Source: Oscillospiraceae bacterium
Lineage (GTDB): Bacteria > Bacillota > Clostridia > Oscillospirales > Ruminococcaceae
Direction: 5' to 3'
DNA: 35,077 bases
NCBI GenBank assembly: GCA_009784825.1
Contig: WQXO01000018.1
Coordinates: 1 to 35,077, forward strand
This document shows positions 1-35,077 of this stretch, piece after piece. Both the position numbers and the translations under genes were made by a program. Each line of letters starts with the position of its first letter. Positions within the stretch are counted from its first letter, which is position 1. A model generated the notes under the pieces. It made no database searches. It was not told the origin of the DNA and saw nothing but the letters and a program-made list of their open reading frames with translations.

Positions 1-175
1 AATTAATAATGGTTGTGTCGCTTTGCGACGAATTTAAATAAAGCTTTGCGTATGCAAACATTAAACGCAATTAATAATGAACAATTAATAATTAATAATG
101 GTTGTGTCGCTTTGCGACGAATTAAATATTCTCATTATTCATTATTAACTATTAATTATTAATTATCATAAAGGG
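1..175. repeat. AT-rich inverted-repeat (MITE-like) element with duplicated hairpin unit
   Basis: A 34-base unit is perfectly duplicated at 1-34 and 90-123. Each copy holds a perfect hairpin GTCGC-TTT-GCGAC (17-29 and 106-118). Between them lies a second palindrome, TTTGC-GTAT-GCAAA (44-57). The edges are imperfect inverted repeats made of AATTAATAATGAA-like and TTCATTATTAATT-like sequence. The 26 bases at 134-159 are identical to 12783-12808, and both copies run into ATTATCATAAAGG just before a start codon. The element may extend left of the window. No ORF is present. I read it as a small non-autonomous repeat; the mobility mechanism is unknown. Confidence 0.75.
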
Positions 176-185
176 ATGTGAAAAT

Positions 186-1430
186 ATGCCGGAGTATAAT
201 TCGGTAATAAGAAGACGCAAGCAAGGGGTAAAAAGACAGACCCCCGCTTCGTCACGTCCCGATGCCTATAATCAGCCGAGCCGTGTTATCAATCCCGAAT
301 ATGTGGAACGTCGCACCGTTGCCGAACGCTATGAAAGGCAGGAACAACCGAAAAAACCAATCCCGCAACGCCCCGCCTATCAAAAGCAGGTGTCCCGCCC
401 TAAACCGAAGGTACAGACACGGACAAGCCCTCGCCAATCAAAAAAAGTGCGAAAAAGCTATGCTCTGCACTACTGCCTGTTCGCATTAATGGGGGTGCTG
501 ACAGTGTCGGTGCTGTCCGTAACTGTTCTGTTTAACACAAGGAGCGTAGTTGTCAACGGTGATTCTGTCTATTCTGTGAACGAGATTATGGAGGCAGGCA
601 GCATTGAAGTCGGTGTGAACCTGTTGCGTTTCGACCGCTCCGAAGCGGAGAGAAACATTATGAACGGGCTTATTCAATTAGACAGTGTCACGATTAAAAA
701 GGAATTCCCCTCCTCACTTTCAATCACAGTTAAAGGCGGGAATAAACGATTAAGTATACTTCATGACGGTATGTATCTCGAAATCTCCGAAAAAGGCCGT
801 ATAATCAAAACAAGCACCCAACGCCCCGAGGGTTTGATATTCACCGGATATATACCGGTTTCATCCGAGGAGGGTGACTATATATCCTGTGAGGACGTTG
901 AAAAAACAGAACTGATTTTCCGCCTTGCCGATTTAATGGAAAAACACGGTATAACCGAGGTTTCTGAAATTGATGTAACCGACAGATTTGACATAACACT
1001 GTTCTGTGGTAATAGATTAGAGGTTAAGTTGGGTGCTCCCACCGAGCTTGACGAGAAAATCGCAATTCTGCGGAAAATGCTTGACGACTGTATCGCTTCG
1101 AACGAAACAGGGGTGCTAAGGGTTTCCAATCCGAGTAAAGCGTCATTTAAACCGGATTTAAGTAATCAGGTTATATTTGTTCCGCCCCCGCCCCCACCTC
1201 CTCCTCCCATTGAACCCGAACCGGCACTGCCGGACTTACCGGTTACACCGGAGCCTGAACCCACCACCGCTCCTGAACCGGTTACAGAACCTACCACAGC
1301 ACCCGAACCGGAGCCGACCACAGAACCCGAACCTGTTACCGAGCCGGAACCGACCACAGAACCCGAACCTACCACCACTCCCGAACCTGTTTATTTTACC
1401 GAACCCGAACCCGATGTAATCATGCATTAA
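186..1430 (+). CDS. divIB: Cell division protein DivIB/FtsQ with Pro/Glu-rich C-terminal tail
   Basis: Single-pass divisome protein of the FtsQ/DivIB family, which links FtsL and FtsB/DivIC to septal wall synthesis. The basic, Pro/Gln-rich cytoplasmic part (1-90) is followed by one membrane segment (about 93-115). An extracellular POTRA-like domain (about 117-187) begins VVVNGDSVYSVNEI, and a beta domain runs to about 325. Residues 333-341 are nine prolines in a row, followed by a tail to 414 built of Pro-Glu/Thr repeats. That tail is unusual for the family and is probably disordered or wall-spanning. Start at 186 is preceded by AAGGGATG, which abuts the repeat element. ftsZ follows 155 bases downstream under its own promoter. 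Low sequence conservation is normal for this family, so the call rests on TM plus POTRA plus the ftsZ neighbour. Confidence 0.85.
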   Translation: MPEYNSVIRRRKQGVKRQTPASSRPDAYNQPSRVINPEYVERRTVAERYERQEQPKKPIPQRPAYQKQVSRPKPKVQTRTSPRQSKKVRKSYALHYCLFALMGVLTVSVLSVTVLFNTRSVVVNGDSVYSVNEIMEAGSIEVGVNLLRFDRSEAERNIMNGLIQLDSVTIKKEFPSSLSITVKGGNKRLSILHDGMYLEISEKGRIIKTSTQRPEGLIFTGYIPVSSEEGDYISCEDVEKTELIFRLADLMEKHGITEVSEIDVTDRFDITLFCGNRLEVKLGAPTELDEKIAILRKMLDDCIASNETGVLRVSNPSKASFKPDLSNQVIFVPPPPPPPPPIEPEPALPDLPVTPEPEPTTAPEPVTEPTTAPEPEPTTEPEPVTEPEPTTEPEPTTTPEPVYFTEPEPDVIMH

Positions 1431-1432
1431 TC

Positions 1433-1459
1433 GGGGTGGCAGAGATGTCACCCCCTACA
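1433..1459 (-). repeat. GTAGGGG-type palindromic repeat, intergenic copy
   Basis: Immediately after the divIB stop, 1433-1441 pairs with 1446-1454 (GGGGTGGCA/TGTCACCCC, one G-T) around a GAGA tetraloop. Read on the minus strand it starts TGTAGGGGGTGAC and ends CACCCC, the same layout as the two copies inside polC (18319 and 19348). No T-run follows on the plus strand, so it is a poor intrinsic terminator, though the helix could protect the divIB 3' end. Confidence 0.6.
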
Positions 1460-1517
1460 ATATATTGACATTTTTCAAAAATAAATACAAAATATAAATA
1501 TTTTTTTGAAAAAGGTA

Positions 1518-1546
1518 TTGAAAAGCAGAATAAAATTTGCTATAAT
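1518..1546 (+). promoter_or_regulatory. SigA-type promoter of ftsZ
   Basis: TTGAAA (1518-1523), a 17-base spacer and a perfect TATAAT (1541-1546), 40 bases before the ftsZ start. ftsZ can therefore be transcribed independently of divIB. Confidence 0.8.
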
Positions 1547-1585
1547 TATTCTAATGCATAATTTGGAAGGAAGGATTATAGGGAA

Positions 1586-2860
1586 ATGGCAATAATTTAC
1601 GATAATGATGGCTTTGTTGACGAATTTGATGACATCGATAACCTTGACGATGCGATATATGACGTAGTAATCAAGGTAATGGGAATAGGCGGTGGCGGCG
1701 GTAATGCACTGGAATACATGGCGAAAAACGGTGTTGAGGGTGTGGAATACATTGCCGTGAATACCGATGTGCCCGCTTTAAGAGGTAAGGACAAGCAGCT
1801 TATGCAGCGTCTGCAAATCGGTAAAAAGCGGACTAAGGGGCGTGGTGCGGGCGGCAACCCCGATGTAGGCGGTGAATCCGCACGTGAGGACAGGGACGAG
1901 ATTGAGCGAATTCTTGACGGTGCATCATTAGTATTCGTTTCGGCGGGTATGGGCGGCGGCACCGGAACAGGGGCAGCTCCTGTTATCGCTGAAATTGCAC
2001 GTGAAATGGAAATCCTCACAATTGGTGTAGTAACCAAGCCGTTCGATTTTGAACGCCAGCAGAAAATGAACACCGCACTTAAAGGTATTGCAGAAATGCG
2101 GAAGCATGTCGATGCGTTGATTATTATCCCGAACCAGAAGCTGTTGAAAATCAACGAGCGTGCCATTAACGCAAAAGCGGCGTTTGAAATGGTTGACGAG
2201 GTTTTGTATAAGGTTGTTAAGAGCATTTCCGAACTGCTGAACACAACTTCCGATGTAAACGTAGACTTCGCCGACTTAACAGCAGTTCTCCAGAATTCCG
2301 GTGATGCCCATATCGCAATCGGCTTAGGCACAGGCGACAGCAAGGCGGATGAGGCTGTTTCACAGGTGATTAACTCGCCGTTGCTTGAAACTTCTATAAG
2401 TAACGCCGGAAAAATATTAGTACATATCGCCATGTCAGAGGACACATTGCTACAAGAAGTGGACTTGGTGGTTAATAAATTAACAGAGGCTGCTCACCCA
2501 GATGTAGAGGTGACGTGGGGCTGGAAGATGGATTCCGAGTTAAAGGACACAATCGTTGTAACTGCTGTGGCAACCTCGTTCAGGGATGAACCGTCGCTCA
2601 TGCGAAGGGCAGAGCAGGTTCAGCAATCACAGCAACAGACCGTAAGCAGCAGACAGCCTGTTATGGCGGGAAACGCACCTCAAGCTCAGCCGCAGCAGGA
2701 AATGCGTTCGATTTTCTCGACACAAAGCGAAACGATTGTTACCGAGGTTCAGTCTGAGCAGGTTAAGCCGCTTGACCAGTTTATCACGCAAAACTTGGGC
2801 GATACACCATATGACGATGACCCATATCAAGCGTTGGAAGAGATTTTCAAAAAGAAATAG
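1586..2860 (+). CDS. ftsZ: Cell division GTPase FtsZ (divergent)
   Basis: Tubulin-like GTPase that forms the cytokinetic ring. The tubulin signature GMGGGTGTG is intact near residues 117-125, the nucleotide-binding GIGGGGGNA loop is near 33-41, and the T7 synergy loop NVDFADL is present. The protein differs from typical FtsZ at several normally constant places: GGGGGN instead of GGGGNN, RGAGGNP instead of LGAGANP, and PNQK instead of PNDR. It also has an acidic N-terminal extension of about 25 residues. The Gln-rich linker ends in DPYQALEEIFKKK, where FtsZ usually carries a short FtsA/SepF-binding peptide. Length (424 aa) is normal. RBS AAGGAAGGA lies upstream and a dedicated promoter precedes it. 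The toxin-antitoxin locus follows directly. Confidence 0.95.
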   Translation: MAIIYDNDGFVDEFDDIDNLDDAIYDVVIKVMGIGGGGGNALEYMAKNGVEGVEYIAVNTDVPALRGKDKQLMQRLQIGKKRTKGRGAGGNPDVGGESAREDRDEIERILDGASLVFVSAGMGGGTGTGAAPVIAEIAREMEILTIGVVTKPFDFERQQKMNTALKGIAEMRKHVDALIIIPNQKLLKINERAINAKAAFEMVDEVLYKVVKSISELLNTTSDVNVDFADLTAVLQNSGDAHIAIGLGTGDSKADEAVSQVINSPLLETSISNAGKILVHIAMSEDTLLQEVDLVVNKLTEAAHPDVEVTWGWKMDSELKDTIVVTAVATSFRDEPSLMRRAEQVQQSQQQTVSSRQPVMAGNAPQAQPQQEMRSIFSTQSETIVTEVQSEQVKPLDQFITQNLGDTPYDDDPYQALEEIFKKK

Positions 2861-2870
2861 TTAAAAAGTG

Positions 2871-2899
2871 TTGACAAATTTCAAGCAATATATTATAAT
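2871..2899 (+). promoter_or_regulatory. Perfect-consensus promoter of the antitoxin RNA
   Basis: TTGACA (2871-2876), 17 bases, TATAAT (2894-2899). No plus-strand ORF of use follows before the terminator at 2943-2976, which implies a short RNA starting near 2906. Confidence 0.85.
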
Positions 2900-2905
2900 C
2901 TAACT

Positions 2906-2980
2906 ACAAATGAAATGATGTTCACGTTCTCACGCGAACAGCGAAACCGCCGAGAGGGCTAACTCTCGGCGGTTTCTTCG
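2906..2980 (+). ncRNA. Predicted antisense antitoxin RNA of a type I toxin-antitoxin pair (RNA II-like)
   Basis: The predicted transcript of about 75 nt runs from the 2871-2899 promoter to the shared terminator. Its 5' part repeats sequence found at the toxin start. Bases 2903-2919 (17 nt) are identical to 3053-3069 inside the toxin reading frame. CACGTTCTCAC (2923-2933) matches CACATTCTCAC (3076-3086), which spans the toxin start codon and the end of its Shine-Dalgarno; the single difference still allows a G-U pair. Because the toxin is on the opposite strand, these duplicated plus-strand segments are complementary to toxin mRNA. Established model: in pAD1 par, the RNA II of fst is about 65 nt and uses two direct repeats plus the terminator loop in the same way. 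Exact ends are inferred. Confidence 0.8.
2943..2976. terminator. Bidirectional terminator shared by toxin and antitoxin RNAs
   Basis: A 14-bp perfect stem (2943-2956 with 2963-2976) closes a 6-base loop. It lies between two convergent promoters and is the natural 3' end of both RNAs. The flanking U-runs are short (TTTCTTC on plus, TTTCGC on minus). The two transcripts are fully complementary here, giving a second contact site as in par loci. Confidence 0.85.
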
Positions 2981-2982
2981 GG

Positions 2983-3078
2983 CTAATCGTTGGGCTTGCG
3001 GCGGTTTAACCACTTGCTTACTCGGTCGCTGACCAAGTTCGCCATTACCGATACTACAAATGAAATGATATAACCCAC
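2983..3078 (-). CDS. Predicted type I toxin, 31-aa membrane peptide (Fst-like layout)
   Basis: The minus-strand frame opens with GTG (3078-3076) seven bases after a strong AGGAGG and stops with TAG (2985-2983). The peptide is MGYIISFVVSVMANL, then VSDRVSKWLNRRKPND. That is one short hydrophobic helix followed by a charged, basic C-terminus, the plan of Fst-type toxins (Fst is 33 aa). It is expected to act on the inner face of its own membrane when the antisense RNA is lost. Its promoter is a perfect consensus and its Shine-Dalgarno can be folded into a hairpin, which is typical of a toxin kept silent. An ATG two bases upstream in another frame gives only 8 codons and is unlikely. I cannot assign it to a named family. 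Confidence 0.75.
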   Translation of the reverse strand: MGYIISFVVSVMANLVSDRVSKWLNRRKPND

Positions 3079-3086
3079 ATTCTCAC

Positions 3087-3107
3087 CTCCTCCCTGTCGG
3101 GAAAGAG
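3087..3107 (-). promoter_or_regulatory. 5' leader hairpin sequestering the toxin Shine-Dalgarno
   Basis: On the minus strand CTCTTTCCC (3107-3099) can pair with GGGAGGAG (3094-3087) around a GACA loop, with one bulged U and one G-U pair. The right arm is the toxin ribosome-binding site. The fst mRNA carries a comparable upstream helix. Hand-folded. Confidence 0.6.
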
Positions 3108-3121
3108 CCAACGACACGATA

Positions 3122-3150
3122 ATTATACATTTTTTTACATTTTATGTCAA
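3122..3150 (-). promoter_or_regulatory. Perfect-consensus promoter of the toxin mRNA
   Basis: Minus strand: TTGACA (3150-3145), 17 bases, TATAAT (3127-3122). Predicted start near 3115, giving a toxin mRNA of about 170 nt that ends at the shared terminator. Confidence 0.85.
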
Positions 3151-3152
3151 GA

Positions 3153-3174
3153 GTGGGACACCCCACCCTTTTTT
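3153..3174 (+). terminator. Possible weak terminator
   Basis: GTGGG (3153-3157) pairs with CCCAC (3162-3166), followed closely by six T (3169-3174). It would insulate the promoter at 3177 from read-through of the toxin-antitoxin locus. The stem is only five pairs, so support is modest. Confidence 0.4.
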
Positions 3175-3176
3175 AC

Positions 3177-3205
3177 TTGACATTTATCACAGAATAGTAT
3201 ACAAT
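3177..3205 (+). promoter_or_regulatory. SigA-type promoter of the 3228 gene
   Basis: TTGACA (3177-3182), 17-base spacer, TACAAT (3200-3205); the start codon lies 23 bases downstream behind GAGGTGG. It is back-to-back with the minus-strand toxin promoter: the two -35 boxes are 26 bases apart. Confidence 0.8.
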
Positions 3206-3227
3206 ATTAAGTTGAGGTGGATACATA

Positions 3228-4223
3228 ATGGAAAATGTAAAAAAAGTCGAAATTGTCGAAAAAAACGAAAACATTGAAAAATTAGAAAATACCAACAAGG
3301 TGGGTCTTGTTTTCGGGAAAATACACGCTTTTTTCAGTAACCAATGGACAAAGCTGGGTTTTTCCGTGTTGTCGCTCGGCTACGGATATTTCTTAGGCTG
3401 GGTTGCCTACCTGACGCTGACGTGCTTTATGTCAACGGACAACTTTCCCTTGTTAATAGTGGTATACTCATTTATCAACGTACTCTTTGCGATATTGATG
3501 ATATACACAAGGAAAAGCCTGCTGACCCAAATTGTCGCACTTTTCATGCACCCGTGCATACTTATAATGGTGATATGGGGTTTCGGGAACTGGTTCTTGA
3601 TAATTCCCCCTTTCATAACCGCAACTGTCATATTCTTCGCTTCCGGTGCGAATGAATCGCTCAAGGTCATTCTCGGAACGATATATATGATAGTATTCGT
3701 GTTAGCTGTATTGGTTTATTTAACTTTGCAAAACCTCACAATATTAGAGCAAGTACCCGGAATAATGGATTTCGAGCGGCGTGAATATCCAAGCATTAAC
3801 CTTGATAAAAGAAATTCCGATGAACCGAATAAGTTTCGATTGGTCATGTATGTCGACGATGAATCCAAGCAGAACCGTGTTGCGGTATATTATGTGGAAC
3901 GTGCAGAGTTAGACATGAATTTTTGGAAAATTAATAAAGTCAAGGAAGGCTCTAACGATGAGCAGTTGTGGCTGCTTAAATGTGAATGGGTGTGGGGCAG
4001 CTCAAAGGCGGCAACCATAAGAGTTGACCAAAACCCTGTCATAAATTGGGAAAAAGAGGATATTCTACTTATTAACGGGGATTTAAAAGACATTGATGAA
4101 AACGGGCAGGTTGTCGCCGCAGATGAAGGCGATATGTTCACCGGAAACGAAACCACCATAATTGTGACCCCTCCCCAAATGACCCAAACCACCCCCTCGA
4201 TGACCCGTGCCGAACCGGATTAA
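3228..4223 (+). CDS. Polytopic membrane protein of unknown function
   Basis: Not recognised. The 331-aa protein has a charged Lys/Glu/Asn-rich start (1-25) and about five hydrophobic segments (roughly 44-66, 73-93, 100-118, 121-139, 147-168). A soluble domain of about 120 residues (180-300) follows, then a Thr/Pro-rich tail. The soluble part alternates beta-like stretches (FRLVMYVDDESKQNRVAVYY) and contains WLLKCEWVWG. RBS GAGGTGG is seven bases before the ATG, behind a clear promoter. The next gene starts 32 bases later behind AGAAAGGAG, so the two are probably co-transcribed. Nothing suggests a transporter or an enzyme. Confidence 0.75.
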   Translation: MENVKKVEIVEKNENIEKLENTNKVGLVFGKIHAFFSNQWTKLGFSVLSLGYGYFLGWVAYLTLTCFMSTDNFPLLIVVYSFINVLFAILMIYTRKSLLTQIVALFMHPCILIMVIWGFGNWFLIIPPFITATVIFFASGANESLKVILGTIYMIVFVLAVLVYLTLQNLTILEQVPGIMDFERREYPSINLDKRNSDEPNKFRLVMYVDDESKQNRVAVYYVERAELDMNFWKINKVKEGSNDEQLWLLKCEWVWGSSKAATIRVDQNPVINWEKEDILLINGDLKDIDENGQVVAADEGDMFTGNETTIIVTPPQMTQTTPSMTRAEPD

Positions 4224-4255
4224 TTTAATTCTATAAAAACAGAAAGGAGTATAAA

Positions 4256-6367
4256 ATGCACCGACGGCTTAACATCACATCGAAAAACTCAAACGAAATA
4301 TACTCCTTTTCCTACCCGCAAAACCTGTTGAAGTTTATTAAATATGACTTTACGGCTTTTACAGAACGCTGTATTGACCTGTGCCGCATTTCTATCAAGA
4401 AAGGCGACTTCAACCGTGATGAGGTGAGTGCTTTACGCGGTTCAATCAGCCCCTGCCACATGTATTATGAAAAGAACATGTTCGGCGTTTTTGAAAAAAT
4501 CGTCATCGACTGCTGGATTGAATACATCTGCCGCCAAAACGAAATCAACCCGCCTACTTTATGGAACAGCTTCACATCATGTAAAAACGACTTTGAAAAA
4601 GCCGTCTTTTCACGATTGTGTGAATACCGTTATAACAATGCTATTAACCAATGGGTTAATATGTTAAAAATTCAAGAATACGCAATCAAGAAAACCGATT
4701 TCGTATTTGGGAAAAGGTTGGAGAAACCCTCGATGGCTTCGGCACGGGCGGGTTATTTCGACCTTTTATTTAATGTTGCCGCTAACGAAATGGGCTACGG
4801 CTTTGTAGGTAGTGCCACCTCAAGTAAGGTATACTCGGCTATGCGAACCCCAAACTCTCCCTTCGTTATGAGCGGAACCAGTCGTGAAATTATGCGGAAC
4901 GTCCTTAAAGACATCAGATTCCTTGACACAGAGGAGCTGACCGCCCACCAACGTGACAACCCTGTTTTATCCGACAAGAACGCAATGGACGCCTTTTCGG
5001 TAATAAAGACGTATATTCCCGACGAACCCGACAGCATTATTAACACAATTATAAAATCCTTTTCAGTATCCCCGCAAAAGGTGTATATCCCCGAAAGCTT
5101 CAAGGCAGTGATAGACCTCGAAATCGACGCACTGATTGAAAGTGGTGCAGTTATTCAAAGATGTGCGAGGTGCAGAGAATACTTCGTAAGAGATGAGAAT
5201 TACGATTTTGACTGTTGCTCACGTGTCGAAAACGGCAGAACCTGCCTTGATATAATGAGTGAGAGCGGTGAAGCGGTAAAACGCCCCTTGCTCACAGACC
5301 CGACTGTTCTTTACGCACGCTGTGACCAGCTTTATAAAGAAATGGCAGAGCGGGTCAACGTCGATATAACCCAGAGGGACTTTTCCGACTGGTACAGATA
5401 TATGATTCTTATTCGGGATAATATAGTAGCAGGAATGGCAAGTATGGACGATTTTGAAAACTTTGCGGAATATTCCCGCACAATCAGCTTCCCGTCCAAC
5501 GCCCGTGCCTTGCTCTTTAAAGAAAAAGAAGAACCGATTATCACACAATCTGAAAGCAAAGCCGATAACAAAGACGCCAAACCGTTCGTTTTTGAAAAAA
5601 TCGAAAGAAAAGAAAACCAAAGAGCGGACAAAAAAGAAACCTTAGGCGACTTACTCGGGTTTTCGAGCAATGCAGTAAACTCGGGATTTACTCCTTATAT
5701 AATGCCGCCCATGCCCGCTTATGTCCCGCAGCAGCCCACAACCCCACCAATAACCTCACGAGTAATAAGGGGTGTTATCCCGTCCGGCGTAAGCGTTATC
5801 GGGAACTCGACAGGCTTTGAACAAGCACAAGCACAAACACCTCCTGTTCCTCCAATTCCGCCTCCTCCCACCGAACCGATTGAAGAACCGGATGATGTAA
5901 AAATCTACAACAAACCCAAGGAATCCTCCGACCGTATCGAGGATTTCGTAAAAGTATATCAATCTGCCTCCCCCGAACGCAAGCCCAAGAAACAACCGGA
6001 GGAAGTCAGGGAAACTCGTGCCGCTAAATACGAGAAGGGCGGTTTATTAAAAAACCCGTATATCCGTGAAATCATTAAAGCGGATGACGTCAAGAAATAT
6101 GATGCGTTACCCGATATTGAACCTGTTCAAGAACCCGAACCGGTTGAAACACCGAAGTTATCACTCCCCCCCGTTAATGAACCTGCACCTGCGATTGACT
6201 TTTCGAGCATATTATCCGGAATGGACAGGAAAGACGGATTCGGCAAAACTGAGGAGGAGGCTCCCGCTTCCCATAAAACTAAACGGGTGATGGACGCAAT
6301 CTTCGGCAAATCCAAAAGCTCAAACCCGTTCGTGAGTACAAAAGAAACAGACGAGGATTACGATTAG
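4256..6367 (+). CDS. Large protein with Cys cluster and disordered Pro-rich tail, function unknown
   Basis: The 703-aa protein has a globular N-terminal half (1 to about 410) and a low-complexity half rich in Pro, Glu, Lys and Ser. A probable metal site lies at 303-330: C303, C306, C320, C321 and C330, in the order CARC, then DCC, then TC. That spacing is reminiscent of zinc sites in uncharacterised clostridial proteins (possibly the DUF6076 group, from memory and unverified). No signal peptide or membrane segment is visible. The tail has runs such as PPVPPIPPPPTEPIEEP and ends KETDEDYD. The gene sits between a membrane protein and a patatin-like lipase, four bases from the latter, so co-expression with the lipase is likely. 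No catalytic motif was recognised. Confidence 0.75.
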   Translation: MHRRLNITSKNSNEIYSFSYPQNLLKFIKYDFTAFTERCIDLCRISIKKGDFNRDEVSALRGSISPCHMYYEKNMFGVFEKIVIDCWIEYICRQNEINPPTLWNSFTSCKNDFEKAVFSRLCEYRYNNAINQWVNMLKIQEYAIKKTDFVFGKRLEKPSMASARAGYFDLLFNVAANEMGYGFVGSATSSKVYSAMRTPNSPFVMSGTSREIMRNVLKDIRFLDTEELTAHQRDNPVLSDKNAMDAFSVIKTYIPDEPDSIINTIIKSFSVSPQKVYIPESFKAVIDLEIDALIESGAVIQRCARCREYFVRDENYDFDCCSRVENGRTCLDIMSESGEAVKRPLLTDPTVLYARCDQLYKEMAERVNVDITQRDFSDWYRYMILIRDNIVAGMASMDDFENFAEYSRTISFPSNARALLFKEKEEPIITQSESKADNKDAKPFVFEKIERKENQRADKKETLGDLLGFSSNAVNSGFTPYIMPPMPAYVPQQPTTPPITSRVIRGVIPSGVSVIGNSTGFEQAQAQTPPVPPIPPPPTEPIEEPDDVKIYNKPKESSDRIEDFVKVYQSASPERKPKKQPEEVRETRAAKYEKGGLLKNPYIREIIKADDVKKYDALPDIEPVQEPEPVETPKLSLPPVNEPAPAIDFSSILSGMDRKDGFGKTEEEAPASHKTKRVMDAIFGKSKSSNPFVSTKETDEDYD

Positions 6368-6370
6368 GTT

Positions 6371-7267
6371 ATGAACTTCACACAACCCGTCATAAAAGGC
6401 GTAAAATGCACGAATATACTACCGCAGGGTTTCTCCTTAGTTTTAGAGGGTGGCGGAACACGGGGTTTTTTCAGTGCGGGTGTGCTTGACGCATTTCTGA
6501 AACAAGGGATAATGTTTCCTTATATTATCGGTGTGTCGGCGGGCTGTGCGAATGCACTGTCATATGTGTCGGGGCAATACGGGCGAAACCGTGACATTCT
6601 CACTAATTATGTGAAAAAGCATGAATACCTCAGCCGCCGTAATCTTGTAAGACACGGTTCACTTTTCGGGTATGACTATATTTTTGAAACCATTCCGAAA
6701 AACCACATTTTTTTCGATAAAGAAGTATACGACGAGCAAGAAGTCCGCTTTTTAACAGGAGCAGCAGACTGCATTAACGGAAAAACAGTATGGTTTGAAA
6801 AAGAGGAAATGGACGAAAAATTCACCGCCTCCCGTGCTTCTTGCTCTGTACCGTTCTTGTCAAAGCCGGTCAAGATTAATGACATGTTATTGCTCGACGG
6901 CGGAATATTCGACCCAATCCCGATTGATAAGTCAATTGAGGACGGCAACACGTTTCATGTAATCGTGCTTACCCGTAACCACGGCTACATAAAACCCCCG
7001 TTTAAGAGGAAGGCCTTAGCGAAATCGTTTTATTCAAAGCACCCGAAAATCGCTCAAGCCATTCTCGAACGTCATGAAATATATAATCGGCAGTCGGCGT
7101 TATGCGAGGAGTTAGAAGCGGCAGGGAAAGCGTTGATTATCCGTCCGCAAAAGCCGCTAAAAAACCAAAGCATGTCAGGCAAAAATATACCGGAATTGTT
7201 AAAACTATACGACGAGGGCGAAGAAGAGGGCTTATGTGCGTTGAAAACCTTGAAAAAATACTATTAA
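6371..7267 (+). CDS. Patatin-like phospholipase / acyl hydrolase
   Basis: Cytosolic lipid acyl hydrolase of the patatin family (alpha-beta fold with a Ser-Asp dyad). The oxyanion loop EGGGTRG is at 26-32, the nucleophile elbow GVSAG (Ser56) at 54-58, and the catalytic Asp in DGG (Asp176) at 176-178. All required residues are present and the 298-aa length is normal for the bacterial YlbK/RssA-like group. There is no signal peptide. It starts four bases after the preceding stop with no strong Shine-Dalgarno, suggesting translational coupling. Its last 34 bases overlap the radical SAM gene. The natural substrate cannot be read from sequence. Confidence 0.9.
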   Translation: MNFTQPVIKGVKCTNILPQGFSLVLEGGGTRGFFSAGVLDAFLKQGIMFPYIIGVSAGCANALSYVSGQYGRNRDILTNYVKKHEYLSRRNLVRHGSLFGYDYIFETIPKNHIFFDKEVYDEQEVRFLTGAADCINGKTVWFEKEEMDEKFTASRASCSVPFLSKPVKINDMLLLDGGIFDPIPIDKSIEDGNTFHVIVLTRNHGYIKPPFKRKALAKSFYSKHPKIAQAILERHEIYNRQSALCEELEAAGKALIIRPQKPLKNQSMSGKNIPELLKLYDEGEEEGLCALKTLKKYY

Positions 7268-8976
7268 GCGTTCAGCGACCCGCACGATACACAGGCGGGG
7301 AGGTTAATTCCGTCGTTAAGGACGTTCAGAATATAAGTCTGCGATTTGCATTTGCATTCCCGGATATTTACGATATAGGAATGTCACACTTAGGGTTAAA
7401 AATCCTGTATTCGCTTATTAATTCACGTGAGGGGTACTGGTGTGAGCGTGTGTTTATGCCACTGCCCGACATGGCGGAGAAAATGCGGGAGCATAATATA
7501 CCGCTATACGCTTTAGAAAGCGGACAAGCCATTAGGGATTTCGATATAATCGGCTTCACACTGCAATACGAATTAAGCTACACAACCATATTAGCAATGT
7601 TAGACTTAGCTGGAATCCCTGTGTTGAAATCCGACAGAGGGTGTGACTTTCCGCTGATAATCGCAGGAGGCCCCTGTGCCTGTAACCCCGAGCCTTTGTG
7701 CGATTTTATTGACTTATTCGTAATCGGTGAGGGTGAGGAGGTTACATTTGAACTGCTCGATTTATATAATAAATGCGACAACCGTGAGGATTTTTTAGGA
7801 AAAGCCGCATTAATCGACGGTATTTACGTCCCCGATATTTCAAAAACAACAAAAAAACGAATAATCGCAGACTTAGATAATATATTCTACCCGAAAGAGT
7901 TCATCGTCCCGTTTATCGAAACCGTGCATGACCGTGCCGTAACGGAGGTTCTAAGGGGTTGTATAAGGGGTTGCCGCTTTTGCCAAGCGGGGTTCACCTG
8001 TCGCCCCTATCGGGAAAAACCAAGGGGGAAAATCCTAAACGAAACTATGGACTTATGTAAAAGCACAGGGTATGACGAGGTATCCTTGTGTTCGTTATCG
8101 ACAAGTGACTATTCCGATATTGAGCAACTGCTGAAAGACTTAACCGAATACACCGACAATAACAAAATAAACCTGTCACTCCCCTCATTAAGGATAGACA
8201 AGTTTAATGACGAGGTTCTCCGCCGAATTAAAAGTATTCGTAAAAGCGGACTGACCTTCGCACCAGAGGCGGGAACACAAAGACTACGCAACGTAATCAA
8301 CAAAAACATCACAGAGGAAAACATTCTCACCGGCTGCCGAATTGCCTTTTCAGGCGGGTATTCGTCGGTTAAGCTGTACTTCATGCTCGGCTTACCCACC
8401 GAAACCGACGAGGATATAATTGCAATTTATAAGCTGACGGAAAAAATCATGCGTTTGTATAAAGAAATCTCAGTTGCCAGAAAAGGCATTTCTGTTTCAA
8501 TATCATTAGGAACATTTGTACCTAAACCGTTTACGCCGTTCCAGTATGAGCCGATGATTTCCCGTGAACAAGCCGATAAAAGGCAGAAGCTGTTCATGTC
8601 ATTGGTCAAATCGGGAAAGGTAAAGGTCAGCCGCTCAGACTACAGTATGTCGCTGTTAGAGGCGGTATTCGCAAGAGGTGACAGGCGGCTCGGAAAAGTG
8701 ATACACTCGGCGTTCAAAAACGGCTGTGTTCTTGACGCATGGAACGACTATTTCGATTACGAAAAGTGGGAGAAAGCGTTCCGGGAACACAACATAACCC
8801 CGGAGGAATACGCTTGCCGAAGCTACGATTATAATGAACCGCTCCCGTGGGGGAACATAGACATGTCAGTCAGCGAGGAGTTTCTTGTTCGGGAAAACAA
8901 GCGGGCTCATTCAGAACAAACCACCCCGAACTGTCGGGAGGCTTGCACAAAATGCGGACTTAACTGCGAAGGATAA
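7234..8976 (+). CDS. B12-binding-type radical SAM protein, TIGR03960 family
   Basis: Radical SAM enzyme of the clostridial family that usually works with, or is fused to, a DUF2344 (TIGR03936) protein; that partner is at 27505-28083. The Fe-S motif CIRGCRFC (C243, C247, C250) is intact. The N-terminal cobalamin-binding-like region contains FAFPDIYDIGMSHLGLKIL, conserved in the family. The C-terminus carries a second Cys motif (CREACTKCGLNC). I chose ATG 7234 because it sits behind AGAGGG and gives the family's usual beginning (LEKILLSVQRPARYTGGE). A longer in-frame opening at 7102 would add 44 residues encoded inside the lipase gene that look unlike protein. The physiological reaction is not established; roles near RNA or tRNA modification have been suggested from gene context elsewhere. 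Confidence 0.9.
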   Translation: MCVENLEKILLSVQRPARYTGGEVNSVVKDVQNISLRFAFAFPDIYDIGMSHLGLKILYSLINSREGYWCERVFMPLPDMAEKMREHNIPLYALESGQAIRDFDIIGFTLQYELSYTTILAMLDLAGIPVLKSDRGCDFPLIIAGGPCACNPEPLCDFIDLFVIGEGEEVTFELLDLYNKCDNREDFLGKAALIDGIYVPDISKTTKKRIIADLDNIFYPKEFIVPFIETVHDRAVTEVLRGCIRGCRFCQAGFTCRPYREKPRGKILNETMDLCKSTGYDEVSLCSLSTSDYSDIEQLLKDLTEYTDNNKINLSLPSLRIDKFNDEVLRRIKSIRKSGLTFAPEAGTQRLRNVINKNITEENILTGCRIAFSGGYSSVKLYFMLGLPTETDEDIIAIYKLTEKIMRLYKEISVARKGISVSISLGTFVPKPFTPFQYEPMISREQADKRQKLFMSLVKSGKVKVSRSDYSMSLLEAVFARGDRRLGKVIHSAFKNGCVLDAWNDYFDYEKWEKAFREHNITPEEYACRSYDYNEPLPWGNIDMSVSEEFLVRENKRAHSEQTTPNCREACTKCGLNCEG

Positions 8977-8980
8977 ATTT

Positions 8981-10144
8981 ATGAAATATCTTGTTATATT
9001 ATGTGACGGAATGTCAGACCTGCCCTGCGACGAATTAAACGGGAAAACGCCGATGGAGGCTGCAAGCAAACCTACTATGGACAGGCTTGCCTGTGCAAGC
9101 GAAGCGGGATTAGTCAAAAGCGTACCCGACAGTCTTCCCCCGGGGAGTGATGTGGCTAATTTGTCAATCCTCGGCTACAACCCCGAGGAATGTTACACGG
9201 GGCGTTCTCCTTTAGAGGCGGCAAGCATGGGGATAGAAATGGACGCAGACGACGTTGCAATCCGCTGTAATATAGTGTCGCTATCAAAGGAAGATAGCTT
9301 TCATGATGCAGTTATGAACTGCTATTGTGCTAATGACATTCACACACCTGAAGCCGCTAAGGTTATAGAAATCGCCAATCAAGAATTCGGCAGTGAAAAA
9401 CTAAAGTTCTACCCCGGAATTAGCTACCGCCATTGCTTAATTATTAAAAACGGTAAAATCGATTTAGACATGACCCCCCCACACGATATTACAGGGAAAA
9501 GAATAGGCGATTATATCAAAATAATTGAAAAAAACCAATTTCTTTACGAAATTATGGAAAAGTCATATTTCCTTGATAATTCTAAGTGTCTGTGGTTTTG
9601 GGGCGAGGGTAAACGTGCCGAATTACCCTTGTTCCGTGAAAAATTCGGACTAAGCTCGGTCATGATTAGTGCAGTGGACTTACTCAAAGGCATTGGCAAG
9701 CTGACCGGGATGGAGGTCATAAACGTCCCCGGTGCAACAGGATATATCGACACGAATTTCACGGGGAAAGCCAATGCGGCGATTAACGCCTTAGAAAACG
9801 GTGCAGACTTGGCGTATATCCACATCGAAGCTCCCGACGAATGCGGTCACAGGGGCGAAGTGAACAACAAAGTCAAATCAATTGAGCTGATTGACGAATT
9901 GGTGTTAAAGCCCGTATTAAAAGTAATGGATGGTGAGCATTTACGGGTATTAATCGCACCCGACCACCCGACACCGCTGTCTTTGAAAACCCACACCCGT
10001 GACCCGGTGCCTTTCTTAATATATGACAACAAAACCTCCGTAACCGGTGTTTCAACATTCACGGAAAAAACCGCAAAATCCACAGGAATTTATATAGAAA
10101 ACGGCTATGAATTAATGGAGAGATTTACAAATGCCCGAAACTGA
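8981..10144 (+). CDS. apgM: apgM-type phosphoglycerate mutase / proposed homoserine kinase
   Basis: Alkaline-phosphatase-fold enzyme of the cofactor-independent, archaeal-type phosphoglycerate mutase family (387 aa, normal length). The metal-binding start is KYLVILCDGMSD, the phosphorylated-Ser region is PPGSDVANLSILGYNP, and late metal ligands lie in HIEAPDECGHRG and APDHPTP. One branch of this family has been proposed to act as homoserine kinase in genomes without classical ThrB. Here homoserine dehydrogenase lies one gene downstream, which favours that reading, while glycolytic mutase activity cannot be excluded. Start at 8981 is behind AAGGA; a longer in-frame opening at 8885 lies inside the preceding gene and is discarded. 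Confidence 0.88.
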   Translation: MKYLVILCDGMSDLPCDELNGKTPMEAASKPTMDRLACASEAGLVKSVPDSLPPGSDVANLSILGYNPEECYTGRSPLEAASMGIEMDADDVAIRCNIVSLSKEDSFHDAVMNCYCANDIHTPEAAKVIEIANQEFGSEKLKFYPGISYRHCLIIKNGKIDLDMTPPHDITGKRIGDYIKIIEKNQFLYEIMEKSYFLDNSKCLWFWGEGKRAELPLFREKFGLSSVMISAVDLLKGIGKLTGMEVINVPGATGYIDTNFTGKANAAINALENGADLAYIHIEAPDECGHRGEVNNKVKSIELIDELVLKPVLKVMDGEHLRVLIAPDHPTPLSLKTHTRDPVPFLIYDNKTSVTGVSTFTEKTAKSTGIYIENGYELMERFTNARN

Positions 10145-10835
10145 ATTACTTGAATTAAACGAGATAATCGAATCAACTGATGAACTGATTGAAGAATTAA
10201 ACGAAGAAATAAGCGTGTTAGAGCTGATTGAAATTACCGAGCCCGAGCCGCAAGTTTCCCGTCCGCAGTTTTCGATAATGCGGTACTATCGCTTAATTGT
10301 GTTAGCGGCAATCGCATTATCACTTATTTTATCAATCACAGCATTGATAACGGCGATTAACTCATCGAACACAGTGTATATATCCGAGGACGGACAGGTC
10401 ACTACTATCGGCGGAAACACCCAAAAACGCTTCGAGAACTCGATAAAAAGCGAATTATCCGGTAAAATTCCAAACGACATACGGGTCAAGGATATTGTCA
10501 TAACCGTCGAGCTAAACGGGAGAGACCTATCACGCTACAAGCGGTTGACCGATTTGGAGGAGGGTGACAGAATTATCGTTTCGGTGGAGTTTATCCCGCA
10601 AAGAAGCGTGGCACAATTTGCAAAGGACTGCCGAGCCGTGCTTGATATTATGGAAGCACAGGGAATTGAATATGACGATATAACATTTTTTTCCGAGGGA
10701 GCTTATACGAAAATGCGTGTCGATTTCAACGGGAAATTCCGCATGGACATTACCGAGGAGGAACTAATCAGCCTTACATACTATTTCGGTGAAATTGAGG
10801 ACGATGACGAGGATTTACCCGATATATCACCTTAA
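10131..10835 (+). CDS. Single-pass membrane protein of unknown function
   Basis: Not recognised. The 234-aa protein has a very acidic, helical N-terminus (1-45, Glu/Leu-rich and coiled-coil-like) and one membrane segment at about 54-76. An outer soluble domain of about 150 residues ends in an Asp/Glu-rich tail. No lipobox or catalytic motif is seen. It overlaps the apgM-like gene by 14 bases, with GGAGAG as the ribosome-binding site, so it is translated from the same message. hom begins 78 bases later under its own promoter. A regulatory or envelope role is possible but is not shown by sequence. Confidence 0.75.
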   Translation: MPETELLELNEIIESTDELIEELNEEISVLELIEITEPEPQVSRPQFSIMRYYRLIVLAAIALSLILSITALITAINSSNTVYISEDGQVTTIGGNTQKRFENSIKSELSGKIPNDIRVKDIVITVELNGRDLSRYKRLTDLEEGDRIIVSVEFIPQRSVAQFAKDCRAVLDIMEAQGIEYDDITFFSEGAYTKMRVDFNGKFRMDITEEELISLTYYFGEIEDDDEDLPDISP

Positions 10836-10849
10836 ATGACAAATAAAAC

Positions 10850-10878
10850 TTGTAATTTTATGGGAATTGTGTTACACT
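10850..10878 (+). promoter_or_regulatory. Probable promoter of the hom-to-polC operon
   Basis: TTGTAA (10850-10855), 17 bases, TACACT (10873-10878), 35 bases before hom. The match is imperfect but it is the only good candidate in the 78-base gap. There is no room for a T-box or threonine attenuator. Confidence 0.5.
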
Positions 10879-10913
10879 GTATTAATACTAACTAAATAAG
10901 GAACATCAAAAAT

Positions 10914-11966
10914 ATGTCGAAAATAGCGATATTGGGTCATGGGGTTGTCGGCTCGGGAACGGCGGAGGTTTTCTTAAAAAATAAAGAAAGCATTATTAAA
11001 AAAACAGGACAATCGGTTGATATAAAATACATTCTTGATTTAAGAGACGTGAGCGAATTCGGTGAATGTGAATACGCCGATAAGTTCACGAAAGACTTTG
11101 AGGTTATTTTAAACGATGACGAAGTCACGGTAGTCGCCGAGTTAATCGGCGGAATTACCCCGGCATACGATTATGTGAAAGCGTTACTGCTGAGCGGAAA
11201 AAGCATAGTAACCTCTAATAAAGAATTAGTTGCAAAAAAAGGTGCAGAATTATTCAAAATCGCAAAAGACAAGAATGTCAGCTTCTTTTTTGAAGCCAGC
11301 GTAGGCGGCGGAATTCCGATAATCCGCACACTTAACCAATGCCTTGCCGCCGATAAAATTAACGAGGTTGCAGGAATTCTCAACGGAACGACTAATTTCA
11401 TTTTAACAAAAATGTCCCGTGACAATATGGGCTTCGAGGAAGCGTTAAGGTTAGCACAGGACAACGGTTACGCCGAGCGTGACCCCTCCGACGACATTAA
11501 CGGAACAGACGCCTGCCGAAAAATATGCATATTAGCTTCAATGGTATTCGGTAAACGGGTCAACCCCGACAAGGTTTTCACCGAGGGAATTACCTCATTA
11601 ACTAAGGAAGACATCGCTTTTTGCGAAAGCAACGGGGGTACGGTTAAGCTAATCGCACGAGCAATAAAGGACAATGACAAGGTCAGCGTTTCGGTATGCC
11701 CTGCTTTCGTTGACAAGAACAGCCAGCTTGCCGGAGTAAACGATGTATATAACGCAATATTAGTTCGGGGGGAAGCAACGGGCGATGTAGTGTTCTACGG
11801 TAAAGGTGCAGGGAAATACCCCACAGCAAGTGCAGTGGTCAATGACATAGTCAACGCCTTAAACAACAGCGGGAACACACTTTCATGGGGTGATGAGGAA
11901 CAAGAGATAACCCCACCCGAATTTTCAAAAACCTGCGGAAATATCCGATTTTTCGATAATATATAA
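10914..11966 (+). CDS. hom: Homoserine dehydrogenase, short form without ACT domain
   Basis: Reduces aspartate semialdehyde to homoserine with NAD(P)H, the branch point to threonine and methionine. The Rossmann motif GHGVVGSG lies at residues 8-15. The family signature around GGGIPIIRTL and GILNGTTNFILT is intact, and EGI begins the late catalytic segment. The protein has 350 aa and ends soon after the catalytic domain. The C-terminal ACT domain that mediates threonine feedback in about 430-aa homologues is absent. RBS AAGGA precedes the ATG. pyrH follows after 23 bases, so hom heads the long operon. With the apgM-like gene upstream, it forms a probable threonine pair. Confidence 0.95.
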   Translation: MSKIAILGHGVVGSGTAEVFLKNKESIIKKTGQSVDIKYILDLRDVSEFGECEYADKFTKDFEVILNDDEVTVVAELIGGITPAYDYVKALLLSGKSIVTSNKELVAKKGAELFKIAKDKNVSFFFEASVGGGIPIIRTLNQCLAADKINEVAGILNGTTNFILTKMSRDNMGFEEALRLAQDNGYAERDPSDDINGTDACRKICILASMVFGKRVNPDKVFTEGITSLTKEDIAFCESNGGTVKLIARAIKDNDKVSVSVCPAFVDKNSQLAGVNDVYNAILVRGEATGDVVFYGKGAGKYPTASAVVNDIVNALNNSGNTLSWGDEEQEITPPEFSKTCGNIRFFDNI

Positions 11967-11989
11967 TATATGAACCGGGGGAGAATTAT

Positions 11990-12697
11990 ATGGAACAGCC
12001 TAAATTCAAGCGAATGATACTGAAGTTATCGGGAGAAGCCTTAGCGGGGGAGAAAAAGCACGGCTTATGTATGGACACGGTGACGACTATTTGCAAAAGC
12101 GTGAAAAAATGCCATGACGCAGGTGTACAAATCGGAATTGTGGTAGGCGGCGGTAACTACTGGCGGGGCCGCACAACCGAGAACATGGACCCCATAAGAG
12201 CCGACCATATAGGAATGTTGGCGACTATGATGAACGCACTTGCCGTCAGCGATGTTTTAGAAACAATGGGGTGCGACGTTCGGGTGCAGTCGGCAATCAG
12301 CATGATGCAAATGGCAGAGCCTTACATAAGGCAGAAAGCACTTTCCCACTTCAAGAAAGACCGAATTGTCATTTTCGGGTGCGGCACGGGGAATCCCTGC
12401 TTTTCTACCGACTCGGCAGCGGCGTTAAGGGCAAGGGAGTTGCAAGCCGATGTTCTGCTGAAAGCCACAATGGTTGACGGTGTTTACGATAAAGACCCGT
12501 TGAAATTCGAGGATGCGGTTAAGTATGAAACACTCAAGGCTAAGGATATAATTGTGGGCGGTTTGCGTGTTCTTGACGGAACGGCAGCGGCAATGTGTAT
12601 AGAAAGCGGAATCCCGCTGATTGTGTTTAATCTCCACGACCCGGAAAACATTTATAAAGCAGTTATGGGCGAAAAAATAGGAACAATAGTCAATTAA
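11990..12697 (+). CDS. pyrH: UMP kinase PyrH
   Basis: Hexameric bacterial UMP kinase of the amino-acid-kinase fold, making UDP from UMP and ATP. The phosphate-binding start MILKLSGEAL, the GGGNYWRGR loop and the TDSAAALRA segment are all present, and 235 aa is standard. RBS GGGGGAG is close to the ATG. In most Firmicutes pyrH follows rpsB-tsf; here it follows hom. The stop codon and last codons lie in the left end of the repeat element at 12691, so the repeat inserted at, or reshaped, the 3' end of the gene. frr follows after 128 bases. Confidence 0.97.
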   Translation: MEQPKFKRMILKLSGEALAGEKKHGLCMDTVTTICKSVKKCHDAGVQIGIVVGGGNYWRGRTTENMDPIRADHIGMLATMMNALAVSDVLETMGCDVRVQSAISMMQMAEPYIRQKALSHFKKDRIVIFGCGTGNPCFSTDSAAALRARELQADVLLKATMVDGVYDKDPLKFEDAVKYETLKAKDIIVGGLRVLDGTAAAMCIESGIPLIVFNLHDPENIYKAVMGEKIGTIVN

Positions 12698-12815
12698 TAA
12701 TGAATAAGTAACAATTAATAATTGTTGTGTCGCCTGTGGCGACGGATTATAAATAAAAATCTTTGCGGATGCGAATTCCAAAATTATTCATTATTAACTA
12801 TTAATTATCATAAAG
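12691..12815. repeat. AT-rich inverted-repeat (MITE-like) element between pyrH and frr
   Basis: The left arm CAATTAATAATGAATAA (12691-12707) and the right arm TTATTCATTATTAACTATTAATT (12784-12806) are imperfect inverted repeats. Inside is the hairpin GTCGCC-TGT-GGCGAC (12729-12743), equivalent to GTCGC-TTT-GCGAC in the 1-175 element. The extra C and G sit on opposite arms, so pairing is preserved despite sequence change. TTTGCGGATGCGAA (12761-12774) corresponds to the second palindrome of the first element. The right end, ATTATCATAAAGG, forms the frr ribosome-binding site. Confidence 0.75.
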
Positions 12816-12825
12816 GAGAATTATC

Positions 12826-13377
12826 ATGGAAGCTATGAATCAGGCAAAGGAAAAAATGGAGAAGATTATTTTAGCATTAGAAAAGGAGTTTTCGACTATT
12901 CGGGCAGGGCGTGCCAACCCCGGAGTCCTCGATAAGATTCAAGTGGACTATTACGGGACAATGACGCCGATTAACGCAATGGCGGCTATTTCCGTGGCAG
13001 AGGCACGAATTCTCGTAATCTCACCGTGGGACGCAAGTGCATTAAAAGCAGTCGAGAAAGCCATTATGGCTTCCGATATAGGGATTAACCCCACTAACGA
13101 CGGCAAATCATTAAGAATAGTGTTCCCGCAATTAACCGAGGAACGCCGTAAGGACTTATGTAAACAGGTTAATAAATATGGTGAGGAAGCAAAAGTCGGT
13201 ATTCGTAACGCAAGGCGTGACGCTATCGAAAAGTTCAAAGCCATGAAAAAATCCTCCGAAATCACAGAGGACGATTTAAAGGACTGTGAGAAAGACGTTC
13301 AGAAGCTCACCGATGATAATATCAAAAAAATCGACGAGGTTTGCAAAACTAAAGAAAAAGAAATAATGACGGTGTAA
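12826..13377 (+). CDS. frr: Ribosome recycling factor
   Basis: Splits post-termination ribosomes together with EF-G. The 183-aa length and motifs are typical: EFSTIRAGRANPGVLDKI near the start, then ISVAEARILVISPWD, then NDGKSLRIVFPQLTEERRKDL. Start 12826 lies behind AAAGGAG, whose first bases belong to the conserved end of the repeat element, so part of the translation signal was supplied by the repeat. uppS starts nine bases after the stop. Confidence 0.97.
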   Translation: MEAMNQAKEKMEKIILALEKEFSTIRAGRANPGVLDKIQVDYYGTMTPINAMAAISVAEARILVISPWDASALKAVEKAIMASDIGINPTNDGKSLRIVFPQLTEERRKDLCKQVNKYGEEAKVGIRNARRDAIEKFKAMKKSSEITEDDLKDCEKDVQKLTDDNIKKIDEVCKTKEKEIMTV

Positions 13378-13412
13378 CAATTCACAATGCATAATTCACA
13401 ATTAACAATTAA
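13378..13412. repeat. AT-rich repeat remnant spanning the uppS start
   Basis: The sequence CAATTCACAATGCATAATTCACAATTAACAATTAA resembles the arms of the elements at 1-175 and 12691-12815 (CAATTAATAATGAACAATTAATAATT type) with an internal duplication of AATTCACAAT. It contains the uppS start codon. Called a remnant on resemblance only. Confidence 0.45.
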
Positions 13413-14088
13413 AGAACTACCCAATCATATCGGTATTATGATGGACGGGAACCGTCGCTGGGCAAAAAAACGAGGGCTTCCCACGGCGATGGGTCATCTT
13501 AAGGGTGCGGATGTGTTTAAAGAACGGGTGCATGACTTATCGGATATGGGCATAAAACACGCTACGTTTTTTGCCTTTTCCACAGAGAACCTCAATCGCA
13601 GAGCAGATGAGGTCAGCGGGCTAATGCGTCTTTTTGAATCCCAGCTTGACGAATTGATGAAAACCGCCGAAAAGGATATAAGGTTAATATTCATCGGCGA
13701 CTTATCAGTATTCACCGACAAATTACAAAAAAAGGCGGCACAGGTAGAGCAAGAGTCCGCCGGTAACAAGGGAATGGTCTGCCGCCTTGCGTTGAACTAC
13801 GGCGGGCGTGCCGAAATCACAAGAGCGGTAAGTCGGCTTATTCTGTTTTCACCCCGAGGAAATGTTACCGAGCAGGAATTCGCCGATGAACTCTACACAA
13901 AAGGTGCCCCCGACGTTGACTTTATTATCCGAACAGGCGGGGAAAAACGCCTATCTAATTTCCTGCTGTGGCAGGCGGCATACGCAGAGTTATACTTCAC
14001 CGACACATTATGGTGCGATTTTAATAAAGACGAGCTGACGATTGCATTAAACGATTATGCGAGCAGAAACAGGCGGTTCGGGAATTAG
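13387..14088 (+). CDS. uppS: Undecaprenyl diphosphate synthase
   Basis: cis-prenyltransferase that makes the C55 carrier lipid precursor for peptidoglycan. It has the catalytic segment HIGIMMDGNRRWAKKRG, in which Asp binds the Mg-diphosphate, and FAFSTENLNR. The late segment is RTGGEKRLSNFLLWQAAYAE, where Gly replaces the more usual Ser of RTSGE. Length is 233 aa, slightly short but complete. The first ten residues (MHNSQLTIKE) are encoded by the repeat remnant at 13378-13412, and no strong Shine-Dalgarno is seen. Translation may depend on coupling with frr. cdsA follows eight bases after the stop. Confidence 0.95.
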   Translation: MHNSQLTIKELPNHIGIMMDGNRRWAKKRGLPTAMGHLKGADVFKERVHDLSDMGIKHATFFAFSTENLNRRADEVSGLMRLFESQLDELMKTAEKDIRLIFIGDLSVFTDKLQKKAAQVEQESAGNKGMVCRLALNYGGRAEITRAVSRLILFSPRGNVTEQEFADELYTKGAPDVDFIIRTGGEKRLSNFLLWQAAYAELYFTDTLWCDFNKDELTIALNDYASRNRRFGN

Positions 14089-14096
14089 GGGGACAC

Positions 14097-14966
14097 ATGG
14101 CGAGGAGAATTGTTTCGGCATTCGTAGCCATACCAATCGGGATAATTATATTGTGGCTTGACCGAAAGGAAGTCATATTAGTCGCAGTTTCCGCATTCTC
14201 GGTAATGGCGGTTTATGAGGTTCTGCTTGCCACGAAATACCTTCAAAACCGTTCAGTAGCCTGTGTGAGTTTAATTTTCGTATTAACAATCCCGTTTGTT
14301 TTAAACTACGACATAGCTTTTTTGAACACGGGATACATTTCTTTCGCATTTATTATCGCATTATTTATGATAATGCTGTTTAACTATAAAAAGGTCAAGC
14401 TTGCCGAGGTTTCATTGGTCGGCTTTGTTTCCATTTGTATACCTTTTTCGCTTTCGTGCGTTGCATTCTTGTTTGACTATGTCACCCGCACTCCCGAAAT
14501 CGACTCGGTTCACAGGACTTTCTGCTTGGTTTATGCACTGTCAATCCCATTCTTAAACGATTCCGGTGCATACTTTGTGGGGACTTTCTTAGGAAAACGC
14601 AGATTAGCCCCCGAAATCAGCCCGAAGAAAACGTGGGAGGGCTTTATCGGAGGAATACTGACTGCCGCCTTATTTGGTTTCCTGCTCGGAAAAGGGTATG
14701 AGTGGGTCATAACTATTATAACAGGCGAACTCACGTTTAAGGTAGACGTTTTATTCTTGGCATTAGTCGCAATTCCCTGTGCAATGCTCGGCGTATTAGG
14801 TGACTTATCCGCATCAATACTAAAGCGGGAATGTGCGGTTAAGGACTTCGGGAACATTATGCCCGGTCACGGCGGCGTGTTAGACAGGTTTGACAGTGTC
14901 CTTTTCGTAGTGCCTTTTGTGTATTTGGCGTTTATGGTTCACTTCCCCATAACACCAATCGTATGA
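14097..14966 (+). CDS. cdsA: Phosphatidate cytidylyltransferase
   Basis: Integral membrane enzyme making CDP-diacylglycerol from phosphatidate and CTP, the entry to all bacterial phospholipids. It has about seven to eight hydrophobic segments. The family signature is complete near the C-terminus: SILKRECAVKDFGNIMPGHG, then GVLDRFDS. PKKTWEGFIGG is also typical, and 289 aa is normal. GGGGGA overlapping the uppS stop region serves as ribosome-binding site. Its stop overlaps the dxr start (ATGA at 14963-14966). Confidence 0.96.
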   Translation: MARRIVSAFVAIPIGIIILWLDRKEVILVAVSAFSVMAVYEVLLATKYLQNRSVACVSLIFVLTIPFVLNYDIAFLNTGYISFAFIIALFMIMLFNYKKVKLAEVSLVGFVSICIPFSLSCVAFLFDYVTRTPEIDSVHRTFCLVYALSIPFLNDSGAYFVGTFLGKRRLAPEISPKKTWEGFIGGILTAALFGFLLGKGYEWVITIITGELTFKVDVLFLALVAIPCAMLGVLGDLSASILKRECAVKDFGNIMPGHGGVLDRFDSVLFVVPFVYLAFMVHFPITPIV

Positions 14967-16048
14967 CAAAACAAATAATACTGCTCGGTTCAACCGGTTC
15001 AATCGGAATTCAGACATTACAGGTGGCTAAGGCACATAATATTAAAGTAGTCGCTTTGTCCGCCCATTCAAATGAACAATTATTGAACAGCCAAGCACAT
15101 GAATTCGGCGTTAAACCGGAACACACTTGCCTTTCAAGTGAAAACCCCGACAAGTTATGCACACTTGCAGCTATTAAGAACTGCACAGTTGTCAATGCTA
15201 TAGTAGGCTCAGCGGGATTAAAACCCACTTTGTCCGCCATTAATGCGGGGAACACTGTTGCCTTAGCGAATAAAGAAACACTTGTCGCAGGCGGCGAAAT
15301 TGTCATAAAAGCGGCGAAAGATAACAATGTCAGTATAATCCCGATAGACAGCGAGCATTCCGCAATTATGCAGTGCCTCGCCGCTTCAAATAACGAAATT
15401 CACAAAATTATCCTGACCGCTTCAGGTGGAGCATTTTTAGGTTATACCAAGGAACAGTTGAAAAGTGTCACCAAGGAACAGGCACTTCACCATCCTAATT
15501 GGAGCATGGGTGCGAAGATTACTGTTGACAGTGCCACAATGATGAATAAAGGGTTAGAGCTTATTGAAGCCATGCACCTGTTTAATGTATCACATGAGCA
15601 GATTGAAATTGTAATCCATCCCCAGAGTATAATCCATTCCGCTGTAGAATTCACCGACGGTTCAATAATCGCACAAATGAGTAACCCCGATATGAGGCTT
15701 CCTATTCAATACGCACTGACTTACCCGAAACGTCTGCCCTGCCCGATAAAACGGCTGTCACTCACAGAAATAGGGCAGCTTACGTTTATGAAACCCGATG
15801 ATGAGGTGTTCCCATTGCTCAATTTAACGAGGGAGGCGGCACAATTCGGCGGAAACGCACCATGTATTCTGAACGCCGCAAACGAAGCAGCAGTTGCGTT
15901 ATTCTTGAACGGCAAAATCGCCTTTCACGAAATATCTGAAATAATAGAAAAGACTTATAACAAAACAAACAAAACGAAAGAAATATCGTTAGAAATAATA
16001 GAACAAACCGAGAAAGAGGTAATGAATTGTCTATCGTATTTGCCATAA
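14963..16048 (+). CDS. dxr: 1-deoxy-D-xylulose 5-phosphate reductoisomerase
   Basis: Second step of the non-mevalonate (MEP) isoprenoid pathway, converting DXP to MEP with NADPH and a divalent metal. The NADPH-binding GSTGSIG (9-15), metal-site IPIDSEHSAI, ASGGAF loop and MMNKGLELIEA are all present. At 361 aa it is a little shorter than most homologues (about 380-400), mainly at the ends. It has an ATGA overlap with cdsA and a 22-base overlap with rseP. ispG, two genes downstream, belongs to the same pathway, and uppS upstream uses the product. Confidence 0.96.
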   Translation: MTKQIILLGSTGSIGIQTLQVAKAHNIKVVALSAHSNEQLLNSQAHEFGVKPEHTCLSSENPDKLCTLAAIKNCTVVNAIVGSAGLKPTLSAINAGNTVALANKETLVAGGEIVIKAAKDNNVSIIPIDSEHSAIMQCLAASNNEIHKIILTASGGAFLGYTKEQLKSVTKEQALHHPNWSMGAKITVDSATMMNKGLELIEAMHLFNVSHEQIEIVIHPQSIIHSAVEFTDGSIIAQMSNPDMRLPIQYALTYPKRLPCPIKRLSLTEIGQLTFMKPDDEVFPLLNLTREAAQFGGNAPCILNAANEAAVALFLNGKIAFHEISEIIEKTYNKTNKTKEISLEIIEQTEKEVMNCLSYLP

Positions 16049-17097
16049 TCGCATTTTGCGTCATAATAATCGTCCATGAAATCGGGCATTATTCTGCCGC
16101 AAAGCTGTTTAAAATGAAGGTTTACGAATTCTCAATCGGAATGGGTCCGAGAATTCTCAAAAAGCAAAAGGGAGAAACGCTGTATTCGATTAAAGCGTTC
16201 CCGATTGGCGGCTCGGTTATGTTAGGGGAGGATATTGAACCTACTGAAGACCCTCGTGACTTCCGCAACAAACCTATCTGGCAGCGAATGATTGTAATCG
16301 CCGCAGGAGCGATATTAAACTTTGTGTTAGGGTTCGTCCTTTGCATAGTCATGTCGATTGTTAACCCGATAGGCACGATGACGGTTGCTTCTTTTAATGA
16401 AGGTTCAGTCAGTAACACCGGCACGAGTGCGTTACAGGTTAATGACCAAATCGTAAGCGTCAACGGAATGAGGACGTTTATTTACAGCGATATATCCTAT
16501 AAACTGCTTAACTCAGTTTCAAAAGGCGATGACGAAAACTTCGCCGTATACGAGTTTGAGGTTATCCGAAACGGCGAAAAAGTCAAGCTGCCGAATGTCA
16601 AATTCGCAGCAGAGCCCAATGAAAGAGGCGGAATGTCATACGTTCATGATTTTAAGATATTCCGTGCCGAGAAAAACGTCTTTTCTGTCATATCATATTC
16701 ATTTCGTTCAGCGGTCAGCCAAGGGCGGATAATATGGCTGTCGCTCATGGATTTAATCAGAGGGACCTACGGATTGAACGAGCTTTCCGGGCCGATTGGA
16801 ATTGTCGCAACGATTGACGAAATTGCAAAACAAGCACCGACATTCGGTGAACAAATGATGGTGTTTATATCAATATCGGCGTTTATTTCGATAAATGTGG
16901 GTGTGCTTAATCTGCTCCCCATTCCTGCTTTAGACGGGGCAAGACTCATTTTCTTCGTTATAGAAGCAATTAGGCGTAAACCGCTCAAAGCCGAGGTGGA
17001 GGGGGTTATCCACTTTGTCGGCTTCGCATTATTAATGCTGTTGATGTTGGTAGTCACGTTTAACGATATACGAAAACTGATTTTCGGCGATGGATAA
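16027..17097 (+). CDS. rseP: Site-2 zinc metalloprotease RseP
   Basis: Intramembrane protease of the RseP/RasP family, which cuts anti-sigma factors and leftover signal peptides within the membrane. The zinc motif HEIGH lies at 17-21 in the first membrane helix. A central PDZ-like domain (about 110-200) contains LQVNDQIVSVNGM. The third zinc ligand is in NLLPIPALDG (295-304, Asp303). At 356 aa it has one PDZ domain, as usual in Firmicutes. The start is TTG at 16027 behind GAGGT: no in-frame ATG lies upstream, and this start gives the expected N-terminal helix. It overlaps dxr by 22 bases and ispG by 8. Confidence 0.94.
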   Translation: MSIVFAIIAFCVIIIVHEIGHYSAAKLFKMKVYEFSIGMGPRILKKQKGETLYSIKAFPIGGSVMLGEDIEPTEDPRDFRNKPIWQRMIVIAAGAILNFVLGFVLCIVMSIVNPIGTMTVASFNEGSVSNTGTSALQVNDQIVSVNGMRTFIYSDISYKLLNSVSKGDDENFAVYEFEVIRNGEKVKLPNVKFAAEPNERGGMSYVHDFKIFRAEKNVFSVISYSFRSAVSQGRIIWLSLMDLIRGTYGLNELSGPIGIVATIDEIAKQAPTFGEQMMVFISISAFISINVGVLNLLPIPALDGARLIFFVIEAIRRKPLKAEVEGVIHFVGFALLMLLMLVVTFNDIRKLIFGDG

Positions 17098-18118
17098 ACG
17101 CCTTGTCAAGGTCGGTAACATTGTTTTGGGTGACGGGAACATTACCGTACAATCAATGTTGAACCGCTCGCCGAACGACATCCCCGCAAACACAGAACAA
17201 GCACTGCGGCTACAGAATATGGGCTGTGACATAATTCGTGTCGCCGTCCCCGAATTAAGCGATGTTCGCCTAATCTATGCTCTTAAAGAGAATGTCGGCA
17301 CTCCGGTGGTTGCAGACATTCACTTCGATTATAAAATTGCGATTGAGGCGGTTAATGCAGGAGCAGACAAAATCCGAATTAACCCCGGAAACATCGGCGA
17401 TAATGACAAAGTCAAGGCAGTGGCAGACGCTTGCAGAAATGCAGGTGTCCCCATCAGAATCGGCGTAAATTCCGGAAGTGTAAAAGGCGATATAGTGCAG
17501 ACTGCATTAGAACATGTCGCTTTACTCGAACGCTTCGATTTTTATGACATAGTCGTATCAGTCAAATCCTCGAACGTCCTTAAAACCATAGCGGCATATC
17601 GAGAGTTGGCACAAGCCTGCCCCTACCCGCTTCACCTCGGATTAACCGAGGCGGGGACTGAACGTATGGGCTTGATTAAATCATCGATTGCCATCGGTGC
17701 ATTATTAAGTGACGGAATAGGCGATACTATACGAGTTTCACTGACCGCAGAGCCTGAGGAAGAGGTTAGAGCGGCACACGATATTCTAAGGGCAATCGGC
17801 AAACGCAAGGGCGTAGAAATCATATCCTGCCCCACCTGCGGCAGATGTAGAATAGATGTTATTGCATTGGCGAATGAGGTTGATGAAATTATCCGGGGAA
17901 ATCCTCCGCTTGAAAAGCGGCTTGCGTCCACAGGCACTGTGGTTGCCGTCATGGGTTGTGCGGTGAACGGGCCGGGCGAATGTAAAAACGCCGACTACGG
18001 AATTACCGGAGGTGACGGTGAGGGGCTTATTTTCAAAAAAGGCGAAATCATCCGAAAAGTGCCGGAGCATGATTTAATTACCGAATTGATGAGGGAGATA
18101 GAGGAATGGCAAAAATAA
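17090..18118 (+). CDS. ispG: 4-hydroxy-3-methylbut-2-enyl diphosphate synthase (flavodoxin/ferredoxin type)
   Basis: Penultimate MEP-pathway enzyme, reducing MEcPP to HMBPP with a [4Fe-4S] cluster. The ligands are visible: C247 and C250 in CPTC, C290 in GCAVNGPGE, with E297 as the usual fourth ligand. The N-terminal TIM barrel shows RVAVPEL and PVVADIHFDYKIA. At 342 aa it is the short bacterial form without the plant insertion. It overlaps rseP by 8 bases and polC by 13, indicating a single polycistronic message. Confidence 0.96.
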   Translation: MDKRLVKVGNIVLGDGNITVQSMLNRSPNDIPANTEQALRLQNMGCDIIRVAVPELSDVRLIYALKENVGTPVVADIHFDYKIAIEAVNAGADKIRINPGNIGDNDKVKAVADACRNAGVPIRIGVNSGSVKGDIVQTALEHVALLERFDFYDIVVSVKSSNVLKTIAAYRELAQACPYPLHLGLTEAGTERMGLIKSSIAIGALLSDGIGDTIRVSLTAEPEEEVRAAHDILRAIGKRKGVEIISCPTCGRCRIDVIALANEVDEIIRGNPPLEKRLASTGTVVAVMGCAVNGPGECKNADYGITGGDGEGLIFKKGEIIRKVPEHDLITELMREIEEWQK

Positions 18119-21100
18119 ACGAATTATTCAAAAATATCGAATTATCCGAAAAAATCGAAAACTGTGAACTGACGTCAACCTCGTTTAATGAACAAGGGGG
18201 CGTTTTAACTTTACATATTATTACTGAACAGCACATCAGCTTTTCCGAATTAACTGCCGCAGAGAATATTATTCGTGATTCGCTGAACATTAACGAGGTT
18301 AAGATAATCCCACAAACCGTAGGGGACGATGCCCACATCGTCCCTCCCCCACCAATACCCGACGTGCCACCCCTGCTCGAACCTCCCCCTCCCCCCGAAC
18401 CACCCCACCATTCCGAACTACCGGAACAAACCCCTCCTCTCGAAACACCACCCCCTGCAAATAATTCACAATTGCTTTTCGGCAACCCCATAACCACCCC
18501 TCCTACCAAAATCGAACGCTTAATGGGGGAGGCGGAGGTCACTCTGTCCGGAACAGTTTTCGCAAAGGACACCCGTAAATTAAAAACAGGGAAAACCGTT
18601 ACCAACATCAGCTTCAACGATAAAACATCGTCGCTTATGATGAAGTTTTTCATAGACAATAAGCAAAAGCAAGCAGCAGAAAAGCTCATAGAACCGGGTA
18701 CGGCTATAATTGTGCGAGGGAAATTCAAGTTTGATGACTATGAAAAAGCCAGCATAATCGAACCGTATTCCCTCGCATTAACCGAAATTGCCGAGGAACG
18801 TGTCGACGATTATGACGGGTTGAAACGGGCAGAACTCCACATTCACACGAAAATGTCGGACATGGATGCAACCAACACAGTAACCGACTACGTCAACCGT
18901 GCCTACAAATGGGGACACAGGGCAGTTGCCATAACCGACCACGGAAATGTGCAAGCGTTCCCGAAGGCTATGGAGGCATATGAAAAAATCAAGAAAACCA
19001 ATCCCGAAGCCGACTTTAAGGTAATATACGGGATGGAAGCGTATTTCGTGAACGACGAAAAAACGCTTATTCCCGAGGGTGGAACGCTTTCGGTGAACAG
19101 CGAATTTATAGTATTCGACGTTGAAACAACAGGGCTTTCACAGTCCGACGGCAGAATTACAGAAATCGGTGCAGTGAAACTCAAGAATATGGAAATCGTC
19201 GAAGAGTTCACAACATTTGTTAACCCCGGTATGCCTATCCCCGACGAGGTAATTCGTATCAACGGCATAACCGACGATATGGTAAAGGACGCTCCTTATG
19301 AAAAGGAAGCCTTTGAAAAATTCCTGAAGTTTTGTGAAGGGGATAATGTAGGGGACGCACACCCGGGCGTCCCGAAAACAAGCAGTACCTTAATCGCTCA
19401 CAACGCACCCTTTGATACGGGATTTTTGCGGGCAGGATTCACCCGTTGCGGATTGGACTATAGCTTCACAGTTATAGACACATTAACCCTGTGCAAAGCT
19501 GCCGTCCCGAATAAAAAGCATAAACTTGACATAATGGTTAAGCACTTCAACCTCGGGGAATTTACCCACCACCGTGCCACCGACGACGCACGAATGACTG
19601 CATTATTATTCGTGAAAATCATCAAGGAAGCGGGTAAGGGGCGAAGCGTTGACAAATTAGGCGATTTAAGTGCGGCACTCGGCGGAACAGACGTAAAAAA
19701 AGAAAAATACTACCACCAGATTATTCTTGTTAAAAACTTAACAGGACTGAAAAATTTATATAAACTAATCTCATTTTCTAACTTAAATTACTTTTACAGG
19801 AAACCGAGAATCCCTTTGTCGGAGCTTAAAAACCACCGTGAGGGGCTGATAATCGGCAGTGCCTGCGAACAAGGCGAATTATACAAAGCCGTGATTGACG
19901 GTCAAAACACCGAGGAGCTCATGAAAACGGCTGAGCTGTACGATTATTTAGAAATCCAGCCCACCGCCAACAACGCTTTCTTAATCCGAAAAAGCGTTGT
20001 CGATTCGGAATTAAAGTTGCAAATATATAACAAAAAAATCATCGAAATCGGAAAAGCATTAAACAAACCGGTAATCGCCGCAGGTGACGTTCATTTCATG
20101 AACCCGGAGGACGCAGTTTTCCGTGAAATCCTGTTCGCCGGAAAATCGCAGGACGATGGGGACGAGCAAGCCCCGTTATACTTCAGAACCACACAGGAAA
20201 TGCTTAATGAATTCGCATATCTCGGGGAAGACACTGCTTATGAAATAGTTGTCGCCAACCCCAACAAAATCGTTGACATGATTGAGGACAATGTCCGCCC
20301 AATCCCGAAAGGGACATTTACCCCGCAAATTGCAGGCTCGGAGGAGGAACTTGAAAAACTCTGCCGTGATAAGGCACACGAGTTATACGGTAATCCGCTC
20401 CCCGAATTAGTCCAAGCCCGCTTAGATAAAGAGTTGGGTGCGATTATTAAATACGGGTTTGCAGTGCTTTACATAATCGCCCATAAATTAGTCAAAAAAT
20501 CCGAGGAGGACGGGTATTTGGTAGGCTCACGAGGCTCGGTAGGCTCTTCCTTCGTCGCTAATTTATCGGGAATTTCCGAGGTTAATCCTTTACCCCCGCA
20601 TTACCGTTGCAAGAATTGCAAATTCGTGGAGTTTTCTAAAGACGTATTATCCGGCTATGACTTACCCGAAAAGAACTGCCCGACATGTAACACAGCTATG
20701 GAGCGTGAGGGACATGACATTCCCTTTGAAACATTCTTAGGCTTCGAGGGTGACAAAGCCCCCGACATTGATTTAAACTTCTCCGGTGAATACCAAGAAC
20801 AGGCACACAGGTATACAGAGGAGCTCTTCGGAAAGGAATACGTGTTTAAGGCGGGAACAATATCAGCGATAAAAGATAAAACAGCGTTCGGCTTCGTGAA
20901 AAAGTTCGAGGAGGAGCGTGGGGTTATCCTTAACAAAGCCGAGATTAATCGGTTAGTCGCAGGCTGTGTAGGCGTTAAAAAGACCACCTCACAGCACCCG
21001 GGAGGAATGGTGGTAGTCCCGAGGGGGTATGAGGTATATGACTTTACACCCGTTCAGCACCCCGCCGACAAAACAGAAAAGGAACTAATCACCACCCACT

Positions 21101-22194
21101 TTGACTTTAAGGCACTACACGACACTATTTTGAAGTTGGACGAGTTAGGGCATACTGTCCCGACTTTTTATAAGCACCTGCAAGAGCTGACCGGGATAAA
21201 CATATCCGACGTACCAACCTCGGACGAACAGGTTATGCAACTGTTTATTTCCCCCGACCCGCTGAACCTGTCGGAAAACAGCGAATTTTTCCCCACAGGG
21301 ACGTATGGCTTGCCCGAAATGGGAACACCCTTCGTAATCCAAATGCTGAAAGAAGCACAGCCCAAAACCTTTTCGGATTTATTACAAATATCGGGACTGT
21401 CCCACGGAACAGACGTATGGCTCGGTAACGCCCGTGACTTAATAAACAACGGAACCTGCACCATTTCCGAGGTTATCGGAACCCGTGATAATATCATGGT
21501 ATACTTAATCCGAAAGGGCATGGAGCCCTCCTTAGCGTTTAAGATTACAGAAATCACACGTAAGGGCTTAGCGAACAAGCTGTTCGACGATGAAATATAT
21601 TCTGCGTTTAATGACTGCGGAATAGAGGATTGGTACATCGAAAGCTGTAAAAAAATCAAGTACATGTTCCCGAAAGCACACGCCGCCGCTTATGTAATCG
21701 GTGCGGTTAAGTTAGGTTGGTTTAAGGTGTATTATCCCAAGGAATACTACTCGGTCATTTTAACAGACTATACCGAGAATATCGAAGCAGACGTTGTTTT
21801 AAAAGGGAAAGAGGCGGTACGCCAAAGGCTCAAACAAATCGCAGGAATACAAAAACCGACCCCGAAAGAGGAATCGGTTTACGGAGCATTGCTCGCTGTT
21901 TACGAAATGCAGCTGCGTGGGATTGAGCTATTGCCCGCCTATTACGAAAGCTCACACCCGACTAAGTACATTATTGAAGAAGCGGGATTACGTCTGCCTT
22001 ATTCAGCAATCGGAGGCTGTGGAGCAACCGCCGCAAATAAGCTGTACGAGGTGATTAAAAGCAAGGACTATGTCTGTGTGGACGATATTCAAAAGAAAGC
22101 GGGCTTGAATAAAACAGTCATGGAAAAACTCACCGAAACAGGATTTTTCGGTCAACTGCCGCAGTCCGCACAAATCTCCCTGTTCGAGTTTTAA
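18106..22194 (+). CDS. polC: DNA polymerase III PolC-type alpha subunit
   Basis: Main replicative polymerase of Firmicutes, 1362 aa. Domains in order: N-terminal domain (1 to about 71), a Pro-rich linker (72 to about 125), an OB fold (about 143-225), and a PHP domain opening HIHTKMSD at 245 with ITDHGN at 276. Inserted in the PHP is a 3'-5' exonuclease: DVETTG at 338, AHNAPFD at 431, HHRATDDA further on. A zinc site (CKNC, then CPTC) precedes the polymerase core, which has PDIDLNFSGEYQ at 886 and HPGG at 964. All catalytic acids are present. Odd features are two palindromic repeats encoding VGDDAHIVP (72-80) and VGDAHPGVP (415-423), the second just before exonuclease motif II. It overlaps ispG by 13 bases. 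Confidence 0.97.
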   Translation: MAKINELFKNIELSEKIENCELTSTSFNEQGGVLTLHIITEQHISFSELTAAENIIRDSLNINEVKIIPQTVGDDAHIVPPPPIPDVPPLLEPPPPPEPPHHSELPEQTPPLETPPPANNSQLLFGNPITTPPTKIERLMGEAEVTLSGTVFAKDTRKLKTGKTVTNISFNDKTSSLMMKFFIDNKQKQAAEKLIEPGTAIIVRGKFKFDDYEKASIIEPYSLALTEIAEERVDDYDGLKRAELHIHTKMSDMDATNTVTDYVNRAYKWGHRAVAITDHGNVQAFPKAMEAYEKIKKTNPEADFKVIYGMEAYFVNDEKTLIPEGGTLSVNSEFIVFDVETTGLSQSDGRITEIGAVKLKNMEIVEEFTTFVNPGMPIPDEVIRINGITDDMVKDAPYEKEAFEKFLKFCEGDNVGDAHPGVPKTSSTLIAHNAPFDTGFLRAGFTRCGLDYSFTVIDTLTLCKAAVPNKKHKLDIMVKHFNLGEFTHHRATDDARMTALLFVKIIKEAGKGRSVDKLGDLSAALGGTDVKKEKYYHQIILVKNLTGLKNLYKLISFSNLNYFYRKPRIPLSELKNHREGLIIGSACEQGELYKAVIDGQNTEELMKTAELYDYLEIQPTANNAFLIRKSVVDSELKLQIYNKKIIEIGKALNKPVIAAGDVHFMNPEDAVFREILFAGKSQDDGDEQAPLYFRTTQEMLNEFAYLGEDTAYEIVVANPNKIVDMIEDNVRPIPKGTFTPQIAGSEEELEKLCRDKAHELYGNPLPELVQARLDKELGAIIKYGFAVLYIIAHKLVKKSEEDGYLVGSRGSVGSSFVANLSGISEVNPLPPHYRCKNCKFVEFSKDVLSGYDLPEKNCPTCNTAMEREGHDIPFETFLGFEGDKAPDIDLNFSGEYQEQAHRYTEELFGKEYVFKAGTISAIKDKTAFGFVKKFEEERGVILNKAEINRLVAGCVGVKKTTSQHPGGMVVVPRGYEVYDFTPVQHPADKTEKELITTHFDFKALHDTILKLDELGHTVPTFYKHLQELTGINISDVPTSDEQVMQLFISPDPLNLSENSEFFPTGTYGLPEMGTPFVIQMLKEAQPKTFSDLLQISGLSHGTDVWLGNARDLINNGTCTISEVIGTRDNIMVYLIRKGMEPSLAFKITEITRKGLANKLFDDEIYSAFNDCGIEDWYIESCKKIKYMFPKAHAAAYVIGAVKLGWFKVYYPKEYYSVILTDYTENIEADVVLKGKEAVRQRLKQIAGIQKPTPKEESVYGALLAVYEMQLRGIELLPAYYESSHPTKYIIEEAGLRLPYSAIGGCGATAANKLYEVIKSKDYVCVDDIQKKAGLNKTVMEKLTETGFFGQLPQSAQISLFEF
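18319..18344 (+). repeat. GTAGGGG palindromic repeat inside polC, copy 1
   Basis: Starts GTAGGGGACGATG; 18323-18331 is the perfect reverse complement of 18336-18344 (9-bp stem, CCCA loop). Translated in frame as VGDDAHIVP at residues 72-80, directly before the Pro-rich linker. Confidence 0.75.
19348..19373 (+). repeat. GTAGGGG palindromic repeat inside polC, copy 2
   Basis: Starts GTAGGGGACGC; 19352-19358 pairs with 19367-19373 (7-bp GGGACGC/GCGTCCC stem). It is in the same codon phase as copy 1 (GTA GGG GAC), giving VGDAHPGVP at 415-423. The insert lies in a loop of the exonuclease domain where other PolC proteins go almost directly into the AHNAxFD motif. Confidence 0.75.
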
Positions 22195-22580
22195 CGCTCG
22201 TCATAATCCTCTTCGGAATTGTCAGAATTATCATTATCCTCATAACTTCCATATAACTTGTCTTTCAGGGAATACGGCTCGGGCGACCCCATATCATCAA
22301 TAATGGTGACACTTTTGTATTCGCCGAACCCGTCTAACTTACACAACTGCCTAAGCATATCAATCGCCTTAAACTTATCATAAAGCGAAATCTCAACGCC
22401 GTACCGTCCTTGTTTAATTTGGGCAACGGCGTTTTCCTTGTCCTCGGGTATAACGGGCTTACAGGAAAACTGCCCTCCCTCCTCGATAAATTCAGCATAA
22501 TCCGTACCGTTGGCGAATGCGATTGCGGTCAATTCATCGACCATTTTCCGATATAATTGTTTTGTTGTCAAACGTCGCAT
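22191..22580 (-). CDS. Orphan protein resembling the C-terminal part of a phage terminase small subunit
   Basis: Function not established. The 129-aa protein contains DELTAIAFANGTDYAEF near the start and YGVEISLYDKFKAIDMLRQL in the middle. Phage terminase small subunits of the Terminase_2 group show closely similar pieces in the same order (AIAFANITDY, then a KLYDKLKALELLGKHLG-type helix). The N-terminal helix-turn-helix half is missing, and the C-terminus is a very acidic Asp/Ser/Asn tail. It could be a domesticated or degraded terminase piece with a new role. RBS AGAAAGGA lies before the ATG. It converges with polC and overlaps its stop by four bases. No other phage gene is in the window. 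Confidence 0.65.
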   Translation of the reverse strand: MRRLTTKQLYRKMVDELTAIAFANGTDYAEFIEEGGQFSCKPVIPEDKENAVAQIKQGRYGVEISLYDKFKAIDMLRQLCKLDGFGEYKSVTIIDDMGSPEPYSLKDKLYGSYEDNDNSDNSEEDYDER

Positions 22581-22609
22581 AATATATATCCTTTCTTTTT
22601 CATAATAAT

Positions 22610-22638
22610 AACATAGAGTTACCCCTCCCCGGTGCCAA
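22610..22638 (-). promoter_or_regulatory. Possible promoter of the minus-strand terminase-like gene
   Basis: Minus strand: TTGGCA (22638-22633), 17 bases, TATGTT (22615-22610), 30 bases before the ATG. Moderate match only. Confidence 0.4.
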
Positions 22639-22643
22639 CATCC

Positions 22644-22689
22644 GTTGCAAATGCAACGAATATGAAGCCTGTTGCAAATGCAACGAATA
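22644..22689. repeat. Twin palindromes between divergent promoters
   Basis: GTTGCAAATGCAACGAATA occurs twice, exactly, at 22644-22662 and 22671-22689 (27-base period). Each has a GTTGC/GCAAC palindrome around AAAT. The pair lies between the -35 boxes of the divergent genes at 22580 and 22776. It may be operator sites for a dimeric regulator, or another small hairpin repeat. Confidence 0.6.
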
Positions 22690-22713
22690 ATAATTCTTTT
22701 TTGTAAAAAATCG

Positions 22714-22742
22714 TTTACATTTTTATTAATCTGTGTTATTAT
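22714..22742 (+). promoter_or_regulatory. Promoter of the pseudokinase operon
   Basis: TTTACA (22714-22719), 17 bases, TATTAT (22737-22742); an overlapping TATAAT is at 22740-22745 with a 20-base spacer. The start codon at 22776 is about 25 bases past the predicted transcription start. Confidence 0.65.
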
Positions 22743-22775
22743 AATATAAATACGTCTAAATACATGGATGTGAGC

Positions 22776-23948
22776 ATGAAATTAACGGAATGGCTGAACC
22801 AACCGCACGAAGAGAATGAGATTCTCGATATTTTTCTTCAAATCACCCGCCTTTTACGTGACAGCGGAAAAGGGCAGGGCAGGGTTTCCCCCGCATTATA
22901 CGAGGTTGACCAAGCCAACAACGTCATTTACCTTGAAACAGCCAACGCCGATGATTTTATTTATTTCAAAGCACCGGAGGGCAATGGCAAGCTAATCGAA
23001 AAAAGCGATGTCTTTTCTTTGGGAATGCTGTTGTATTTCCTGTTAAATAATGAAACCTACTACCAAAGCAAAGGCATAGCCATTAACTCAATAACAAAAC
23101 CCCGCCGAAGGAACGCCGATATTACCGTGATTAAAGCAAGCGACAACCGCCCAATATCACTCCTCATGGAAAGAATGACGGCAGGCGAACCGGAGAAACG
23201 TCCGTTTATAAAAGATGTTCTTTCTGTTTTAAGCAATAATGTTTGCCGCTTCTCAGTATTCTTGAAAAACGAGAGAACAGGCGAAATTTTCTCGGAGGTC
23301 TCCCGCTCATTTACCGGCTCGATGAGTTATAAATTCACTCCCGAACCGGAATACTTCATTAATAAGGTGACGCTTAAGCCGTCAACCCCGAAACCGTTGT
23401 TAATCCCGTTCAGATTAGTCAGGAAAAATTATGAGCTTGACATGGTTTACGGTAAGGAGGGGCGGTGGTCATTCGCAACAAGGAAGCCTGACGCTCCCTC
23501 TGTCCCCCCCGCAAATCAAGAAATGTTAGACGAGGTAAACAGGGCAACCGCCGCACTGTATTACATAAATGCAGTGTATACAGGGACAGGGAATGCACTT
23601 TTATGCGAAACTGACGGTTTCTCGTTTGAACTGAGTTATGCGGCGAGTGCGATTGAAAACTATATCGAGTTTAATATGACAGGGCGTCTGTCTGCCCCGG
23701 AAAGAATAGACGCAAGGATATTATCACTGTTGAAACAAGCTAATGGCAGTCTCAGCGATATTAAACGAGTGGCGATTTACGGTAATCTCCCGCCCCAAAT
23801 GATAAAAGCGATAAACGACCTGTTCCCCGAGGATGTTTATATTTACGAGTTAAGTCAAGAGGAAATATTAAAAGGTGCGGTAATATTCAAAGCAGAAACC
23901 GTAGATTTCAATACCGATTTTGAACCTGAAAAGGAGAATGTTCAATGA
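22776..23948 (+). CDS. Pseudokinase C-lobe joined to an Hsp70-like segment
   Basis: Novel-looking architecture, 390 aa. Residues 13-155 follow a Ser/Thr-kinase C-lobe: an alpha-E-like helix (EILDIFLQITRLL), GRVSPALYEV where kinases have HRDxxPxN, KAPE (65-68), SDVFSLGMLLYFLL (77-90) and EPEKRP before the last helix. The N-lobe with its Gly-loop and Lys is absent, the catalytic Asp is Val, and DFG is lost, so no kinase activity is expected. Residues about 245-380 resemble the end of an Hsp70/actin-fold ATPase: SDIKRVAIYGNLPPQMIKAINDLFP, with EEILKGAVIFKA matching the place of EAVALGAAIxA. The phosphate loops are not evident. Start 22776 is preferred over 22764 because GGATGTGAG precedes it. 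It overlaps the next gene by four bases (ATGA). Confidence 0.7.
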   Translation: MKLTEWLNQPHEENEILDIFLQITRLLRDSGKGQGRVSPALYEVDQANNVIYLETANADDFIYFKAPEGNGKLIEKSDVFSLGMLLYFLLNNETYYQSKGIAINSITKPRRRNADITVIKASDNRPISLLMERMTAGEPEKRPFIKDVLSVLSNNVCRFSVFLKNERTGEIFSEVSRSFTGSMSYKFTPEPEYFINKVTLKPSTPKPLLIPFRLVRKNYELDMVYGKEGRWSFATRKPDAPSVPPANQEMLDEVNRATAALYYINAVYTGTGNALLCETDGFSFELSYAASAIENYIEFNMTGRLSAPERIDARILSLLKQANGSLSDIKRVAIYGNLPPQMIKAINDLFPEDVYIYELSQEEILKGAVIFKAETVDFNTDFEPEKENVQ

Positions 23949-24901
23949 ATTACGATATTTTCATGAGAACAAGGACATACAGCGGCGATTATGACTGGAT
24001 TAACCGCCCGCCATACATGCCCGCAGATATATACAAGACCTGTCAAAGCCTAATCGCTTTGAGGGAAAAACAAAACTTCGACCATCTCACCGAAAATGAC
24101 TGGTATGGTAACTTCTTTTTCATAAGAGCGGGCGGCTGTGCCATGTTAGCGAGAATGGCAAAAACTAAATACGTTGATTCATTCGGGCGGAGTATATTCT
24201 CCTTTGAGGGAGTCTGTGTCAGAGCAGAGCATGAAAAACGCTTCTTTATGGACATTCCCAATCTGATTAATGCCATGCTTCCCCCCTCAAAGAGCTTTCG
24301 CACAATGTTCGAGGAGGAGGAGAAAGCGTTATCCGGCACGTATGAGGTTAATTCCGAAATCAACCCGTTAAAAGACACGCCGGTTGATGATATGGAGCTG
24401 CACCCCGATTTAAAAGGCAACGAGGCACTTAAAAACTTGATTAATCTTATCTCAAATTCCGGGACGCCGGAGGGATTTATTTTCGGCAGAGATGCAAGGG
24501 AATTTTCAAGCTTTATTAATAAATCGGCTATGGGCATAAAACACATATTCGATTTTTATGAACCCGACAAAATCGCCGTTGTCGAAAACAGCTATAAACC
24601 CATCACCTGTGATTATATCGAACCCAAACCCACAGGAACAGACAAAACTGCGTTATACTTGTATATTCAAGAACGAGGTAAGGACACGTATAAATACTGT
24701 TGGCAAATCAGAAAATTAGAAACCGATGAAAGAGCGGTTAAGTTCACCACAAAAACCTACGACATAACCGACCGACTATTGCTTAGCACATTAGAGCTGC
24801 AAAAGGAAAGCATAAAAGGCTTTTTAACGGACAGCGGCTGGAAAAAGCAGGAGTTCGGACTGAGATTTGAAAAGGATACATACACTCGAAAGGAGGAGTA
24901 G
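23945..24901 (+). CDS. Unknown protein, second gene of the pseudokinase operon
   Basis: Not recognised; 318 aa, soluble, no signal peptide or membrane helix. The N-terminal domain (1 to about 115) has conserved-looking features: an RTRTYSGDYDW start, WYGNFFFIRAGGCAMLARM, then DSFGRSIFSFEGV. A Glu-rich linker (about 120-155) leads to a second alpha/beta domain of about 160 residues. ATGA overlap with the pseudokinase gene and a three-base gap to the next gene imply strict co-expression and probably a shared complex. No nuclease, ATPase or protease motif was seen. Confidence 0.7.
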   Translation: MNYDIFMRTRTYSGDYDWINRPPYMPADIYKTCQSLIALREKQNFDHLTENDWYGNFFFIRAGGCAMLARMAKTKYVDSFGRSIFSFEGVCVRAEHEKRFFMDIPNLINAMLPPSKSFRTMFEEEEKALSGTYEVNSEINPLKDTPVDDMELHPDLKGNEALKNLINLISNSGTPEGFIFGRDAREFSSFINKSAMGIKHIFDFYEPDKIAVVENSYKPITCDYIEPKPTGTDKTALYLYIQERGKDTYKYCWQIRKLETDERAVKFTTKTYDITDRLLLSTLELQKESIKGFLTDSGWKKQEFGLRFEKDTYTRKEE

Positions 24902-24904
24902 GCT

Positions 24905-26908
24905 ATGAGTTTTAATATAAATCGAAAAATCATTCATATCAAAAACCTGTCGGAAGACACGTCAGCACCGTCAAAAATGGCTCCCGGCGATTTTGAAACC
25001 CTGCTTAACTTCTTCCGCAGAATAAATGATGAAATAAAAGCTGAGGGAAGTCGCTTATCAAACGAAACCTTAGCACAGCATAACATTCAATTTTTCTGCT
25101 TATCGAGTGGAGCAGTAATGTTCAAAATCATCGAGAACCCGTTAAACCCGGGCGGTGACATGGCAGAGATATACGGCTTCTTTATCCCGCTCTCCGACGT
25201 GAGGACGGCGTGGTTAGACATTGACAAGCTGTGTATGATGCTTGCGGTTGAAGCTCCCGGTTCAGCCGAAAGCGGCGAACTCAGCTATGAGAAGCTGTGT
25301 GAGGTTGATACCGCCGCATTAAGGCAGTTGTCCGCTACGTTCAGGAATTCTCTCAGAGAAGCTGCAGGGAAATTAGTGGATAAACCGTTCCCGGAAAGCT
25401 TTGCAGTTTCATGCCTGCCTAAGATTTTCTTCCCCGACGGTGTGAATATCTATGAAAACGGTTTCTTTTCCTCCACGACTGACGGTTCGGTTAAGGAAAA
25501 AGTAATCGAGCTTGACGACCGTCTAATTGCTGATTTACTCGCCGAGTGTAAAGAGCCGCTCAAAAGTGCGGTAATTATGTGTGTCGCAAACGAAAGTGAT
25601 GACAGTCAGGCGGAGGAGAAAAAAGGCGGATTGTTTAAGATGTTCAAGAAAAACTCGCAAAGCTTAGACGAGGCGAAAGCGATTAAACAATGGAGATATG
25701 AGTTTATAAGCAACCTGCAACGCCAAAGCGAAAACTGCGATTTCATAATCGTTGACAAGCCGATAGAATATTCGCCGATTATGGACACGTTCAACGCATA
25801 TACAGGCAAGGTGGGGACTGATAAGGACGACCTGCCGAGCGTGCCGAGTGCAAGGATATACATGCCTAAACCCGCCCCGACAAGCATTGCCCCGATGAGT
25901 ACTGTTGCTCAAATGAATGCCGTTGCCCCCGCACAGAACGCCGCACCCGCATTCGATTTTTCACAATTTACATCATCCAAGCCCCAAGCACCCATAACAG
26001 GGATTGAACCTATGCTGTCCTCCGATGCAATGCAAGCCGTGTCTGCACTTGAGGTTAAGCCGACACCTAAGCTTGAACCAATGCCAACAATCGAACCCAT
26101 GCAAACCTTTGAGCCGGTTAAACCGCCCGAACCCGTTAAGCCCGCTCCGATAATCGAACCTATGCAAACCATTGAGCCGGTTAAACCACCTGAACCCGTT
26201 AAACCCGCTCCGATAATCGAACCTATGCAAACCTTCGAGCAAATCAAACCGCCCGAACCCGTTAAGCCTGCTCCGACAATTGAACCCATGGCATCAGTTG
26301 AACCCATGCATACAGGAGATTTAATGCAAGCGGTTGAACCGATTTCTAAGAAATCCGCATCATCATGGGACGATTTTGTATTAGAACCCTCTCAACCCGC
26401 ACAACCTGAACCCATATCCCAACAAACCGATTTTTCATTGTCAGCGGGAATGGACTTCTTCTCAGGCGAAAAAGAGTCAGCACCACTCCCGAAACCCTTC
26501 GCCGCAATGACAGAGGCGATGTCCTTCTCAGATAAACCCGACTTCAAACCAACAAATGAGTTTAAGCCCGGGATTGACGGTGATTCCGATACCGACCAAC
26601 TTGAAGCGGTGTCAAGCTCACTATACACACAAGCCGAGTCTGTCCAAACCGCAAAAGCATCGAGAAGAGGGTGGGACGATGATATTGAAAGTGATTCCTC
26701 ACCATTACCTCCTCCCCCCGCCCCTGTAACAGTGCCAACTGAAAAGGTATGGGCATCCACAATGGCAAGCGTAGAAAAGGACGATGGCACTTCCGGAGAA
26801 ATGGACGCAGTAATGCTCGAACCCGACAGGCGTGCAAGCACCAGCACGATTATGGATATGTATTATAAGAGTCTGCAAAATAACCAAAACAAAAATAATA
26901 ATCAATAA
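24905..26908 (+). CDS. Unknown protein with long Pro/Glu/Met-rich repeat tail, third gene of the pseudokinase operon
   Basis: Not recognised; 667 aa. The N-terminal half (1 to about 310) is globular, with IQFFCLSSGAVMFKI, EIYGFFIPLSDVRTAW and a basic KKGGLFKMFKK patch around 240. The rest is low complexity. Residues 396-458 are three 21-residue repeats of the type EPVKPPEPVKPAP preceded by IEPMQT. Further Asp/Ser/Pro-rich sequence follows, then a short C-terminal segment (STIMDMYYKSLQ) that looks helical and may be a docking peptide. No membrane segment. RBS GGAGGAG precedes the ATG. hpf starts 63 bases later from its own promoter, so this gene probably ends the operon. Confidence 0.7.
   Translation: MSFNINRKIIHIKNLSEDTSAPSKMAPGDFETLLNFFRRINDEIKAEGSRLSNETLAQHNIQFFCLSSGAVMFKIIENPLNPGGDMAEIYGFFIPLSDVRTAWLDIDKLCMMLAVEAPGSAESGELSYEKLCEVDTAALRQLSATFRNSLREAAGKLVDKPFPESFAVSCLPKIFFPDGVNIYENGFFSSTTDGSVKEKVIELDDRLIADLLAECKEPLKSAVIMCVANESDDSQAEEKKGGLFKMFKKNSQSLDEAKAIKQWRYEFISNLQRQSENCDFIIVDKPIEYSPIMDTFNAYTGKVGTDKDDLPSVPSARIYMPKPAPTSIAPMSTVAQMNAVAPAQNAAPAFDFSQFTSSKPQAPITGIEPMLSSDAMQAVSALEVKPTPKLEPMPTIEPMQTFEPVKPPEPVKPAPIIEPMQTIEPVKPPEPVKPAPIIEPMQTFEQIKPPEPVKPAPTIEPMASVEPMHTGDLMQAVEPISKKSASSWDDFVLEPSQPAQPEPISQQTDFSLSAGMDFFSGEKESAPLPKPFAAMTEAMSFSDKPDFKPTNEFKPGIDGDSDTDQLEAVSSSLYTQAESVQTAKASRRGWDDDIESDSSPLPPPPAPVTVPTEKVWASTMASVEKDDGTSGEMDAVMLEPDRRASTSTIMDMYYKSLQNNQNKNNNQ
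26090..26278 (+). repeat. Three 63-base in-frame tandem repeats
   Basis: Three consecutive 63-base units begin at 26090, 26153 and 26216, with a fourth unit broken off after IEPM at 26279. Units differ by scattered, mainly third-position, changes. They encode IEPMQT(F/I)E(P/Q)(V/I)KPPEPVKPAP(I/T). The period invites copy-number variation between strains. Confidence 0.9.
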
Positions 26909-26911
26909 TCG

Positions 26912-26940
26912 TTGTATAAATTTTCCAAATATGATATAAT
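26912..26940 (+). promoter_or_regulatory. Promoter of hpf
   Basis: TTGTAT (26912-26917), 17 bases, perfect TATAAT (26935-26940) with an extended TGA before it. Expected start near 26947; hpf ATG at 26972 behind GGAGG. Confidence 0.75.
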
Positions 26941-26971
26941 AATATATATATAACAGACAGGAGGAACGGAC

Positions 26972-27502
26972 ATGAACGTAATAATTTCGGCAAAAAAAAT
27001 GAAGGTGGGGGACACCTTTAACGACTATGCGGACAAAAAATTATCAAGCAAGTTAGACCGCTTTTTCGGGGAGGGGGCAGAAGCGAAGATTACCATGTCG
27101 TCAATCAGAGACATGATAACAATCGAGCTTACTGTGAAGTATGACAACCTTATTTTCCGTGCAGAGCAGTCTGCCGCCGAAAAAACAGACGCACTTGACG
27201 CCTGCGTTGACAGGATTATCCGTCAAATCAGGAAGAACAAGACAAAGGTGGAAAAACGTCTGCACGAAACTGCGTTTAACGAATCCTACGGAGAAGAGAG
27301 CGAGATTGACGAACAAGACTACACCGTCATTCGCAAAAAGCAGTTCATTCTCACCCCGATGAACGTGGAGGAAGCCATTCTTCAAATGAACATGTTAGGG
27401 CACTCGTTCTTCATGTTCAAGAACGGCGACACAGGGGAAATCAACGTAGTATACAAGCGTGAGGCAGGAAACTATTCGGTATTAGAACCAACTAAAGGAT
27501 AA
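26972..27502 (+). CDS. hpf: Ribosome hibernation promoting factor, long form
   Basis: Binds the 30S decoding site and dimerises ribosomes into 100S particles in stationary phase. The N-terminal ribosome-binding domain (1 to about 95) has the typical beta-alpha pattern (YADKKLSSKLDRFF, ELTVKYDNLIFRAE). A charged linker leads to the C-terminal dimerisation domain (about 118-176), with KQFILTPMNVEEAILQMNML, GHSFFMF and TGEINVVYKR. At 176 aa this is the complete long form. RBS GGAGG and its own extended promoter are present. The DUF2344 gene follows after two bases and is presumably co-transcribed. Confidence 0.95.
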   Translation: MNVIISAKKMKVGDTFNDYADKKLSSKLDRFFGEGAEAKITMSSIRDMITIELTVKYDNLIFRAEQSAAEKTDALDACVDRIIRQIRKNKTKVEKRLHETAFNESYGEESEIDEQDYTVIRKKQFILTPMNVEEAILQMNMLGHSFFMFKNGDTGEINVVYKREAGNYSVLEPTKG

Positions 27503-27504
27503 AA

Positions 27505-28083
27505 ATGCATACTAATATTCGCATATTCTTCTCGAAGACGGGGAGAGCAAAATATATATCACATCTTGATTTATATCGGGCAATGGGGCGTGCGGTTAAG
27601 CGGGCTCAATTGCCCGTATGGTATACCGAGGGGTTCAACCCGCATATTTACATGATGTTCACACTGCCGCTCGCTTTAGGTATTGAGGGTGTGAACGAAT
27701 CAATGGACTTAAAACTGACCGATGATATTCAACTCAATGAAATCACCGAACGGCTTAACGCAGTTATGCCCGAGGGAATGTGCATTAACCGAACTGCTGA
27801 ACCCGTCCGCAAACACACCGAAATTGAAAAAGCCCGGTATATTATTACCGGGGCCGAATTAGATGAGTTTTTTTCACAAAAAGAAATAATAATCGAGAAA
27901 AAATCCAAAAGAAGCACAACACTTCTTGATGTGAAACCCCTTTTATCATGGGAGAATAATACATTAACACTTCCCGCAGGGAATACATTAAACATCAACC
28001 CGTTTAACGTGTTAGGCGATATTCAACCGCTTAATATAAAAAGAACCGAGATAATCTGCACGGACGGGGAATTATTTATATAA
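27505..28083 (+). CDS. TIGR03936/DUF2344 radical-SAM-associated protein
   Basis: Family partner of TIGR03960 radical SAM proteins, fused or adjacent in many Clostridia. Conserved segments are FFSKTGRAKYISHLDLYRAM and WYTEGFNPHIYMMFTLPL; 192 aa is slightly short for the family (about 200-230). The activity is not established. The cognate radical SAM gene is at 7234-8976, 18.5 kb away, instead of next door, and here it rides behind hpf. It converges with the lhr-like helicase and overlaps it by 12 bases. Confidence 0.9.
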   Translation: MHTNIRIFFSKTGRAKYISHLDLYRAMGRAVKRAQLPVWYTEGFNPHIYMMFTLPLALGIEGVNESMDLKLTDDIQLNEITERLNAVMPEGMCINRTAEPVRKHTEIEKARYIITGAELDEFFSQKEIIIEKKSKRSTTLLDVKPLLSWENNTLTLPAGNTLNINPFNVLGDIQPLNIKRTEIICTDGELFI

Positions 28084-31000
28084 CTCCCAATCCAACATAA
28101 TATCAACAAACCCGGCTGCTTTTAATGAGGCGGCCGCTTCTTTCGGGTATTCTTTCACGGTAATTTTATTCAACCCCATATAAATTCTGCCATTCTTGAA
28201 CGCCTTAACAAACGCAGAAAGTGCTTCTTTTTCACAATCGCTGTCATACACCCGAAGAATTCTCCCCCCCCGTTCAAACACAGCAACGGGAATACCTTTT
28301 TTTAATGCAACCGCAGTCCCTACCACCCTCATAAAATCCTTGTCCTGAATAAACAGAAAAGGGTCAGTTGCGTTCAGCCATATTATCTCGCTTGACGGAT
28401 TTTCTAATGCATGGAGCGTACTTGCATAATCGCTATCCCGAATAAACTGTGCCCCCGACAACCCCTCAATGAAATACCCTCGCCGAGCCTGCCCGGTATA
28501 TTCCCACACACGCAGTCGGTTCAACGCCTCACCCCACGGTAAGCTCATTTCATTAGCTGTCTCCCGACACAGAATAACCGCTCTGTCAAAGGCACGGTTA
28601 ATCTGCTCTTCTATTGAAAGGCAAATATTAGGTCGAACTACCTCCCACCGTCCCGCCGTCATAACGCTAACACGGGAACCCACCTGCCGCTTAATTGACA
28701 AATTCTTCGCTTTAACATGATTGAGCATACGCACGGGAACAAAGCTGTCCGCCCGAACTAACCCGTTTTCCATAAGCTGATACAAAATATCTATAGTATC
28801 CTTATTTTCATATAACCCGACAGCCTTAGTCAGCATAGGAACAAACATCGCCCCCCGTGACATGAGCGTGTTATAAACAGGGGTATCACTCTCGGGTAAC
28901 TCAGCGTCATAATCAATGTCCTCACATAAATGAAAGGTCAGCTTATTGTCTTTAATCACCCAATAAAACTCTCCGTCAGCAAGTATATTATCCAAAAGGG
29001 CAGGGGAGTAATTGTTTATTCTCGCAGGCAGAATAATGGTCTCCCACGCCTCTAAAGGTGCAGAAATCCCGCATAAATCCCTCAACGATTGCCCCGCAAT
29101 TCTGCCCGCCATTAACGCCGTATAACATTCACCGGGCATTGTCTTAACCTGCCGCCTCATTTCGGTAACGGTCATGCGTACAGCCCGCTCATACAAGTCA
29201 CTGTGATAATACATGCCATTGTCTAATACTGCATTCCCCGACTCGCATAACTCATCTAAGAATTCACGTGCCGTATCAACCGGAATGAAATACCTCTCAG
29301 AAATCCCACAAGCGTCAAAACACCCCCGATAACGCAAAGCCCGCCTAATAATCCTCAACCAATCCGGATTTTCATATTCCCCCGAATGCTCAGCGGCAAT
29401 CCACAATCCCGGTTCAACCCATAAAGCCCGCCCCTGCTTTTCTAAAACCTCGAACCACGTATTATCAATGTCATACTCACCCATGACAATATCCCCCTCT
29501 GCCATTAACAGGGAGTGGAGTTGTTTTTCGTCCTCGGGTAATTTCCTGCGTTCAGAAACGATTGCCAACTGCTCAGACTGCGGTTTAATCGTCTGCATTT
29601 GCTCAAGTTCGGAGGATTTAACAATCTTAGAAGTAGACGGGAAATACTCATACAATAAATCAAACTCTGCCCGATACCTGAGCGAACGTGTCATTGGACT
29701 GCCGTCTTTCCTGAACACCTCAAGGATTTTTATTTCACCGCTTCTTACACTTTTAAGAATATTAACAAGCTCATTCAAATTCCAATAATCCTCAAGACAT
29801 TCACGCTTAGTCTCACGGATTAACGGGTGTTCGGGATATTCGATAACACTGTCAAGCATTTCGGCAGAGCGAAGTCGCTGAACCCATAAAGGCACACGCT
29901 TACCACTGCGAACCCCCATCATAAGGGCCCTACCGGCATTATATCGGAAGGTCATGTTAAACAAAGGCGTAGACGGCAGGATTTTTTCGAGAATTTCATA
30001 AACCGTATCGGGTTTTAATAACTCATGATTAAATACCCCCTCAGAAATCGCTGATGAACTGCGGGGCATTAACAAAACCCCGTCGTCATCTTCAAAATAA
30101 GAAACGTCGCCCCTTGTAATTTTCTTAGCCGCTTCCCGTAATAATAATGCCAAAGGATTATTTATCTGCCTGCCGAAAACCGAATGAACCATAAGTAGGT
30201 TATCACCGGAATCGTCCATAAAATGCTCAAGAATAATCGTCCTATCATTAGGGAGCATTTCGGTACAAGCCATCTGCTTTAATAAAAATCTCGCCGCACC
30301 GCTTGCCGCAGTCCCGTCTAATCCAAGGACTGTCATTTCTGCACATATTTTATCATAATCCCGAATGTCGTTTAACCGCCGCATTTCCTCCCCGAAAAAA
30401 CGTGCAGTTTTATATTTTCGCCCCAACCATGCCATTCTCCAAAAAGGTGAATCCGCACCGGAGGTAGACGTGGGTATTACCCGAACAGTCTCACGGTCGA
30501 TACTTGTGATTTTCCACGCAAACGAACCCAGCATAAACTTCCGCCCGACATTACTCTCAAACACGAATTCTTCATCTAACTCACCGACTTTTACCCCGGA
30601 CTCGGTTTTACAGGAGAACATTCCGGTGTCAGGGATTGTCCCGCCGGAGGAAACTGCCAACATTCGGCTGTAAGCGTCCCCCTCAATGCGATTGTTAATC
30701 CTGTCATACAATAAACGAGGGCGAACAGGAATGTCACGGGCATGTTCATAATCGCCTGCCAGCATTCTAAGAACCGACTCAACATCTTCACGGGTGATTT
30801 CTCTGAAAGGGTAGGCGTTCTTCAATAATTCCATAACATCGTCAACATCATAAACATCATTCGCCGACATAGATACTAAGTGCTGTGCCAATACGTCCAA
30901 GCATAACCGTGGCGGTTTAAGCGGCTCAATCCCACCCTTTAATGCGGCAGAGGCAGTCAACCCGCAGTAGAACCCCTCAGCGGCAGACATGGGGAACATT

Positions 31001-32103
31001 CGCATGACACTCACCCTCCCCGGATTATGACCTGCCCGCCCAAGCCTTTGTAAAACCCCCGAAACAGTCTTAGGGCAGCCCACTTGAATAACTCGGTCAA
31101 TCTCGCCCACATCTATACCCAATTCCATTGAACTCGTCGCACACAATAACCGCAATTCCCCTTTACGGAGTGCGTCCTCCGCCTCAAACCGCTGTTCCTT
31201 TGAAACACAGCCGTGGTGTGTCCTCGCAAAGCCCTCCCCCGCAATAAGATTTACGTTATAGGCGATTTTCTCACTATACATTCGCCCGTCCGCAAACGCA
31301 ATGACGCTCCTCACACCCTCACACTCTCTAAGGATTGAATTCGCCAAATCCTGCCATAGCGAGCTGCTTGCGGGAACATCACCCATAAAAGGCGAAACCA
31401 CATTAATCTCGATTAACTTTTTCATTTCGGGTGCAATAATGCTGACAGGCTTGTTTGGGGAAAGATACTTTGCCGCCTCGGATAACGGATTTATAGTAGC
31501 GGACAAACCGATTTTTTGTAAGCTTTTCCCGCATAGCTTGTCCAACCTCGCTAAGGACAGCATTAGATGTGCCCCACGCTTAGTGTCGATTAAAGCGTGC
31601 AGCTCGTCAATTATAATTGCCTCGGCAGTCTTGAGCATTTCCTGCCCCGAAACAGAGCTTAATAATAAATAAAGCGATTCGGGGGTTGTTATAAATATAT
31701 TCGGCGGGGTTTTGAGTGTTTTTCTGCGTTCAGACGAAGTGGTGTCACCGGTTCTCACAGCAACAGTAACCAGAGGGAGTGCGTCGCCTGTTTCGCTTGT
31801 AATCCCGAATAAAGGTTTGTTCAAGTTTTCCCTTATATCCCCGGCTAAGGATTTAAGCGGCGATATATAAATAACCCGCAATTCATCCCCCAATTCGCCG
31901 GACTTGCGTGATTTTATAAATCGGTCAATAAACACCAAAAAAGCCGACAGGGTTTTCCCGGTACCTGTCGGGGCACTCACAAGGGTATTTTCTCCCGAAG
32001 AAATGGCTTCCCACGCCCCCGCCTGAACGGGAGTAGGAAGCCCTAATTCTTTTTCAAACCATCGCCTTGTCGGTTCGCTGAATAGACTGAGCGGATTATC
32101 CAT
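28072..32103 (-). CDS. lhr: Lhr-type large DEAD/DEAH-box helicase
   Basis: Superfamily 2 ATP-dependent helicase of the Lhr (large helicase-related) family, 1343 aa, implicated in DNA repair. Walker A is APTGTGKT (44-51), motif Ia SPLKSL, motif II DELH (166-169), motif III SAT, and motif VI QRLGRAGH. The Lhr-specific winged-helix and long C-terminal region follows, with Trp-rich segments such as WEVLEKQG-like and WNLNELVNIL. Length is near that of large Lhr proteins. The start ATG overlaps the preceding stop as TAATG (32101-32105), with no strong Shine-Dalgarno, so translation is probably coupled to the small membrane gene upstream. No nuclease or uracil-glycosylase fusion was recognised. Confidence 0.92.
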   Translation of the reverse strand: MDNPLSLFSEPTRRWFEKELGLPTPVQAGAWEAISSGENTLVSAPTGTGKTLSAFLVFIDRFIKSRKSGELGDELRVIYISPLKSLAGDIRENLNKPLFGITSETGDALPLVTVAVRTGDTTSSERRKTLKTPPNIFITTPESLYLLLSSVSGQEMLKTAEAIIIDELHALIDTKRGAHLMLSLARLDKLCGKSLQKIGLSATINPLSEAAKYLSPNKPVSIIAPEMKKLIEINVVSPFMGDVPASSSLWQDLANSILRECEGVRSVIAFADGRMYSEKIAYNVNLIAGEGFARTHHGCVSKEQRFEAEDALRKGELRLLCATSSMELGIDVGEIDRVIQVGCPKTVSGVLQRLGRAGHNPGRVSVMRMFPMSAAEGFYCGLTASAALKGGIEPLKPPRLCLDVLAQHLVSMSANDVYDVDDVMELLKNAYPFREITREDVESVLRMLAGDYEHARDIPVRPRLLYDRINNRIEGDAYSRMLAVSSGGTIPDTGMFSCKTESGVKVGELDEEFVFESNVGRKFMLGSFAWKITSIDRETVRVIPTSTSGADSPFWRMAWLGRKYKTARFFGEEMRRLNDIRDYDKICAEMTVLGLDGTAASGAARFLLKQMACTEMLPNDRTIILEHFMDDSGDNLLMVHSVFGRQINNPLALLLREAAKKITRGDVSYFEDDDGVLLMPRSSSAISEGVFNHELLKPDTVYEILEKILPSTPLFNMTFRYNAGRALMMGVRSGKRVPLWVQRLRSAEMLDSVIEYPEHPLIRETKRECLEDYWNLNELVNILKSVRSGEIKILEVFRKDGSPMTRSLRYRAEFDLLYEYFPSTSKIVKSSELEQMQTIKPQSEQLAIVSERRKLPEDEKQLHSLLMAEGDIVMGEYDIDNTWFEVLEKQGRALWVEPGLWIAAEHSGEYENPDWLRIIRRALRYRGCFDACGISERYFIPVDTAREFLDELCESGNAVLDNGMYYHSDLYERAVRMTVTEMRRQVKTMPGECYTALMAGRIAGQSLRDLCGISAPLEAWETIILPARINNYSPALLDNILADGEFYWVIKDNKLTFHLCEDIDYDAELPESDTPVYNTLMSRGAMFVPMLTKAVGLYENKDTIDILYQLMENGLVRADSFVPVRMLNHVKAKNLSIKRQVGSRVSVMTAGRWEVVRPNICLSIEEQINRAFDRAVILCRETANEMSLPWGEALNRLRVWEYTGQARRGYFIEGLSGAQFIRDSDYASTLHALENPSSEIIWLNATDPFLFIQDKDFMRVVGTAVALKKGIPVAVFERGGRILRVYDSDCEKEALSAFVKAFKNGRIYMGLNKITVKEYPKEAAASLKAAGFVDIMLDWELYK

Positions 32104-32519
32104 TAATTGAAGTGTTTGTCGAGCATTTTATCAATCGGACCCGACTTAGTGCCTTTAGTAATCAGTGCAACAAACCCATACCCTAACAAAATAATTCTTT
32201 CAGCAACGCCCAATCCGGTATGGAACATGCTGTTTAATCTGTAGAACCAGCTCATGTTGATTGCATTAGCATTAACCAAATTGATAATGTCATTAAGCGT
32301 ATCCGGACCACTGTTAATGATGTATGATATACCTCTGATAATCATGAAGATTATTACAATCGCAACAGCTTTAACCGCCGATTTTTTCAACCAAATATTG
32401 CTTTCAAATAAAAGAATATACCCCGCTAAAACAACTAACGGAAGCACGCTTAAATTCGCAAAAAAGAACAATGCAGCACCTACTAAGCTGATAGAAATGC
32501 CGAGTTTTGATTTTTCCAT
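32103..32519 (-). CDS. Small polytopic membrane protein, unknown
   Basis: Not recognised; 138 aa with about three to four hydrophobic helices: residues 8-36, 44-66, and about 105-122. It ends in a charged KSGPIDKMLDKHFN tail. RBS AGGAGA precedes the ATG. It lies between a zinc-ribbon/TM2 gene (29 bases away) and the helicase (one-base overlap), so it is co-transcribed with both. No domain name can be given. Confidence 0.7.
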   Translation of the reverse strand: MEKSKLGISISLVGAALFFFANLSVLPLVVLAGYILLFESNIWLKKSAVKAVAIVIIFMIIRGISYIINSGPDTLNDIINLVNANAINMSWFYRLNSMFHTGLGVAERIILLGYGFVALITKGTKSGPIDKMLDKHFN

Positions 32520-32548
32520 AATAGTATCTCCTGTAAATAAAATATTGT

Positions 32549-33010
32549 TTACTTTAAAAATCTGCCTTGAGCGTCTTTATTAACCTTTCCCGTAAATATC
32601 ATAATGGCATCAACAACTCCCCAAACAGCGAACACAAGGGTAATTAAAGTCGGTAAAACAAAGGATAACCCCAAAGTAATGACCAATAATATAGTTGCAA
32701 TTCCATAACCGATAATTAAATTTACAAGGAATGCAGTTAAGAAAATCGCCCCTTTTTTCTTATATCCGAGCATGAAGCAATGCACACCGAACGACCCAAG
32801 GAATATAGCCGCCAGCCCGACAGCTACTTTAGACTTTGCACCCTTAGTCACTAACTTAACGCCGCAGCAGGGGCAAATTTCCACGCTCGGGTCTATGTAT
32901 GCACCGCAGGCTTGACAGTTGTTGTTCCCCTCGCCGGTACGGGTTTCACACCGGGGACATATTATCGCATCGGGATTAGTAAATTCATTACCGCAATTTC
33001 TGCAAAACAT
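32549..33010 (-). CDS. Zinc-ribbon plus TM2-domain membrane protein (paralogue 1)
   Basis: The 153-aa protein has four Cys-x-x-Cys pairs in the first 55 residues (CRNC, CPRC, CQAC, CPCC), forming two zinc ribbons. They are followed by a TM2 domain: KSKVAVGLAAIFLGSFGVHCFMLGY, then two hydrophobic helices and FTGKVNKDAQGRFL. TM2 proteins are small two-helix membrane proteins of unclear function. The tandem neighbour at 33035 has the same plan and termini (MFCRNCG), so the two are paralogues from local duplication. RBS AGAGGT. Confidence 0.88.
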   Translation of the reverse strand: MFCRNCGNEFTNPDAIICPRCETRTGEGNNNCQACGAYIDPSVEICPCCGVKLVTKGAKSKVAVGLAAIFLGSFGVHCFMLGYKKKGAIFLTAFLVNLIIGYGIATILLVITLGLSFVLPTLITLVFAVWGVVDAIMIFTGKVNKDAQGRFLK

Positions 33011-33034
33011 AAAATAACCTCTGTAACTTATAGA

Positions 33035-33433
33035 TTAATCGGATAACGGAACGCCGTTTGCGTCGGTGTCGATTTTACCGGTGAGAATAAATATCCCCTC
33101 AACAAGTCCCCAAATCATAACAAAGGGAGCAAGTGTAAAGAACGAGAGAATGGATATAAGTAATTGTGCAATTGCCTTTCCGGTATAACCGAGATAAAAG
33201 TTATGAACGCCGTAAGCACCAATCATAATCCCCAAAATTCCGGCAACCACCTTTGATTTCGCACCCTTAATCGCAAGCTTACCACCGCAGCCCATGCAGA
33301 CAAAAGCCCCGGGTACAGTAGACGCACCACAGGCTTGGCAGTGATAGCCGCCCTCACCCTTAGGAGCATTGCAGGAGGTGCAGATTACTGCTGCCGGATT
33401 AACGTATTGAAAACCGCAATTTCTACAAAACAT
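33035..33433 (-). CDS. Zinc-ribbon plus TM2-domain membrane protein (paralogue 2)
   Basis: The 132-aa protein has CxxC pairs CRNC, CTSC, CQAC and CMGC in the first 55 residues. The TM2 domain runs KSKVVAGILGIMIGAYGVHNFYLGYTGK and ends GLVEGIFILTGKIDTDANG. This copy keeps the classical TM2 spacing better than its neighbour, which has a longer second hydrophobic part. RBS AAAGGGA. It is the first gene of a unit (this gene, the second TM2 gene, the small membrane protein, lhr) driven by the consensus promoter at 33472-33500. Confidence 0.9.
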   Translation of the reverse strand: MFCRNCGFQYVNPAAVICTSCNAPKGEGGYHCQACGASTVPGAFVCMGCGGKLAIKGAKSKVVAGILGIMIGAYGVHNFYLGYTGKAIAQLLISILSFFTLAPFVMIWGLVEGIFILTGKIDTDANGVPLSD

Positions 33434-33471
33434 GGTGAATTCCCTTTCTTTAACCGCATAATATTTCCATT

Positions 33472-33500
33472 ATTATACAGGATTTATATTAATTTGTCAA
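33472..33500 (-). promoter_or_regulatory. Perfect-consensus promoter of the TM2-lhr unit
   Basis: Minus strand: TTGACA (33500-33495), 17 bases, TATAAT (33477-33472). The -35 box lies inside the last codons of lgt, so this unit is transcribed separately from lgt. Confidence 0.85.
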
Positions 33501-34317
33501 CTGTCTTATGTTTATTTTTAAAATACGGCAGATAAGGCAGAATAAAAATCATGGCAGAAATTGCAACAATTCCTATACTGATAATTTGAGATGTGGAAAT
33601 TCCATTATAAACACCTCGGTGCAAATCACCCCGAAAAAACTCAAGAACAAACCGCTGAACACCGTAAAGAAGTCCGTATAACGCAAGGCATTGACCCGTC
33701 TTAGCAAGCTTTAACCCGAACAGCATAATTATAACAGCTATAATAATATTCCCCCCCGCTTCAATCACAGGGACGGCAAGCACCGGTATTCCGATAGGGG
33801 CAGTAACTGCTTCAAGACCGTCGGTTCGTTCGGGGTAAACGATTGCGAAAGGGTGTGAAGCACTAACCTCAACCCCGTAACAGCACCCGCCTAACAGGCA
33901 GCCAATCCGCCCGAATGCGTGTCCGAGCGGCACTGCGGGTATCAAAATATCTGCAGTTTTAAGGAACGACATCTTAAATCCTCGGCAGAATATAAACGCC
34001 GCCGCCGCTCCACCTAACAGCCCGCCGTAAAACACCATTTCACCAAAGAACCACGCCAAAAAATCCCCTAACGGGACTTTGGAAAACCGTTCCCAATTCA
34101 TAATTACTTCAGGGATTTTAATAATCGGTTTCAACGCAACCACACCGAACGCCCCACCAAGGGCAGCCATGATAGCGGTCAGCATTGAATCGGTTGCATC
34201 AATTTTCTTTAACCTACAATTAAAATAAACGGCAAGAAGAGCGACAGCCGCACCGACTATCATCATTAAACCGAAAGCGGGGATTTCCCTCCCGAAAAAG
34301 TTGAAATAAGGGTGCAT
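33484..34317 (-). CDS. lgt: Prolipoprotein diacylglyceryl transferase
   Basis: Integral membrane enzyme that moves diacylglycerol from phosphatidylglycerol to the lipobox Cys, the first step in lipoprotein maturation. It has about seven membrane segments over 277 aa. The signature is HAFGRIGCLLGGCCYG, the Cys-rich clostridial version of the classic GRxGNFxNxE motif. It also has VFYGGLLGG, and QRFVLEFFRGD followed by RG near the end. RBS AAAGGGA. A hairpin lies between this gene and the upstream DUF4190-like gene (34334-34367). The 3' end contains the promoter of the next unit. Confidence 0.92.
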   Translation of the reverse strand: MHPYFNFFGREIPAFGLMMIVGAAVALLAVYFNCRLKKIDATDSMLTAIMAALGGAFGVVALKPIIKIPEVIMNWERFSKVPLGDFLAWFFGEMVFYGGLLGGAAAAFIFCRGFKMSFLKTADILIPAVPLGHAFGRIGCLLGGCCYGVEVSASHPFAIVYPERTDGLEAVTAPIGIPVLAVPVIEAGGNIIIAVIIMLFGLKLAKTGQCLALYGLLYGVQRFVLEFFRGDLHRGVYNGISTSQIISIGIVAISAMIFILPYLPYFKNKHKTVDKLI

Positions 34318-34333
34318 TGTATAATCCCTTTCT

Positions 34334-34367
34334 AAAAACTAACGCCATATTTCTTAAAATACAGCGT
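34334..34367 (-). terminator. Hairpin with U-run between the DUF4190-like gene and lgt
   Basis: Minus strand: 34367-34357 pairs with 34352-34342 (11 bp including two G-U pairs, four-base loop) and is followed by TAGTTTTTAG. It looks like an intrinsic terminator or attenuator. No separate lgt promoter fits in the remaining 16 bases, so partial read-through is likely. Confidence 0.5.
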
Positions 34368-34392
34368 CGTTTATAAAGGTATAATTCCTGTT

Positions 34393-34902
34393 TTACATAT
34401 ACATAAACATTTCCGCACAAACGGCAGCTCCGCCGGAAGCCCCGCACGCACCGCAGATAGTAAGGACTACACAGATGGTGCATATTACGCTGATTAAGTT
34501 TAAAGCTAACAGAATTCCGCACATGATAATGCCTGCTAATGCCATGCCGGTGGGTGCTCCTGCGTCCTTCATCTTTTTCATGCCGATAACGCCTAAAACT
34601 AAACCGACAATCGCTCCCACAAGCCCGAAGAAACCGAAAACAAATCCGGAACCCGGTATAATAAAATCTCCAACAATTCCTCCCGGTAGTGACAATAATG
34701 ATACAATACCGAGAATCATCGCCGCAATTGCCAACCCTTTTCCCGGAGGTGAGGCAGGCTTAGTATTATTAATAATAATGGTTTGCGGCGGCGGTTGCTG
34801 TGTGAACTGTGGCTGAACATCTTCTTTAATTTCAATACCGCAATTAGGACATTGTGCTACGCCCAATTCTATTTGACTTCCGCAACTTGAACAAGTATTC
34901 AT
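34393..34902 (-). CDS. Zinc-ribbon DUF4190-like membrane protein
   Basis: The 169-aa protein has an N-terminal zinc ribbon with CSSC and CPNC (residues 4-19) and a Gln/Pro linker. Two long hydrophobic hairpins follow: GLAIAAMILGIVSLLSLPGG and FGFFGLVGAIVGLVLGVIG, the second ending in KMKDAG. Next comes GMALAGIIMCGILLAL and a Cys/Ala/Gly-rich C-terminus. This is the pattern of DUF4190-type small membrane proteins, whose role is unknown. RBS AAGGAG. Its promoter lies in the terminator of the upstream 5S rRNA gene. Confidence 0.8.
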   Translation of the reverse strand: MNTCSSCGSQIELGVAQCPNCGIEIKEDVQPQFTQQPPPQTIIINNTKPASPPGKGLAIAAMILGIVSLLSLPGGIVGDFIIPGSGFVFGFFGLVGAIVGLVLGVIGMKKMKDAGAPTGMALAGIIMCGILLALNLISVICTICVVLTICGACGASGGAAVCAEMFMYM

Positions 34903-34934
34903 GATATTTCTCCTTATGTACTTTAATTGGTAAT

Positions 34935-34963
34935 ATTATACCATACATTACAAGAAAAGTCAA
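34935..34963 (-). promoter_or_regulatory. Promoter of the DUF4190-like gene overlapping the rRNA terminator
   Basis: Minus strand: TTGACT (34963-34958), 17 bases, TATAAT (34940-34935). The -35 box shares bases with the 3' arm of the 5S terminator stem. Confidence 0.8.
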
Positions 34964-34986
34964 CCCCCGAATAATACGAGGGTTGA
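34960..34986 (-). terminator. Intrinsic terminator of the rRNA operon
   Basis: The 10-bp stem (34986-34977 with 34969-34960, one G-U) closes a seven-base AT loop and is followed on the minus strand by CTTTTCTT. On the plus strand it is followed by GTTTGTTTTTG and could also work in that direction. Confidence 0.85.
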
Positions 34987-34998
34987 GTTTGTTTTTGT

Positions 34999-35077
34999 GT
35001 CAACATCGTGCTATCTTCCCGGAGCGTTACCACTCAAGTATTGTTGCCGCAGACGAGCTTAACTACTGTGTTCGAGA
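34999..35077 (-). rRNA. rrf: 5S ribosomal RNA, 3' part (cut by the window edge)
   Basis: Read on the minus strand, the last 79 bases begin TCTCGAACACAGTAGTTAAG and continue CTCGTCTGCG, matching the conserved CGAACACrGwAGUUAAGCUC core of bacterial 5S rRNA. The GATAGCACGATG segment and 3' stem follow. About the first 40 bases lie beyond 35077. The exact 3' end (near 34999) is estimated. The strong terminator just downstream agrees with the end of an rRNA operon. Confidence 0.9.

Follow-up and report, generated by a model that had tools for sequence, protein, structure and literature searches.

A locus beside ftsZ in an Oscillospiraceae bacterium is very probably a chromosomal type I toxin–antitoxin system of the par/Fst kind

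What is encoded in the short interval that follows ftsZ in an Oscillospiraceae bacterium? The initial annotation, made from the letters alone, had placed there a complete type I toxin–antitoxin locus laid out like par/fst of plasmid pAD1. Here, we analysed the window, that is, the whole 35,077-nt stretch of DNA to which the locus (2871-3150) belongs, together with relatives from other genomes, plasmids and viral contigs. The locus is very probably a chromosomal type I toxin–antitoxin system of par/Fst type and belongs, within that superfamily, to a clostridial branch. Computed support comes from its anatomy, locus-specific co-variation of its repeats, purifying selection, structure signals and an empty site in relatives. 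It represents a large extension of a known kind with a known mechanism, not a new mechanism.

The core of the locus is made up of the following elements.

2871..2899, plus strand: promoter of RNA II (the antitoxin RNA), TTGACA-17-TATAAT, 12/12 consensus, 17-nt spacer
2906..2985, plus strand: predicted antitoxin RNA (RNA II), about 75-80 nt, non-coding, fold −36.1 kcal/mol, z −5.6
2943..2976, both strands: shared bidirectional terminator stem, 14 bp, 100% paired, 6-nt loop
2943..3115, minus strand: predicted toxin mRNA (RNA I), about 170 nt, start placed from the promoter, fold z −4.3 (3115-2944)
2983..3078, minus strand: toxin ORF, 31 aa, GTG start (codons 3078..2986, stop 2985-2983), one hydrophobic helix and the tail SKWLNRRKPND
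3086..3093, minus strand: Shine-Dalgarno (SD) sequence GGAGGAGG
3122..3150, minus strand (read 3150-3122): promoter of RNA I (the toxin mRNA), TTGACA-17-TATAAT, 12/12 consensus

The two facing promoters, described at the outset as perfect, match the consensus at all 12 positions and converge on the stem, whose arms at 2943-2956 and 2963-2976 pair throughout, as proposed for a single 14-bp terminator. A 12/12 scan for sigma-70 promoters (spacer 16-18) found three in the 35-kb window; the third TTGACA-17-TATAAT, at 33500 on the minus strand, is the only one besides the locus pair. The start of RNA II was set 6-7 nt past the −10 box. The interval 2906-2985 contains no ORF of at least 20 aa, in line with the plus-strand RNA having been described as devoid of a useful ORF. 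The stem was not listed by a generic terminator scan, and its U-tract, read from the sequence, is modest. On the minus strand, the 31-aa peptide that had been proposed as a hydrophobic helix with a tail was recovered: GGAGGAGG is followed by 7 nt, GTG and 31 codons, giving M(GTG)GYIISFVVSVMANLVSDRVSKWLNRRKPND. An ATG at 3080, in a different frame, opens a reading frame of 8 codons only.

Relatives were collected by sequence searches. The window peptide matched 10 of 99 genomes including its own, all of one genus. A profile search found 46 places in 24 of the 71 genomes of this genus (E ≤ 1e-3), with matches in 23 of 394 genomes of an order sample (E ≤ 1e-5) and in 20 of 391 genomes, or 13 of 222 genera, of a class sample (E ≤ 1e-6). 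Thirty-one of the 46 genus places were read; L052 was excluded at a contig end, and L042 was the one of the remaining 30 without an SD start, leaving 29 loci. L042:1360-1600 (G031) keeps the toxin C-terminus, the terminator and a promoter-like antisense side and is probably a decaying member. Another 127 loci were added, 19 from the order, 104 from a heptapeptide pattern search and IMG/VR, and 4 from plasmids. Thirteen of these had no SD start under the rule used, giving 143 loci together with the genus set; six were cut by contig ends, and the 137 full loci were reduced to 111 by removing near-copies. Within the 29 genus loci, L041, L043 and L044 are near-copies. L062, L071, L078, L080, L081 and L082 were left out of the set.

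The promoter and stem scripts return the best candidate per stretch and thus nearly always something, and controls were run separately on the 111 loci. Across the 29 genus loci the best antisense promoter scored 10-12 of 12 (12/12 in 24 of them) and the best toxin promoter 9-12, with a stem between the converging promoters; three of these stems (L034, L040 and L046) were probably mis-called by the script. An antisense promoter of at least 10/12 was found in 85/111 loci, compared with 6/109 control stretches, 10/111 on the sense strand and 2/111 shuffles. A stem of at least 7 bp lies 3′ of the toxin stop in 106/111 loci, and in 90 of these 106 the sequence past the stem is T-rich on each strand. 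As sequence features, the putative convergent promoters and shared bidirectional terminator of par/Fst are thus found in the window, the genus and the family.

The regulation of par/Fst depends on how the two RNAs pair and fold, for which the locus offers the following elements.

2903..2919, plus strand: direct repeat copy 1, antitoxin side, 17/17 identical to 3053-3069
2923..2933, plus strand: direct repeat copy 2, antitoxin side, 10/11 identical to 3076-3086
3053..3069, minus strand: direct repeat copy 1 over toxin codons 4-9, 17/17 versus 2903-2919
3076..3086, minus strand: direct repeat copy 2 at the SD-start junction, 10/11 versus 2923-2933
3087..3107, minus strand: leader hairpin pairing the SD in the MFE fold (5′-SL analogue)
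3108..3115, minus strand: 5′ end of RNA I, pairing with 2986-2993 at the ORF end in the MFE fold (5′-UH analogue)

The 17-base exact copy and the 11-base near-copy announced by the initial annotation are both there. Could they be fortuitous, in a decayed or chance arrangement of unrelated convergent promoters? In 2000 mononucleotide shuffles of 2861-3160 the longest exact repeat was 12 nt. A chance origin gains some credit from the window itself, where 5 of 231 other half-overlapping 300-bp tiles carry repeats of at least 17 nt, so a 17-nt repeat proves little by itself. Among the 29 genus loci, however, the cognate toxin start and antisense RNA ranked first in 24 by alignment and in 24 by duplex energy; the mean cognate duplex was −35.5 versus −18.9 kcal/mol, and 0 of 20,000 permutations were as good. 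For the 111 non-redundant loci (genus, order, named genomes, viral contigs and plasmids), alignment ranked the cognate partner first in 91 and among the top three in 103, and duplex energy in 65 and 84, respectively. The summed cognate score was 3471 compared with 1635 for permuted pairs (sd 31, maximum 1791), and six loci ranked below third under both measures. Same-genome paralogues preferred their own partner in 13/13 cases, and non-cognate pairs from the same genome (−19.0) were no weaker than those from different genomes (−17.7). The repeat sequence changes between loci, and the toxin start and the antisense RNA remain matched. Because the repeats of relatives are partner-specific, chance is ruled out for the arrangement. 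A fortuitous origin, scarcely credible, is already contradicted by the convergent promoters of the 29 genus loci and the partner-specific repeats of the 111 loci; the window itself has two perfect promoters and an intact frame. The presence of the repeats in homologous loci, on which the initial annotation had staked its reading, was borne out by a clear repeat in 101 of the 111 loci.

Pooled over these 101 loci, repeat identity peaks at about −8 to +6 and about +10 to +21, corresponding to the start-codon region and codons 4-7 with a dip between them, that is, two repeats as in DRa/DRb. Both RNAs thus carry repeats over the toxin initiation site, as par/Fst does. The SD core has lower repeat coverage than the peaks and is instead hidden within RNA I. 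The proposal that the toxin leader can mask its own SD agrees with the hairpin at 3087-3107 and with the family as a whole, in which the probability of the SD being unpaired is 0.16, compared with 0.285 with shuffled flanks (n=108, p 5e-12). Pairing of the RNA I 5′ end with the stop-codon region was stronger for cognate than for non-cognate partners (z −14, 109 loci; control region z −0.2). For the window's own pair it amounts to −12.6 kcal/mol, rank 77 of 109, which is not better than with non-cognate partners. Predicted folds and family statistics together point to counterparts of both the 5′-SL and the 5′-UH of par/Fst. A YUNR U-turn is present in the window RNA I loop UUAGCC; as a family feature it was rejected, occurring in 16/106 loci compared with 12.5 for shuffled sequences, with no enrichment. 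Joint folding of the two window RNAs gained 39.3 kcal/mol. In the resulting minimum-energy structure they are joined along the terminator region, where they are fully complementary, and the repeat arms are left single-stranded. For the 5′ arm of RNA II by itself, the predicted duplex with the toxin start has −36.8 kcal/mol, as expected from the claim that the plus-strand RNA is able to pair there.

AlphaFold2 modelled the 31-aa peptide as a single helix (residues 2-27, mean pLDDT 83), and a Foldseek search of the PDB with this model gave no match. Conservation of the 31-codon frame in relatives, the second stake of the initial annotation, was examined in six of seven genus loci, L034 being excluded for its length. 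The pooled pN/pS was 0.38 (15 non-independent pairs), a value that indicates purifying selection on the toxin reading frame; a caveat is that the first codons of this frame double as repeat. Throughout the 111 loci the start codon lies at one site (68 ATG, 26 GTG, 17 TTG), the peptide measures 25-42 aa, and the charge of the C-terminal tail is mixed, with a mean of +0.2. The family consensus is MxxIxxFxxSVxAxxVxYYICKWLDR, for which we speak of a 'YYICKWLD' clade. The Trp that Fst/Ldr toxins place between the hydrophobic helix and the charged C-terminus is W23 in the window and is present in 106/111 members. The helix motif P/D/S/TxxxG occurs in 53/111; the window copy reads SVMAN, lacks the G and departs from the motif. 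The remark that the peptide is not obviously Fst is partly answered by the family, which has the Trp in nearly all members and the motif in about half; the window copy has the Trp but neither the motif G nor a match to the Fst model NF033608.

The genomic site was examined next to the two neighbouring genes.

1586..2860, plus strand: ftsZ, upstream neighbour (Pfam Tubulin 2.2e-45, FtsZ_C 7.1e-23)
3228..4223, plus strand: 331-aa protein, downstream neighbour, no Pfam match at E ≤ 1e-6

A match to ftsZ was found in 67/71 genus genomes (66 besides the window's), and we read 29 ftsZ loci in addition to that of the window. Ten of them have the same 331-aa gene after ftsZ and lack the locus; the spacing to residue 31 of the 331-aa protein is 145-348 nt in these ten relatives, compared with 461 in the window. 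None of the 29 ftsZ loci encodes a family peptide above the inclusion threshold, the nearest case being one L209 frame at E 0.7. As the initial annotation stated, the locus adjoins ftsZ on the chromosome, but the link is not conserved: with ten relatives having the same neighbours and no locus, a conserved ftsZ-linked function was rejected. The simplest and most likely reading of these sequences is that the locus was gained beside ftsZ in the window's lineage; loss in all ten relatives appears less likely.

DNA and profile searches found no further copy in the window genome. Elsewhere, one contig of G103 carries three tandem copies within about 700 bp (G103:C19:18206-18905), and the two that were read each pair best with their own partner. 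Clustered or tandem copies on single contigs also occur in G005:C6, G028:C9 and G049:C55. Members were found on Ligilactobacillus salivarius plasmids, pTRACA41 and pRGF00038; at nine plasmid matches no feature is listed beneath the match, in a gene table that is incomplete. IMG/VR contributed 24 loci, and ten neighbours of IMG/VR copies were scanned, five of which are tail sheath, tape-measure, terminase or integrase proteins. Published phages in INPHARED gave no match with one member as query. The heptapeptide pattern, which is biased toward one sub-branch, matched at least 593 stretches of the genome collection, at least 504 of them encoding a relative, and 80 were kept. The matches listed include Blautia, Anaerobutyricum hallii, Hungatella, Butyrivibrio, Ruminococcus, Lawsonibacter, Phascolarctobacterium, Selenomonas, Sharpea and Lachnoanaerobaculum, genera that fall into the Clostridia, Negativicutes and Erysipelotrichia. 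The peptides of L087 and L098, from records named uncultured Clostridia bacterium and Oscillospiraceae bacterium, are identical to those of genus loci L046 and L045, a coincidence on which we base the clostridial placement of the window. Compared with 5.8 billion proteins, a 42-aa member found nine relatives, none carrying a name. Annotation probably misses most members, since the peptides are short, no feature stands at the nine plasmid matches and these nine proteins are unnamed.

Several flanking regions have features of their own. L036, L041, L043, L044 and L054 share a neighbour that we take to be metK, on differing sides; the independent cases are fewer than five, because L041, L043 and L044 are near-copies in different genomes. 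L019, L024, L050, L054 and L058 lie near genes with a common prepilin-like sequence (GFTLVEL in four, L058 by BLAST only). L024:1360-1810 (G056) has similar palindromic repeats on both flanks (CGGGCAGAC..GGTCTGCCCCTACA) and by eye resembles a miniature mobile element.

This distribution bears on what the peptide does. It might be a small antisense-controlled membrane peptide with a regulatory, non-toxic role, for example on a transporter, and no part of a toxin–antitoxin pair. The mixed tail charge (mean +0.2) would suit such a role, and the roles of chromosomal Fst systems are described as largely unknown in PMC7472228. We consider it quite unlikely, given the members on plasmids, the phage genes beside five of the ten neighbours scanned, the scattered presence in 24/71 genus genomes, the same-genome paralogues with partner-specific repeats and the empty sites at ftsZ. 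Plasmid and phage members, scattered presence, paralogues and empty sites instead fit an addiction element.

We propose that the par/Fst-type locus would work as follows. The toxin mRNA (minus strand, about 170 nt) would encode the 31-aa membrane peptide. With its 5′ end paired to the last part of its own ORF and its SD within a hairpin, free toxin mRNA would be poorly translated. Because the antitoxin RNA (plus strand, about 75 nt) has the same terminator, the two RNAs could make first contact between their terminator stems; next, the repeat copies of RNA II would anneal to the start codon and the codons just after it, blocking initiation. If the antitoxin drops or the DNA is lost, the peptide would enter the membrane and harm the cell. 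Transcription, toxicity and the order of pairing, which follows pAD1, are inferred, as is the addiction-type role, to which the members on plasmids and beside phage genes point.

Are the peptides kin of Fst? The window peptide had no match in Pfam or NCBIfam, including NF033608 (Fst), PF13940 (Ldr) and NF047374 (CD_typeI_toxin), and a 44-aa frame of the locus matched SdpB alone (0.045). The curated cut-off was reached by no match for which bits are shown. NF033608 matched 7/111 members at E ≤ 1 (best 0.0062), and PF13940 matched 15/111 (best 0.0077), with holin and other membrane families scoring alike; with best E-values of only 0.0062 and 0.0077, both are taken to score below their cut-offs. 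On the window's own genome, NF033608 gave three weak matches, none above the cut-off, and an unrelated transporter model matched 29/111 members (best 0.014). NF047374 was the sole curated model matched significantly (63/111 at E ≤ 1, best 2.4e-5), and none of 37 shuffled peptides matched it or NF033608. In ten peptides scanned singly it matched nine, covering the helix only (profile end 18-22 of 51), and its best score was 24.6 bits (positions 1-18), short of the 60-bit cut-off. Its scan over 71 genus genomes gave 0/71 and is uninformative, because 14 controls also gave nothing. The 111-row profile matched one PDB chain at E ≤ 10, LdrD; the match is weak (E 0.77) but runs from end to end and aligns both the motif and the Trp.

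The strongest bridge between the window family and par/Fst is the RNA. Rfam has a family for the Fst antitoxin, which was absent from the matches of the window and of the family loci scanned; the window region itself had 0 matches at gathering and chance-level ones only up to E 10. Rfam RF02442 (SpF66), in contrast, matched 8 of 20 family loci at E ≤ 0.5 (six at E ≤ 0.01), over the toxin mRNA and all below gathering, reaching 37.1 of 42 bits at L067:1461-1662. The window RNA was not matched by it at E-values up to 10. Within the SpF66 consensus lies a 32-aa frame that ends in LYFVCKWLDGKE; it is of the CKWLDG type and scores 33.4 bits with the family profile. F66 is spd_sr109 (PMC12323649), which a study that includes Northern blots describes as the toxin mRNA of a par-homologous pneumococcal toxin–antitoxin locus lying in tandem with another (PMC9812572). 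Filed as an sRNA, SpF66 seems to represent the toxin mRNA of a par-like locus of pneumococci. Since its consensus encodes the same peptide type, the window most likely holds a par/Fst-type locus of a clostridial branch.

The lead of NF047374 over the Fst model (63/111 versus 7/111 members, shuffled peptides 0/37) might instead suggest a par-like layout reached by convergent design around a peptide unrelated to Fst/Ldr, from a separate family or kin of the C. difficile type I toxins. This seems unlikely, as the peptide type of the SpF66 consensus belongs to published par homologues, Trp and motif are in register with LdrD, the C. difficile toxins measure 34-59 aa (PMC6563280), and NF047374 covers only the helix in nine of ten peptides, with a best score of 24.6 of 60 bits. 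Kinship with Fst/Ldr and with the C. difficile toxins may both be true together. In a bolder form, which we put forward tentatively and rate as less probable than its opposite, the YYICKWLD peptides would be the missing link that unites the Fst/Ldr superfamily and the C. difficile type I toxins, hitherto held unrelated, into one superfamily with par-type RNA control, diversified in Clostridia and relatives into antisense pairs that are mutually orthogonal, may number in the hundreds and are carried by chromosomes, plasmids and prophages. For the par/Fst assignment of the window locus, the formal gaps are the missing G of its motif and the lack of a curated-model match.

The site thus probably represents a small chromosomal pair of toxin and RNA antidote, built like a classic plasmid-stabilising module, from a large and poorly annotated group in clostridia and their relatives. 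According to a survey cited in PMC6563280, Fst-like toxins occur in hardly any clostridia; one heptapeptide pattern alone led us to at least 504 places encoding a relative. The string 'YYICKWLD' was absent from the literature searched; the older surveys 10.1099/mic.0.030932-0 and 10.1093/nar/gkq054 lie outside this comparison. The family offers a large natural set of co-varying antisense pairs for testing how RNA partner-specificity evolves, the results support relabelling the Rfam 'sRNA' SpF66 as a toxin mRNA, and the family suggests a testable addiction module of its carrier chromosomes, plasmids and prophages.

The layout of par/fst of E. faecalis pAD1, claimed from the start, recurs here: predicted convergent RNA I and RNA II with a common terminator, two direct repeats over the toxin start, an SD-hiding 5′-SL, a sequestered 5′ end, and a peptide of 30-odd aa that combines one helix with a charged tail (PMC7472228). 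Unlike par/fst of pAD1, the window locus is chromosomal, has SVMAN for P/D/S/TxxxG, a motif present in the majority of Fst/Ldr toxins but not in all, and lacks an NF033608 match. The Trp between helix and tail is shared by the window family, whereas Fst itself has V. The U-turn is not enriched across the window family; according to PMC7472228, the YUNR U-turn in the RNA I terminator loop is absent from some par homologues. The C. difficile type I toxins (NF047374) are likewise small membrane toxins with a convergent antisense RNA but have 34-59 aa compared with 31 in the window (PMC6563280). LdrD of E. coli (PDB 5lbj) resembles the family in its weak end-to-end match, with P-VIA-G/S-VAA-G and Trp in register, and differs in that the match has an E-value of 0.77 and Ldr regulation is hok/sok-like (PMC7472228). 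Lpt, on Lactobacillus rhamnosus and paracasei plasmids, has a 29-aa toxin and a 24-nt repeat that includes the start codon; as described, it shares the convergent RNAs and the UH and SL of RNA I, and plasmid stretches matching it are annotated as non-coding (PMC5608710). The pneumococcal Fst-like loci srf-27/spd_sr109 (= F66) and srf-28/spd_sr111 are streptococcal, and SpF66 does not match the window RNA itself, but they share with the family the CKWLDG peptide type, seen in the Rfam consensus, and the tandem occurrence (PMC9812572, PMC12323649).
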